Shown here: positions 1 to 64,000 of the stretch, one piece after another
How the letters are laid out: each line of letters opens with the position of its first letter
How positions within the stretch are numbered: position 1 is the first letter of the stretch
From: Adineta ricciae
Lineage: Eukaryota; Rotifera; Eurotatoria; Adinetida; Adinetidae
DNA length: 64,000 nt
NCBI GenBank assembly: GCA_905250025.1
Contig: CAJNOJ010000297.1
Location: forward strand, 58,377-122,376
Direction: 5' to 3'
Position numbers and translations under genes: made by a program
The notes under the pieces: model-generated
What the model saw: the letters and a program-made list of their open reading frames with translations, nothing else
Databases searched by the model: none
What the model was told of the DNA's origin: nothing

Positions 1-1702
1 TTAAAAGACATGATGGTTCTTCTTTAGAACATTGAAAACGATGCTTTTGAATTGATGAACAATTAACAGGTAGTAGTGAAGGATTGACATTGTTAGATGG
101 TTCATCATCGTCTGATTCACAATCACTGTTACCATCAGCTATACGATATACAGATATACATCGATCAGTATATGGACATTTAACTGATTTATATAAACTT
201 TTCCAACAGTTTTCATCATATTGCGGACCTGATAGATTACGGATAGCAAATCGTCCAGTACTTATTATATTACAATATAAATATTCAAAATGACGCCATG
301 TAGCACTACTAGCAAATGTAAAAGCATCATAATCTATAAAGTTTAACTCTTTGACAGAAACTTGAAATCCATTGCATTTAATACTTCCACTAAAGGAAAT
401 ATTATTCGGTCGTCGATTTCCATATAGATAATCTAATAGATAAAATGTTTTGACAAATGGAGCAAATATTCCACCTTTGGGATATTCAACATAACTACCA
501 TTGGTTGTACAATTATAATATATAATGCGATTTTTACAATTTTGACCATTACAAGGACAGCCACGTCCTTGGCCATTAGTTAATGCACATTTAATCAAAA
601 ATAAACAAATATCATCTGTAGTATTTCCTTCTAATCGACCATAAAGTACACACTGTCCATTTTTCTTAGTCCACATCATCAGTCCAGATTGATCTAATTC
701 ACACATGAAATTTTTATCACGAAAAGTAAGACAATGTTCATTATGATATGATTCACTATATAAAACAGCTGTATCTGGATATAATTCACCATCACCACAA
801 GAAAAATATGTTCTTGGTGCTAATAATTCTTCACAATTAAAATCTGGTTTAAATGGACAATCATTAAATCGAATATGATATTTTGATAATGCTTTATATT
901 GTTCATCTGTACGATCCATACAGTCAATATCACCATCTAGAAAAAATTCTTCATCAATACATTGTCCATTCGCACAACGATATTCATTTATTTGACATTC
1001 ATTATATTCAAGTAATTCACAATAATCTTCATCTAATCCATCCATACATTGTTGTTTACCATCACATATATTTCTCCAATCAAGACATAATAAACCATAA
1101 TTACATTCTAAAGTTTTATAACATGTTCGATTTCCAACATATTGACTTCCAAATCGATGTAATCGTTTTATATTATATTGATATTGAAATGTTTCTTCAA
1201 ATGTTGAATAACTCATAAAATTATATTCACAAAATTTACCAAATGTTCCAATTTTTATGCAATTACATAAAAACATATCTTTATCATAGTTAGACGACGT
1301 ATAATGGTTCAAACTATAATTTTATTAAAACATAATTTTTTGTAGAAAATCTTTCACTCACCTGTTTAAATATGCTGCATATGAATCTACTGATTCAATT
1401 CCTGAATTCCAATATAGAATTTCTCTAGGTTCAATACCAAGTATATTCAACAAATGAAAACTATACTTTATTCCATGATTAAAACAAACACTATTGTTAT
1501 CCATTGTTCGTTGTAAATTGATTGATTCATCTAGTCGAATACAATATTTCGTCGATTGTAAATGATATATTTTATTTGTATAAGAAATACAATCATAAAA
1601 ATCTGTTTTTATTTGATCATTTGTTTTATAGATGAAAACGAATGTAAAACATCGTTGAATTAAACAATAAAGTGTTAAGAAATAAAATTGATCACGAATC
1701 AT
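1..1702 (-). CDS. EGF/LDL-receptor class A domain protein, N-terminal part, runs off the window
   Basis: Two exons: 1702-1362 and 1313 to beyond position 1, separated by a 48-bp GTGAGT...TAG intron (1361-1314); the reading frame is kept across it. The start at 1702 opens a hydrophobic signal-like segment (about residues 5-25). After the splice there is an EGF-like CNC...GxFGKFC motif, then LDLa modules with their calcium-binding acidic ends: ICDGKQQCMDGLDEDYC, then RCANGQCIDEEFFLDGDIDC, and further on IADGNSDCESDDDE; another Cys-rich module begins at the window edge. LDLa repeats normally bind ligands outside the cell, so a secreted or surface receptor-like protein is likely; no transmembrane segment is seen in this part. 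The architecture matches large bdelloid EGF/LDLa proteins. The 3' end is missing. The domain call is secure; the ligand is unknown. Confidence 0.8.
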
Positions 1703-2285
1703 TTTTTATCAGTTTCGAAAAGAAAAAATATTTCTAATAACAAGATTCTATGCGAACAATAACAAAATGATTGACATATGTCATATCAATAAATATATTG
1801 ATTTTTATTAAAGTAAATATTAAATTCATCTACTCTTTTTTTTTATTGTTGATCAATATTGAAAATAAAAATTTATAGAGAAGCATGTCAATTTTATTTT
1901 AGATGAGTAAAGTAGAGTCTGGATAAGAAACTAACTAGGTTAAAATTAATATTACTAATGATATATAAGCAACGATCTCTTAGTTAATCATCTCTTTTTC
2001 TGTTATCGAAAACTTCAGCAAGTTTATCACGTAAATTTTCATATTAAGTTCAACCTGTAATGTAATTCGGATTTGATCTTGTTACAGATGAATCTGTATC
2101 ATCACTCAGTAATCTACCTTCGACTGCGTATTCAATACTTCACTAATGCAATATGATATCATCGTTGCATTGTTGTTAATGTTAATATAACTTTAATTTT
2201 TTCATCATTTCCATGTAATACCATACTATAATCGACCATAACAATATTTTTACATAACTAAATTTTTGTCATTTATTTGTGAGAG
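1703..2285. other. AT-rich intergenic stretch
   Basis: No supported coding frame or RNA gene. It should hold the promoter of the divergent LDLa gene starting at 1702; no clear TATA box could be assigned. Confidence 0.4.
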
Positions 2286-2815
2286 AACAGCTTGCATTGG
2301 GATGCTCCATGTCGGTCGTAGTACTTGTTATTCGACCTTGATATATTGGTTGTGAACAAAATAAGCCATATCTTGGGAACAAAATTCTTAAAGATGTGGC
2401 TGTGAATCTAGAACATCTCCTCTTCACCTACCCTCACCGTCATCCCTGCATTCAACTTCAAAAAACACGAGCAGCGGATTATGCTCATGTTAACAAACCC
2501 AGTCTGGATTATAATTCTTATTCTATCGATTTCAGCTGTTAAGAAACAGAAGATGTCGATGAAAACGATACAGATTTTGAGAATTCAGCCATTTTCCTTG
2601 ACGATAACCATTTGTATGATGACTTCAGTGTTAGTCGTACAACATTTCATAGAATCCGGATATTTGATTCTATTAGACATGATTAGGCTAAATCGTATAT
2701 TGCTGTGAATATAAATGAAATACAAAAATATTTGCATAAACAAACAGCTGTTTGGACCTTATCAAAAGAGAAATATACACCCGGCTGGAAAGGAATAAAG
2801 AGAAAATATCGTTAA
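2286..2815 (+). pseudogene. Decayed coding segment, unrecognised
   Basis: One frame reads for about 175 codons with only three interruptions: a TGA near 2337, a TAA near 2539 and a TAG near 2683, ending in TAA at about 2813. Between stops the translation is protein-like, with runs such as LEHLLFTYPHRHPCIQLQKT, an acidic ETEDVDENDTDFEN and SVSRTTFHRIRIFDSIR. A 75-codon ORF in another frame over the same bases is less protein-like. I do not recognise the family; a dead transposon ORF or a dead host gene are both possible. Downstream (2820-3150) I see nothing coding. Confidence 0.35.
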
Positions 2816-3162
2816 ACTTTTTCATCTCCCGCTCGACTCGTCCTACCGCCTATAATGTGTCTTCTATGGGACTGTTTCCGCTGTTAGTGAGCTATCTGCA
2901 ACAAAACTTTTTCATCGGACTTGTTCCGTGAGATATCCTCAAAAGGATTGTTTCCGCTGTGTATTAGGCGTTCTCCAAAGGATTAGACATGCACCAAATC
3001 CAAACTCAAACTGTTTTGAGGTTTGGATATGAGTAGTAACTTTTAAGTTCGGATTTAGAGTCAGTATCCGATACATTAAATCGTGGTGAATCAAATAAGG
3101 AAAAAACTCGAATAAAACAATAATATCAGTGTGAAGCTAGCACGAACAAACGATATGTTAGG

Positions 3163-3698
3163 TTAAAACTTTTTTACTATGTCCCGTCCATGAAAAACTT
3201 TTTCTTTTATATCAATGGTTAAAGGTACAATTTGACCATCATTTGTTTTGTATGTTGAACAACGTTGAATAACAATTTCTGATGCACCTTTCATTAGAAT
3301 TAGAATCAGAATTGTGTTTCTGTGTGATTCAAATCGATTAGCTGTTATCATAAATTCTTTAGCTGAATTGAATGGTAATATTTTGAAACGTGGATTTAAA
3401 CAACGTATTTCATCAATTTTCATTTGACATTCATAGACACATCGATTGTAGAGAGCAATATCAACTGAGTCATCAGTAACATGTAATTTTGGATTGAATT
3501 TTGTTATACTATGTTTGTTTTGACATTATTACATAGAGAAACATCAAGAAATACATCATGAATAATTTCATTTAAATTTTTGTGATGATTTAAATTTAAT
3601 GGTGATGTCTCAATGTCTGGTGATACGGTTACTGTAGGACGAGGATGAGTATGAAGAGATCCAACAGATAATCGACGAATGGGTTGTGATGTTGACAT
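3163..3698 (-). pseudogene. Na+/K+-ATPase (P-type IIC) alpha-subunit relic with large internal deletion
   Basis: The 3' part (3423-3163, extendable upstream in frame to about 3520) reads like the nucleotide-binding domain of a type IIC P-ATPase: TDDSVDIALYNRCVYE, then NPRFKILPFNSAKEFMITAN, LMKGASEIVIQRCSTYKTND and an IKEKVF tail, then a stop. These match the conserved PFNS...(F)xxS, MKGAxExIxxRCS and DIKExF blocks. The 5' part (3698-3504, MSTSQPIRRLSVGS...) ends in KNLNEIIHDVFLD...CNNVKTNIV, which resembles the cytosolic N-terminus of the same subunit (KxDLNElkqev.mDEHk...LkTN). The transmembrane helices M1-M4 and the phosphorylated DKTGT loop that should lie between them are absent, and the two parts are in different frames. 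It cannot make a pump. Confidence 0.65.
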
Positions 3699-3779
3699 TT
3701 TTATAATTGAATTTTCTATTTTACTTTCTTTTATTTTATACCTTCTATCCGTATTCCAAAATATACGAGTGATCACCAA

Positions 3780-6103
3780 TTAATTCTTGATTAATGTATC
3801 TGTTTCATCCGTCTCAGTCACTGAAGTAACAATGAAAGTTTCAACAATTTGTAAACTTTTCCGTAATATTCGTTGTTGACTCATTCGTTTAACTACAATT
3901 GCCAATACTAACGGGAAAAATCATCCTCTAGATACACTTTATAAAAAAGTAACTTACGAAGAGTATTAGTCGATGGTAAACCTACAGGCAAAAAACTAAC
4001 AATCCGTATCAATTGAATTACGAATATTTCCAGTTGAAGTAATAAAAGTTGGATGATAGTTATTAAGCCATCCTATTCGAGTTATACAAAGAATAACAAT
4101 ACTTGAGGGTGGATAAGGTTGGCGTCGGTGAGTTATCATCCAAGTGATCCTGTGGCAGATAAGGTTGTCAAACTTTGCATGCCGGTTTTTGTGTACTCAA
4201 AAAGTGAGTATACTATAGAATGGGTCAGTAGGCCCGTCTGGCCGTTAATCCGATAACTCCTGAAAGAATAATCCAATTTTCATGAAATTTAGTACATAGC
4301 CGTATATTGTCAATGTCCCAGACGAGTTCGATGATGAGCCCGATCGACTGTAATACTTCTAACTTACAAAAAAATTCTCAGATTTTTGTGTGCCATCTGA
4401 TACACTTTTTGAAGTACACGCAACTTTTGGATAAAGTCCGAACTTTTCGCATTTATTTTCTTACATGACACACCACAGACACACGCCACTATTATACATG
4501 AACCTGTACTTTCACCATGTTTTTTTTTATCCTTCTCTTCTAGGATAAAACACATGGGTCATGGGTCCTTTTTTCATGTTTCGTGTCTAGCTTTCGTGTC
4601 ACAAGGTATGGTTGATTTTTCGCCTATGCAGTAATGTTACACGGAATAAAGTTTTGTTACCGGGAAAAACAAAAAACCCTTGATATGAGCTGCATTTCTG
4701 GGATATGACATAGTGAATGTAATTTTTCATAACTCAAATAGAATATTGGCCGACGAACTTCATTAAAATAGAGAAATTGTTTTGTAGCATTGTGACTTAA
4801 GAGGCCAGCTCTTGATTAACTCTATACATGTGGCATGGAAAAATAAAACGAGATTATGGAAGTAAGAATTAGTGATACTAACAAATCAACTATCTACTCT
4901 TATGCACAATCTTAGATTTCGTACGTCTTTATACTTCACCATGCTTCCAATACTTTTGAAGTATCTGAAGTACCGCTTTTCCCTCCTTGTCATACAGTCA
5001 TCCAATGATACATAGGATTATTCGATTCAGTCAGGGCGGTTATACACATGAGAAGTATCATGAAGTCAACGTACAAAAAGAATGATGTGGATAAAATATC
5101 GCACATTTCAACGGAGCAGCACGCAAAAAAGGAATAGTGAGGATGAAGAGACAAAAGGTGAACAAAATCGTACGATTTCTGTTGTATTTATTTCATGAAC
5201 AAAATTTGCTTTGCATGATGAAAATATCTTAAACTAATATGTATCATTTACTTACACTATTATAGATAGTCATTTGCGTACATTGAATAAAAAGCTTTCA
5301 GCGCCATCCCTAACGGAATTAAAAATGTGAAACACAATCCAGTCAGACAAACTTTGAACACATAGAATGCTCAATTTATTTCCCAATCTGCATTCCCATT
5401 TATCTAAACTTAAGCTGTTGAAAGCAACATATCATTATCAATAGCGATGTCTGCTGCTTTTTACGAAATTTCTGCTTCATCGGTCACAATATATGATCCT
5501 TCTTATTGTGCTTCCATTAACCGATCTTCATCTGTGACACGACCTACACGTGTCGTTCTAATGAAATTGAGAACGAACCTGTCTGTGAGACAATGATACA
5601 GTTCATTTGAATTTTCCTGTATAAATCTCTCTCTCTCTTTTCATTTTTTAGGCGTCCGCTTCTACAGATAACAATGAATAACGACCAATGCCTGTTGTTA
5701 ATAGTCTGTGACAGGATCTTTGGGCTTGTTTATAAGGGTATTTGACCAGTTTTTGGGTCTGTCTGTTGGGCGTCCAAATTTCTGCCCCTACACACTTCAA
5801 CACTCTCTTTCAGATCGTGTTTCACAAAAAATGATACTATGTGATCGAACGTATACCTGTAGTTGGTAGATAACAACCCAGTGAAGCGAAACGCCTATTA
5901 TATTTTTCTTTATATCACATCTTTATGAAAAAACATTTCACGTTTTTTTCATATCTCCTCTGAGCACATGTCTTAGTACTTCTTTCATTTATATTAAACT
6001 TAAGCTATAAGCGATAATATATTATTCGTCCGGATCAAAACAAATACATTTGTATTATATAAAATAAACGTTAATATACAAACGTACTAAAGAGAAAAAC
6101 AAG
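3780..6103. other. Long intergenic region
   Basis: AT-rich with no supported gene. A 34-codon minus-strand ORF (about 3883-3782, MSQQRILRKSLQIVETF...) lies just upstream of the ATPase relic and could be one more decayed exon. 4080-4350 is richer in GC and repeat-like but no boundaries were found. A TATA-like TTATATAAAATAAA at about 6054-6067 lies roughly 40 bp before the arrestin start codon. Confidence 0.4.
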
Positions 6104-7084
6104 ATGGGAGCATCCGAAAGTACAGATTTACCGTTTTATGATACCGCAAATACAGATGCTACAATTGTATTAGAGAAACCAATACAATGGTATACACCTG
6201 GTGAGACCGTATCTGGTAAAGTTTCAATTAATATACCGTGGAGTAAACCGATATCACTCGATTTAATGGGTGAAGTTGGTTATACAATGACTTATTCAAC
6301 GGATACAAATATGGTTCGCGTTGCATATCATCGTATGCCTTTTTTTACAGTTACGAAAACAGATGTTAATGATGGTGATAAATTTGAACTTAAACTTGCT
6401 GAAGAATTACCACCATCTGTGAATACTGAAAAGAATTCATATCCTTATATTCGCTATTTAATACAAGTCAATTTTAGTCGAACGCATAAATCGCGATATT
6501 GGATTATTGTATGTCCACGTGTTGTTCTCAATCGTGCAAATATTCGTCCTGTTCATTTTGATGCATTCAATCGTAAACAAATGCGTTTAGTATGTTCAAT
6601 AGACCAAGAATGGGTATTACCTGGCGATCAATTACAAATTGAGTATAAAATAACTAATCAAAATCAAGAACTTATCAAAAGTATGGATGGAAATATTTCA
6701 ATGAAAGCAATTGTTCGTGGCATTGATTATAATGAAACAATTTTGAATTTTGTGATTGATGATGTATATGATACAAAAGATGATTATGTAAGTGGTATGA
6801 CTCGTATATCGCTTCCGACACAATATTTCCCGCCATCATTCTCCTATTTTAATGAAAAAACAAGATTTCGTGTCCATATTGAATATCTCCTTTCAGTTGA
6901 CGTCCATGTTGAAGGTGTTAATACTAGTTTGAAAACTACCGTGCCATTAATGATTGGATTTGAACCTGAAAATATCACATTTAATGAGGTTATGTCACCG
7001 AATCAACATCGATTATCAGTTACAAGTTTACACAAAAAACGTCATTCACGTTTACGTCATTTCAGTCGTTTCAGTCATTCGTAA
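6104..7084 (+). CDS. Alpha-arrestin (arrestin domain-containing protein)
   Basis: Intact single-exon ORF of 326 aa. Residues about 16-150 form an arrestin-N sandwich (IVLEKPIQWYTPGETVSGKV, then WSKPISLDLMGEVGYTMTY), and about 165-300 an arrestin-C domain (RLVCSIDQEWVLPGDQLQIE, later FRVHIEYLLSVDVHVEG and VPLMIGFEPENI). Family members are cytosolic adaptors that link membrane cargo to ubiquitin ligases or clathrin. No PPxY ubiquitin-ligase motif is visible, and the basic HKKRHSRLRHFSRFSHS tail is unusual. The N-terminus MGASES has the Gly2/Ser6 pattern of N-myristoylation, suggesting membrane attachment; that is an inference. The start is the first ATG, after TATA-like sequence about 40 bp upstream. 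Length suits a short ARRDC protein. Confidence 0.85.
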   Translation: MGASESTDLPFYDTANTDATIVLEKPIQWYTPGETVSGKVSINIPWSKPISLDLMGEVGYTMTYSTDTNMVRVAYHRMPFFTVTKTDVNDGDKFELKLAEELPPSVNTEKNSYPYIRYLIQVNFSRTHKSRYWIIVCPRVVLNRANIRPVHFDAFNRKQMRLVCSIDQEWVLPGDQLQIEYKITNQNQELIKSMDGNISMKAIVRGIDYNETILNFVIDDVYDTKDDYVSGMTRISLPTQYFPPSFSYFNEKTRFRVHIEYLLSVDVHVEGVNTSLKTTVPLMIGFEPENITFNEVMSPNQHRLSVTSLHKKRHSRLRHFSRFSHS

Positions 7085-7735
7085 TCGATTGTTAACCTCT
7101 TAACGAACTTTATTTGATCTCTGCTTTATTCCCCTATTTTTGATCATGCTGAATAAATTTTATTAAAAGAGAACTATCTGTCCTTTCCTTTCATGAATAA
7201 CAATTGTGAATAATTCGAGAATATGATATAAACATCTGTTTTGTTCGTGAATTATAAATCCACTGTACATAGAACATTAAGTCTTTTCAATATAAATTGT
7301 CCTATCTGATGAAAATCATATTAACCATTTCAAGACGGACGCCCACTATTATGGTCACCAACTGTTATTAAACACATACACATAGACATATTATTCATTG
7401 ATGAACGAGAACAACGATGTATGCATAATCATATACAGGGTAGTAAATGATATTATTCAAGGAGATAGTGTCATAATTCTAAGTCAGGGATACGATGAAT
7501 TTTATACCAAATGAAAGCCCGTGAAAAAAGGAAGTTTAATTATGCTAAGTAGTAAGATTTTTTAGAATTTTCTTACATTAAATTATCAAAAGCTACGACT
7601 TCTGATCAACACAAAATATTATAAAATCAGTTTACCGAATCAGGTTTGAACTAAATATGTTGCAAAAAGTTTATCTTCTCGTTACTAATGACCACAATCA
7701 ATCATAAAACATGGTATATGAACACGAACTTACAG
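7085..7735. other. Intergenic, 3' of the arrestin gene
   Basis: AATAAA at about 7152-7157 is a plausible polyadenylation signal for the arrestin gene. No other gene is supported. Confidence 0.4.
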
Positions 7736-7915
7736 GACTACATCGAATTCATTCTCGGATGCAACAGAATCTTCTTATCAAGAGCTATATAACGACATTG
7801 AACGAGCACCAGAAACATTTGTGAATGGTTTACAGTTAGAATATATGACTATAGGTTCAGAAATGCCAATTAGAACTATTCAATTGAATTCTTATCACAT
7901 ACTATCTAATAATAA
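7736..7915 (+). pseudogene. Orphan exon fragment running into a MULE remnant
   Basis: After a good acceptor (GAACTTACAG, ending at 7735) one frame stays open for about 58 codons: TTSNSFSDATESSYQELYND, then ERAPETFVNGLQLEYMTIGS and RTIQLNSYHILSNN. The codons are protein-like, but the frame then runs straight into transposase DNA on the opposite strand at about 7916. The upstream exon was not found and the downstream part is lost behind the MULE fragment and the N joint at 8997. Family not recognised. Either a host gene cut by the element or a chimera made during assembly. Confidence 0.4.
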
Positions 7916-8996
7916 TAATGGTCAAATGAATACCACTTCATTTTCTTCATAGCATCAATTTCATTTTTATTAATATCTAATTTCTCTCCACCATGTACGT
8001 AGAATTCAATTTCGTTTTCTAACTTTGTTGATATAATTGATTTATTTAACTTCACCCACTGATAACTGCTAGTCCAAACATCTAGCGTTAATGTTTGTCT
8101 GTCATGAAATTCTTTGAGACCTCGTTCGTACGACTTCGACCATCTTTCAACAATTTTGAGTGTTAAAATTTTAAATTTGGACAATGGCAGGCGTTCTCGA
8201 AATGTGTTTTCATCTTTGATGGCTCTGTTGTTTGACTCTAAAGCATTATTTGTACTTGGAGTTAAATGACGAATACCTTCGTACCAACCATTATGCGTGT
8301 TTAACCATTCATTTTCAAAATATTGAATGAATTCTGGTTGCTTTCTACTCCACTTTTTGACGAAAAGACCAGAAGCTTTCCTAAAAATCTTGTCACTTTG
8401 TGCCACTTGTAACATATCAATATCTTGCAGTAAATCTTCTTTGTCCATCTTGTCTACCATTGATTCAACCTTCTTCACCACTTTTCGCCGCATATGAGCC
8501 CAGCACATAACCATAAGTTTTTCTCCAAAAACTGATTGAAATCCATTACGAATTGCATCTGAACCATCAGCTATGAGAATATCCGGGTCAATTTTTTGTA
8601 AATCAAGTTTTGATACACCTTCTTACAGAGCACGAAAGATGAATGTAAAATCTGCAGTTTTTTCATTTGAACAAACGGCAATTCCAAGCCAATGAAATTG
8701 TCGATTAATATCAGTGGTGCCAACGATAAGAACTGGAAAGCCTTGCCACACTAATTTATAAGTAGCATCTGCATGGGTTTTCTTCGATCTTGAAGCAGTA
8801 CGTAAAAGTCTTTTAGCTGAAACAAAAAAAACGAAGTTTATTTTCACCATCATCATCGTCGTCATCTCCATTCACACAGTTATTGATATTATCATCATAA
8901 ACAATTTCATATGATACAACGAAACCAACATCGTCAGATTCTGGAATCGATCTGGTCGATTCCACGCACCACTGCTCAATTTCACCAAGACTTATC
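7916..8996 (-). pseudogene. Truncated, mutated MULE transposase copy
   Basis: Nearly identical to the middle and 3' part of the complete transposase at 9424-11265, but lacking both the N-terminal zinc module and the C-terminal SWIM finger region. It carries a nonsense change: CTG-CAA-GAA of the intact copy is CTG-TAA-GAA at about 8623. It also has one extra A in the poly-A tract near 8823 (eight instead of seven), which shifts the frame. The right edge coincides with the single N at 8997 and the left edge with an AAT microsatellite, so the truncation is partly an assembly edge. The CWAHMRRKV block and the Asp-containing ADGSDAIRN block are present. Confidence 0.8.
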
Positions 8997-8997
8997 N
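8997..8997. other. Single-N assembly joint
   Basis: An isolated N where the MULE remnant stops matching its full copy and unrelated sequence starts. Similar single Ns occur at 12099, 37692, 40334 and 50557; at 37692 the flanks are duplicates of each other, so I read these as unmerged contig joins. Confidence 0.6.
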
Positions 8998-9185
8998 TTA
9001 CCACAACGAGAGTTGGTTATACTCGAAAACTTTGGAATAGATGTTTCCGAACACCTAAACACGAGGGAATCTGCATGAATAAGGAAAACACAATCATACT
9101 ACGAAAAGATTTTAATCAGCTCTTGCACAATGAGAAAAGAAATATTTGCAAAAGAAATCGAATTGACTTTTGCAAAATTTAGTTT
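8998..9185 (-). pseudogene. Downstream part of a host coding region split by the MULE
   Basis: On the minus strand the frame of the exon at 11859-11783 continues past the target-site duplication into this stretch for about 20 codons with further Cys and Phe residues. A plausible 58-bp intron (GTGCAAG...TTCATGCAG) follows, and then another open stretch reaching the N at 8997. I do not recognise the family. It is annotated as broken because the 2.6-kb element separates it from its upstream exons. Confidence 0.35.
9177..9185. repeat. Left target-site duplication of the MULE (ATTTAGTTT)
   Basis: ATTTAGTTT directly before the element end GGGTCC; the same nine bases follow the other end at 11783-11791. 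A 9-bp duplication is the hallmark length for Mutator-type elements. Confidence 0.85.
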
Positions 9186-9415
9186 GGGTCCTATTTAATT
9201 GGTCAGTATTTTATTGTGAATGGTCAGTATTTTTCTCAGCATATGATCAGTATTTTTTGATCAGTAAATATATGGTTTTTGGTCAGTAAATAATGTGAAA
9301 TGTCAGTGATTAAATCAAAATATGATCAGTAAAAAAATTATTTTTGGTCAGTAGATAAATATTTCTTGATCAGTTATTTCTTTATTTTTATCAGTGAAAA
9401 ATGGTACAATTTCAA
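9186..9415. repeat. Left terminal inverted repeat with TGATCAGT array
   Basis: Contains about ten copies of (T/G)GTCAGTA or GATCAGTA spaced by AT-rich filler; mirrored by the right end. Confidence 0.8.
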
Positions 9416-9423
9416 ACAAAAAA

Positions 9424-11265
9424 CTATTGAATAAGCAATGCTTTTCCAGCTTTGGTGGGACGACCCCGACGTCGTTTTTCGCCAATCTTAATGTTTTTCG
9501 CAGCAGGCGGTGGTTTACAATAATTCATTCTGATTCCCAATCCAACAATATGTTTACACATAAACTTTTTGAAGAAAGCTGGACAATTGCATCGACCATC
9601 CATCCATTTTGATTCATCCAACGGTAATGTAACATGCCAGACATTGAACGCTTTAGCTTTATAATGGTCAAATGAATACCACTTCATTTTCTTCATAGCA
9701 TCAATTTCATTTTTATTAATATCTAATTTCTCTCCACCAGGTACGTAGAATTCAATTTCGTTTTCTAACTTTGTTGATGTAATTGATTTATTTAACTTCA
9801 CCCACTGATAACTGCTAGTCCAAACATCTAGCGTTAACGTTTGTCTGTCATGAAATTCTTTGAGACCTCGTTCGTACGACTTCGACCATCTTTCAACAAT
9901 TTCGAGTGTTAAAATTTTAAATCTGGACAATGGCAGGCGTTCTCGAAATGTGTTTTCATCTTTGATGACTCTGTTGTTTGACTCTAAAGCATTATTTGTA
10001 CTTGGAGTTAAATGACGAATACCTTCGTACCAACCATTATGCGTGTTTAACCACTCATTTTCAAAATACTGGATGAATTCTGGTTGCTTTTTACTCCATT
10101 TTTTGACGAAAAGACCAGAAGCTTTCCTAAAAATCTTGTCACTTTGTGCCAGTTGTAACATATCAATATCTTGCAGTAAATCTTCTTTGTCCATCTTGTC
10201 TACCATTGATTCAACCTTCTTCACCACTTTTCGCCGCATATGAGCCCAGCACATAACTATTGGTTTTTCTCCAAAAACTGATTGAAATCCATTACGAATT
10301 GCATCTGAGCCATCAGCTATGAGAATATCCGGATCAATTTTTTGTAAATCAAGTTTTGATACACCTTCTTGCAGAGCACGAAAGATGAATGTAAAATCTG
10401 CAGTTTTTTCATTTGAACAAACGGCAACCCCAAACCAATGAAATTGTCGATTCATATCAGTGGTGCCAACGATAAGAACTGGAAAGCCTTGCCACACCAA
10501 TTTATAAGTAGCATCTGCATGGATTTTCTTTGATCTTGAAGCAGTACGTAAAAGTCTTTTAGTTGAAACAAAAAAACGAAATTTATTTTCACCATCATCA
10601 TCGTCGTCATCTCCATTCACATAATTATTGATATTATCATCATAAACAATTTCATATGATACAACGAAACCAACATCGTCAGATTCTGGAATCGATCTGG
10701 TCGATTCCACGCACCACTGCTCAATTTCACCAAGACTTATCCCTGTTGGACCAAATCGTTTCATTCTTAATGCTCTTAAGTAATTGTTCAATTGATTGAT
10801 AGTTGGTGCCACTATACCACGTTCATGTAATGTTTCAAGTATAGCTTTAGGTTTTAAATTCAAATCATGCAATTCTTTGATAACCACTTTCACGTCATCC
10901 GGTATTTTTGTCCATTTTGCTTGCGTAGGATTATGAGTATGATCAGATGTACTACGGAATAAAGTAACTTCTTCACTAGCAGCATTAAATAATAAATAAA
11001 CACTGGCGTCATATTGTTTTCCACGACGCCTAACCTGATTGCACCTAAAAACCTTCTTTCTTCCCTCTGACGTGGTATTCGTATAATGTTGACTCCATTG
11101 ATTTTCCTTTTTCACTGCCTGTTCAGCTTCATCGCCGTTTTTAAACACCATTACTTTTATCCATTTGTGTCGTCTGCTTTTTTCTTTTTTCTTGCGTTCA
11201 GCTTGAAAACTAGTATCCATATTTTCGTCATCAGAAACGTACAGTGGCAATTCATTGAATTCCAT
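9424..11265 (-). CDS. MULE transposase
   Basis: An uninterrupted ORF of 613 aa from ATG at 11265 (MEFNELPLY...). The frame is open a little further upstream without another ATG, across a possible 5' intron. Order of domains: acidic/basic N-terminus; a WRKY/GCM- or FLYWCH-type DNA-binding zinc module (KKVFRCNQVRRRGKQYDASV ending in the SDHTHN histidine pair, about residues 70-120); the MULE catalytic core with first Asp in HADATYK (about 245), second Asp in ILIADGSDAIRN (about 315) and the CWAHM C/H motif; a late Glu-containing helix around TNNALESNN; and a C-terminal SWIM zinc finger CNCPAFFKKFMCKH. All catalytic landmarks are present. It cuts and pastes the element in the nucleus. Confidence 0.93.
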   Translation of the reverse strand: MEFNELPLYVSDDENMDTSFQAERKKKEKSRRHKWIKVMVFKNGDEAEQAVKKENQWSQHYTNTTSEGRKKVFRCNQVRRRGKQYDASVYLLFNAASEEVTLFRSTSDHTHNPTQAKWTKIPDDVKVVIKELHDLNLKPKAILETLHERGIVAPTINQLNNYLRALRMKRFGPTGISLGEIEQWCVESTRSIPESDDVGFVVSYEIVYDDNINNYVNGDDDDDDGENKFRFFVSTKRLLRTASRSKKIHADATYKLVWQGFPVLIVGTTDMNRQFHWFGVAVCSNEKTADFTFIFRALQEGVSKLDLQKIDPDILIADGSDAIRNGFQSVFGEKPIVMCWAHMRRKVVKKVESMVDKMDKEDLLQDIDMLQLAQSDKIFRKASGLFVKKWSKKQPEFIQYFENEWLNTHNGWYEGIRHLTPSTNNALESNNRVIKDENTFRERLPLSRFKILTLEIVERWSKSYERGLKEFHDRQTLTLDVWTSSYQWVKLNKSITSTKLENEIEFYVPGGEKLDINKNEIDAMKKMKWYSFDHYKAKAFNVWHVTLPLDESKWMDGRCNCPAFFKKFMCKHIVGLGIRMNYCKPPPAAKNIKIGEKRRRGRPTKAGKALLIQ

Positions 11266-11534
11266 CGCTGTTCGCAAATCAAAACCGAATGGCTATGAAT
11301 TGAAATTCTATTTAGTTTGATTCGTAAGATGAAGCACTTACATAGGGTTCATCAGAAAAGCAATCGAGGGAACTTCGTCCTTTGTTAAGTCGAAATAGTT
11401 ATCGTTGTATATCATATATCTATTCATTGTTAGAAGATATCACATAGATGTTATGGTTTTCAAAAAGCCGGTCAGAAAGAAATAAAGCCGATAAGTAGGT
11501 CATTTTATATATGTGATAATCGAGGTGCTACAGA

Positions 11535-11782
11535 ACGATGAAAACTGATAAAAATGGGATGATTCACCGATCAGACACAATTTACTACTGATATTTCACT
11601 TAAATTACTGATAAACTCATTAACTCACTGATAAAATGATAAAACTACTGATCAAATTCAATACTCACTGATCATCGATTATTTTACTGACATTTGAACT
11701 TTTTTACTGATTATTTACAATAAATACTGATCAAATTTTACTGACCATTCACAATAAAATACTGACCATTTAATTTGTACCC
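11535..11782. repeat. Right terminal inverted repeat with ACTGATCA array
   Basis: Repeated ACTGATAAA / ACTGATCA / ACTGACCA units in the orientation opposite to the left end; outermost bases GTACCC. Confidence 0.8.
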
Positions 11783-11791
11783 ATTTAGTTT
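11783..11791. repeat. Right target-site duplication of the MULE (ATTTAGTTT)
   Basis: Exact copy of 9177-9185, directly outside the right element end. Confidence 0.85.
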
Positions 11792-12098
11792 CTGCATAGA
11801 TTCCACAATGACTAATAAAAACCCTATCGACTACAACTGAAGTCACACAGTTTCGTCGTCTGAACAATTCATTCAATAAAGATTCCGATGATGACATACA
11901 CCAACTTACTCGAGAGATAAATCAGCATTTTCTGTACTTCTTTCACGTGTCGAACAGTCCTGACGTGAGCAAATACTTTTGTTCTTATAGAGTTGAACAG
12001 GATTTTTAATGAAGCGCAATACATTGTTATCAACAGATCCATATATGTTATATTGATTGGACTGTTGATGAGCGAGAATACTATGACTGGTAAGCCAA
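11783..12098 (-). pseudogene. Host exons upstream of the MULE insertion
   Basis: On the minus strand a frame is open from the N at 12099 to 11910 (QSNQYNIYGSVDNNVLRF..., Cys-containing CSRQDCSTRERS). A 50-bp GTAAGT...TTCAG intron (11909-11860) follows, then an exon from 11859 reading RRNCVTSVVVDRVFISHCGI up to the MULE target site. Splice phase fits, which supports real exons. The element lies inside the second exon. Family not recognised; the Cys spacing suggests a secreted or membrane ectodomain. The 5' end is cut by the assembly joint at 12099. Confidence 0.45.
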
Positions 12099-12099
12099 N
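12099..12099. other. Single-N assembly joint truncating the LRR gene
   Basis: The LRR reading frame on the minus strand stops making sense immediately after this N, so the 3.1-kb block 8998-12098 may not truly adjoin the LRR gene. Confidence 0.55.
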
Positions 12100-13040
12100 T
12101 CATTATGAATTGTTAAACTTTCAAGTGAATGTAATTGATTATTTGATAATACTAAACCATGTAAATGCATACCAAGAAATGCATCAGCTGAAATATGTTT
12201 TATTCGATTCTTTGATAAACCAATATCAAAAACATGTGTTAAATTTGTAAAAATATTTGATTTAATTTCTTCAATTAAATTATCATCTAAATTAATATAA
12301 ATTATGTTTGTGAATTGAACTAAAGATGGTATATCAACTAATTGATTTGATGATAAATCTAATTCAGTTACAAATTGAGAAACGAGGCTTTCAATAAGAG
12401 GATTAATATTTGTTAGAGAACAATTTTGTAAATCAATTTGTTTCCAGTTTAAAGAAGGTGATTCATTTGAAATAAATTGCATTTCTTTTGAATTGAGAAT
12501 TCTAATTTTATCAATATTTGTTTGATTAAATGCTTTTAAATTGAAATTATATGGAAGATTATGAATAGTATTATATTGGATATTATCAATACGAAATTCT
12601 TCACATTTCAATCCACTAAAAGCATTATCAGTAAGTTGAAAATTTCTTGGTGATTGAAATTTAATATGAATTGATGTATTTAGAAAATATTCCCATGGAT
12701 AAAAGATATCTTCTGCTATTTCATCAATTCCATTGGTAAAAGTGAATTCTAATTTTGGAGGTGAAGGAAATGTTAAGGAAAAGTTTGTAAATATAAAAGA
12801 TGTTAAACGTGTGAAATTAATAAAATTAAATGAATATTGTTGATATTTAGGTGGCGAATATGTTGACCAATCGATAAAACTGTCATTACTAGGAGAATTT
12901 TCAATACAAGTCACTGGAGGATGAAAATCTTCGCAATAACATGTAATAAATGAATTATTAAGACATATACTTTGTGATTTTATTAAATTTTTAATTGAAA
13001 TCAGATAAATAATATAGAAAATATTTTTTAATCGAACCAT
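12100..13040 (-). CDS. Leucine-rich-repeat secreted/surface protein, 3' end missing
   Basis: ORF from ATG 13040, about 313 codons to the N at 12099. Residues about 5-22 form a signal peptide, followed by a Cys cluster (SICLNNSFITCYCEDFHPPV) as an LRR N-cap, many N-glycosylation sites (NNS, NFT, NFS, NTS, NLT) and at least four typical LRRs near the end: VTELDLSSNQLVDIPSL, IIYINLDDNLIEEIKSNIF, VFDIGLSKNRIKHISADAF and HGLVLSNNQLHSLESL. The C-terminal cap and membrane anchor are absent because the sequence is cut. The orphan C-terminus at 18480-19034 (LRR C-cap-like, mucin stalk, TM) would fit this kind of protein. Extracellular recognition is likely; the ligand is unknown. Confidence 0.75.
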
Positions 13041-13609
13041 CTTCGTTAAAGTAAAAGAATTCTTTTGTCACCATTCGTTAGATCTTTTACCTTTTATACA
13101 AGGTAAATTTTCTTATCAATTGTCTACTGACAAACATATTTTTTATGCTTTGTAATATGATGTTCTTTGGCTACTATTCGTCATAGATGATGAGTGAAAG
13201 ATATTTTCGATTTGTTTCCATTTATATTTTATTAAACGAGATTTTTCTTAGAAATATCGTTTATGATATGTATTTTCTCATTAATATCTTTTCCAGATAC
13301 ATTTTTTTTACATACTATTCAAGATAAAAAACAAATTCTAAATGAAATCTTTTCTATATTGAAGAGAATACTTCCTATTCCTAAAAGTCACACATCCCTG
13401 CATTGCTTTACACCGATTTCGAAAACGCTACCAAACCATTTACCGTAAAACAATACCGAATATTCGGAATTTCCGCACAAAAACAAATTAAGCTTCATAT
13501 ATTTATTTAAATGTATGACATTTCAAGTTTCTAACTAGAAATCATTGAACTGAAAGAAATCAGATAGATATACACAATAGTTAATCAAGACATGAAAAGA
13601 ATGTTACTA
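13041..13609. other. Intergenic, upstream of the LRR gene
   Basis: AT-rich; an unsupported 61-codon plus-strand ORF at 13263-13448 is probably chance. Should include the LRR gene promoter. Confidence 0.35.
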
Positions 13610-14520
13610 TACCGGTTATCCTTTAGTTTATATGTTAGTCTTCCTGCTTGTTTTCTCTCATCTAACCAAAGTTTATAAGAATCTACACTTCCAAATCCTA
13701 TAGGTGCTCCGATAAAGAATAAATCTTTGAATGCATATATTAATTATTGCAATGTTCTTAATGAAACCGAATCAGAACAGATAAATTCTTTCAATTTTGA
13801 GAAATTCGTACATGATTTAACGTTAATTGATGACGATGACATCACGTCTATATGCTTTAATGACTTGATTTTCTCGAGGCAAGTCGGTGAATAATTATGT
13901 GTTATTTTCAATATTTCAAAGAAGTGTTCATTTTCTAATCGAATGGATATCTGCCTTGAATGATATATAAGTATATCACAAAATAAAATCGGGTTTATTC
14001 TTTCAATAATAATTAATTTTTGAATTGGTGATATATTTAAAAATTCATTTGAGTCATTATAAGCTATATCATCATCGACTTTATGAACAGATAACGGTTG
14101 AATACGATTAAAATGTCGTTGAGAACAACGAAGTGTTCTACTAATTGTATCTAGATGTAATTTGTCGATATTTATTGTATAATTTAAATTTTTCGATATT
14201 CTTTTATGTGTTTGAAAAATAAATTAATTGTTTGTTTTATACAAGGTAAAGTATAGAAAGAGAAGTAATAATTAAATAAATAATCACAATTAATATGCCA
14301 TTTCTTCTCGTTTAACCAATAATTTGTTTTAAATGAATCGATAAAATTCTCATATGGTTTGGGAATTAATCTTTCATCAATTGAGAAAAAGAATGGAAAA
14401 ATTTTTAAACTAATGAATTAGAATGAATTAGTTCGATATATAAACCAAACTCTTGTTTTCAAAATTTCTTCACTTTGGACAAAACCAAATGATTGCTTTT
14501 TCTTTCTTAACGACCGTAAG
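13610..14520 (-). pseudogene. F-box/LRR-like family pseudogene, plus a second relic at its 3' end
   Basis: From about 14420 the minus strand reads SIDERLIPKPYENFIDSF, TNYWLNEKKWHINCDYLFN and YYFSFYTLPCIKQTINLF, closely paralleling FNTPFWITERQWFVRCEWVM...FCLYTLPYSF of the F-box protein at 51239-53086. A one-base shift near 14190 is needed to continue into the next long stretch (NLNYTINIDKLHLDTISRTL ... LKHIDVMSSSSINVKSCTNF). A TAA lies near 13745, after which a different-looking piece (IGAPIGFGSVDSYKLWLDER) follows; it is weakly reminiscent of a TLDc domain. There is no start and no F-box, so it is dead. Confidence 0.6.
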
Positions 14521-14738
14521 AAATACAAGAAAAATAACTGGCAAATATATTGAGTCACAAAAAAATACATGTGATGTGTTATGAAGATTTGTTAGAAATT
14601 GTATGCATTTCGACTATTAAACAAATTTCTCATGAATTTTTTTATACAGTGTGGTGCATAATTGTAAGACCACTTGTTTTATCAATAAGATAAATCAAAT
14701 AAATGTGATATTTAGTCAGTTAGTACAGTGGAGAACAA

Positions 14739-14760
14739 GAATATATATATATATATATAA
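14739..14760. repeat. (TA)n microsatellite
   Basis: About nine TA units between the Tc1 end repeats. Confidence 0.8.
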
Positions 14761-14924
14761 TTTTCGAGCGCATATCCTTTAACTTTCCTCTATATATAGG
14801 AATTTCTTTATTTCGTTGGTGCGTAAATATAAGACCACATAACATGTTTGCCATAACACTTTTTTTCTCCGCGACATTTTCGTAAACTTACACACTAAAT
14901 TGACGCTTAGATACGAATAAAGAT

Positions 14925-15578
14925 ATGCCGAAAGCAATACAACTGACTGAAGACGAGAAAAGACGTATTCTAGACTTACACAAGCAAAACTATTCACATC
15001 GAGAAATCGCAAAGAAAATCAATCGATCCAAAACCGTGGTAATAAATTTTTCGAAAGATCCACTCAAATATGGATCAAGAAAACGAACTGGTCGTAGAAG
15101 AAAAGTCGACGAACACACCAAACGGCATATTTTAAGAGCTGCTAGTAAAAAGTCAATATCTTGTACCGATATTATTCACGATTTAAATTCGAAACTGTCA
15201 AGGTGGACAATAAATCGGGTTATCAAAAAGTCAAAAATGTTGAAAAAAGAGAAAAAGAAACGTTCTCCACTTTTAACAAAGTCACACAAAGAATTACAAT
15301 TACAATGGGCTAAAGATCATATGAGCTGGAATAAAGAATGGCGTAAAGTTGTGTGATCGAACGAGAAGAAATTTAATTTGGATGGTCCTGATGGCTTTTC
15401 TTACTACTGGCATGATCTGCGTAAGGAGGAAGAAATTTTTTCAACTCGGGCTCAAAGTGGTGGAAGTGTTATGATTGGGGCGGTAAAAGCTCAATATGTT
15501 TTGTAGATCGGCGGATGGATTCAAAGGAGTATCGAGAGGTGCTAAAGAATCATCTAGTAGACATTGGTGCCAGATTGA
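14925..15578 (+). pseudogene. Tc1 transposase N-terminal half, inactive
   Basis: The first 143 codons (14925-15356) are intact: a helix-turn-helix (LTEDEKRRILDLHKQNYSHR, EIAKKINRSKTVV), a GRKR-like GSRKRTGRRRKVD linker, a second HTH (SISCTDIIHDLNSKLSRWTI) and the pre-catalytic WAKDHMSWNKEWRKV. A TGA follows where the family has V(I)FSDE; the next codons read SNEKKFNLDGPDG, so the first catalytic Asp is Asn. A gap of about 15 bp and a frame change occur after VMIGA near 15480, compared with the other copy. The remaining part (FVDRRMDSKEYREVLKNHLV) ends in TGA at about 15580. Confidence 0.85.
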
Positions 15579-15654
15579 TTTGACACAAGGCATTTGGCAT
15601 GGTCACGCGTCTAAAACATCTGCTGAAAAGTATTCCATATGCAATATATATGGA

Positions 15655-16461
15655 AGATCGAAATCTGTGATTGAAGAACGTATCAGAGTAATCGAAAAAC
15701 ATTTACAACAAGCACAAGATGCTATTACACAGTTTGAACAAAATCATGATTGTTTAAGCGTATTGAAAGAATTAAACACAAGTATTTATCAATTAGTTCA
15801 AGAAAAACAACAAGTTGTAAAGGATAAATTCGAATATCAAAGAAAAATGCTACTTTTGGATGCAACTGACTATCAATTACTTCAAAATTTCATTGATATT
15901 GAACCAAACAGGAGACATGTGAGCATATCAACTATAATATTTACTCTGATAATATCATATATCTCTCATTTGAATTTATTACAGATCACATGGACAAGAC
16001 ATATATGGAAAGCAACAAAGGATCAGCTGATAATAGAAGAAGATATTGCTTTGTTACAAAATCGTCTTCTATCTACAACATTAATACCAACATCTGATTT
16101 GCTTCATAAAATCATAAATAATATTAATACAAATATTCAAAAACTCAATAATCCATCACCCGACTCAACAACAACTTATACTTCATCAAACAGCATTAAA
16201 ACACTGATAACTTTGAAGAAAGATATTATTCAAGAAGCTATCTTTATTCATCAGAAAGAACATGAACAAATCCAAACAATTATACAAAAAGAACAGAACA
16301 AGTTTTTCGTTCAAAATAGATATATGGAAACAACATCTGAATACCAGAAACGTGTGAATGCAGCTATCGAAAATGGTCGACAACATATGATTGAATATGC
16401 AAATTATATACAACAATTCCGTTTGTCAACATCATTCAATCCAACAGATCACCAACCATGA
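15655..16461 (+). CDS. Coiled-coil protein ORF, possibly first ORF of a retroelement
   Basis: Open from within the Tc1 debris to 16461; the gene-like part starts near 15655 (SKSVIEERIRVIEKHLQQAQ). It is Gln/Glu/Lys-rich and strongly helical with coiled-coil heptads (residues 1-80 and again IQEAIFIHQKEHEQIQTIIQ). A likely 66-bp intron (15919-15984, GTGAGC...TTACAG) is in phase, so the frame reads through either way. The stop TGA overlaps the ATG of the next ORF as ATGA (16458-16461), an arrangement more typical of retroelements or viruses than of metazoan genes. No start codon or upstream exon is certain. Function unknown. Confidence 0.45.
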   Translation, partial: RSKSVIEERIRVIEKHLQQAQDAITQFEQNHDCLSVLKELNTSIYQLVQEKQQVVKDKFEYQRKMLLLDATDYQLLQNFIDIEPNRRHVSISTIIFTLIISYISHLNLLQITWTRHIWKATKDQLIIEEDIALLQNRLLSTTLIPTSDLLHKIINNINTNIQKLNNPSPDSTTTYTSSNSIKTLITLKKDIIQEAIFIHQKEHEQIQTIIQKEQNKFFVQNRYMETTSEYQKRVNAAIENGRQHMIEYANYIQQFRLSTSFNPTDHQP

Positions 16462-16580
16462 GCAAACGATCCGTAGAAATAACTTCAAATGATAATACAA
16501 CTAAACTTTCTTCTAAATACAACTTATTTCATTACATTCACCCAAAGCTTTCAACCATTTCCAACACTGAACTAAGATAA
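16458..16580 (+). pseudogene. Short ORF overlapping the coiled-coil stop (ATGA)
   Basis: ATG inside the ATGA overlap; 40 codons (MSKRSVEITSNDNTTKLSSK...), then TAA. A polypyrimidine tract and AG (about 16603-16618) and further His/Ser/Thr-rich open sequence follow, so this may be the start of a spliced or decayed second ORF. Not recognised. Confidence 0.25.
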
Positions 16581-17279
16581 GCACACAACATAATAAAATT
16601 CTTCTCTTCTTCTAGATTTCTCACCACGGTAACTAAACACAATTGAATGCATCGAACTGTTCATTACTCAAACGAATCCCGCCAAGTACCAACGGCAATA
16701 TACATCAACACACGAATCTTCCAATCTATCATACACTAAGATCCTCAACAATTACTCATCATAACATCTCGACCGTCAACCACAAACAAATTTCTTCCCA
16801 TCTTACCCTTCAAAAAGCCTATACAGTAAGCGACTACTCATTTGGGAATTTTTTAATCATTTCAATTGATTTCGTTTTTGATGCTATTATTTTGATCTTT
16901 TTTAAGTTTTAATCCATTTGAAAACGAACTGGAACAGGTCCGAAACCGATCATCGTAGTTATATCGCAATCACGCTGCTAACGTCTAAATTACTATTAGA
17001 AGTTGAATTTGCAGTTTTGGAGCTGTTTTGGCTTTGAAAATGTGATTTTTTGATTTTTAACAGAGTAATTGTTCATTTGAGATGATTTTTAGGGATTAGA
17101 TTTGATTTCTATTGAATTTGATCCCTGGAGATTGTTTTTTATGAATAGATGCCATTTGATATGTCTCTAACAAAGACGAAACTAGTCATGTCAGCTTGCA
17201 CTCACACCCTCAGGATTTGTTGATAAGTTATTTTATTTTAAAATCTATTTTAATAAACTAGAAATCTCTCAATTACTAA
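16581..17279. other. No supported gene
   Basis: 16643-16912 is open for 89 codons but low-complexity (His, Ser, Thr, Asn). An isolated CACACCCTCAGGAT at about 17206 resembles the MITE end at 53722-53738. Confidence 0.35.
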
Positions 17280-18060
17280 AGGTTCAAGTGGTTGTGGTAA
17301 ATCAACAATGGCACAACTACTTGAACGATTTTATGATCCTAATCAAGGACATGTGTTATTAAATTTTTGTTTCAGAGATATTGCATACGAGACATGCTGT
17401 TCTTTTTTAGTTAATCGGTGGTCATGATATACTAGCATTGAATTTATCATGGTTACGCTCACAAATTGGTCGGGTTAATCAAGAAACAACACTTGTTTTA
17501 GGTCTTTCAATTGCAGAAAACATGTCATATGGTTGTTTACCAGGTACATTTCAACAAACAGATATTATTGATGCAGCTAGACGAGCTCATTGTCATAATT
17601 TTATTGAATTATTACCACAGGTATGTTTCGTTTTTTTTTCTCAACAAATTATTGCAATAATAAAATTAATAATACGATTATGGTGCACTTGTGGCTTTGA
17701 ATGGTACTTCATTTTTATCGGGAGGTCAAAAACAACGTATTGTAATTGCTCGAACACTCTTTCGTAAACCAAAAATTTTATTACTTGCTGAAGTAACAAG
17801 TAATTATATGATTTTTTAATTTTAAGAAGAAATTTTGACCTGTCTCTCGATTTTAGTTAGTCGAAGAATCATTCAGTGCTGCAAGACAAGATGATTAATC
17901 ACGTACTGTGATTATTGATGCTCATCGTCTTTCAACTATTCAATCATGTGATTATATTTGTGTTCTTAATCCGAATGGGTATCTATTAGAAATTGGTACA
18001 CATAGAGAATTATTGGAACGTCGAAATGCATATTATCGATTTGTACAAGATCACATTTGA
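17280..18060 (+). pseudogene. ABCB-type transporter, C-terminal nucleotide-binding domain relic
   Basis: Begins at Walker A ([20 protein letters not shown]), continues after a frame break with LNLSWLRSQIGRVNQETTLV (Q-loop) and ENMSYGCLPG. An intron starting GTATGT follows, then [20 protein letters not shown] (ABC signature), [10 protein letters not shown] (Walker B, but the catalytic DE is AE) and AHRLSTI (H-loop), ending EIGTHRELLERRNAYYRFVQ and TGA at about 18060. A TGA near 17898 and the shift near 17400 break the frame. All membrane segments are missing. It resembles the second half of a P-glycoprotein-like full transporter. Confidence 0.8.
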
Positions 18061-18479
18061 GATAAAAACTCTTTTCATTTTTATTTTCTTTCAGTATACA
18101 AATGATAATAAATCGAAAAAAAAGATTTTCTCTCACATATTGGCTAATAATAATAATAATTAGCTTAAAAGCTGTTTTTATGAAGGAGATTTATTTAATG
18201 AAAAAGTTTTTAGCTTTACATTGATCTCATTTATCTACATTTCAGATAAGTTCAAAAATTTATTTAATAATTTGTTATATTGAATGGGATGCTTAGCTGA
18301 TAGAATAAAAGAACGATCGTTATATTCTTTCTCTTCGTTAGCTTTTTCTCATCAAGACAATTAACGTATCAGTTTCAAATGTATAAAAATAAATTAATAA
18401 AAGAAGATGTCTATGCAAAAATTTATTTGAAAGAATCAATTCGATAAAACAATTATTTTTTAACAAATTTATTTTTAAA
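18061..18479. other. AT-rich spacer
   Basis: No coding frame or RNA seen between the ABC relic and the downstream minus-strand gene. Confidence 0.4.
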
Positions 18480-19040
18480 TCATTCTTGTAACTCAATTCT
18501 CTCCGATGATTTGTTTACTTTTCGCCTTTTAACAATACAAATAACAGCCACAAATAAACCAATAATAATAATTGTTAAAGGAATCATTATTCCTAATATT
18601 ATTTTCCATTTATGATCATCTTTTACCATTGCTGATGTTGTCAAACTTGATGTTGATGGTTGTTTCGTTGTTAGTGTTAACATAGTCGTTATCTGTGCTG
18701 TACTCCTCTCAGTTGAGAAAGTTGTGCTTGGTAATGATGATTCAGTTGAAGGAATAGTTGTAGTTAATAAGGACGAAGTTGATTGAGTTGATACTAAAGT
18801 TGTAGTACTTGTCAAATTTAAACAATATGAATCAATGTTCATGCATTGTTGAGTTAATTCATCTACAATCGATTGATTAGATAAACAAGATGGATATCCA
18901 TTAAGTATCTTTTTAAACATAAATACAAAACAATTACATGGATGATCTTTGTCAATATATAGATATATTGGTTTGAATATTTGAAATAATGGCTTTGCAA
19001 AACAATAATCATCATTATTAAATTGAATAATCAAATAAAA
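18480..19040 (-). CDS. C-terminus of a mucin-stalked type I membrane protein, probably LRR-type
   Basis: Open from the gap at 19041 to the stop at 18480 (about 184 codons). The order is: a Cys-containing block (YIDKDHPCNCFVFMFKKI ... PSCLSNQS ... TQQCMNIDSYC) that resembles an LRR C-terminal cap; a Ser/Thr-rich stalk of about 70 residues; one transmembrane helix (IILGIMIPLTIIIIGLFVAV); a stop-transfer KRRK; and a short cytosolic tail. The Met at 19034 is not a credible start because the fold begins mid-domain. The 5' part lies in the N gap. The layout complements the truncated LRR protein at 12100-13040, but the order on the scaffold is wrong for one gene. Confidence 0.65.
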   Translation of the reverse strand, partial: FYLIIQFNNDDYCFAKPLFQIFKPIYLYIDKDHPCNCFVFMFKKILNGYPSCLSNQSIVDELTQQCMNIDSYCLNLTSTTTLVSTQSTSSLLTTTIPSTESSLPSTTFSTERSTAQITTMLTLTTKQPSTSSLTTSAMVKDDHKWKIILGIMIPLTIIIIGLFVAVICIVKRRKVNKSSERIELQE

Positions 19041-19130
19041 NNNNNNNNNNNNNNNNNNNNNNNNNNNNNNNNNNNNNNNNNNNNNNNNNNNNNNNNNNNN
19101 NNNNNNNNNNNNNNNNNNNNNNNNNNNNNN
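19041..19130. other. 90-bp run of N (assembly gap)
   Basis: Unsequenced scaffold gap between the mucin-stalk gene and the right Tc1 half. Confidence 0.95.
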
Positions 19131-19620
19131 GAAGAAATTTAATTTGGATGGTCCTGATGGCTTTTCTTACTACTGGCATGATCTGCGTAAGGAGGAAGAA
19201 ATTTTTTCAACTCGGGCACAAGGTGGGGGCAGTGTTATGATTGGGGCATCCTTTGGTTGAGGTGGTAAAAGCTCAATATGTTTTGTAGATGGGCGGAGAT
19301 CTGCTTGGATTTTTCAGCAAGATAATGTTCCTGTTCATCGGGCGAAGGTCAACGTTACTTGGTTCAAGTCTAAGAAAATCAATGTTTTGCCCTGGCCATC
19401 ATTATCCTCTGACTTCCACCCAATCGGAAATTTATGGGGAATATTGGCAAGAAAGGTTTTTGCTGAAGGGAAACAATTTAGAACCAAAGAGCAGTTAAAA
19501 ACTGCTATATTAAAATCATGGGAAGAAATAAGTATTGATCAGCTTTGGGGTTTAGTCAATGCGATGCCAGAAAGATTATTTGAAGTTAATAAGTTAAATG
19601 GAGCAAAAACTAAATATTGA
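19131..19620 (+). pseudogene. Tc1 transposase C-terminal half, inactive
   Basis: Reads KKFNLDGPDGFSYYWHDLRK ... GGGSVMIGASFG, then TGA, GGKSSICFVDG, a deletion, and IFQQDNVPVHRAKV with the second catalytic Asp. Next comes LPWPSLSSDFHPIGNLWGIL, where the family has NPIENLWG, so the third catalytic residue Glu is Gly. The C-terminus TKEQLKTAILKSWEEISIDQ ... MPERLFEV is intact to TGA at 19620. With the stop and the missing Glu it cannot be active. Confidence 0.85.
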
Positions 19621-19845
19621 TTGTTATTTTTGTTCTTATTTTTGTACTTTTTTTACTGTGTTCTTATACATTTGCACCATGAAAAGCTATGAAAAGTTCA
19701 GAGTAGATGAAAAAGAAGCAATATACTGCTGAAAATTTAGCAGCTGGATAGTGGCCTAATAGTCGCTCTAATTTCAAATAATTAGCTTCATCTGATTCTC
19801 CTAAGCGCTAAAACTAGCGGTCTTATAATTATGCACCCCACCGTA
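19131..19845 (+). mobile_element. Right half of a Tc1-type transposon
   Basis: Runs from the gap to an end at 19843 followed by TA. The reverse complement of the end (CGGTGGGGTGCATAATTATA) matches the left end at 14647. An inner copy of the motif lies near 19655-19677. The first 130 bases repeat 15365-15500 of the left half, and this half lacks a segment the left half has, so the halves come from two copies rather than one element split in two. Confidence 0.75.
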
Positions 19846-19871
19846 TTTTATTAAGGAAAAAGAAAGTCTTT

Positions 19872-20966
19872 TTAAACCAACGGATAAAGAGCTGATGTAG
19901 CAATTCCACATTGATTTTGTTTATTTCGACTCATAAGTATATAACCACGAATTCCCCAACTAGCTGCCCATGAATTTTTCACAATGTAATAATCTTTACC
20001 ATTTAATGTTCCATATCCAACTGCTAAAACAGCATGGTCAAGTCTTTTTGTTGAACAATTAGGCTCGTCATAAACTCCACTTGAATAAAATTGAAATGAA
20101 CCTTGTGAAGCATCAATTGAAACTGCTATCGGACCAATTGTGGCAATAGCAGCTTGAAGATCTGTTTCATTATGTTTTTTTATTCGAGTATATCCTGTAA
20201 TTGTGGCAGCAACATGTATTTTATTAAATTGGCATATATCACGTTCAGCCCAATATGGATAAGAATTTTCATCCGAAATTCCATGATGCATTTTAATATA
20301 ATCATAAGCAAGATCTTGATTACCACCATTACATCCGAAATTAAGTAATGAACAATCAACTAAATTCTGTTCAGAAAGTGGAATAAGTTGTGATGTTTTT
20401 GCAAAATGTTGTCCTTCAAGTGCACCTGTTGTTGAAAAAGCCCAACATGAACCGCATTGACCTTGATCTTTCACATATGTTACATAACCTTTTGTACGCC
20501 AATCTATTTATTTGAGATGTAAAGATATACATCAAAACAAAAGAAAAGAAAGCTAACTTACCAACATCGTCTGGTAAAACAAAATCTTCTGGTGCTGAAA
20601 ATATTTGTGAATTACTTTCATCTTTTGAGGACATTTCATATCCATTCATTTGTTTACGAAATTCTTCATTATTTAAATCACCAAATTGATTCATTGCAAG
20701 TGTATAACTATGAAGTCCCAAATCGACTTCAAGGTTATGTTTATTTATCATTACTACATTTTCTTCCCAGATTTGACGACTATAGGATTGCAATTACCTT
20801 AATTTGTTTATTTCATTTAAAAAAAATTAACAAACCGATTTATTTCTTCTTCATTGGAGGAATATCGTTTTTTAAAAACACGTTTAAATAAAGACCAAGA
20901 TTCATTCGATGTTGGGAAACAATGTCCACTGATAAGAAACGCACATAACAAAATAAAAGCTTTCAT
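19872..20966 (-). CDS. Cathepsin L-like cysteine protease (C1A)
   Basis: Three exons, 20966-20836, 20779-20562 and 20503-19872, joined by 56- and 58-bp introns in phase, giving 326 aa, the usual length of a cathepsin L zymogen. Signal peptide MKAFILLCAFLISGHC; I29 inhibitor propeptide (about residues 24-85, SWSLFKRVFKKRYSSNEEE, then LAMNQFGDLNNEEFRKQMNG); mature domain from about 115. Oxyanion Gln130, catalytic Cys136 (QGQCGSCWAF), His273 (LDHAVLAVGYG) and Asn293 (VKNSWAASWG) are all present, as is GCNGG. The protein should be an active lysosomal or secreted digestive endopeptidase. A TATATAAA lies about 37 bp before the ATG. The first exon is needed to obtain the true start. Confidence 0.95.
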
Positions 20967-21001
20967 TGTCGATGTATGTTAGAATAATCACAATGATATC
21001 A

Positions 21002-21009
21002 TTTATATA
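21002..21009 (-). promoter_or_regulatory. TATA box of the cathepsin gene
   Basis: TATATAAA on the minus strand about 36 bp upstream of the start codon at 20966; the short distance implies a very short 5' leader. Confidence 0.5.
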
Positions 21010-21921
21010 TAAGCACCGATTTTTTTCTGCTTCGCCATATGTTTTAGATAAGAACACTAGTTTTTGCTCTATCATCAAAATGAAGAGTAGAAAAATGATA
21101 AATAAGAATCGGTAATGTCCGTTTGAGTGAGTCCGCTACACTTTGCTGAAAATTCACCTGCATAAAACTTCTTTTGTAACGAAATCCCGCGGGTATCGAT
21201 GCAACAGTCACTTTTAATCAGATTCTGCTATAGCAACAATATTTTCGCTTATACCTTTCTCCAGTATCCTCAACCACGCCCTGACCCTCTGGCTTCGAAG
21301 TTGATACCGACGTCGTCGTATATTAAGAGATGTAATATGTAAATCGATTGTACATTAATGTTTCATTTCAAATCTCAGCATGATATAATCTCTTGTTATT
21401 TTCAATCTTCTCACCTATGATACTCTTTCCCTATTTAAGCATAAGTGTGCGTTGCATTATGGAATAGATGTATTCTGAATATGTGAGTAAGCTCAATAAA
21501 TAAATAAATAAATAAATAAATATATATATATACCATGAGAGGCGGTTAGCTACTCAACCAGTTTGTCGTTACATATAATTTTAAAACTGGAAAAAAATCT
21601 TGATGACTCATTTTGATCATACAAATCAGCTATGATATGATGATCGCTAAGAATAAGTCAAATATACATATTTGAAAGTAAATGAATTGCCTTCTCACTC
21701 GAACTTTTGTTTGTCTAACAGTCTTTTGAGAAGAGCTATAGATAAATTGTGTTATCTGTTTATTGTAAATTTAATGTATCGTTATGACAGGATGCTGATA
21801 TAAACATGACACCTTTTTTATTGTAGAAAGGTACATTTCTATTGACGCCTAGTCCATACTGGCAAAACTATAATATTCACAAATAAGCTAGAAAAGTTAG
21901 TTTATTACATTTGTTGTTAAG
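21010..21921. other. Intergenic with (AAAT)n/(TA)n microsatellite
   Basis: Simple repeat AATAAATAAATAAATAAATATATATATATA at about 21496-21532. No gene seen. Confidence 0.5.
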
Positions 21922-23286
21922 TCATGGATTATATAATTCGGAACTAGCTAAATATAAATTGTCAATAGATCCACCACTGACTAATACTTTTCCATTCAAC
22001 AATAAGCATGCTGTATGAAATTCGCGATTAGAAATCATACCATCAACTGTTGTCCACATTTTCGTTGAAGGATCATATAATTCAACACTATCGAGAACTT
22101 TTCTTTCATCAGACCCACCAGTAACTAATACTTTTCCACTATGCAGTAATACTCCTTGATGATTACATCTTGTATTATTCATTTTACCAGCAAATTCCCA
22201 GCGACCGGTTAATGGATCATATAATTCAGCAGTATTATACACTTTAGTATTATAAGATCCACCTGTAACTAGCACTTTACCATCGGATAAGACGTTTGCT
22301 GTATGTCGCTCTCGTGCCTCATTCATATTAGCTGTAGTAGTCCACTTTCCTGTTGTTATGTCATATAATTCAGCACTATTTAAAAATGTAGGATTTGCAT
22401 ATCCACCTGTAACTAATATCTGTCCATTTGACAATAGAGATAATGTATGTCGATTTCGTGCATGTGTCATACTACCAGTAGTACTCCAAATTCCAGTTGA
22501 TGGATCATAGATTTCTGCACTACTCAAAAACCCAGAATCATTGTTCCCTCCACTAATTAATACGTTTCCATTCGATAATATTGATCCGGCAGCCAAATGT
22601 CGAGCATCTCTCATGTTACCAGTCATTGTCCATATTCCTGTTGATGGATCATATACTTCTGCAGTATTTAAATATTTAGGGTAACTAAGCCCACCAGCCA
22701 CCAATACTTTTCCATTCCTCAGGGTCATTGCTATGTGTCCGTAACGTTTGTTCTTCATAGTACCAGTAACTGTCCAAAGTCCTATCAATGGATCATACAG
22801 CTCAGCAACGTTTAAATCGGATGAATTATGAATTCCTCCGGTGATTAATACTTTTCCATTTTTTAGTAGGTTTGCAGTGTGCTCAATTCGAGCAATGTTC
22901 ATATCAGCAGTAGTTACCCATCCTACAGACAGTATGTAATATATAATGAAGAAAGGAATACAACTGTATCACTTACCTGGCTTCTCAGTTGTAGTGGTTG
23001 TTCCTATCGTTGTGGTGATAGTAGTGGTTGTTCTTATCGTTGTGGTGGTAGTAGTGGTTGTTCCTACCGTTGTAGTGATAGTAGTGGTTGTCCCTGTTGT
23101 TGTACTGATAGTAGTTGTTTTCTTTGGAGTAAGAATAACAAATTTCAACAAAAGACTGAAAACAATAATGAGTACTCCTAAGATTATCAAGGAAATACAA
23201 AAAATCTTGAACCGACGATGATGCCAACATGAATGTGATCGAATATTTCGACTATCATAGTCGATATATGCCTTGTTAGTATGCAT
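21922..23286 (-). CDS. Membrane-anchored kelch-repeat propeller protein
   Basis: Two exons, 23286-22977 and 22922-21922 (54-bp GTAAGT...TGTAG intron, phase fits), 436 aa. Type II layout: short basic cytosolic N-terminus, one transmembrane helix (about residues 28-52, FCISLIILGVLIIVFSLLL), a stalk of about 43 residues almost wholly Thr with TTTxTTT repeats, then seven kelch repeats of about 48 aa with the signature NGKVLVTGG...AELYDPsTGxW...(G)xM..aR. Kelch repeats form a beta-propeller; outside the cell this one would bind protein or glycan ligands. The repeats are unusually uniform and look like those of bacterial kelch proteins, so horizontal origin of the propeller is possible; the intron and stalk are eukaryotic. 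No catalytic galactose-oxidase residues are apparent. Confidence 0.88.
22979..23119. repeat. Thr-codon minisatellite in the kelch gene stalk
   Basis: Near-repeats of about 27-30 bp built from ACAACNAC triplets encode the TTTTxTTTxGTT stalk; length variation between alleles is likely. Confidence 0.7.
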
Positions 23287-24364
23287 ATGGTAGTGATATA
23301 AAAGGAGCGAAGCGTAAATTACATATAAACTGATAAATTATTTGACGTTCTCATTTTATATTTATGTAGAATCATAGTAGAAATAATAACAACTAAGATA
23401 AGAAATATTATCTTTTTACTTTAAGTTACATATATCAGTATGATATTGCAACAATATGAGTATGTGACTAACTATTTTGCAAATACACATTCATGACAAA
23501 GATTTTAAATCATTACTAGACAATCACGTTATCTGTTATGATACCTTCAGAAAAAAAAGCAGTTTGAATTCATTTTTTCATGTTAGTAATATCGTTTCGT
23601 GAGAACATATGCATGACAATGAACTATTGTAAACTTAGTTCTTTTATTAGTAATAACTTAGATCGATATAATTGATCAAGTGAAGTATGAAGCTTGTTCG
23701 AGGCTGTTTAGAACATGATAGACCTATATCAATATTGGGTGCCTGTTATTTATTCAACCAGCAGATCCACCCTACTTTTTCAAATATCATGACGGCGCTT
23801 CCCACAACCCCTCACAACTTGATGAGTTATGTTCAGATTTGCCCACACTCACCCACTTTACAAGCGTTTTAACGAACATAAACCTTCGACAAACAGTAAA
23901 AAATAATGGCATCACCAAGGTGCGATTTCAACCTCTGGATTCACGATTAATCAGTATATTCATCGGCAGGTAATTGACTACATACCTATTTTCAATTATC
24001 TTTATTCGACAACAATCAAATACTTTGAGTTTCTACTTTAGAAAAAGTTATATTTGCAAGAAAAATCACGAGATCACACACATCCCTAGTTGCAAACAGC
24101 ATTCACGCAGTAAAAAAGGGAACACACTTCAGAAAAGTCATTCCTACAACACAAGGATTCGAAAGAAATCTCTAATTAAAGATTAAGTGTAGATTGCTCA
24201 TAGTGAGAAAATGATTTCTCCTAAAAATAAGGATTAATATGACGAAACAAGTCGACTAACAATCATGATCATATTAACATTCCACAACATCAAAACATCT
24301 TGAAAATGATCAAGTGCAATGTTTATGACTAATCAGTTAACGACCATAAAGAACTGAGGAGACA
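23287..24364. other. Intergenic
   Basis: Upstream of the kelch gene; only chance ORFs. No element boundary found. Confidence 0.4.
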
Positions 24365-24432
24365 CCGATGTGTGGAGAGTTATTTAATCATAAGAAAGCG
24401 ATACTACTGGTATGATATTTAATTATGCTTTC

Positions 24433-24554
24433 TTTTGTGGAATTCACGTTATTTTTCGAAGAAAAATAGTGAATGTAAGTTCTATATCCAGGATCTTTTG
24501 ACCTCCTCCCCCTCTCCATGGGCCGCAAGCCGCTACGGGGTCATAGAGTGTAAG
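24433..24554 (+). repeat. Dispersed repeat, copy 1
   Basis: TTTTGTGGAATTCACGTTAT... to CCGCTACGGGGTCATAGAGT; clearly related (about 80% by eye) to 28347-28468 in the same orientation. Probably the tail module of the SINE-like element there. Confidence 0.7.
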
Positions 24555-25196
24555 GGCGACAAGGGCTATACAGGGTCAGCCCTTCAGGACTACAGGCACG
24601 ACACAGGATGCAGTCACTGTAACGACTATTGTAGCCGTACGACGTATAGAAGTATTAGAGTTATAGAACGTAGAAAAATGTTATCAGCGTATACAAATTT
24701 CTATTATTTACGATTCAAGTAAAAATATTTGCATTTCAAATACAGATTCGTTATTTTTTGCTGTGCTGTTTTGGATCTTACTCTGTATAATTTAAAATAT
24801 GCAGATATGGTCCAACGTGCACTCTACTCAGAAAAATCTCACCTAATATTTTCATATTAAGCTAAGGACGGTCAATTGTATATTCAATTGTTCAGGTGAA
24901 TCAATTGCTTATACCTTTTGTGACTAGTAGAAACGCTACCAGCCTGAGAGCGATGATTTTAAAGTGAGTTTACTCCTTAAGTATTCTATTCTATTCTAAT
25001 CCACAGTCTCTTTTTGCGAATGCAAGCATGTGAGTTCCACATTTTAGCCCCACCCTCAAGATAATTGAAAAAAATCACATTCTAATAGTTCACGATCAAC
25101 AAAAAACAATGTTTTCCGACTTTACAAACTTGATTTTAACAAGAAATCAAATAGATAAGCAACAACAAACGTACGATCAAGCGCAAGCGTTCACAT
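24555..25196. other. Intergenic
   Basis: No supported gene. A CCCCACCCTCAAGAT at about 25049 resembles the terminal repeat of the MITE at 53432-53738. Confidence 0.35.
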
Positions 25197-26632
25197 TCAA
25201 CTGATATAAACATCAAATCTCTGCACTCGATGATTATCGCGATCGACAACATAAAGATTATATTTTCGATCAAATGCCAAATCTTTGGCATCATCAAATT
25301 GATTTGCTTGGTTTCCCTCTCCATTACCACCAACAACCGTCTCACCTGTTTCACATCCTTTACACCAGTGCATTACTCGATTGTTCCCTCCGTCTACTAC
25401 ATAGAGATTATTCATATGATCAACGAATAATCCTTGAGGATACTTCAGAGAGCCAGCGACGATACTGTTGTACTGCATATCTTTCACCTGTTTTATAACT
25501 CGATTATTTCCCCAATCTGATATATAAATGGAACGATTCTCATCAACAAATATATAGGTAGGCTCAACGAAATGTTTTGTATTGTTCAGTCCCGTTGTCA
25601 AGACTGTTCCAACTGTATCACTGTCGCCAAATCGTATGATTTTTGAGTTTTCATAGCAAGCAGCATATAGATTACGGCTGTCGTCCATAGCCAAAGACCA
25701 GCAATCAATCGATCTAATGACTATTTCGGGAATTTTCTCCCTTTGACGAAACCATCGCACTATGCGCTCATTTCCTTTATCACAAATGATGAGGGAATCG
25801 TACTTCTTATCGAAAATCACGTCTGTCGGTTCACTTAAATGTATACCAGCTCCCCGCAAGTTGCCACCGGCAACAATCTGCCCTTCGCTTGAATTAAATC
25901 CCCATGCCATGATCAGTAACGTAAATCATTTGATGGTCATCGTCGTCAGCAATCGCGGTGCCATATGGTTTCGACAACTGATTTAATTCACTACCACTTC
26001 CATGTCCTCCTGCAACAGTGTTCGCATTTTGTGTCCATTTAAGACTAGTATAATTGTGAGCAGAAGGTAGCAGATGCTCTAGAAAATGAAGATTTACACG
26101 GTAAAAATCTAATTTATTAATTACATATTTAACAACTTTTTGAAATATAATTCACATTATCCTCTTACGTTTCTATACCACCTTAAATCTAACTCATATT
26201 CACACATATCTATTTCATAGAACTCCTCAGTAAGCTTACAAGAAATTATTTAGTTTGTTTTATAAAAACATACCTTCTGTTAGCGTTGTTATTATCGATC
26301 TTGAAGTTGTTGCTACCGTGTATACTGATGATACTTCCGATGTCGTATTCATTGTTGGTGTTGTTGGCACTGTATATACTAAGGATGTCGATGACGTTAT
26401 GTTCGTCGCTGGCGTATCTATAGTATCTTTATTCTTCAGTAAAATATTAACCACTGGAGTACTTGTGGTTAATATAAGAGCTATACCAAAAGCTATGAAC
26501 AAAATGAATTTTTTCCTCCAAATACTCTCGCGTCTAAATAATAATTCAGCTAAACCAGGAATTGCCATTCATAGGCTGCACGTACCGTGTTTGGAGTGGA
26601 ATGGTTGATGATTCTGTCATATTCGGATCCAT
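25197..26632 (-). pseudogene. Membrane-anchored NHL-repeat propeller with one frameshift
   Basis: Three exons: 26632-26586, 26533-26274 and 26078-25197, introns of 52 and 195 bp, phases consistent. The N-terminus is basic and cytosolic, a transmembrane helix covers about residues 25-47 (FILFIAFGIALILTTSTPVV), a Ser/Thr-rich stalk follows, then NHL repeats: YVTDHG / SLIICDKGNERIVRWF / NLYAACYENSKIIRFG / SIYISDWGNNRVIKQ / NLYVVDGGNNRVMHW / NLYVVDRDNHRVQRF. Near 25915 the frame breaks between YVTDHG and AWGFNSSEGQIVAG; a deletion of 3n+2 bases would explain it. Otherwise intact to the stop at 25197. Same stalk-propeller plan as the kelch gene 2 kb away. A sequencing error is possible, so the pseudogene status is provisional. 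Confidence 0.7.
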
Positions 26633-27474
26633 CGATGCGGACGACTAGAATATAATGCAAAAAAAAACAGAAATCACCCTGTTTTGCTTATACACAAGGA
26701 CTAAAACCTTACATCACGGACTTCTATTTTGTTACGCTTCATCATTCAGATATTGTGTTACAAAGAATAAGCTATCTAAAATCATTCAACTTTTTTAATT
26801 AATTGAAAAGAAGATAAAAGATGAAGATGATTATACAGTGGACACATGAAACGCAATATCAAAGACATTTGACCGTTGAATAGTGAACTTGAAACTCGCA
26901 AAGTTGCTCACATGCATATATTCCACAAAATGACTTTGTTTGCTTCTTCATTAAACCGTACCAGATGTCATTTAAAAAAATACTGTTATTCTATGAAAGA
27001 TACCTGTATATAATGCCTATTCCACCCGATATTCAGCTCTGATTATCAGCTTTACGTAGTATTTTCAAATATTAAATATAGAATGTAAATTGATTTGCAA
27101 TCAAAGCAGCTGAAGAGTATATATAAATGCCATTTTCTTATCTACTCACCAAAGTGTTTCCCTATAGCATATGTTAGGATTATTAGTAAAAAACTACAAT
27201 TGTTTAGTAAGTATACAAGAAAAATATTAATATCAGCCATCACGTTTTTTTTATAATATTCAGTGTGAGTAGAGAAAACAGTATGAGAAGTTCTAGCTGA
27301 ATAGCTGTATCAATGTATATTGCCTTGAGAAACAGAAGGTAACGACGACTAAAGTGAATTTTTACGAAAGAGTGAGGAGGTGGGTATTTTCCTGCATGTC
27401 ATGCCCATCCTCGCCGTATTCAGTAAATTATGATATCTTTCATTTGTTTTTTAACTGAAGTTGTATGGCACTCC
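26633..27474. other. Intergenic
   Basis: AT-rich, presumably carrying the promoter of the NHL gene; no gene seen. Confidence 0.4.
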
Positions 27475-27789
27475 TTACATTGCTCCGTAATTTCCCATAC
27501 CACCTATTGGATGACCGGTCATATTTCCCATTCGAGCCATGGGAATACTACGCATGTTTCCACAGATAAATTGTTGGTAAGCCGTACTAAATGGTGGTGC
27601 CCATTGAACAATGACGGTGACTCCTGGGCGATTGTGTAATGTGTTACCGAATCCACCAATAGTTTCCAACTCTGCAGTAGCTCCATAACCAACGTCTAAA
27701 CCTTCTTGATGAGTGCCATTTCCAAGTCTTCTAGCTGCTCCATGGTGATCACCGTGATATCTACTATATTGTTGCAATTGACCGGTGGA
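27475..27789 (-). CDS. Terminal exon of an unrecognised gene
   Basis: After an acceptor (TTTCGATAG) at 27790 the minus strand is open for 104 codons to TAA/TGA at 27475: STGQLQQYSRYHGDHHGAA, GLDVGYGATAELETIGGFGN, PGVTVIVQWAPPFSTAYQQF and a Met/Gly-rich end (MGNMTGHPIGGMGNYGAM). Its GC content is higher than its surroundings, as expected for coding DNA. No upstream exon was found within 300 bp. Family unknown; a relic is equally possible. Confidence 0.35.
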   Translation of the reverse strand, partial: STGQLQQYSRYHGDHHGAARRLGNGTHQEGLDVGYGATAELETIGGFGNTLHNRPGVTVIVQWAPPFSTAYQQFICGNMRSIPMARMGNMTGHPIGGMGNYGAM

Positions 27790-28114
27790 CTATCGAAACA
27801 TTCTATGTTATTTTGACTGTACAACTATTTGTGGGAAGCAAAAATACATTTATTTCGACTATAAACGTGATTATGCATTTTTATTGATGAGAAAATAAAG
27901 AATCACTATCTAAAGTCATGTACTATCAATCACATCCAACTTGTATATTTACTTTCTAATATGCTTGAAAAACTAACAGGCACAGGTGTTCTGTTTTTGT
28001 TTGATTTCAAAAGAATACGGCAAAACAAACTACGTCACTTCAGTCGATTATATTGCATAATGAAGCATAAACTGAATATAAGATAAGAAGGAAAAAATAG
28101 AGAGCGGAGAATAT

Positions 28115-28468
28115 GTGGCATAGCCACAGTGGTAAGGACGCACAGGCAACGCAGGAGTAGTTTACAATTCGGATGCAACAATCGGGAAGGGTCAGGTGTG
28201 AGTGCATATCGTCCCATCACGCACTCACAATGTCGATGAATCGCTTGTCATGGGAAAGAATAATTCTGTGCAGCACATGTCACGCGGCTGAAACATCCTC
28301 CGAAAACACACGATCAACTATAATATTCAATCCGCTTGTGAGATCCTTTTGTGGAATTCAGGTTATTTTTTGAAGAAAAATAGCGAGTGTAAGTTCTATA
28401 TTCAGGATCTTTGGATCGCCCCCCTCTCCCCCAATGGGCCATAAGCCGCTACGAGGTCACAGAGTACA
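28115..28468 (+). repeat. SINE-like element with degenerate tRNA head
   Basis: The head GTGGCATAGCCACAGTGGTAAGGACGCAC ... CAACGCAGGAGTAG ... AATTCGGATGCAAC recalls a tRNA-derived SINE head (A box TGGCNNAG...GTGG; B box near GTTCGNNTNC, here degenerate). The 3' module 28347-28468 is shared with 24433-24554. There is no A-rich tail and target duplications were not found. Two copies in one window support a dispersed family. Confidence 0.45.
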
Positions 28469-31458
28469 AATTAATTGTTATTTTACGCCGACTTTCTCGA
28501 CATTCGATAGCACTAAGTCAAAATTGCCATGATCATTGCTTCTCATAATATCTGAAAATCATTCTGATAAATAGAAAAAAGAGATTAGATTATTATTGTT
28601 TGAGATTGACTACGAAAGAAACATATTCTTTGATATATGATAGTGACAAGAAGTATGCGTCCTGCTCGTTTGATAGATTGACAACCGATTAGGATTATTT
28701 TTGTGGATATTTCGATCTATATTTTGTTCAATAGAGATATGTCAGTTTTTCTTCGATATCAGCAAGTGATGAAAAATCAAAGTCAGGTATATATTGAGTT
28801 ATATTTTCAAGAACTTTTTATGAGTTTCATTATATTTCGTATATATTATAGTAGTTTAAAGGAGTCAAAAATATTTCGAAACGAGATATCATAAAATTTT
28901 CTTATGTAAAAACAAGTAACTCTCATCCTATGGATTCGCCGATCCTTTTCTGAAAGAATTGTTCTACTGCTGAGCGTATTCAGATACGCTGAAAACAAAC
29001 AGGGCATTGGTTATTACTGGCCCTCATCTAGATCACGACATTGTGTTCCACGCGAGAATTAATACACGACAAAGATTCTTCTTTTTTTCATGAACCGAAT
29101 CAATTATCCATTTATCAGGGAATAGTTTCCAGGTACTAGCTATGTTTACTAAAAGCCCTACCGCTTAGCGGTTAGCCATTTGCAGGCCTCGCTCCGGTCA
29201 ACCACTCACGAATACCTATTAATCTTTATAATCTGTTTTTCTATTTTCACAAAAAATGATACCATTTTGAATATTTTTGCTAGGGAATGTTCGTGAAATC
29301 CCTTTTAAAATTCTTTCTTCAAGTTTGATAAGGTTGTTCCAGATGTCTGATCTGAAGTTAATCTGGAATGCTAACGCGTAGTCGGTCGGCCACTCACAGC
29401 TAGCCGTTGATGCGTACATAATCGGTTTCCTACTTCCAGGCCAAAAAATTAATCCGATTATAATGCGTCAGTTCCCATAAGAGTTATTGACATTTCACAT
29501 GATAGTGTGTTCTAAAGCATAGATTTTATTCGTCTCTCTAGTATTAGCAGGCGATAATGGATTAATCTCGTTCGCAACAATATAATAATTACATTTCTTC
29601 GAAAAATCATTGAGTATCTAGCTATTTCAATTCTCATTTTCAACGAGATCCTTCAAAAAAATGTCTATCTGTCAACCGATCTCGCTCCAGCCCGTCACTC
29701 ATGCCTGTAGAATTTCAAGAGTTTTCCAATATATATTTCATTTTTAACTTCTTCCAAAGCAAACGTGTGAGTTAACTTTCAATCTGGTTGACCTTAATCC
29801 ATAAATACGACAAATAGTCGAATTGATAAAAGTAAATCCTTGCTGTAGTATTAATAAATGATACCTAGTTAATCTATAGTTAATTAATAGTTAATAATCA
29901 ATTAAAACAAACCTCAGATTCGAGATTGTCGACTCCGATTACCCTTCGGCCGACCCTTATTCGACACTATAAGAACTCATAATCAGCTAACTAGCTAATT
30001 AACGAATTCAGATTTCTGAAAAAAACCTAACACCGGATTCTGGATCTTCGACTCCGATTACCATGGATCAGTTGTTTTCTAATGGCTATCCTTGAATTTT
30101 GATGGGCTTGTAAAATGCCGCGATCTGATTGGATTTATGGAAACAAACAAACTTTTAGCATTTTAACGACCGTATTTTATAAGCTATAACCCTTTCTTTC
30201 AGAAAAGGGAATAAATTCTTCTATGATTATTTTGAAATAAGAATATGTATTGACTGGAATTATTCCAGAAAAAACGAATTCATGAATTGTTAATTTTTTG
30301 CTTTCGCAGAATTTTCTTTCCCATTCTATCGTTAATAACAAAATCCACACAATTCTTATTAGAATCTCTCGATCGATACTAATCCGTTTAGTTATTTCTG
30401 ACTATATTTGCGACAGTGTAAAAATGATTAATTAGGTAACATTCAATTTATTAACCTTATTCATGAAATATTATTATATTTTATTGATTACGACGCTAGT
30501 TTGTCATTGGCAAAAAGTTAAATTTCATCTGGAAAGCAGGATATTTTAACTGAACAAATAGAACAAGAATATAATTTAAATTACATTTTCTCTTCTTTTA
30601 GAAAAATAAATACTTAGATTTTTTGGTGAAAGAATTGAAGATTCATATATAAAAAGCTTATAACGATACATATATGTGTTTCGTAAGTGTAAAAAACAAG
30701 AAGAGTAAGAAGATTTTTCTTTTGTTAAACCTAGTACTACTAACCCCTTTCTCACATTTTGTAAGTTCGTGTATGTGTTCTAAAAGCGGATTTCTATATA
30801 ATCAGTTACTACATCTCAAAACCATGTATGTAATCTGAAAACTGTTGTTTATTCTATTCTCAAACGTCAATTTGCCTTTAAAGCGATTTATTTCCTCCGA
30901 TAATAACAGAGGTATACCTTAAACTCAATTACACTCTGAACTATACAGACAATCTCACTTCGCATCTATTCGTGAAAATTTCAAGTTATTAAAACATTTC
31001 ATTGTTTTGTTAGGTTTACCACCATTAGAGTCAAAAATGATCGAAGCTGATGATACTAAGGTTAATATGAAAGAATAAGAATGATACTTAGATTTAAATA
31101 TTAATTCATTTATGAAGACAATCTGCTTAATAAATATTTCCAGTAAAGATCTGCGTTTCAGCCTCCATATCTCTTTGATATCTGTGTCCACACCCTCACC
31201 CTCACTCTTCAGTTTTCATGTGTACTGAAGCTCAAAATACTCTCTCAAGTTCTAATTTATTGATTTGCTGATGTTGTAGTTTTTTATTTGTCTTCTATAA
31301 AAAAATATTTCTGCTGGGTACCTGATCCTTGCTTTACATAATAAGCAAATACAGGAACACAAAAAAAGAACGTTGAGAGAATCAGCAGATGGAGTAAATT
31401 GTGGTGTAAAAGAACAAATGGTTGTATATCGATGTACTTTTATTATAATCGTAGAAAG
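28469..31458. other. 3-kb gene-poor region with weak internal repeats
   Basis: No supported coding gene. A 32-bp motif ending TCGACTCCGATTACC occurs at about 29912-29944 and again at 30031-30063. Three diverged copies of a CGCTCCGGTCAACCACTCACGAATACC-like unit lie near 29189, 29379 and 29680. AT-rich elsewhere. Confidence 0.4.
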
Positions 31459-32998
31459 ATGAGGTATTATTTAACTACGTTGTTAATTTGCACTGTTACA
31501 CATCTACTTACGAGTTCTGATGCCATATTTAATAATAATGATTCTGAATCAATATGGTCTACTGGCAAGGGCAATGCTCAAAACACTTATCGCATTGTAC
31601 CATCCATGGCTACTAATTATTCGAAAATTCCGTGGACTTATGAATATAATGCAACGTCACAGGATCTCACTCAGTTTGGCCGAGGTGTTGGTATTAACGG
31701 TGATATTTACTTTTTTCTGAGCCAAACAAGATCTCAACCAGGCAAGTACAATTTGTTCGAAATGCTTTTTTTATTGAATATTGAGTGTCTTTAGAATTTA
31801 GGAGTTCACTTTTGATTTTCAGTTGTTTTCTAAGAGGGTCTCTTACATTTTTTAAATTTAATTTTGAATTAATAAATATGAACAGTTTTTGTGTTTAGCT
31901 AACTTTATGGTGTGTCTTACATCAAATGGCATTGTTCGTTGGACACTCTCTTTCGAGCCTGTAGAAACTATGGAACCTGCTGGTGTTTCCAATATTATTT
32001 CTGATCGACAAGGAGTGCTCTTTTATACCATATCCTGGGCGGGAGATAGAAAATTTACAGCAAAACTCTGTCAAATTACAAATGCTCAAACGTCACAACC
32101 TGTTCAACAGTGTATAGAAAATTATCAACTGTTTATGTCCACCAATGCACCACTGGCTTTGAATGAAAAATATGATCTTCTAGTGACAGCGGTCGAGGAT
32201 AACAAAATTGATTCGATTCCAGCTGTTTTGGATAAAAAGACGCTAAAGTTGCTATGGACGAATAGACGCTTCTTTGGTGCGGGCAGAAATGGGCAGTATC
32301 GATGTGATACGAGTACTGGCGATATATTCTGGATTGGCGGAGATACTCGCCTGTTAAAATTTGATCACAGTGGAAAGAATTTAATAAACAATTATACAGA
32401 TGCATATTTGTCTGGTATAGACTTCGTTTTAGATAAGCAGCGTCAAATAATTGTGCAGCCCTGGCAAAATGCATCTAGTTTGCCGTGGAAACTTGTCGTT
32501 TCATCGTATGATGTGTCTGCACAACAAATTAAATTACGTTGGAGCTGGTGTCCACCATCATCAATTGGTAATAATGATGGTATAACATCTCCAGCTATCG
32601 ACGAGCAAGGTACGGCTTATATGTCAAGTATGCCTCTTGCATTTGCTATTGACAGTCAAGGAAAAACTGTATGGACAACTCAATTAGCCACATCAAGCGA
32701 AATGAAAACATTTGAATTATATTCCACTTGTGTTGCAATGAATTCAAAACGACGCGTCCTCTATATTGTGTCCGTTTCTCAATCTCGTCAGGGGTCAAAG
32801 TCCCTGTGTTTCATCACTGCGGTTAGCATGGACACTGGAAAGGTGATTGAACGTATTAATTTGAATTTAACAACCAATGAGCAAATCATACCGCAATGCC
32901 CAATTTTAGTTGGCGATGAAATGCTCTATTTCTCCTGGCTGACAGGAGAGTATCCAGAATTGGTACCACTTAAAGTAATGGGCATTCAGCAAGTTTAG
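31459..32998 (+). CDS. Secreted PQQ-like beta-propeller protein
   Basis: Exons 31459-31741 and 31899-32998, 460 aa. The intron starts GCAAGT after CAG and ends TTTAG: a GC-AG intron; with it the frame runs SQP-A-NFMVCLTSNGIVRW. An upstream in-frame ATG (31399) exists, but the one at 31459 begins a clean signal peptide (MRYYLTTLLICTVTHLLTSS). The body shows repeated quinoprotein-like blades: GINGDIYFF, CLTSNGIVRWTLSF, GQYRCDTSTGDIFWIGGDTR, SPAIDEQGTAYMSSMPLAFA, IDSQGKTVWTTQLA. No membrane anchor is seen, so the protein is probably secreted; N-glycosylation sites are frequent. Enzyme activity cannot be inferred: PQQ ligands are not evident and such propellers often only bind proteins. The gene is complete. 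Confidence 0.82.
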
Positions 32999-33354
32999 AC
33001 GTCTGAACACTTATTTTGATATATGATTGTGTGTGAAAATTGGTGTAGTCCCTCTAAAAATAATAAAAACATAGTTAAGTAGTGAAATATTATTTTTATA
33101 TCATGCTTTATATTACATGAATGCTGTAACTTAAAACGAAACAAAAATAATTTAGTTATACTCTCGTACAAATCAGTTGATTTGAACAAGGAAGAATTAA
33201 ATCTCTTCATAACTTTAGATAACTTATTACAAATATAATAGCCCGGCGCCAATTAATTTCACGACTTCGATCTTAAGAATTCCTTGCGTTCTGTATAAAC
33301 ACGAAAAAATTAATAAAGCCTCTTGATGGTGTGAGTTGAATTTAAGGAATATCC

Positions 33355-33636
33355 TCAACCTCCGCAAGGACTATGATTTAAGATTGGAAATAAAGAATCA
33401 GCAATTTTCTCAATATTAATAGGAGTTAATCCAGATGCTACAATTGTATAGTTTCCATCAATATTTTGATTAAATGTTATTATTCGCATAACATACTGTG
33501 TTGAAGCTTGGAGATGTATTTGAATTTTAAACTGATTTTCATCACTATCATTATCATTATAAGCAATTAGTGTATAATATCGAGCATTTTTTCTAAGATT
33601 ATAATCAAATTCGCCGAACGTAATTATTAATGTCAA
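33355..33636 (-). pseudogene. Fragment of a bdelloid-type secreted beta-sandwich repeat protein
   Basis: The frame reads ARYYTLIAYNDNDSDENQFK, IQIHLQASTQYVMRIITFNQ, NIDGNYTIVASG, then a stop. This is the second half of a repeated extracellular domain common in bdelloid proteins (N-DDD-GN-QF-I...L.a...Y.l.v.tf...G.f.i...G). Upstream at 33780-33825 another piece (SSDGVTLPPISTTTG with GTAGGT donor) looks like the preceding exon, but the splice phase does not fit and no Met start exists. Most of the gene is missing. Confidence 0.5.
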
Positions 33637-33839
33637 CTAATAATCATAAATACAGAAGAAATAGTGATGGAAATAGCTATTGAGTATTGGTCATAAAAAT
33701 AATTCGATCCATAACTATTGGAATGATTATAATTTAAATGATCGATTGTTGTATTTATCATAAATAACCTACCTGTTGTTGTTGAAATTGGTGGTAGTGT
33801 AACACCATCTGATGAACAATTATAAAGTTATCCAATAAA

Positions 33840-34939
33840 AGTATTTTATGTCAGTGATTCTATTCCTGTCAAATCATTCTTTGAAAAAGCAGTTGATTGA
33901 TAAACATAAGATTATTTTATGTATTAACAGTTGTATTCGAATATTTATTAAGATTATGTTCCTAATCTATAATATTAAGAATAGAAATAGACGTTATTTT
34001 ATGAAAAAGTCTTCTTCTTTTTACCCGATTGAATATTTTCATAATTAACTCGAACATATCGATCACGATCTGATCGTTATTATTCATGATAAAAGCCGAT
34101 GATCAATTGAAATATTTGTTCAAAATTGAATACATTTAATATTATCAATTAATAAAATTCGTTCCATTTGTTTGCATTTCATTGCAATAATAAACGATTC
34201 TTCCATTGATGCTATAGAACAAATTGATTATCGTTACAAATCAAACTCATCGATTAATGAAAACTTTGAATACCATAGCCAGATAGAATTTCATATGGTA
34301 TAATCCCATTTATCCATGGTACTGATAAAGCACGAAATGAAATTCCACGCTAAGACATTAATATGACAATGATCAACTAAAAAAGTTTGACGAAATAATT
34401 TGCCAGATTTATTCAAATAGAGGATTTGATTTAATTCAAAGAACTAAATATTTTCTAATTTCATATCGTATTTATAAACTCATATTAACGAATGATTTGC
34501 AAATACCAACAGAAAAGAAAACTTTATATTAATTCTATTATTAATCACATTTCCTATTGGAGTTGTATTTTTCGCTTTAGGTGAGTGATTAACAAATCTT
34601 AAAAACCCTTGAAATTGTAAGTATATCAGTAAAAAATAAAAATAAATTATGTATTTCAAATGTAATTTTGAAAGAAAAGAATTAATGTGATAGAAAATCT
34701 AGGAATGGCAATTAGATGAAAGGCTCTGAAAAGAATATAATTTGTTCTCTAATGATACAACCTAATTTATTCTATCCATATCTATAAATTATAGACGCTC
34801 AAAGATAAAGTAAAAGTAAGCTTTTCTATTAGATACTTGTAATCTTCGTAAATGAATATCTTTTGTTTTTCTTCTGAAAGAAATGACAAGGGCATTTTAG
34901 TAGATACTGTTTTTTTTTGTAGATTATTAGTTATATATA
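33840..34939. other. Intergenic
   Basis: AT-rich; small chance ORFs only. Promoter of the GPCR should lie at the 3' end (TTATATATAATG just before the start). Confidence 0.35.
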
Positions 34940-35830
34940 ATGTTGACATCGATAAATCCATATGAAATAATTGAATTTTACTATGTTCGTTATTTTTGTT
35001 TGACTCTGTTAATTTTTGGAACATTTGGTAATATAGTTAATATTTGTATATTTACATGTTCAAAATTTCGTTCAGTTTCGTGTTCATGGTATTTTTTAAT
35101 TGGTACATTTGAAAATTTCATTGCACTTTATATTGGATGTCTTACACGTTTCCTATCAACATTTAATATTAATCCTACAACACCATTATCAGCTTCTCTA
35201 TATTGTAAATTTCGATCATATTTTACCTATGGAAGTTTATCTACATCAATTTGGCTTATTATTGGAGCATGTATTGATCGATGGGCATCAAGTTCTTCAA
35301 ATGTTCAAATAAGATCAATAAGCACTATTAAAATGGCGAAACGAATTCTCCATCTTATTTACAGTCCAATATTATATTCTTATAACGGTTCATATCAATT
35401 GCCATCATCAGATTGTATTACACTTACTCCAATATGGCAATTATATATTAGTGCTGGTTTTTTTCTTACTTATTCATTTTTACCCTGTTGTCTCATGTTA
35501 ATATTTGGTTTAATGACAATTGAAAATGTTCGAACAAGTCGACGACGTATAGCACAAATACAAAATACGAGGAAAACATCAATACAAATGGCTTTTATGC
35601 TTTTTATGCAAGTTATTTGTTCGATTATTATTTCATTACCAATTTCTTTACAAAGTATGTACAATGTTTTAACAAGAAATGATTACAAATCAATCGAACA
35701 ACAACAATTGGAGAATTTTCTCAATACTCTATTTGTAACGTTTACATTTATGAATAGCGCAATATCATTCTATATATTTACATTGACAGGAAAAATATTT
35801 CGAAAAGAATTAAAGAAATTTTTATGTTAG
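34940..35830 (+). CDS. Rhodopsin-type GPCR, TM4 shortened
   Basis: Single-exon ORF of 296 aa. TM1 (FCLTLLIFGTFGNIVNICIF, with the GN of family A), TM2, TM3 with CxFRSY...WLIIGACIDRWASSS (DRW in place of DRY), TM5, TM6 (MAFMLFMQVICSIIISLPIS) and TM7 (NSAISFYIFTLTGKIFRKEL) are clear. Between TM3 and the second extracellular loop the sequence MAKRILHLIYSPILYSYNGS is about ten residues too short to span the membrane as TM4, compared with the related receptor at 61530-62501 (IAQRSIIVITILVLIYLSPV). An in-frame deletion is likely, and function is doubtful. The family resembles divergent FMRFamide/orphan receptors expanded in bdelloids. Confidence 0.75.
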   Translation: MLTSINPYEIIEFYYVRYFCLTLLIFGTFGNIVNICIFTCSKFRSVSCSWYFLIGTFENFIALYIGCLTRFLSTFNINPTTPLSASLYCKFRSYFTYGSLSTSIWLIIGACIDRWASSSSNVQIRSISTIKMAKRILHLIYSPILYSYNGSYQLPSSDCITLTPIWQLYISAGFFLTYSFLPCCLMLIFGLMTIENVRTSRRRIAQIQNTRKTSIQMAFMLFMQVICSIIISLPISLQSMYNVLTRNDYKSIEQQQLENFLNTLFVTFTFMNSAISFYIFTLTGKIFRKELKKFLC

Positions 35831-36384
35831 AAACTTAGAAATTATCTATTGTAAATAAACAACATAACGATGGTGTTGTCTTGTTCACGAGCAATTCTAT
35901 AATTTCAACACAATGATTGTTGATCAAGAGCCCATGTCGGTGATTCTTCGACTATATCGTTACTATTATTAATAAATATGTTAATATTCACTAGAGAGAT
36001 ATCGCTGATTTCGGCTCAAATCTAATAGTTCTTTGAGATTCAAAAGAAATATTTGTTCAGTTTGAATTGAAGAAAAAACATGTCGCTTTAGAACTGCGCT
36101 TAACCGACGGCGCAGGAGCAGTTTGAGTAGCATGGAAATATAATGAAAGCATCATTTTAATAATCTTTACAACATTTATCCGATAAGGCAATAAAATAGA
36201 TGTACTGTAATCATTATTGTACATATTTTTTTAAACAAACATAACAGAAATGCAACTTCATGTCAGTGTTGTGAGCTACAATAATCTTCTTTTAAAACTG
36301 GTTCAATAATCTTGATTCGCGTTAAATAAATAATGAACTTGATATACGTAATGATGATTATAATCATAAGGAAACATTGATTAA
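35831..36384. other. Intergenic
   Basis: No gene supported; ends at TTAA directly before the foldback element. Confidence 0.35.
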
Positions 36385-36611
36385 CCCATGTAAGCATTTT
36401 TTGGATCTAAACGCGCTTTCATCGCGTCCGAATCGCGTCTAAATCACAGTAATTGAGCGCGTCCCAGGTGAAACAATCGGAGCATCTAGACGCAGTACAA
36501 AACTGACTGCGTCTAAACGCACTTCAATTTGAGCTGCGTCCTGGGTGAAACTATCGGAGCGTCTGAACGCGTTCACATTAAATTTCAAAATTAGGCAAAA
36601 AATCTTTCAGC

Positions 36612-36780
36612 CATCTCAGATTCGAACTGAGTCGCCACCGCAGTTATGTCCTGGTGGTCTTAGACTATTGTCGCACACGAACTGAATTTTTATCTTACAT
36701 GCCGAAGTGTAGATTTGAACGGATGAACCATCGATCAGAAGTCTTGAACATACACCACTAAGCTATACTTGCTCGAAACA
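36612..36780 (-). repeat. Two tRNA-like modules in tandem
   Basis: On the minus strand, about 36770-36695 reads TAGCTTAGTGGTGTA (A box) ... CGTTCAAATCT (B box). About 36680-36612 ends with CTCAGTTCGAATCTGAGATGG, a near-perfect T-arm with B box, preceded by GTCTAAGACCACCAGGACATAAC. Neither folds convincingly as a full functional tRNA by eye, so SINE heads or decayed tRNA genes are more likely. Confidence 0.5.
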
Positions 36781-37479
36781 TATCAGTATAGAAAAGAATA
36801 TGTATTTGAATACACGTTTAGACTTCTACATGAGGATAACGATACTCATTTTACGTGATTTTGAAGGAAAATAATTCGTCGTCTCACTTGCTTCCGATAA
36901 TCTCATTCAATTTCAAACTAATTTGGATTTTATTTCTTTTTCTATTTCTATTTGAGATTTCATTTACGATAAAAACATACTGAATGAGATACTGATCTGA
37001 CAGATATTGATGATCAATGACCTTCAACTGATTTAAAAGATTTGGTTTGAAGAACAGATATTGAATAATCGTTGATAATATCTTTCAATATGTATGATGA
37101 TTTCCATCCAGCTATTCTGTAACTGACAGAGTATATTTTAGTTGAGCGTCTTTACATAAAGCAAACTGCTTTGATATTTAAAAAGACAGAGAATCAGTGG
37201 TTATTTGGAACGTAACTTAGACAAAGCTACCAAAAGGAAACGCATTTTTAGAGAATTCGAAACGCATCTCAAATCTGTTAAGCCGCGTCTAAACGTATTT
37301 CAGTTACATTTTTCAACGCAGCCAAGTGCTACTTTCTACAAAGATGCGTCCAATTGCGTTTAAAACCAGTTGTAGTTGCGTTTGGATACGGTTTAAACTT
37401 CCATCGCGTCTGGTTGCGTTTTTCTTTTTGAGTTAAGACCGTGTGTAGACGCGATTCTGTTAACAGACGCATCTGAATG

Positions 37480-37904
37480 CAGCTAAAAAGTCTTTTGGCT
37501 GCGTCTGAACGCGGTCATACACAAAATTGCGTCAAAGTGCAAGAAAAAATTATTTTGTTTTGCATTCAGACGCAGTTATCTTGAGATACGCGTTTGAACG
37601 CGATAAAATTGATTTTAAACCGCGTCTACGTGCGATTTGCGAAGTAAATTGCGTCGGAACGCGTTTATCCTGCGTCTGGCGTTTACATGGGNCAGCTAAA
37701 AAATCTTTTGGCTGCGTCTGAACGCGGTCATACACAAAATTGCGTCAAAGTGCAAGAAAAAATTATTTTGTTTTGCATTCAGACGCAGTTATCTTGAGAT
37801 ACGCGTTTGAACGCGATAAAATTGATTTTAAACCGCGTCTACGTGCGATTTGCGAAGTAAATTGCGTCGGAACGCGTTTATCCTGCGTCTGGCGTTTACA
37901 TGGG
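37480..37904 (+). repeat. 212-bp direct duplication around a single N
   Basis: 37480-37691 and 37693-37904 are the same sequence except for one visible G/A change near the start. A perfect head-to-tail copy meeting exactly at an N is best explained by unmerged contig ends or two haplotypes. Confidence 0.85.
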
Positions 37905-38463
37905 AAGCCATTTCATAGTGAAGATATTTTACTTCTTATTTCATCTACATCGATAATTAATCGTAAAAGAAGAACAACAAAATATGTTGGCATTACACAT
38001 ATTTCTTATACAAATTTAGCATCTGATGATACTCACGAAACATTCACTTTGATAGTTCATTTTAATATTGAAGATCGAATCAAAACTTCACGTCTCATAT
38101 ATACAATTATTTGTCAAAGGATTTATTCACAAGATTTCCCTATTTTTCTCGGATATTTTGAGTCAATGACAACAACTAAAATAATTCTATCTAATGATGA
38201 TAGATCTATTTTTTGTTTTATGACAAGATTTTGGTGAAGTGACAGCAAAATTATATTATTACTATCATATAATAAATATGAAAATCGAATAATTATCTTA
38301 ACTGATGGGAAATCGTGTACATTGAAAGAAACAGCATCATTAGTATCAAGTATTTTAGATCCAGATGAAAAATGGTACATCTTGCGGGCAACAACTCATC
38401 GTTACGACCTCAAGATGTTAAATATGAATGTTTTTATGAACTATTATTATTCATATGAATAGT
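37905..38463 (+). pseudogene. Unrecognised gene fragment truncated by the foldback element
   Basis: From the element edge the frame reads PFHSEDILLLISSTSIINRK, GITHISYTNLASDD, IEDRIKTSRLIYTIICQRIY and FMTRFW. A TGA at 38235 follows, and in the same frame SDSKIILLLSYNKYENRIII and LDPDEKWYILRATTHRYDLK to a stop at about 38463. The in-frame TGA and the lack of a start mark it as a relic. Codon use is host-like. Family unknown. Confidence 0.45.
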
Positions 38464-38596
38464 AAGATGTTCAATAAATTACAGAATTAAGATAAAGATA
38501 TTATTTTATATCTATTCTTTTTATTAATGAAAACCATCATCAACAAATCCAAGAGAATGATGTGAACTTTAATAGAATATTTTTTGTAAAAATCAA

Positions 38597-39662
38597 TTAA
38601 TTTTTCTTACAGGAACTTTTATCAATAAGAAATTTTTGGACCCGATTATTCATTTTATCAGAAACATATAAATTTCCTTCGCGATCAAGAAATAAATCAG
38701 TAGGACTATGAAATTGATCTGAATTAGAACCTTCACCATTTCCTCCAGCAATTAATGTTCCATTCGTTGCATCTTTTAACCAACGCATTATTCGATTATT
38801 TCCTTGATCTGCAACATAAATAGAACCTTGTTGATCAACATAAACACCTGATGGATTATCAAATTGATCATAACTATCGCCTGCCTTGTTGGATTGACCA
38901 GCAACAAGAATTGGTTCTTCATCGTTTTCATTTATTTTAACAATTCGATGTGTTAAATATCCTGTTGAATAAATCGTTCGATTTTCATCAATAAATATGA
39001 ACATTGATTGTTGTAATTTTGATACAATAAAATCTCCATCAAACTCATTATCATTGAAATTCCATTTTGTAATTTGCCCATCGGCATATTCTGATATATA
39101 AATAAATCCTTGGTTATCTTGTGCAATTCCTGTCGATTGTATATTATCAACAAGAACTTCACATTCATCTTGATCTTGATAACAACGAACTACCCGATGA
39201 TGTCCACCATCAGTTACATAAACAGTACCATTGTTATCAACAATAATATCGTATGGAATAAATAATGGAAAAGTATGATTAGTATTTGGGCCTTTAACAC
39301 CGGCAATCCATTGACCAATTGTTGCATTTTGTTCCCATCTAACAATTCGATCATTATTTCCATCAGTAATATAAATATTATCGTTATTATCAAGAAATAT
39401 TCCCATAGGATGAGCTAATTGATCAAGTTTATCTCCATAATCATGTCCACCAGCAACTGTTATACCTTGTTTTGACCATGTTGCTGTTGAACAAATTTCT
39501 GAATCTATTCAAAAGAAATTTATATTTACAAAATCCAAACTTTTATTTTATTCACTTGATAAACTAAAATAAAAGAAATAATATTCAGAACTGATGAAAA
39601 AATGAAACAGAAAAAACACCTTACTTGATAAGAAAAATAAAGAAATAAAAGAAGAAAAACAT
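38597..39662 (-). CDS. Secreted NHL-repeat propeller protein
   Basis: The main exon 39504-38597 follows a CTTTTGAATAG acceptor. It has about six NHL blades: NIYITDGNNDRIVRWEQNA, TVYVTDGGHHRVVRCYQD, FIYISEYADGQITKW, TIYSTGYLTHRIVKI, SIYVADQGNNRIMRWLKDA and NLYVSDKMNNRVQKF, with AGGNGEG loops. A separate first exon at 39662-39625 (MFFFFYFFIFLI, then GTAAGG) would supply a signal peptide, but its phase is off by one from the main exon, so either another donor is used or there is a small error. No transmembrane stalk is visible, unlike the related gene at 25197. NHL propellers bind proteins, RNA or glycans; here an extracellular role is likely. Confidence 0.75.
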
Positions 39663-40243
39663 TTTGTAATGATAAAAAATATCAGATATTTTCTCTTTAA
39701 ATATATCGTTTTTTTTTTGTCTAATCATCAATACATAAGCCTTTTATTTTTTTAGCTTTGTATCATTCGATATCAATTAATTTGTTTCAATGATGATGCG
39801 AAGTAATCTTCTCCGAACGATGTTAAATACGATAGGCGATCAGCACGAATATTAGATTTGATGCGTAATAGGGATTTCCGGCAAACTCGATATATTCCGG
39901 ATGTCAGCTCAATTGACGAAAATTAAAAGAAGCTTTTCACGCTACATCAGTGTAACCTTGCAATTCTATGTGATGAAGATTATATCTGACTGAGGGTGAA
40001 GGAGTGTTGATCAGAATGGGCGTATATGCCCATTATGCCTGATCTAATAAAAGCCCGTAGTATCTTTACTGTGAGGATGTTGCGAATTGCAACTTCCTTA
40101 TTCCATCTTTGTGTCAAAAATGCATTTCCCGGAAAACGCTATAACGCGTCATATGCAAAATCAAATAGAATGTAGAAATTTTTCTCAATTATTTAGGAAT
40201 AATAAAAAGCGATTTTCTTGTTGAATCAATAAAAAATATTGAT
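39663..40243. other. Intergenic
   Basis: Nothing coding seen; TTTAAATATAT near 39697 may serve the NHL gene promoter. Confidence 0.35.
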
Positions 40244-40625
40244 TTAACCTGAAAAAGTAACATTCACTGCTGATATCTCAATATCTGCATACTGATCATA
40301 TTCAATCATTTCAACTGTTAATACTCCGCTGTGNTTATTGATATAAAGTAAGTAGTCATTAATCATTAGACGCAAATACAACCAAATTGGTTTCGAATGT
40401 AATTTTATATAATAATGGTTGTGTATGATAAAAATGTAGCGTTAAACCAGGTAATTTAACAAAAGTTTCCGATGGACCCTGTAATTCAAAGACTCTTGGT
40501 AATTGTTGTTGAATAAAATATTTTCAGGTCGAATGAAATTATTATACATTCGATTGGAACGAATTTGAATTTTCACTACATTGTAAAACCATGAAAATAA
40601 ATAGAAAATAACAATACATTTTCAT
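40244..40625 (-). pseudogene. Secreted-protein relic with frameshifts
   Basis: ATG at 40625 opens a signal peptide (MKMYCYFLFIFMVLQCSENS), but two stops follow at about 40545. After a frame change the translation is again protein-like (QQQLPRVFELQGPSETFVKL, PGLTLHFYHTQPLLYKITFE) and, after another change and the N at 40334, GVLTVEMIEYDQYADIEISA. At least two shifts are needed. The signal and beta-rich repeats suggest an extracellular protein; family unknown. Part of the damage may be assembly error at the N. Confidence 0.45.
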
Positions 40626-41265
40626 TGTATTCATCATTAGAAGATTTTTCTTACAGATTAAAAATCTTACATTGTTTTGCTATTTATTGACTTGAACGAT
40701 GAAATTTTTTAATCATAAATCTTTATTGACATAATGTGCAATATAGTCATAATAACAAACAGAATCAAAGATGAATTTTATTGATTTTTTTCTCACAATG
40801 ACACGACGATAACGAGTTTCTATCGTGCTTATGTGTGTACCGAACGTCAATAGAATATTGATAATGAAAAGACATTAGGAATCGAAAAATGATTAGTTTT
40901 TTTCTTGAATAATTATAATGGACTCAGAATCAGAATATTTTCCTATAAAATATACATAAAATCAGAACAGCACAGCAGGATGTTTTGACGTTAAATAAAG
41001 TTTAATGATCTATGTAATAATACGAATCCATCGGTATATTTTCTGATGAGGGTGAGTGAAAATCTTTTTATGATCGGAATCGACAGAGCTCGCCGAGGTC
41101 CACCTGGAACAAATGTGATCAGAATTGGAATACGCTCATGTGTAGATCCGTTTAAGAAAAGGTCCGATCCGTGCTCAAGATATCCTACATTTTTATTGAT
41201 TATTTGTGAAAGAAGACAAATCTGTTAGTTTATTTTTAATAGATTTGGAATCGAATAGAATCAGA
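40626..41265. other. Intergenic
   Basis: No supported gene; the 60-codon ORF at 41046-41228 has no supporting feature. Confidence 0.35.
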
Positions 41266-41554
41266 TTATTTATCAACTGGCGGATGTGCAGGTAGTGTTC
41301 TTGCAATAACTTGTTCTGGACCCCAATGAACAATACCAGGAAAATGAGTTGGATCAACATGAGTGTGAGCATCTAATTGAGAATTCATAGATACATTGAT
41401 CTGCTCAGAACCACCTGTTGATGGAGGAACATTTCCTACACCAGGAACTTTTCAAATAGAAAAAAAAGAAAGTGTTTTTCAAAGATTCATACAATTAATT
41501 ACCTGAATCATGTCCACCAGCAAATCCACTGAAGACAGTGTCATTTGAATTCAT
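41266..41554 (-). CDS. Small 77-aa two-exon protein, unrecognised
   Basis: Exons 41554-41503 and 41447-41266 with a 55-bp GTAATT...GAAAAG intron; phases fit (codon split G|TT). The product begins MNSNDTVFSGFAGGHDSVPG and ends with a His- and Pro-rich segment (DAHTHVDPTHFPGIVHWGPE, QVIARTLPAHPPVDK). No signal peptide or membrane segment. It is below usual length cut-offs in either exon. The FAGGHDS start recalls the AGGHGSG loops of NHL proteins nearby, so it may be a diverged tail of such a gene, but no upstream NHL exon is seen. It could be a genuine small soluble protein. Confidence 0.5.
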
Positions 41555-41686
41555 ATTTTCTGTCGAGATATTTGTTATACCGACGAAGATCAAAGAAATG
41601 AATCTATACAAATGTATAACGATTGCTTATATGAATGGGATTTTTTTTCATGTCATACGTCGTTGTACAGCATATATAGAAGAAAC

Positions 41687-41786
41687 NNNNNNNNNNNNNN
41701 NNNNNNNNNNNNNNNNNNNNNNNNNNNNNNNNNNNNNNNNNNNNNNNNNNNNNNNNNNNNNNNNNNNNNNNNNNNNNNNNNNNNNN
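41687..41786. other. 100-bp run of N (assembly gap)
   Basis: Scaffold gap of standard size; hides the 5' end of the ankyrin-like gene. Confidence 0.95.
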
Positions 41787-43217
41787 CATCTTTTCAATGA
41801 ATTAGATATGAATTCCAAAGTCATTTCTATAAATTATCATTGGAGATTCATAGAAAATGATTGTGAACAATTTGATGAAGCTTTTCGATTAAAATATTCT
41901 TTACATATACAAGAAAAATATGCAAAACTGACAAATGAGTTTGAAAACAATTTCAAACGATTTCAATTTTTACGTGAAAATCTAACTGAGAAGAGAATTG
42001 AAGATCTTGATCATGAATTGATGAAATTAATTGATACTTTACCAACTATTTTTGATCAATTTTACGAAGCGAATCTTACAAAATTCTATTCCGAATCGAT
42101 TAAACTTATGAAACGAATTGAATATTTGATTTTAAATGACGGTGCAAATGTTAATTATAACGAAAATGTTTTTCATTTTGGAATGTTAATAAATAAATGG
42201 TTTATATCTAAAGGTAATCTTACTTTATCTGATAATCCAAAATTTCTTAAATCACTTATGAAAATGTGTAAAGCGATATTCATTTCTAATCCATTTCTTC
42301 TTCAAATTCAAGAATATACAAATACTTACGCTAAAATTTATTCTCCATATTATTTCTTGAGTTATTCGATTTATCAATTGAACTATTTTCCTGATGCGCG
42401 TTATGAACCAAATCATCATCTACGAATTAATTGGTATAAAGTTGAAATAAATCTATTTCTTTTTATCTTAAATCATTTATACAATGAAAGATTTTCATTG
42501 GAAGATTGTCTTTTTGATATTTTACACAAAATTAAACCTTCATTTGCTGATCAAATGTTTATTCGAATATGTCAATTAGAAATATTAAGAATTTTACTTG
42601 AAAAATATGAAAATGATTTTCTAAGATGTGACAAAGAAAATCGATTTGCAATTATTTTAGAGAATTTATTTAAAACAAATCAAATCGATGTTATTAAATT
42701 GATTTACAAACAAAATAAAACTATTCGATATTTATTTGATAAATTAGAAAATATTGAACACATTGTTGATATAATGATTGCAAATCAAAAAATGAAACAA
42801 TCCTGTGAAATACTTTTCAATGATCAACAATTAAGAGTTTGGTTTATTAATAAAAAATTGTTATTTATTTTATTAAAAAAGAAACAATGTAAATTAATTA
42901 AACATCTATTCAAATTATCATCATCAATTATTCATCAATTGGATGAAGATGGAAATGATTCTTTACTTTATATTTGTTTAAATGTACGTGGTTGTCGACA
43001 TCGTTTAATCGAATTTCTAATTCAAAATGGATCTGATTTATCTCGAAGAAATTTTAAACATATCAATTTTTTCAATGCATTACACATATCAACAAACAGA
43101 AAACTGCTCAACAAATTAATCGATCATGAAATTATTTCCATTGATTATATTTCTAAAGAAGTTAAACAATTTAATAACGATATTTCTAATGAATCCATCC
43201 GTCCGTCCGAATCATGA
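41787..43217 (+). CDS. Ankyrin-repeat-like protein, 5' end in gap
   Basis: Open from the gap to TGA at 43217, about 476 codons (HLFNELDMNSKVISINYHWR...). The first 150 residues are helical and charged, with a possible coiled coil (FENNFKRFQFLRENLTEKRI). There are then degenerate helix-pair repeats, clearest near the C-terminus as ankyrin-like units: QLDEDGNDSLLYICLNVRGC, RHRLIEFLIQNGSDLSRRNF, FFNALHISTNRKLLNKLIDH. Earlier units such as NDGANVNYNENVFHFGMLIN also carry the DGANVN signature. A cytosolic scaffold role is likely. The apparent ATG before the gap belongs to other sequence, so the true start is unknown. The family looks bdelloid-specific. Confidence 0.7.
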   Translation, partial: HLFNELDMNSKVISINYHWRFIENDCEQFDEAFRLKYSLHIQEKYAKLTNEFENNFKRFQFLRENLTEKRIEDLDHELMKLIDTLPTIFDQFYEANLTKFYSESIKLMKRIEYLILNDGANVNYNENVFHFGMLINKWFISKGNLTLSDNPKFLKSLMKMCKAIFISNPFLLQIQEYTNTYAKIYSPYYFLSYSIYQLNYFPDARYEPNHHLRINWYKVEINLFLFILNHLYNERFSLEDCLFDILHKIKPSFADQMFIRICQLEILRILLEKYENDFLRCDKENRFAIILENLFKTNQIDVIKLIYKQNKTIRYLFDKLENIEHIVDIMIANQKMKQSCEILFNDQQLRVWFINKKLLFILLKKKQCKLIKHLFKLSSSIIHQLDEDGNDSLLYICLNVRGCRHRLIEFLIQNGSDLSRRNFKHINFFNALHISTNRKLLNKLIDHEIISIDYISKEVKQFNNDISNESIRPSES

Positions 43218-44344
43218 ACCTTGATTTTTGTACAATAAAAACAGCCATTCTTAACAGATATAAGAAGGATATCACACATTTTTATTTTATATTATAGGCT
43301 GTAGATACAAAATGTAACGTATACATTCTTTTCGAAAATATGTTTAACATTTGCAAAAGCTTTGCTGAACCATGAAATTTCACTGTTTTCATTCGTGAAC
43401 GGAATGAAGTTAGAGCATTATAGATTGTTTAATCCCTCAAGAGTGGTTGGGCAGCGTCCTAATAATTTTTCCAATTGGTTTGTTTTTAGTAATCAACAGT
43501 GCATCATAGGTGATGAAATGAGACTTTCAGTGTCGTACAGATATCTCTGTGAAGTTCAATTGTGTGAAGTTGTATTTGTTAAAAGGGAGGTTATGAATAT
43601 CTCTACAACATCCGTATCAATAAAATTCTTTGGATAAACGTTTAGGCCATATGACTATATCCGATCAAGACTACAATGCTCTCATTCACAACATATGATA
43701 AACCTTTTTTCGCGTTTGTATACGAAGAAATTTATTTCATCTAATGTATCGAATATAATCAGAAAGAACGTATGAATCCAAAATTGACGATAAGAGTTGT
43801 CTATCCACTTCGTTATGTCATTTTACCGCATTTAAGAAACGAAACAAGTGAATGCATCAATGTGTAGTGCTTCAGTACCATCGTTATGCAAAAAAGTTTT
43901 AAGAAATTATAAGTTGCTGGGCGGGATCGAACTATGCCTATCCTTGGTTACGCCACTACAAGAACTGATTCATTTAGACCCTCAATACACAATAAAACGA
44001 ATGAATAAAGATTTTGTAGAATGGAGATGTTGAAACCGAAGTTGCTGAAACATATTATCATTGGCATTTGATAATCAGAGAATGTTCCTCGTGAACGAAA
44101 ATCTATATTGGAACTTGTAAATCACTTCCATTAGGGAAAATTATCGTTAACTAAACGATGAAAATCATGAAAACAACGTCATAAAGAGAAATAGTGACAG
44201 CAAAGATACCGCTTATAAAACTACCCAACTTTAAAATCGAGATCATCTTTAGATATTCCAATAACTCTCTCATATCTTCCATTTATTCCTTTGACTGAAC
44301 AGAGGATATACGTATGTATGAAGCACCAAAAAGTTCTCCATCTT
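43218..44344. other. Intergenic with one tRNA-like scrap
   Basis: Minus strand about 43965-43917 (GTAGTGGCGTAACCAAGG ... TAGTTCGATCCCGCCCAGC) has a B-box-like T-arm but no matching A-box half. Otherwise nothing. Confidence 0.35.
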
Positions 44345-44815
44345 AAAGTGCATTGAAAAAATCTAAAATGTTGAAATTAGTCCAGCCAATATTGTGATTA
44401 TTATCGATCTCATGTTGTTTTCCAGCTGATTGAGTAGTTTTATTCTGTACAAACGTTTTTATTACATCTAAGCGTTGTAATGACAAGGAATTATTATTTG
44501 AATTCGTGGAAATTACATCTGTTTTATGATTTAGATCGATAACTGCTCCATGTTATCGGGAGCACTCAGTGACTGTTGCTTTGCCAATGAAAGGTTTCCT
44601 AAGAAAAACGTGTTTCTTGTTGAGCAATGAGTCACTATTAAGCGTCTTTTTTTATATTCAGAGATGCAAACAATTGTTTCGTTCAACTTTTCTATGTGTC
44701 TCTTCAAAGTTTTCCGTTTTTGTGGTTCAACGAAATTAGTAGGATAACCATTTATCTGACTGATATACTCAATGAACTGGAATTCCTTATGAGAAAAAAG
44801 AGACCAAAATGTCAA
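44345..44815 (-). pseudogene. Broken ORF pair, unrecognised
   Basis: The 5' ORF from 44815 (MTFWSLFSHKEFQFIEYISQ ... KRRLIVTHCSTRNTFFLGNL) stops at 44531. In the +1 frame the same stretch continues from about 44557 as IDLNHKTDVISTNSNNNSLS, LQRLDVIKTFVQNKTTQSAG and NNHNIGWTNFNILDFFNAL to TAA at about 44345. One frameshift would join them. Charged and host-like in codon use; no domain recognised. Confidence 0.35.
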
Positions 44816-45758
44816 TCTATAATTTTTGCAATATTCTCTAATGTACAGATTATTGTGGGCAAAGCGGCACGTAGGTTTAAGCTGATTTATGTTTTTGCCA
44901 GTTTGACGTAAAAAATGAATCGACCGGGCCGGACCGGATGGAAAAAATTGTCAAATTCCATCTCAGCCATGACGTGTATACAAAATAAAAATAGAAGAAA
45001 AACAATACATTCTTATACGTCAGTCAATTACGAGAAAAACGTTTGCTCAATAATTACGCAAATTCAATGTGCTCTGAATCATTTATGAGTCAGAGACGAT
45101 CATCCACATCGAATATTCATGTGATTTGTGTCAGAGAAAGTGTTAGGACACAATAGAATAATGGGTATAACAAAAAAAAGAATAAAAACGTGAAAAGTAT
45201 GTGTATAGAAATGGCCATGAGATGAATCAATAGTCTTTGCGTATGAAAGTGTAATAAGTTATTTTCGTCTCTCTTACTAAATATAATGAGTCGAAGGAAA
45301 ACGAAGAATAAACACGTGTTTGATCTCGACAATATGTAAAAAGATATTCTTCAATAGTTATCGAAGTATAAAACTACATAATTTACTTTGTTCCGATGTT
45401 TCATTGGTGAATATTCACCTTGAAAAAGAAACAGAAGAGTTAATGAAGTAAAACATATACGTATGATGTATTATAAATACATTTTGCGATAGAATAATAA
45501 ACATCGTAAACCATTGATTTTTTTCTTGAAAAATATTGATGATCATTGTATAATACAAGACCAATAATAATTATTAAAGATTCTTTCAATACAACTGCTG
45601 AGTTTGTTATTCTATTCTCGAAGTAAGATCAGATGAGATTTGATCGTGTACATTTAATCTCATTGATCAAGATTATTCAAAATGTAAATCTTAATTAATT
45701 CAGCTCAATTAAAATGAAATTTTATTCTATAAACTTATCCATTCAATTTTTTGTTCAG
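44816..45758. other. Intergenic and 5' region of the inositol kinase gene
   Basis: TTTTTTGTTCAG directly before the kinase ATG looks like a 3' splice site, so a 5' UTR intron probably lies in this stretch. Confidence 0.45.
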
Positions 45759-46634
45759 ATGGAATCTTCCTCGACTAGTGCACAACCTAAATTACCACCA
45801 GATACCAAACCATTACAACATCAAGTTGCAGGACATATCTACGGAAAATCGAAAACAAAATTCGGTTTATTACAACGATGTTCTACTGGTGAGATTCTCA
45901 AGCCACTTATTGATGAACGAGGTTCACGCGAAGAACAATTTTATAAAGATGTATTTTCCGAACAAGCATCGAAGAATTTACGTATACTTCGACCATTCAT
46001 CAGCACTTATTTAGGAACATATGAACATGATGAAATAAAATATATCGTCTTAGAAAATGTAATTCATCCATTTATCCATCCGTGTGTTGCCGATATTAAA
46101 ATCGGTCGTATCACTTATGATTCTACGGCGAGCGCGGAGAAAGTGAAACTATCTCGTGAAAAATGTCCTACGTTGGCTGAAATCGGTTTTCAACTTCTTG
46201 GTTGGGAAATGTATCGTTCATCAAACGATTCTTATGAATGTCATGACAGAGTATGTGGACGATCATTAACTAAAGAAGAAATTCTTCATGCCATTGCTCA
46301 TTTTTATGGCGCTCCTTCGATGAATTATCGTGAGAACATCAAATTGATACTCGAACATCTGACCGATATGGAACAAGTTATGGTCAAACAAAATGATCTG
46401 ACTTTCATAGCAACATCTTTATTAATTGTTTATGAAGGTCAGCCAAACGAAAAATCTCCCAACAAAGTTGATGTTCGTCTAGTGGATTTTGCTCATGTTT
46501 CCAAAAGTAAAGAAGGTACCGAAACAGGTCAAACGGACGAAAACTTTCTTTTTGGTTTACGCAATTATATTAAACATTTACAAAGATTACTTGATGATGA
46601 ATATGTATACGTACTCATTGATAAACTAAAATAA
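45759..46634 (+). CDS. Inositol polyphosphate (multi)kinase
   Basis: 291 aa from ATG 45759; an upstream in-frame ATG (45714) lies in what looks like a 5' UTR intron ending TTTGTTCAG, so the later start was chosen. The family hallmark PxxxDxKxG is present as PCVADIKIG (residues 108-116). Further motifs are HQVAGHIYGK near the N-terminus, ILKPL (ATP-site Lys), TLAEIGFQLLGWEMY, the SLL motif in FIATSLLIVYEG, the metal-binding Asp in VRLVDFAH and the DENFLFGLRNYIKHLQRLL end. Size and motifs suit IPMK, which makes InsP4/InsP5 (and PIP3) in nucleus and cytosol; IP3K or IP6K are less likely. No other gene of the pathway is nearby. Complete and intact. Confidence 0.92.
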   Translation: MESSSTSAQPKLPPDTKPLQHQVAGHIYGKSKTKFGLLQRCSTGEILKPLIDERGSREEQFYKDVFSEQASKNLRILRPFISTYLGTYEHDEIKYIVLENVIHPFIHPCVADIKIGRITYDSTASAEKVKLSREKCPTLAEIGFQLLGWEMYRSSNDSYECHDRVCGRSLTKEEILHAIAHFYGAPSMNYRENIKLILEHLTDMEQVMVKQNDLTFIATSLLIVYEGQPNEKSPNKVDVRLVDFAHVSKSKEGTETGQTDENFLFGLRNYIKHLQRLLDDEYVYVLIDKLK

Positions 46635-47511
46635 TTTCCTTTAATTCGATATATACTTCAAATGGTCAATGGTGAATTCTTTTACACTTATTGTTTGTTT
46701 GATGAGCACATCTGATATAATGAGAATAATTGATGAAACTGTAGAAAAAGAAAATGTTTTGTAAGCGAAGTTTTCAGAACAAATCTTCTCACGAGAATAG
46801 AACGCATTTTCATTGAAAATTTATCGCTAAAGATTGTACATTAACCGAAAAGTCGACTCGTGCAGATCCTATGAGAAAGCAGAAATCGAATAAGAATCGA
46901 TACACGAATCCGAAAACTTTTAACAATTGGAAATCACCATTTTGAGTGGGTCTAAGAGCCAAACAGAATCGTCTTTGGTGTGGTCAAGAGTCAATAGAGA
47001 GCAAACACTCTCACTCTCAAGATACTATAGAAAGATTTTATATTTATTTAATTATTCAAGCGAGAACTCTACTCAGATAGGCAAGTCTTATTTTAACGGG
47101 CTCTTACGAATGAAAACCCTTTTTTTTTACTGATTTTATCTGCCTCGGTAGGCGACTCTTCCTCGACGAGTATTATTTGTTTTTCTTCAAGCGCTTCTTT
47201 TATGAAAATTTTCGTTTTTAGAATAGTTGATAGATTATGAGATTTGCAATGTGGAAGTACATTTGTTTGTTTCTTCTACTTAAGTTTAAGCAGCGAATTT
47301 GGCACAGATGTAATTAAAATAAATTCTTCTCTTTTTGAACTCTAGAAAATAGTTCAGTTCAATGATTCTTCCATGAAAAGATGCAAACAATGGTTAAGCA
47401 GGATGAGGGAGCAGATGATTGCTTGTCAACGTTGGATGCTCGCACACAATTGAAATGCATAGTGAGTGAATTGTCATAAAAGTATAGAGAAGGAAACAGA
47501 AGGATAACATT
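46635..47511. other. Intergenic
   Basis: No gene supported between the converging kinase and GPCR genes. Confidence 0.4.
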
Positions 47512-48510
47512 TTAATATCCAAGATTATTTATAGCGGCAGGCGTGATCCTTGTATTGCGTTTCCTATGCTTATGCCACCATTTGTTAATTTCCTTTCGCA
47601 CTTCTGGCAAGCAGCCGATACATACAAATGGCTGAAGAAGTGAATGTAGATAGAATATATAATAAAAGTAGACTGTTTCTATATACGCAGCAAAATCAGG
47701 TAAATGAGTTGTTACTTGTATAAACACAACCAGAGCATATGGTAGTACACATGCCAAGTGTAAAGCTGAAATCAGCAATATTTGTAAAACCATTTTAAGA
47801 TGTTTGCTTCTTTGAGTTTTCTGCTGTTCACTAAGTGGTTTTCTACGAAGTACTCGAAGAACCAGAACTATACTGAGTATTATGTTGAGAAAAAGAGGAA
47901 GCCAATTATTAAAAATATTGTCGTAGAGTGCAATGCTTCCTCTATATGAATAACATGGTATGCCACAAGTAATAACAGTAAAATCGAACTGATCACAAGG
48001 TAAAAAGAAAATCACACTGGCATAGAAAATAATTATATATGTACTGATTACTAAATATGGTAGATAATGAAAATATAATCGTCGTTTAGCCGTATTAAAC
48101 TTATTTCTATGAAAAATAAACATATATCTTTCTGCGGAAGCCCAACAGAGCAAGATATTGCCATGCCCATAGAATACCATATCGTACCATTGCCATACGA
48201 AGCAACTAATTTTTGTTTGCGGTATACCGATTCCTCTATATAAAAAATCTGCTATCCGTATGACATCAAAAGTATTTGTCAATAAACTGACAAGTAGTAG
48301 CGCTAAAAGTGAATGGTAATGGAGAGATTGACGAAGTGTTCGATTAAGAATAAGAAAATAAAGTAGAATAGACGCACAAATGAGCGAAGGTGGTTCGAGA
48401 GCGACAAAAATACCGAATTTAAGATTTCGTGTAAAGTCAGTTTCATAAGACACAGATGATTGTGTTGAATTCTCTATTATAGATTCCATCTGAGAAAATT
48501 CTGTGAACAC
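47512..48510 (-). CDS. Rhodopsin-type GPCR
   Basis: Single-exon, 332 aa, complete. Extracellular N-terminus with an NST glycosylation site, seven hydrophobic helices (TM1 PPSLICASILLYFLILNRTL; TM2 LLALLLVSLLTNTFDVIRIA; TM3 NILLCWASAERYMFIFHRNK with ERY at the DRY position; TM6 MVLQILLISALHLACVLPYA), Cys in EC1 and EC2 for the usual disulfide, and a basic C-tail (WWHKHRKRNTRITP). An in-frame Met at residue 8 is an alternative start. The ligand is not predictable; it is a divergent orphan receptor of the bdelloid-expanded group. It differs in sequence from the three other GPCRs here. Confidence 0.88.
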   Translation of the reverse strand: MFTEFSQMESIIENSTQSSVSYETDFTRNLKFGIFVALEPPSLICASILLYFLILNRTLRQSLHYHSLLALLLVSLLTNTFDVIRIADFLYRGIGIPQTKISCFVWQWYDMVFYGHGNILLCWASAERYMFIFHRNKFNTAKRRLYFHYLPYLVISTYIIIFYASVIFFLPCDQFDFTVITCGIPCYSYRGSIALYDNIFNNWLPLFLNIILSIVLVLRVLRRKPLSEQQKTQRSKHLKMVLQILLISALHLACVLPYALVVFIQVTTHLPDFAAYIETVYFYYIFYLHSLLQPFVCIGCLPEVRKEINKWWHKHRKRNTRITPAAINNLGY

Positions 48511-49527
48511 GATATGACAGCACTTGTTTCTGCAATAAAGCGTAAAGATATGCTCTATTCATTACCGTATAATCGATGGAAATTATCTTCACCCTTCATA
48601 AAATAAATATAAAGACGCACTTTACTCTTATCTTTAGAAATAGAAGTGTAAATCGAGTAGTTCATCATCAGCGACTGCAGCTGTAAAAACAGACCATTTT
48701 CCTCACGCTGATGGTGGCTCAAAATTCAACTGGTCTTTGAGGAATAAGTATGAGAAATATACATAAATTGCACATAGATAAATATCAAGCAACAATTTGA
48801 TCAATTTTGAATTTTTAATCACATCGATTAAAAGTTTTTTTTTCCTTGTTTTATTTTGAGCGGAAAAAGATCTACACGGTTGCTAGAAATGTTTTTTCAA
48901 AGGGGGTACAACCCTAACGGCTAGCGCCCCGTCAAAAACGGGATTTGGGGGCGTATTTTGATTTTATATAAGATAAGGACTATCTATAAAACTCTGGAAA
49001 TCGTGATCTCCCTCTCTCTGAACGACGTGATTTTAATTTGAATGTAAGCAAACACCGTGTCTTTCATTCGTACCTTTTAATAATGATCATCATAAATTTA
49101 TGATTTAGCTGAAGCTGATTGAATACATTTATTCCCTCGACTGAAAGGAGGGTGATGTCGAAAAAAAGTCGTCAAAAACTGAAACTCGTTTGTTTGTCAA
49201 AGGTCAAATCACTATTTTTTCTGAAAATGTTCAAAACTTCATAAAATGACGTTTGCAAGGGGTTTGAAGACTTATGGTTGCTCTGCTGAGTATTGGAGGT
49301 TTTGAAGCTTTTTAGGAAAATACCAAACGTTGCTATTTTATTGTGGGCCTGAAGGTATCAGGAACACTTTTGGCAGGCGTGGGTACTCAATCAAATACAA
49401 ACAGACTACGTTTCTACACACGCAAAAAAAAGCAAAACGCCAAAAGCACCTTCTTTGTAAGCGATGACGACGAGGATTGTGTATTAAACCATTGACATAA
49501 TGACGATTGAGCATTTGTGCAACAGTT
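48511..49527. other. Intergenic with a dispersed-repeat copy
   Basis: 49125-49300 is related to 60135-60290 (shared TGAAAGGAGGGT, GTCAAAGGTC/GCCAAAGGTC and AACTTCATAAAA). Otherwise no gene seen. Confidence 0.45.
49125..49300 (+). repeat. Dispersed repeat, copy A (partner at 60135)
   Basis: CCCTCGACTGAAAGGAGGGTGATGTCGAAAA ... CAAAACTTCATAAAATGACG matches 60135-60290 with substitutions and small gaps, same orientation. Confidence 0.55.
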
Positions 49528-50920
49528 ACACTGAAAAAAAAGGTAGTCCACCAAGCCATTCCGGTTTAGTGATGGCCCACCAAACTATTTTAAGTTTGGC
49601 ACCACCAAAATGGTTCTATAGCGTAAATAAAGAACTTTTTTAGGTTTTGAGGACCAAAAAGGTTTCGTGCTGTTATTGCCAAACCATTGAAAGGTTCAGC
49701 AGCGTGTATACTGAACCTTTTTGGTTTCGTATGTCTGGTAATAAACCTGCCATAGTTCCGTAGAGCACATAAAGGTTTCGAAACAGACTTACGAAACTAT
49801 GTAGGGTTTCGTATTAGACATACCGAGCCTTTACGTACATCACTAGGCTGACTGAGGTTTCGCATTTCGGATGCCGAACCTTCCTGAGTTCCATACCGCA
49901 CCTTCCGAACCATTTCTCAATTTACGAAGTCATCAGAGGTTCCGCACCAGACCTCCAGAACCATTAATTTCTAAACGAAGGCCTGAGGGGTTTCGCCCGA
50001 TACCTCGCGAAGCATCGGGTTTGAGTAGTCAGTCTTTTGTTCTAGGCTGATATACGGTCCTGTTATGGCGTGTACTGTCCAGATAATCATTCAAATGACT
50101 TGGCTACATGGAGGCCAATTAGATAGATAAGTATATACTTATTTCTTCCCATATGTTATTCTTCGCTGTTTAGGTTATATGTTGGGCGGAATGCGCGAAT
50201 GAAATGTAACTACTCGTTGTCAGTGAATACCTGTGTTTGGGCTTTAGAATTATTTCAGGTCGCCAGTGGTCTGTTAGTGATGGAGAAGCGCGATCAAGCG
50301 GACGAGAGAAAGGTAGGAATTTTCATTTTATATAGCCGTTTGAGTGAGTCTATGTTCAGCTGTGAGTTAGTATAGGCAATTCTCTGAGCGGCGTCGGTAA
50401 AGCGTTCTTGTGAGTCAGTAATCCTTTTCCATGAGAGTCTTTATCTTTCTGATCCTTCCCAGTACGTTAAGACGCCAGCACAGTAGAGTATTTCACCAGT
50501 TCTTCCTGTGAAAGTCATATTTACACCATCAGACATCTGATCCTCGACGACCTAGGNAAACGTTTTTTCTGAGGGTTCCCATCAGACAGATAGAGACTCT
50601 CATGGAAAAGGATTACGCACTGACCAAGGGCGTCAGTGGTGGCAAATTCTCCAGAGGTATTGCATATGGAAACCCTCAGAAAAAACGTTTTGAAAATATT
50701 TTTGGGAAAGGTTACGTGCGAAACCTTTTCTACGGAACCTTTAGTTTTTTTCCAGGAATGGTTTCGTACGAAACCTGATGTGCGAAACCTTTTTTTATCA
50801 TCGATCATGTAAAGGATCAATACGAAACCTTTATGCGACCAAACCATGTGAGGTTTAGCGATTGTGCCCGCCGACCGATTGCTTTTTTGGTTTGGTAAAA
50901 CACCTTTTTTTTATCAGTGT
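49528..50920. mobile_element. Non-autonomous foldback element with AAACC(T)TTT/GGTTTCG repeats
   Basis: Ends ACACTGAAAAAAAAGGT on the left and, reverse-complemented, ACACTGATAAAAAAAAGGTGT on the right. Both arms carry many GGTTTCGNA / GAACCTTT units (left arm about 49600-49990, right arm about 50680-50860). The inner part has an inverted repeat (AATCCTTTTCCATGAGAGTC near 50422 against 50588-50606) whose arms face each other around the N at 50557, so the centre may be mis-joined. No transposase and no target duplication visible. About 1.4 kb as assembled. Confidence 0.55.
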
Positions 50921-51238
50921 AGAAGTAAATATGGAAATAATGCATTCACTTTTTCATTACACAAAAACTAACATTATAACAAGTTTTTCAAGTAAATGAC
51001 TCACTAACAGAGTGAAAGGTAATGACCATCTACTAGCGCAATCTTCTTTTGCTGATATTTGATTGTCAGACTGTTTTGCGTTCTGTTGAGTACTCATATA
51101 TATGCATTATCGCAAAGGAAACCAATGAAATTTTGTGGGTTTTTATTGTTCTCACGAGATAAGTTGGAAGAAAATAGTTTTCTTTTCGTCAACATCACGG
51201 TTTCTTTAAATTCTATTACAATCATAAAGAAATAAATT
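50921..51238. other. 5' region of the F-box gene
   Basis: AT-rich; no other feature seen. Confidence 0.4.
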
Positions 51239-53086
51239 ATGAGTTTAGAATTGTTATCCAATGAATTATTATTATATGTGTTCGCATTCCTTGATGATGT
51301 TCATCTCTTCCGCGCTTTTTATGGTCTCAATTATCGATTTAATTCCTTGTTTTTCTCATCAAGTCGCCAATATCATCTCGATTTTCGGTCGATATCAAAG
51401 AACACTGCTTCAAATATTTTTACACAATATTTATCCGTAATTCCTGATCGAATTATTTCTATTCATTTCTCAAACGATGATGAAACACCGGATGCAATCG
51501 AATACTTTCTTCATCGAACTATACCTCTTAGTGTTTTCTCTAATTTGCGATCACTTTCATTTCATCACATTTTATCATACAAAACAATCGAAGAAGTTCT
51601 TGAAGAACTTCGTCTTGTTCCAAATCTAACCTGTCTTCGTTTCAAAAAATGTTATATGACGATAAGCGAAAAACAGCAGCAGGAGATACTTGATAGTATT
51701 TGGCAACTCCCAAAAATAATTCGTTGTCATATTGGCATCAGTTTTTCCACAAAAACTTCTTTCAAAGAGCCAACAGTTACATCTTCATCTTTGAAACATC
51801 TGACCATACGATCTGTCAACGTTCATTGTGCTGCATTGGCAGAGTTAATAAAAAAAACGCCCGATCTTGAATATTTATCCATAGAAATTAATGAACATTT
51901 TATTGGACATAATCTTCAATACCAGTTTGAATCACTCATTTCATTGAAGCTCTATGCTCGTGACGCATCGTTTGGAATGGGGACGCTTTTGAAATGTACG
52001 CCTAATTTACGACATTTGGTTATTGAATCTAAGGATACGTACATAGGGAATATAAATAATTGGCTATGGAACAGATTGAACGTTGATCCTGGGCAGTATA
52101 CGAGACTTACATTTCCCTTTTCTATAAACGGATGTCAATGGGAAAAGATCATTATTAGTCATTTACCAAAACTCAAAACTTTTCAACTCAAAATAAAACA
52201 TCAATGTTGGACACATAGTATAAAAGATAATGAAGTTGATACGTTACTTCAATCCTTTAATACTCCCTTCTGGATCACAGAACGTCAGTGGTTTGTACGA
52301 TGTGAATGGGTTATGGATCAATTTTCACCTTATTTCTGTCTCTATACTTTACCCTATAGTTTTGAGCGATACGACATTTTACATCCTGAAATTAGATCTA
52401 AATCAACATGTCCTAATGAAACTGATTACTGGTCTTATAATAATGTACGTCAATTACAATATTACTGCGGTTCATTAAATCCATGTTCAATGATAGATCG
52501 AATTCAATTTCGAAATATATGTTATCTTTCTCTGGAACTTCCAACACACAACATGCTAAACTCTGCTTTACTTACACTGGATCATTTGCAAACACTAAAT
52601 GTTTTTACTCGTGATAATAATGTTGAAATACGAAAACAATTACAAATATTATTCGATTGTGCACCATGTCTTAATGCATTGAAAATTACTTGTGGAAATT
52701 TGGATGCTCTGGAAAGTCTATTGCTTAGTACGTTTAGTCTTTCTATACGTCGACTTGATGTACAAGAATATATTGATAATGAACACGAATATTATTTCAA
52801 TAGTCAACAATGTGCAACGCTATGCAAAAGTTCATTTGGCAAACAATGTACAATGCTTCGAATTAACGTTGAAGATCCAATGGATGTAGTTGACTTAGTT
52901 TATTCAATGCCGAACTTATGTGCATTAAATGTTCAGATTGCCAACGATACATATCGAATATCTGAAACGAAACCATCAGTAGAAGAAGATGAAGTTCTTA
53001 TATTTTTACGAGAGTTTCTTGATCTAACTAGCGCGGTAACACGAAATGAACGGGATTCCAATGAAATTCAATTATGGATTCGATAA
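51239..53086 (+). CDS. F-box protein with LRR-like repeats
   Basis: Intact single-exon ORF of 615 aa. Residues about 2-45 are an F-box (LLSNELLLYVFAFLDDVHLF, RAFYGLNYRFNSLFF), which would bind Skp1 in an SCF ubiquitin ligase. The remainder is a long array of irregular LRR-like units: LRSLSFHHILSYKTIEEVLE, NLTCLRFKKCYMTI, SSLKHLTIRSVNVH, DLEYLSIEINEHF, NLRHLVIESKDTYI, HLQTLNVFTRDNNV. These would select substrates. The block FWITERQWFVRCEWVMDQFS with its Trp-rich core is typical of the large bdelloid F-box family and is shared with the relic at 13610-14520. The substrate is unknown. Starts at the first ATG after an AAATAAATT leader. Confidence 0.85.
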   Translation: MSLELLSNELLLYVFAFLDDVHLFRAFYGLNYRFNSLFFSSSRQYHLDFRSISKNTASNIFTQYLSVIPDRIISIHFSNDDETPDAIEYFLHRTIPLSVFSNLRSLSFHHILSYKTIEEVLEELRLVPNLTCLRFKKCYMTISEKQQQEILDSIWQLPKIIRCHIGISFSTKTSFKEPTVTSSSLKHLTIRSVNVHCAALAELIKKTPDLEYLSIEINEHFIGHNLQYQFESLISLKLYARDASFGMGTLLKCTPNLRHLVIESKDTYIGNINNWLWNRLNVDPGQYTRLTFPFSINGCQWEKIIISHLPKLKTFQLKIKHQCWTHSIKDNEVDTLLQSFNTPFWITERQWFVRCEWVMDQFSPYFCLYTLPYSFERYDILHPEIRSKSTCPNETDYWSYNNVRQLQYYCGSLNPCSMIDRIQFRNICYLSLELPTHNMLNSALLTLDHLQTLNVFTRDNNVEIRKQLQILFDCAPCLNALKITCGNLDALESLLLSTFSLSIRRLDVQEYIDNEHEYYFNSQQCATLCKSSFGKQCTMLRINVEDPMDVVDLVYSMPNLCALNVQIANDTYRISETKPSVEEDEVLIFLREFLDLTSAVTRNERDSNEIQLWIR

Positions 53087-53431
53087 AAATTAATGGAATT
53101 TTTGAACAAAAATATGGAGATAATTGAACTTGAGAATGAGTATATGTCTTGTATTTTTTTTAAAATAATCTTCGACAAAAAAAGTTTATTCGAATACATG
53201 AATGAGAATGAAGTATGTACTTCAATTAATTTGACAGTAATATTTCATTGAGAAAAAGAACAAAATGAATTGTGTAATTCTGGAAAAACGAGTTCAACGA
53301 GAACTCTGACATTAGCTATCAAAGATTTTTCAGCACTTTGAAACGTATAGGCTCCTATACGACATAGATTTTCATGGAAGTGTTCATCGGAGACTTTCTA
53401 CATAATTTAAGTTACAATTAGATCATCTTAT
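53087..53431. other. Intergenic
   Basis: No gene seen; holds the 3' UTR of the F-box gene. Confidence 0.35.
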
Positions 53432-53738
53432 TCTTGAGGGTGTGGGTGGTGGCTGGATACACCAAATCCACTCATATTCCTCAGCTTCCTAAGACACACA
53501 GGCATGGGTATCGAGCTGGATACACTGACTCAGCTGCATATGGTAACGTAGTGAATTGTCTGCTTTTGGATGAATACCGGGTGTAACGGGATTATGACAT
53601 CACTCCGAAATAACGTATACCACTAAATTCCGCTTTTGACCTTCTTTCGTTTGTTATAAAATTCATTGTTGAGATCACTAGTCGTTAAGGTTGCAATCTC
53701 CTGGAAAAGCATAAAACTTTTCACCCACACCCTCAAGA
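53432..53738. mobile_element. 307-bp MITE-like element
   Basis: A perfect 17-bp inverted repeat bounds it: TCTTGAGGGTGTGGGTG on the left and its exact complement at 53722-53738. The interior is non-coding and GC-richer than the flanks. No clear target duplication. Related single ends occur at about 25049 and 17206. Confidence 0.6.
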
Positions 53739-53963
53739 TGAATCCGTCCTGCTCTTCTATGACATCTATTTGTCATATAACTCTGTTTCCTCGTCATAGG
53801 TCGAAATGATAAGCAAATGACTTTCTTTTCCCGTTCTGTTATTATCGAGCACGATGGAGTGACTAAAATCTACTTACGTAAGTATGCGAACCAATTTCAT
53901 CAGCGTTACGCAACGAGTCGACGAACATTTCATCATTCATTTTATTTACATAAATCTTCAACT

Positions 53964-56665
53964 ATGAGTTCAAGCATTGATGATGTACCAATTCTCAACA
54001 TTGAAACAACAAATAATGTAATAAATCGTGATACAGTTCTTATTCCATCAATTTCATTATTTCGTCCAACAAATGTTCTTCGTATATTCGTATTCATTGA
54101 ATTTCTTTATGTAACGATAATTTGGTTGATAGGTACAGCCATTTTCTTCTCATGATTATATAATTTTCTGTTGAATTTAGAGGGTCAGACTCATTCACTC
54201 ATTGATGATATTATTCATTTTCATCTGCCGACATCTCTATTTGATATTGTGATAATCTCAACAATAAAATTAATTGCAGTAGTTGTTCTTCTGACTGAAT
54301 TTGAACGATTCATTATCCATAATCTCTATCAGCCAATCATTCGTCGATCATTCGTTTCTTATAAAATTCTATTCTTGATCGTTTTGTTGTCAATAATTAT
54401 TTCTTCATTAGCTTTTGGTATATGCAAACTAACAATTGTTCTTCGCCACGATTCCTTAAATAAACTTTCCATGTCCGTATTGTATGTCGTTGTAGTTCTA
54501 TCTGCATCGGAATCATTTACTATGCTATGGTTATATTTTTATGTCAAACAAATGAAATTAATTGCTCGACAACCATTACATTTACAAAAGAAGGAAAATA
54601 ATCCTCGACGAATGTTTTCTTTAGTTCAATCGGAAAAACCGTGGCTTCTCGTTGCAATTGTCTTTTTGCTTATTGATAGTGTTATTGACGCTGTTGATCT
54701 TTTACTCTATGGTCGAATTATTGGTCTAGCAGTAGTAGAACAAGAATCTATGCATTCAGTAAATACCATAGTAGGGATTGCATTTTGTCTTAATCTTATC
54801 AATTCAACAATTAGTGTTCTCGAATCATGGATGTTCGAGTTAGTTGGACAGTAAGTTAAGGAGAACAGATTCTACTTATTTGTTTAAAGTTTTTGTTTCA
54901 TTCAAGAAAAATGGTTCTACGATTTCGAAAAAACGTTTTTAATGCTATTATAAAGCAGGATATTAGTTTTTTTGATGAAAATCGCACTGGTGAATTAACA
55001 AGTCGACTGTCTAGTGACATTCAAGTAGTACAAGACAGTATGACGGGACATTTAGCTTCACTTATACAAAGTTTAATTCATATTGTTGGTAGTCTAATCG
55101 TCATGTTCTATTTGAATTTTACATTGACGTTAGTGTTGGTCGTTATTGTTCCAATCGTTGTTCTAATTGTATTAAAATTTGGAAATATTGTTGAAAACTT
55201 AAGAAAAAAGTTTCAAGATCAACTTGCGATAACCAATAATATTGCTGATGAATCGTTCGTTAATATTCGTTCGTATTTGTAAGTTTCTGAAATTACTTTC
55301 AATTGTGTAAATCTCTCTAGGAACTGTTCGAATATTCGGAGCTGAAAATAAGATTCAAAGGAAGTATAAAGAAAGCTTAACAGAATCATTAACGATTGGA
55401 AAAAAATTAGCGTTAATAGATGGCATTTTCTCAGGAGTTCTACAAGTTTCAATAGCTGTTGCTCTATCGGCGATTTTATGGTAAATAATCTCATATAAAA
55501 TGAAAAGAAGATCGTATCATTTGAAATTCTAGGTATGGAGCAAAACAACTTCATGATAAGAAATTATCCGCTGGCGTTCTGGCGTCTTTTCTCTTGTATA
55601 TGCTACAATTGGCTTTCGCTTTTGCATCGATTGCTGAATTTTTTACTGGTAAGATGATATGTGTTGTTTTGTAATTCAACAATAAAAATCTATATGTTAC
55701 TTAGAATTTATGAAAGCAGTTGGTGCTAGTAAACGTTTATTTGAATTAATTGACCGTGAACCATCAATTCCAACTACAACTCATTCGAATTGTTCAATAA
55801 AACCGATAGATTATGACGGAAGTGTACGATTTGATCATGTCTGTTTCACATATCCAAGTCGACCGGAACAACAGGTTCTCACTGATATATCATTTGTAAT
55901 TGAACCTGGTAAAAAAGTTGCATTGATTGGGCCTTCGGGATGTGGAAAAAGTACTATTGCATCGCTTATCGAACGCTTTTATGATCCACAATCGGGTGAA
56001 ATTTATCTTGGTAGAGATGTACTTTCATCAATTGATCCACAATGGCTTCGAGAGAATGTTTCATTTGTGAATCAAGAGCCAATATTATTTGCTTGTTCAA
56101 TTCTAGGTAATATTACTTTCGGATTAGATAGAAATCAAGTGTCTTTCGATGATGTCGTACGTGCTGCAAAACAAGCTAATGCTCATCAATTTATTGAACG
56201 ATTAGAACATCAATATGATACATTAGTTGGTGAACGCGGTGTTGGTTTGTCAACTGGACAAAAGCAACGTATAGCAAGTGATTTCAAGCTTTCTAAATAA
56301 TACTTCGTTTTCATTGAAAAAAAAATCGATTTAGTTGCGCGATCACTGTTGATCAATCCGAAATTGTTATTACTTGATGAAGCTACAAGTGCACTCGATG
56401 CTGAAAGTGAACATTTAATATGCGAAGCGATTGAACGAGCAATGATCAATAGAAGTGTATTGATTATTGCACATCGTCTATCAACTGTAATCAATGCAGA
56501 TTTAATTATTGTTATTGATCAAGGAAAAATTGTTGAACGAGTTCGCGAAAAATGTCAAGAGAATAGTTTTTATCATTGATATTTTAGGGTACGCATCAAT
56601 TTCTGATAAACAATGAACATGGATTATATAAACAATTACTTCTTAGACAAATGCCACTACAGTAA
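53964..56665 (+). CDS. TAP/ABCB9-like ABC half transporter
   Basis: Eight exons: 53964-54132, 54181-54850, 54907-55268, 55321-55480, 55533-55648, 55705-56277, 56335-56540, 56588-56665; introns of 47-57 bp, all phases fit; 777 aa. An in-frame ATG at 53817 would add 49 residues. An N-terminal four-helix TMD0-like part precedes a six-helix ABC domain with the conserved [20 protein letters not shown] and [11 protein letters not shown] loops. NBD: Walker [10 protein letters not shown] (568), Q-loop VNQEPILF, signature [13 protein letters not shown] (674), Walker [13 protein letters not shown] (698), H-loop AHRLST (730). It should dimerise and pump peptides across a lysosomal or ER membrane. The intron between exons 3 and 4 uses a weak GTTCGT donor and the last intron GTTCGC. 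LSGGQ is LSTGQ. Confidence 0.92.
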
Positions 56666-57880
56666 CGTCATTGTTTGAAATTTAGTTATCAAATAATTGA
56701 CAATTCGATACGTGTATGACCAAAAATAAAGTAATGATCTGATTTTTAAAGAAGAACGAAACAGAAATATTTATTGATTTATATCTTCATACTTTTTCAT
56801 AATCATCGAATATTTATTGGAAAAGATCATAGATTTATGTTTTAACAGATTTTATTTCATCACTCGAAATCTACAAAAACAGAGTAGGTAATATCAAAAG
56901 ATATCATGATGAGTTTAATTACGTCTTCGCTTTGTACTGATCGAGTAATGACAAATATTCAATGATTTATTAAATTGTGACTCGTTTGTGTCATCTACAT
57001 CACATTTGAGTATATATGGGCAAAAAACCAAGCAAAACAGGACATAGACCTTTCTTATTTCGTTTCAATTTTCGACAACAGTATCCTTTCTGACTCCATA
57101 ATTCTATTATAAACATATATAACAATGTTTGCTCTTTCTTATGTCATTTAATTCAAATAAATTAATAAATAATTAGCGAATAGTCTTTCAACGATACGAC
57201 GTCAGCAACGCGGAATACAGTTGATTTTTCAAAAAATCTACGTGATCTGAAGAGAATGTTGCAGACGGGTTTGATAGAATTTCAAGTAATCTACACAATA
57301 CATAATATTGATTTCGAAAAATGCTTTGCTTCATAGCTATTCTAAACCCAGTCCAGGTCAAAACGGATACATTGGATCCTTCTTAGAATTCGACTATTCT
57401 CGATCGAACTCAGGCATATCTGACAATAGGAAGTGAACAGAATTCACTCTTTCACATGGTACTGGATTCCAAAAGGATACCGAGCCTTGACTCTCGTCGG
57501 AATGGATCGCATATATATGTATTTCCCTGAAATAAACTAAATTATGGTCAACTGGCAGTCTCTCTTTCATTTGCATTCACCATTATCATTCGCAAATCTA
57601 CGTCTATATAAACTACTCGCCTTCGTAAGATCTTGTTTGAATGGTGAAAATTAGTTCGGACTCTGTCCGACGGATATTGTTTCCGACAATTTCATACAGG
57701 TGGATCAGATGAGTTATCACGATATGCAGTGGCTGTATGAGACTGTTTCCGAACGGATTCTTTCAAGCATGATCTTACTAAAATAGCTATTCGATAGAAA
57801 TAAAGCGCATTCCTGCCGAACATGATATATATTTACTCAACTTTTTATCTCTGTGTAGCATTTGATTTACCACCGATTCA
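56666..57880. other. Intergenic
   Basis: No gene supported. 57660-57770 has repeated TGTTTCCGA(C/A) words, without clear structure. Confidence 0.4.
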
Positions 57881-58869
57881 ATGTCAACTCAGAACACATT
57901 TGCTTTTCTCACTCGACAATTTCATATTTACTTTGGCTTGTCCAATGTAATCTTAGGCGTGATTGGTAGTGTGTTCAATATTGTGATCTTTAGAACACTG
58001 AGAACATTTCGAGAAACAGCCTGTGCATTTTATTTAACTTCCATTTCGGTGGCAAATATCATTGAATTACTTGCAGCATTATTTGTACGAATTCTGAGCG
58101 AAGGATTTGCTTTCGATATCAGACAAATCCCCTTTATTTGTAAAATACAAGTTTACATTGCAGCATGGTGTTCGTTTGTATCATTTACACATTTATGTTT
58201 AGCGACAATCGATCAGTTCTTATCAATGAGTAAATACAGACGATTTAGTAACTTGCGAGTTGCTCGATTAAGTGTATCTCTTACTTGGGTCTTTTGGACT
58301 TTGTATTCCATTCCTATTTTAATCTATTGGGATGTATCTTCGAATGTATGCAAGATTGTTAGTCCAACTTTCGCTATCTATGCCACTTATTTTCAATTTT
58401 TAATTCTCTATGGAGTGGCGCCTATCACTATCATGAGTACATTTTCTATATTAGCCTTTTATAATGCTCGGACAGTGATTAGTCGACGAATGAATATTGT
58501 ACGCTTAAGTCATGATCGACAATTAACAGCAATGACACTCATTCATGTTACATATGTTATTATTACTATATTACCTTATGTGATCTATTTTGTTTATTCG
58601 GTGAATCTAACTGGTCTAAATGCTGAACAAACAGCACGTAATCGCTTTATTTATGATATTACAATTTTGATTTATTATTCAAGTTTTGCCGTAAGTTCTT
58701 CGCTTAAAATTCAGTTCCAAAGTTCTCTTCTTTATTTATTCTTGAATCTTAGGGTTCTTTCTACATTTATTCTTGTGTTTCACAGCGATTTCGAAAACAA
58801 TTCGCCTTTGTTTGTACAAATATGTTTCAACAGCGAATTGATAACCAAGTTGCGCCAGCCAATGAATAA
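57881..58869 (+). CDS. Rhodopsin-type GPCR, two exons
   Basis: Exons 57881-58690 and 58753-58869 with a 62-bp GTAAGT...CTTAG intron; 308 aa. The unspliced frame stays open to 58960 but would replace TM7 by unlike sequence. Splicing restores YYSSFA-GSFYIYSCVSQRFR, a proper TM7/helix-8 junction, then QQRIDNQVAPANE and a stop. TM1 has GSVFNIVIF, TM3 ends CLATIDQFLSMS (DQF at the DRY position), TM6 ALTL-like LIHVTYVIITILPYVIYFVY. EC2 carries SSNVCKIV for the disulfide. A divergent orphan receptor of the bdelloid-expanded group; ligand unknown. Confidence 0.88.
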
Positions 58870-59883
58870 GCACATTGTCATTGTTTCTATATTTGCCTTC
58901 AAAAGTCGGCCAGCTTCTCTATTTTTCAACTGTAATGGGCCGTTTTCCTTAGCGTGTTAAAATAAAGCGTCATGGAAATCATTTTCACTCCACATCACCT
59001 TGTGAAATACAGAAAATAAATTATTTTACAGTTTATTTCTATTTCATATGATTATAAGCGCACGATTTCAGCAAAACGCTTCACTGAGACGAAGGGGAAA
59101 AGCGTGATTTGTTTCGTGGTAATTAGACATTCAAGCGAATGATATTACTAAAATTTGCGCACGAGCCAACACTTAGAGAAACTAAGGCAAAGAGATTTTA
59201 TATTCAAATTGAATAGAATAAAACATGAAAACTGTTCTTGTCTGTGTGAAAATATAGAGTTAATAGAAAATGGTGTTCGGAAGACCTGAAATATTTAATA
59301 ACAAACCTTTGAATTATTTTAAATAATAAATTCATAGAAAATTTATATTCAACTGTAAGTGTTGACGGTTGATATACGAAGAACAGAAACAAAAACCTTG
59401 AAAACAGTTGAGGTAGGTTCCTTGTTAGTTTTCTTCGTTCTGTTTAGCAATTTTGTTTGTCAGCGAATTCTTTTCGTAAGTTGAAATTGATAAAAAAAAC
59501 CAATGATTTCAATAAACAATCAAGCGTCATTCTGTGTCGATTATCTACCAAAGAGAAACTGCTTGAATAGAACGTCTGAAAGAAGTTTTTCACTTGAAAT
59601 CCATCTACAGTCATAATAGAGAGACTATTGAAAATGAGAATCATCTATGAAAAGTTATCGATATGAATTCGACAAGCAGAGAGATGAAATCAATGATTTG
59701 TAGCGATTTCTTTTTCTTGTACTAATTTGTATCCTTCATTTGATTCAAAATGTACTCGCGAAAGGAATCGCCAGATCTAGTCGGACGAATGCTTTAGCAA
59801 ACATTCCAAGTGATATCTGCATTTGAAAGTCGGCAGATATATTACCGAATTCAATCATCTTTTATTTTCTATTCATTACATAG
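58870..59883. other. Intergenic
   Basis: Only chance ORFs. Confidence 0.35.
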
Positions 59884-60020
59884 CTTTTCATCTTTACAAT
59901 GCACGTGGTATAGCGAAAAAAAATTACATGTATGATCCGAAAGGTGTTTCATGTGTTACAGATCGAAATGATATTGTTGTTAAAATACCATCTTATACTT
60001 ATCTAAATAGTCCGTATTAA
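59884..60020 (+). CDS. Orphan terminal exon
   Basis: After a strong acceptor (TTTTCTATTCATTACATAG) a frame reads LYNARGIAKKNYMYDPKGVS and CVTDRNDIVVKIPSYTYLNS to TAA at 60020. It looks like the last exon of a protein; no upstream exon was found. May be a relic. Confidence 0.3.
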
Positions 60021-61529
60021 ATTATTTGATATGGAAACATTCACATTTTCTTTCTTTTCTTTTTTAATAATATCACTAGCGGAAATAGCCGCTGCAAACT
60101 ATGGAACATTTTAATCAGGTTTTATCACCAGTATTGCACTCATACCCTAGATTGAAAGGAGGGTAATATGAAAAGAATTTCTTTGAACATGTATTTATGT
60201 CAGGGTCGAAGGCCAAAGGTCGAAACACTTTTTCTCGAAAACTTCATAAAACATGGTTTAGAAGGAATTTTACGGCTCGAGGTTAGTTGAGGGAGATTAG
60301 GTTAAAAGAAGAGTGAACCAGCGAGATCGACAAAGGTGCGCTTGAACGGTCTGAGTTCCCCTAAGCGAAAAATTCTGGTGCTGCTTGTACACTGAACCAA
60401 AGGATCAGAGGTAAAATAAAGATTCTTTCCCTGCTTGCAAAGAGGGTGAGACGAAATAGGATGAATTGAGTAGGGGTGGGATGCAATGGTACTACCTGAA
60501 TGATTGATAGTCAAGGAATTATGGGCAAGATTGTAACCGAGCTCGATTCATCGTCGGCAAATTTGTTCTTCGCAGTTAAAAATGCAATTAAATATATTTT
60601 CAATATACTGGATAAGAAATTATTGGTTGTAACGGTTAATCCTGTGTGGCCGACGAACGGTTAGACGCCAGTCTGTAAGACTTCTCATAAGTGTAATGAA
60701 TAAGAAATTGTACCGAAAAGAATCCATTAATTTGTCCCAACAAGATTTTTATTTAAAATAGTTCATTTGGAGTATAAAACTTTTCCAGTTGAAACAGCTA
60801 TTATATATAAATTTAATATATATTTATGATTGCCATGAATTGACGTCAAAGCATTTCGATTAAAAAGTTATTTATAAGTTAATACCGAGTTTTCATTCTG
60901 ACTACTTCTTCTAACGGCAAACCAACGATAAATTACTCTGCGCTTTAGGTAAAATATATTTTAGCTTGAAAAGTTTTTCAAAGATTATCATTGGTAACTC
61001 TGTTATGCATAGAAAAGATCATCTTTTATCAAGTTAGTATAATTCTTCACACAATTAAAATATTTTATGACATTGAATGTTTAAAATAAAATATATCAAA
61101 GAAATATCGAATGAATTTAAAACGAAAGAATCGATTTGAACATCTTAGGATTAATAATATGTGGATCAATTTTGGAATTCAAATGTTTTCGCAAGAAATA
61201 ATTGTAGTTGATTTCCTAAATTTAGTAGATTATTATTTAGACTATCTTATATACAAAGGATAGACTATAAAAGATTTTCTGTGTTAGATGTGAATATCAG
61301 AAAGAGTATTATATTATAACACGAACATATGGACAAGAAGGATTGACATGATTAGAACGACAAAGAGGCTTACAATGTTTATTGATTCAACGATTATTTC
61401 ACAATAAATGCATCAATAGAAACACTTTTCACTTTTGCTAAGAAAAAGAAAATGAAACTCTGATAAACTTTTCTTCGATTTTCTTTTCAAAGACAACATA
61501 GTAAATTTCTATTTTTTTTAATTATTTCT
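60021..61529. other. Intergenic with dispersed-repeat copy
   Basis: Contains the repeat at 60135-60290; a 70-codon minus-strand ORF (60302-60514) has no recognisable features. Confidence 0.4.
60135..60290 (+). repeat. Dispersed repeat, copy B (partner at 49125)
   Basis: CCCTAGATTGAAAGGAGGGTAATATGAAAAG ... GAAAACTTCATAAAACATGG; see copy A. Confidence 0.55.
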
Positions 61530-62501
61530 TTATGTTCGTAGACGAGCAGTAATCAATCGTAATGGTTGTCCAAGATAGTTCCTGCATTTGAATAATTTCT
61601 TCAATTCTTTTCGATAGACACTTCCAGAAAGAATATAAAGAAATGTTGCGAAAACATAAGTACCTTGTTGCCACACTATAGTGATAGTTCGAATATTATT
61701 AATAAATGTCGTATTTAATGACGGTACAAATGTTGTTAGAATATAAGTAACTGCTGCTGGTATAGAAAAGAAAACATATGCAGCTACTTGAACAACTAAC
61801 ATTCGAACTAATTGATTCTCTGTTCGACGATGTGCAAAGCCTCCTTGATTCATTAGCGTTACACGTCGTAATTGACTCTGAATATTATGAATTGTTAATA
61901 GACCAAATATGATCATAATCAATGGTGATAAAATATAATAGAGAATAACTCGAGTAGATAAAAAAACAATAATAATGGGTGATGAAGATTGTATACATCG
62001 ATTAACAATATAATCCCATTGAAAAATAATTAGAACTGGACTTAAATAAATAAGAACCAGGATAGTAATAACTATGATTGATCTTTGTGCTATTCGAATA
62101 TGACTTAAATTTCTATAAGACGCTGTAGATGAACTTGCAAAAACTCGATCAAGTGAAGCGCATACTAACATTAAAACAACAAATAATGACGATGCATAAA
62201 TAATAAATGGTTGAAATGGACATCCAAATGGTGTATTAGATAAAACAATATTAAATTCATAAGTGATAAATAGACTGACAGGTGAAATAGTTGTATAAAT
62301 TAAACTCGAAATAGCTAAAGCAAGAAAATAATGAGGACATGGAGATGATCGGAGTGTTCGACGAGAAAGTATTATAATATTAATAATATTTGAAATGATT
62401 GTCGTCAATATTGTTATTGGTAGAATATAAGTAGAAATACGTTTTATTTCATTGTTAAGATTATATGATGCAAATGATGGTGTTGCCGTTGTAGTGTTCA
62501 T
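61530..62501 (-). CDS. Rhodopsin-type GPCR
   Basis: Intact single-exon ORF of 323 aa. Glycosylatable N-terminus (MNTTTATPSF), TM1 TTIISNIINIIILSRRTLRS with the conserved Asn, TM2 HYFLALAISSLIYTTISPVS, TM3 FVVLMLVCASLDRVFASSST (LDR as the DRY equivalent), full-length TM4 SIIVITILVLIYLSPVLIIF, TM6 LVVQVAAYVFFSIPAAVTYI and TM7 TYVFATFLYILSGSVYRKEL. The ending SGSVYRKELKKLF is close to TGKIFRKELKKFLC of the receptor at 34940-35830, so the two are paralogues, and this one is the complete reference for the other's short TM4. Orphan receptor; probably couples to G proteins. Confidence 0.88.
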   Translation of the reverse strand: MNTTTATPSFASYNLNNEIKRISTYILPITILTTIISNIINIIILSRRTLRSSPCPHYFLALAISSLIYTTISPVSLFITYEFNIVLSNTPFGCPFQPFIIYASSLFVVLMLVCASLDRVFASSSTASYRNLSHIRIAQRSIIVITILVLIYLSPVLIIFQWDYIVNRCIQSSSPIIIVFLSTRVILYYILSPLIMIIFGLLTIHNIQSQLRRVTLMNQGGFAHRRTENQLVRMLVVQVAAYVFFSIPAAVTYILTTFVPSLNTTFINNIRTITIVWQQGTYVFATFLYILSGSVYRKELKKLFKCRNYLGQPLRLITARLRT

Positions 62502-63061
62502 TTTATTTTATATTTATGAATGATTAATATGTCATTTACTATGTGTTTAAATACGCTTCTGGTTGTCATCTGTTGACGTCAAAGACTTTATCTTGAATAA
62601 GCAGCCCGTAAGTTTATATCCTTCATTTTCATTACCATCGCGTAATATTACAAGGATGAAAATTATCAAGATCATATTTATGAGACAGTCCATGAGAACA
62701 GAGCATTTTCTAATATAGTCATATTCTCAAAAAATCTGATCGCCCGCCATCTTTTTTTATGATTGCAAATGAAAGAGCATCATCAAAAACCAAATTTTTA
62801 GCTCATATGGACTTACCTTTTAAGAGCTACGAGCGTCACACCTGGCGCTGGTCGTCCACACAAAAGCGACTATTCGTTTACGGATTTCAATTTATCTCTT
62901 AGTCGATCAACGATTAAGCATATCTACACGCTTACTCTAATTAGGATGGGTTTCTATAAAATGATTGAAAAAAGTCTGTAACCGAACTTTATTGTTATTT
63001 TTACACTAATTTCAATGATGAGTGAGTTCATTTATGTTTTTGCCTCGTTCAAACGTAGTCT
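62502..63061. other. Intergenic
   Basis: Nothing coding seen between the GPCR start and the next gene's stop. Confidence 0.35.
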
Positions 63062-63799
63062 TCATTTCCAAAAAGGGTCGATACCTTCTTCCGTAACCGG
63101 AGTGTCATTTGTATCGTTCCAATTTTGTTTGAAGTCAGCAGGTAATGCGTCAACGTTCGATGGATAGAGCTTCTCATCATAGTGTTCTTCTTCAACCATA
63201 CCACGAGACGCGTAATGTGGGACAAGAACGTGACGAACAATCATCCAAGCACGACGTTGTTCTGCTGGTGGGATACTCTCATTACACGCTGCTCCTTCAG
63301 TCGATAGGTGATGCAAATTATCACACCAATCTGGATGATATTGGTCGTAGAATTTTTGTAGAGGTGCGATCTTGATGTCACCAACAAACATCGCACCACT
63401 CTTCCAATGTTGATAACAAAGTTCGAGAACTGGTGTGTTTACTTTGTAATAGGCCATTCCATAAAAAGCCTGTGCAATATGATGAGAAGTCGCATGAGTA
63501 TTTAAAAGTTTTGGTACAGGTCGCTGACATGTGCAACTGTTCGGTACGCATTGACATTCAAACCATGGCTCATACATTTCTTCTTCGTGTGGTTCTGGTC
63601 GACTGCACTTTGAGCCACAACCGGGACAACGACTCTGACACCCTAGACGTCGTGAAATTCGTTCTTTACATCCCGTATACGCTTTCACTTTCACATCTTT
63701 TGTTAAATTAATCACTTTCTCATGTATATTATTGATATTGTTCAATATATTTTTAAAGCCTTGCTGAAAATTCGGAAGGTTTTCAATACTGAAAGACAT
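63062..63799 (-). CDS. VLIG-type C-terminal zinc module protein
   Basis: ORF of 245 aa from ATG 63799. A helical N-terminus (MSFSIENLPNFQQGFKNILN) precedes a Cys/His cluster, GCQSRCPGCGSKCSRPEPH, then ECQCVPNSCTCQ, a conserved His pair (THATSHHIAQAFYG), CYQHWKSGAMFVG, and a FYDQYHPDWCDNL motif near Trp and Tyr. This order (CPxCG..C, H..., C..., Y..YxPDW) matches the C-terminal region of very large interferon-inducible GTPases (VLIG/GVIN type). The GTPase domain itself is not in this ORF. Either a free-standing module gene or the last exon of a larger gene starting beyond the window; the clean Met favours the first. Likely cytosolic; function inferred only. Confidence 0.55.
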   Translation of the reverse strand: MSFSIENLPNFQQGFKNILNNINNIHEKVINLTKDVKVKAYTGCKERISRRLGCQSRCPGCGSKCSRPEPHEEEMYEPWFECQCVPNSCTCQRPVPKLLNTHATSHHIAQAFYGMAYYKVNTPVLELCYQHWKSGAMFVGDIKIAPLQKFYDQYHPDWCDNLHHLSTEGAACNESIPPAEQRRAWMIVRHVLVPHYASRGMVEEEHYDEKLYPSNVDALPADFKQNWNDTNDTPVTEEGIDPFWK

Positions 63800-64000
63800 A
63801 ACTCCAACGATGACAAATTGGTATTTACTACTTTTTTTTTATCTAAGACCAGTCAGAACCAGCCATACATGTTTGTTATAAAACACAGGTAGACCGTGGT
63901 GATACGCATTTTCGAGTTAAGACAGGTAACGATCAGTATGACGGACCTTTTTGTTGGAGCAGAGTCAGAAGGAGCGAGACGTAGTTGTTGGGAAATGTAG
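63800..64000. other. 5' flank of the zinc-module gene
   Basis: No coding feature recognised; the window ends here. Confidence 0.35.

Follow-up and report, generated by a model that had tools for sequence, protein, structure and literature searches.

The 64-kb window, the whole stretch of DNA analysed here, harbors a 2,597-bp element that is best explained as a cut-and-paste (class II) transposon belonging to the Mutator superfamily, of the FLYWCH-plus-SWIM type and present at low copy number. We directly demonstrate its structure, its target duplications, the sharing of its ends with other copies and the conserved geometry of the short units that make up those ends. The explanation that we consider probable for the whole is a Mutator-superfamily cut-and-paste element whose unit arrays would be bound by a zinc finger of its own transposase, with two end-specific pitches ordering the complex. 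More tentatively, and short of an even balance of belief, the identity of each end might be written in the spacing of the sites (approximately 20 bp before the gene and 22 bp after it) rather than in their sequence. Such a two-pitch ruler would be conserved, whereas divergence of the finger could be accompanied by exchange of the site sequence in all of both arrays; geometry would then outlive specificity.

Structure of the element and its terminal arrays

The span of the element and the perfect 9-bp duplication at its borders agree exactly with the initial annotation, and the features are listed below.

7923..8996, minus strand: second copy, an internal fragment 97.2% identical to element positions 484-1556; frame broken; stops at a single N (8997)
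9177..9185, no strand: target site duplication, left copy ATTTAGTTT
9186..11782, minus strand (gene on the minus strand): entire Mutator-like element (MULE), 2,597 bp
9186..9230, plus strand: outer terminal inverted repeat (TIR), 3′ end (downstream of the gene), 40/45 identical to the other end
9200..9396, plus strand: 3′-end TGRTCAGTA array, 9 units at ≤2 mismatches
9424..11265, minus strand: transposase gene, 613 aa plus stop, uninterrupted frame
9457..9471, minus strand: AT-hook-like RRGRP at the C terminus
9550..9591, minus strand: SWIM-type zinc motif near the C terminus, CNCPAFFKKFMCKH, with its ligands kept
10933..11043, minus strand: putative N-terminal WRKY-GCM1/FLYWCH-like finger, C75-x9-Y85-x23-H109-x-H111, fold from a relative's segment
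11543..11768, minus strand: 5′-end TGRTCAGTA array, 12 units at ≤2 mismatches, mostly at 20-bp spacing past the third unit
11738..11782, minus strand: outer terminal inverted repeat, 5′ end (upstream of the gene)
11783..11791, no strand: target site duplication, right copy ATTTAGTTT

Given the base composition of the window, nine identical bases at one given placement have a chance probability of about 1e-5, and the length of the duplication lies within the 8-10 bp reported for the Mutator superfamily (PMC5225508). The element is bounded by GGGTCC and GTACCC, and its outer ends match as annotated, with 40 of 45 bp identical, forming the terminal inverted repeats characteristic of Mutator elements. 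Farther in, positions 46-210 compared in register agree at only 52/165, near background, indicating that the true inverted repeat is short and that the inner parts have only the units in common.

These units are far denser than expected. At ≤1 mismatch, the left and right 220-bp ends contain 8 and 7 TGRTCAGTA units, respectively, compared with means of 0.19 and 0.27 and maxima of 4 and 3 per end in 2,000 dinucleotide shuffles. None was found on the opposite strand of either 220-bp end at the same threshold, and no second cluster of three units lying ≤50 bp from each other occurs elsewhere in the 64-kb window. The element thus has TIRs built from internal repeats, the Foldback-type arrangement. 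The mirror orientation previously ascribed to the arrays holds insofar as both point inward, but their spacing is not mirror-symmetric: past its second unit, the 3′-end array runs mostly at 21-23 bp, interrupted once by a 14-bp step and once by a double step.

Single Ns at window positions 8997, 12099, 37692, 40334 and 50557 resemble assembly joins. The piece that holds the element lies between two of these Ns, and a gene-like frame (12081-13040) spans the N at 12099. Elsewhere in the window, a 213-bp unit is present in two tandem copies (37479-37908, 98% match) with a single N inside.

Transposase domains and the N-terminal finger

The initial assignment to the MULEs and the uninterrupted 613-aa minus-strand frame were both corroborated. 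The protein carries a MULE transposase domain (Pfam PF10551, 39.4 bits against a cut-off of 27.6, E 8e-10), and ISCth4, a "Mutator family transposase", was its sole solved relative by sequence in the PDB (E 1e-4). ISCth4 was also the best match in a fold search (E 9e-6), its chains standing alone at E ≤0.001, although the full-length model used there is of poor quality, too poor for use alone. The NCBIfam IS256 model scored 44.5, below its cut-off of 150, which does not place the protein within IS256 itself; ISCth4 is presumably a member of that family.

Motif reading identified D251, D318 and E428, with C339/H342 in between, an arrangement that we take, from the family, to represent the catalytic residues and the pair lying between them. 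D251, D318, C339 and H342 do not vary among the five proteins that were aligned, and E428 is present in every protein extending that far. The SWIM profile scored 19.0 bits in the window copy, marginally below its cut-off of 19.6, and exceeded the cut-off in three relatives; Pfam AT_hook gave below-cut-off matches, in two relatives only. The transposase is under constraint, with dN/dS values of 0.18 and 0.13.

The catalytic and zinc motifs noted in the initial annotation were recovered in part: the DDE residues and SWIM ligands are present, but the N-terminal finger is one expected ligand short. Position 85 is Tyr in the window copy and Cys, a likely zinc ligand, in 5/5 relatives. Pfam FLYWCH matched all five relatives weakly, below its cut-off, and did not match the window copy. 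An N-terminal model of a relative's segment reached a pLDDT of 80, with AFT2-DNA and WRKY domains topping the fold lists at middling scores, and a finger-profile search of solved structures returned three matches, all weak, to fusions with coiled coils (lowest E 0.42). The predicted WRKY-GCM1/FLYWCH-like fold class is supported but not settled.

The finger of the window copy is probably partly lost, and Tyr85 suggests impairment of the enzyme that this copy encodes. With Tyr in place of the expected zinc-binding Cys, the earlier description of the element as intact is doubtful. Were the element instead fully autonomous and active, with Tyr85 harmless or an assembly error, the open frame, the retained DDE and SWIM residues and the perfect target duplication would all fit. 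We nevertheless regard this as unlikely, since 5/5 relatives have Cys at this position and FLYWCH is weakly matched in those five but unmatched in the window copy; moreover, the closest published parallel, Tm1-A, is without one FLYWCH ligand and comes from a family that its authors deem inactive (PMC3169594). The proposed recent insertion is likewise unproven: only the perfect duplication speaks in its favor, whereas no empty allele of the window insertion was found in the assembly and synonymous divergence from the nearest open-frame relative is approximately 1.

Genomic copies and the spacing of units

A search of the 130-Mb assembly revealed matches to the left end at no fewer than 14 places (at least 17 for the right end and at least 25 for the protein), confirming that the ends recur in other copies. 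Three exact units separated by 10-14 bp, taken as a search pattern, occurred nine times on six contigs, all in copies of this group, and the reversed pattern was absent (0 occurrences). The near relatives are C654 (70% amino acid identity, frame open) and C674 (frame broken, 78% along the longest piece that is open), and more distant ones are C657, C442 and C635 at 42-48% (C657, 48%). Gene-less copies that retain both ends, 460-534 bp in length, occur on C658, C227 and C559, and partial ones on C123, C360 and C114. Other MULE lineages are present at 42 places in the genome. Pattern searches yielded no relatives in viral contigs (160 pattern stretches, 0 relatives; another pattern search, no match) or in prokaryote genomes (54 pattern stretches, 0 relatives).

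Perfect 9-bp duplications, all different, flank 7/9 two-ended copies, which supplies the copy count called for by the initial annotation; C745 has a 9-bp match offset by one base, and C657 has none. The seven perfect duplications average 9.5% G+C against 32% for the window, a few sites hinting at an A+T preference in target choice. Each of the 8 tested ends of gene-less copies, including two from one-ended copies, most closely resembles its counterpart in the window element, and the enzyme of this sublineage probably mobilized these short copies.

Segmental duplication, under which all copies would share flanks, was rejected: the flanks of the window element matched their own locus only, and flanks at other copies differ. 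Look-alike flanks, judged by eye, were confined to two solo end fragments on C324 (L057:2320-2400 and L058:2300-2380, about 9 kb apart), which probably represent a single insertion duplicated afterwards. For the C227 copy, an unoccupied paralogue (C227:99457-100002, 88%) has a 23-bp gap over the target and so does not demonstrate an exact empty site. The gene-less C658 copy (L053) lies within a dispersed repeat, its joined flanks giving 127 matches, almost all partial and on many contigs (40 of 150 candidates scored).

Other sequences accompany some copies. Beside the C635 relative lies a 576-aa frame (L064:180-1910) that appears to resemble a piggyBac-type transposase. The interior of the C227 gene-less copy contains exact tandem TGTGGG (L054:2479-2514), and a degenerate TGTGGG run occurs in L074 (C114:270100-270800). 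Five exact tandem copies of TGTGGG, the telomere hexamer used for bdelloids (PMC7943196), occur at six genome places, among them the C227 copy and a site 42 bp short of the C261 contig end. These repeats, the gene content and the base composition all make a bdelloid host likely.

The positions of the units are strikingly regular across copies. The first two units are 21 bp apart in 23/23 ends measured. Downstream-end units lie at 15, 36, 59, 73 and 95 in the window, C674, C654 and C657 (≤2 mismatches, the C657 unit at 73 being the weakest), and upstream-end units in the window, C674 and C654 lie at 15, 36, 50, 70-71, 90-91, 109-110, 129-130, 149-150 and 169-170. Past the second unit, the per-end median spacing is 20 in 6/7 upstream ends (21 in the remaining one, resting on two gaps) and 22 in 7/7 downstream ends, a difference with p 6e-4 in a rank test that treats related ends as independent. 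These medians used 90 of 104 gaps (upstream 46/51, downstream 44/53), with multiple steps folded to single ones and gaps >2.5 bp off 21 excluded. Autocorrelation agreed with the pitch in 7/7 upstream and 4/7 downstream ends (one tied with 14), the exceptions being C442 (peak 21) and C635 and C745 (peak 20). This pattern suggests that the upstream pitch is firm and that the downstream pitch is mixed in more distant copies. In gene-less copies, upstream units follow at 18-21 bp.

A first unit scan showed no cluster in L057, L058, L060, L062, L063, L066 and L067. On rescanning, L062 proved to use another unit, the right end of L063 has units at ≤2 mismatches and L060 has only two. The unit counts leave out L057, L058, L066, L067 and L074 (C114), as well as the upstream end of C442, which runs off its contig, and the downstream end of C269, which was not found. 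The left boundary of C745 was set by eye with a one-base uncertainty and four ends were cut one base off; unit-to-unit distances are unaffected.

Sequence conservation was also concentrated in the units. With a mask taken from the window alone, C674 and C654 were identical at 124/135 unit versus 211/288 other positions (p 5e-6), an effect lost when the mask was slid by 5 bases. Across the window, C674 and C654 together, 150/183 unit versus 145/240 spacer positions were identical, in a comparison whose units were defined on all three copies and which thereby favors conserved sites. Alignment gaps occupied 20 columns in spacers and 0 in units under a partly conservation-defined mask. In C657, TGAGCAATA replaces TGRTCAGTA in both arrays, the upstream array proceeding at 20-bp steps and the downstream units occupying the window's positions. 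Comparison of its downstream end with that of the window gave identities of 18/45 in spacers and 30/45 in units; spacer lengths have been kept though their sequence is lost, which argues that the spacing is constrained.

Proposed mechanism and comparison with known systems

In the mechanism that we propose, the transposase would be a DDE enzyme related to IS256 that recognizes its ends by their 8-9-bp units; the candidate N-terminal finger would read every unit of an array, possibly assisted in the AT-rich spacers by the C-terminal AT-hook-like motif. The units are about two helical turns apart, suggesting that several subunits sit on one DNA face at each end in a multimeric complex. The upstream ~20-bp and downstream ~22-bp pitches would distinguish one end from the other and give the synaptic complex its order. 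The transposase would cut the ends and join them to an A+T-rich target with a 9-bp stagger.

The arrays could alternatively be by-products of slippage, a 20-22-bp tandem repeat copied outward, with even spacing reflecting growth rather than use. Near-identical 21-bp units do follow one another in C360 (L059:2612-2760), and three are present in C227, which points to growth by whole-unit duplication. We give this reading only a minor share of our confidence, however, since unit positions persist while spacers differ across copies at synonymous divergence of about 1 and beyond, conservation is higher in units than in spacers, alignment gaps avoid the units and the downstream positions of C657 are unchanged despite its diverged spacers. 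Less probable still, the units might be host-factor sites that drive the gene from the upstream end and serve the host or promoter rather than transposition. The upstream array does lie ~280-500 bp ahead of the start codon, and Mutator TIRs are said to contain promoters besides transposase sites (PMC3310237). Yet the arrays are present also in the downstream end and in gene-less copies, and the unit changed jointly in both C657 ends. Sites for the transposase itself remain the reading that we prefer.

To our knowledge, little is understood of how eukaryotic MULE enzymes recognize and distinguish their two ends. The copies described here form a natural series in which the geometry of the ends is fixed but the site sequence has switched, so that a direct test can decide between spacing and sequence as the carrier of end identity, and the C657-type switch would offer a matched finger-and-site pair for specificity work. 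They also show a MULE of FLYWCH-like/SWIM type with gene-less relatives in a rotifer genome. Among titles and abstract openings on bdelloid or rotifer Mutator, MULE or Phantom transposons, no description of such an element was found, and the available main text of a bdelloid transposon survey (PMC7943196) does not contain the words Mutator, MuDR, MULE or Phantom. In the accessible portions of the open-access literature searched, neither an end-specific pitch nor a unit switch was found.

Array ends as such are not as unusual as first annotated, being known from Aedes Muta elements and nematode Tm1. Tm1, a Mutator/Foldback family of root-knot nematodes (PMC3169594), resembles the present element in its 9-bp duplications, MITE-like copies and FLYWCH-plus-MULE enzyme with one finger ligand missing, as in the window copy. 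Further likenesses are its single coding element in the isolates examined and its sexless hosts, the host here presumably being sexless as well. Tm1 TIRs consist of a variable number of short, 13-15-bp repeats with the consensus CGATTCAGTATCCGC, which has TCAGTA in common with the present unit, and the end motif is CCTACCC in Tm1 versus GTACCC here (PMC3169594). Tm1 differs in that its ~14-bp tandem units are not set apart by long spacers, its end motifs are asymmetric and its gene has seven exons and a 496-aa product, and the available parts of its description mention no SWIM, AT-hook or end-specific pitch, unlike the element here (PMC3169594).

The Muta families of Aedes aegypti, including Muta1, belong to the Phantom group and likewise have 8-9-bp duplications, subterminal-repeat TIR arrays and a DDE enzyme, with an N-terminal FLYWCH finger in 13/14 families, comparable to the FLYWCH-like finger proposed here (PMC5225508, PMC6446971). 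Subterminal tandem repeats occur in 10/12 long-TIR Aedes MULE families (PMC5225508). Muta1, which is active in yeast, differs from the present element in its 12-bp units (nine in number; PMC5225508) with 3-4-bp linkers (a step of ~15-16 bp) and its 504-aa, two-exon gene; SWIM, whose ligands are kept here, is reported among the Muta families for Muta6 only (PMC5225508, PMC6446971). A table in PMC6446971 gives Phantom none, FLYWCH or SWIM, and both together for a flatworm subgroup of group 16.

ISCth4 (PDB 6xgx, 6xg8) matches the catalytic part in sequence and fold but is prokaryotic. The Hermes (hAT) transpososome offers a likeness in working mode only: in its oligomer, subterminal repeats are contacted by many zinc-finger domains, and binding differs between the ends, many fingers reading the repeats of one and none those of the second (PMC10368747). 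Hermes belongs to a different superfamily and uses a BED finger and short AAGT sites (PMC10368747). Collectively, repeat-array ends in MULEs are already known, whereas the geometry described here, with its end-specific pitch and unit switch, looks new.
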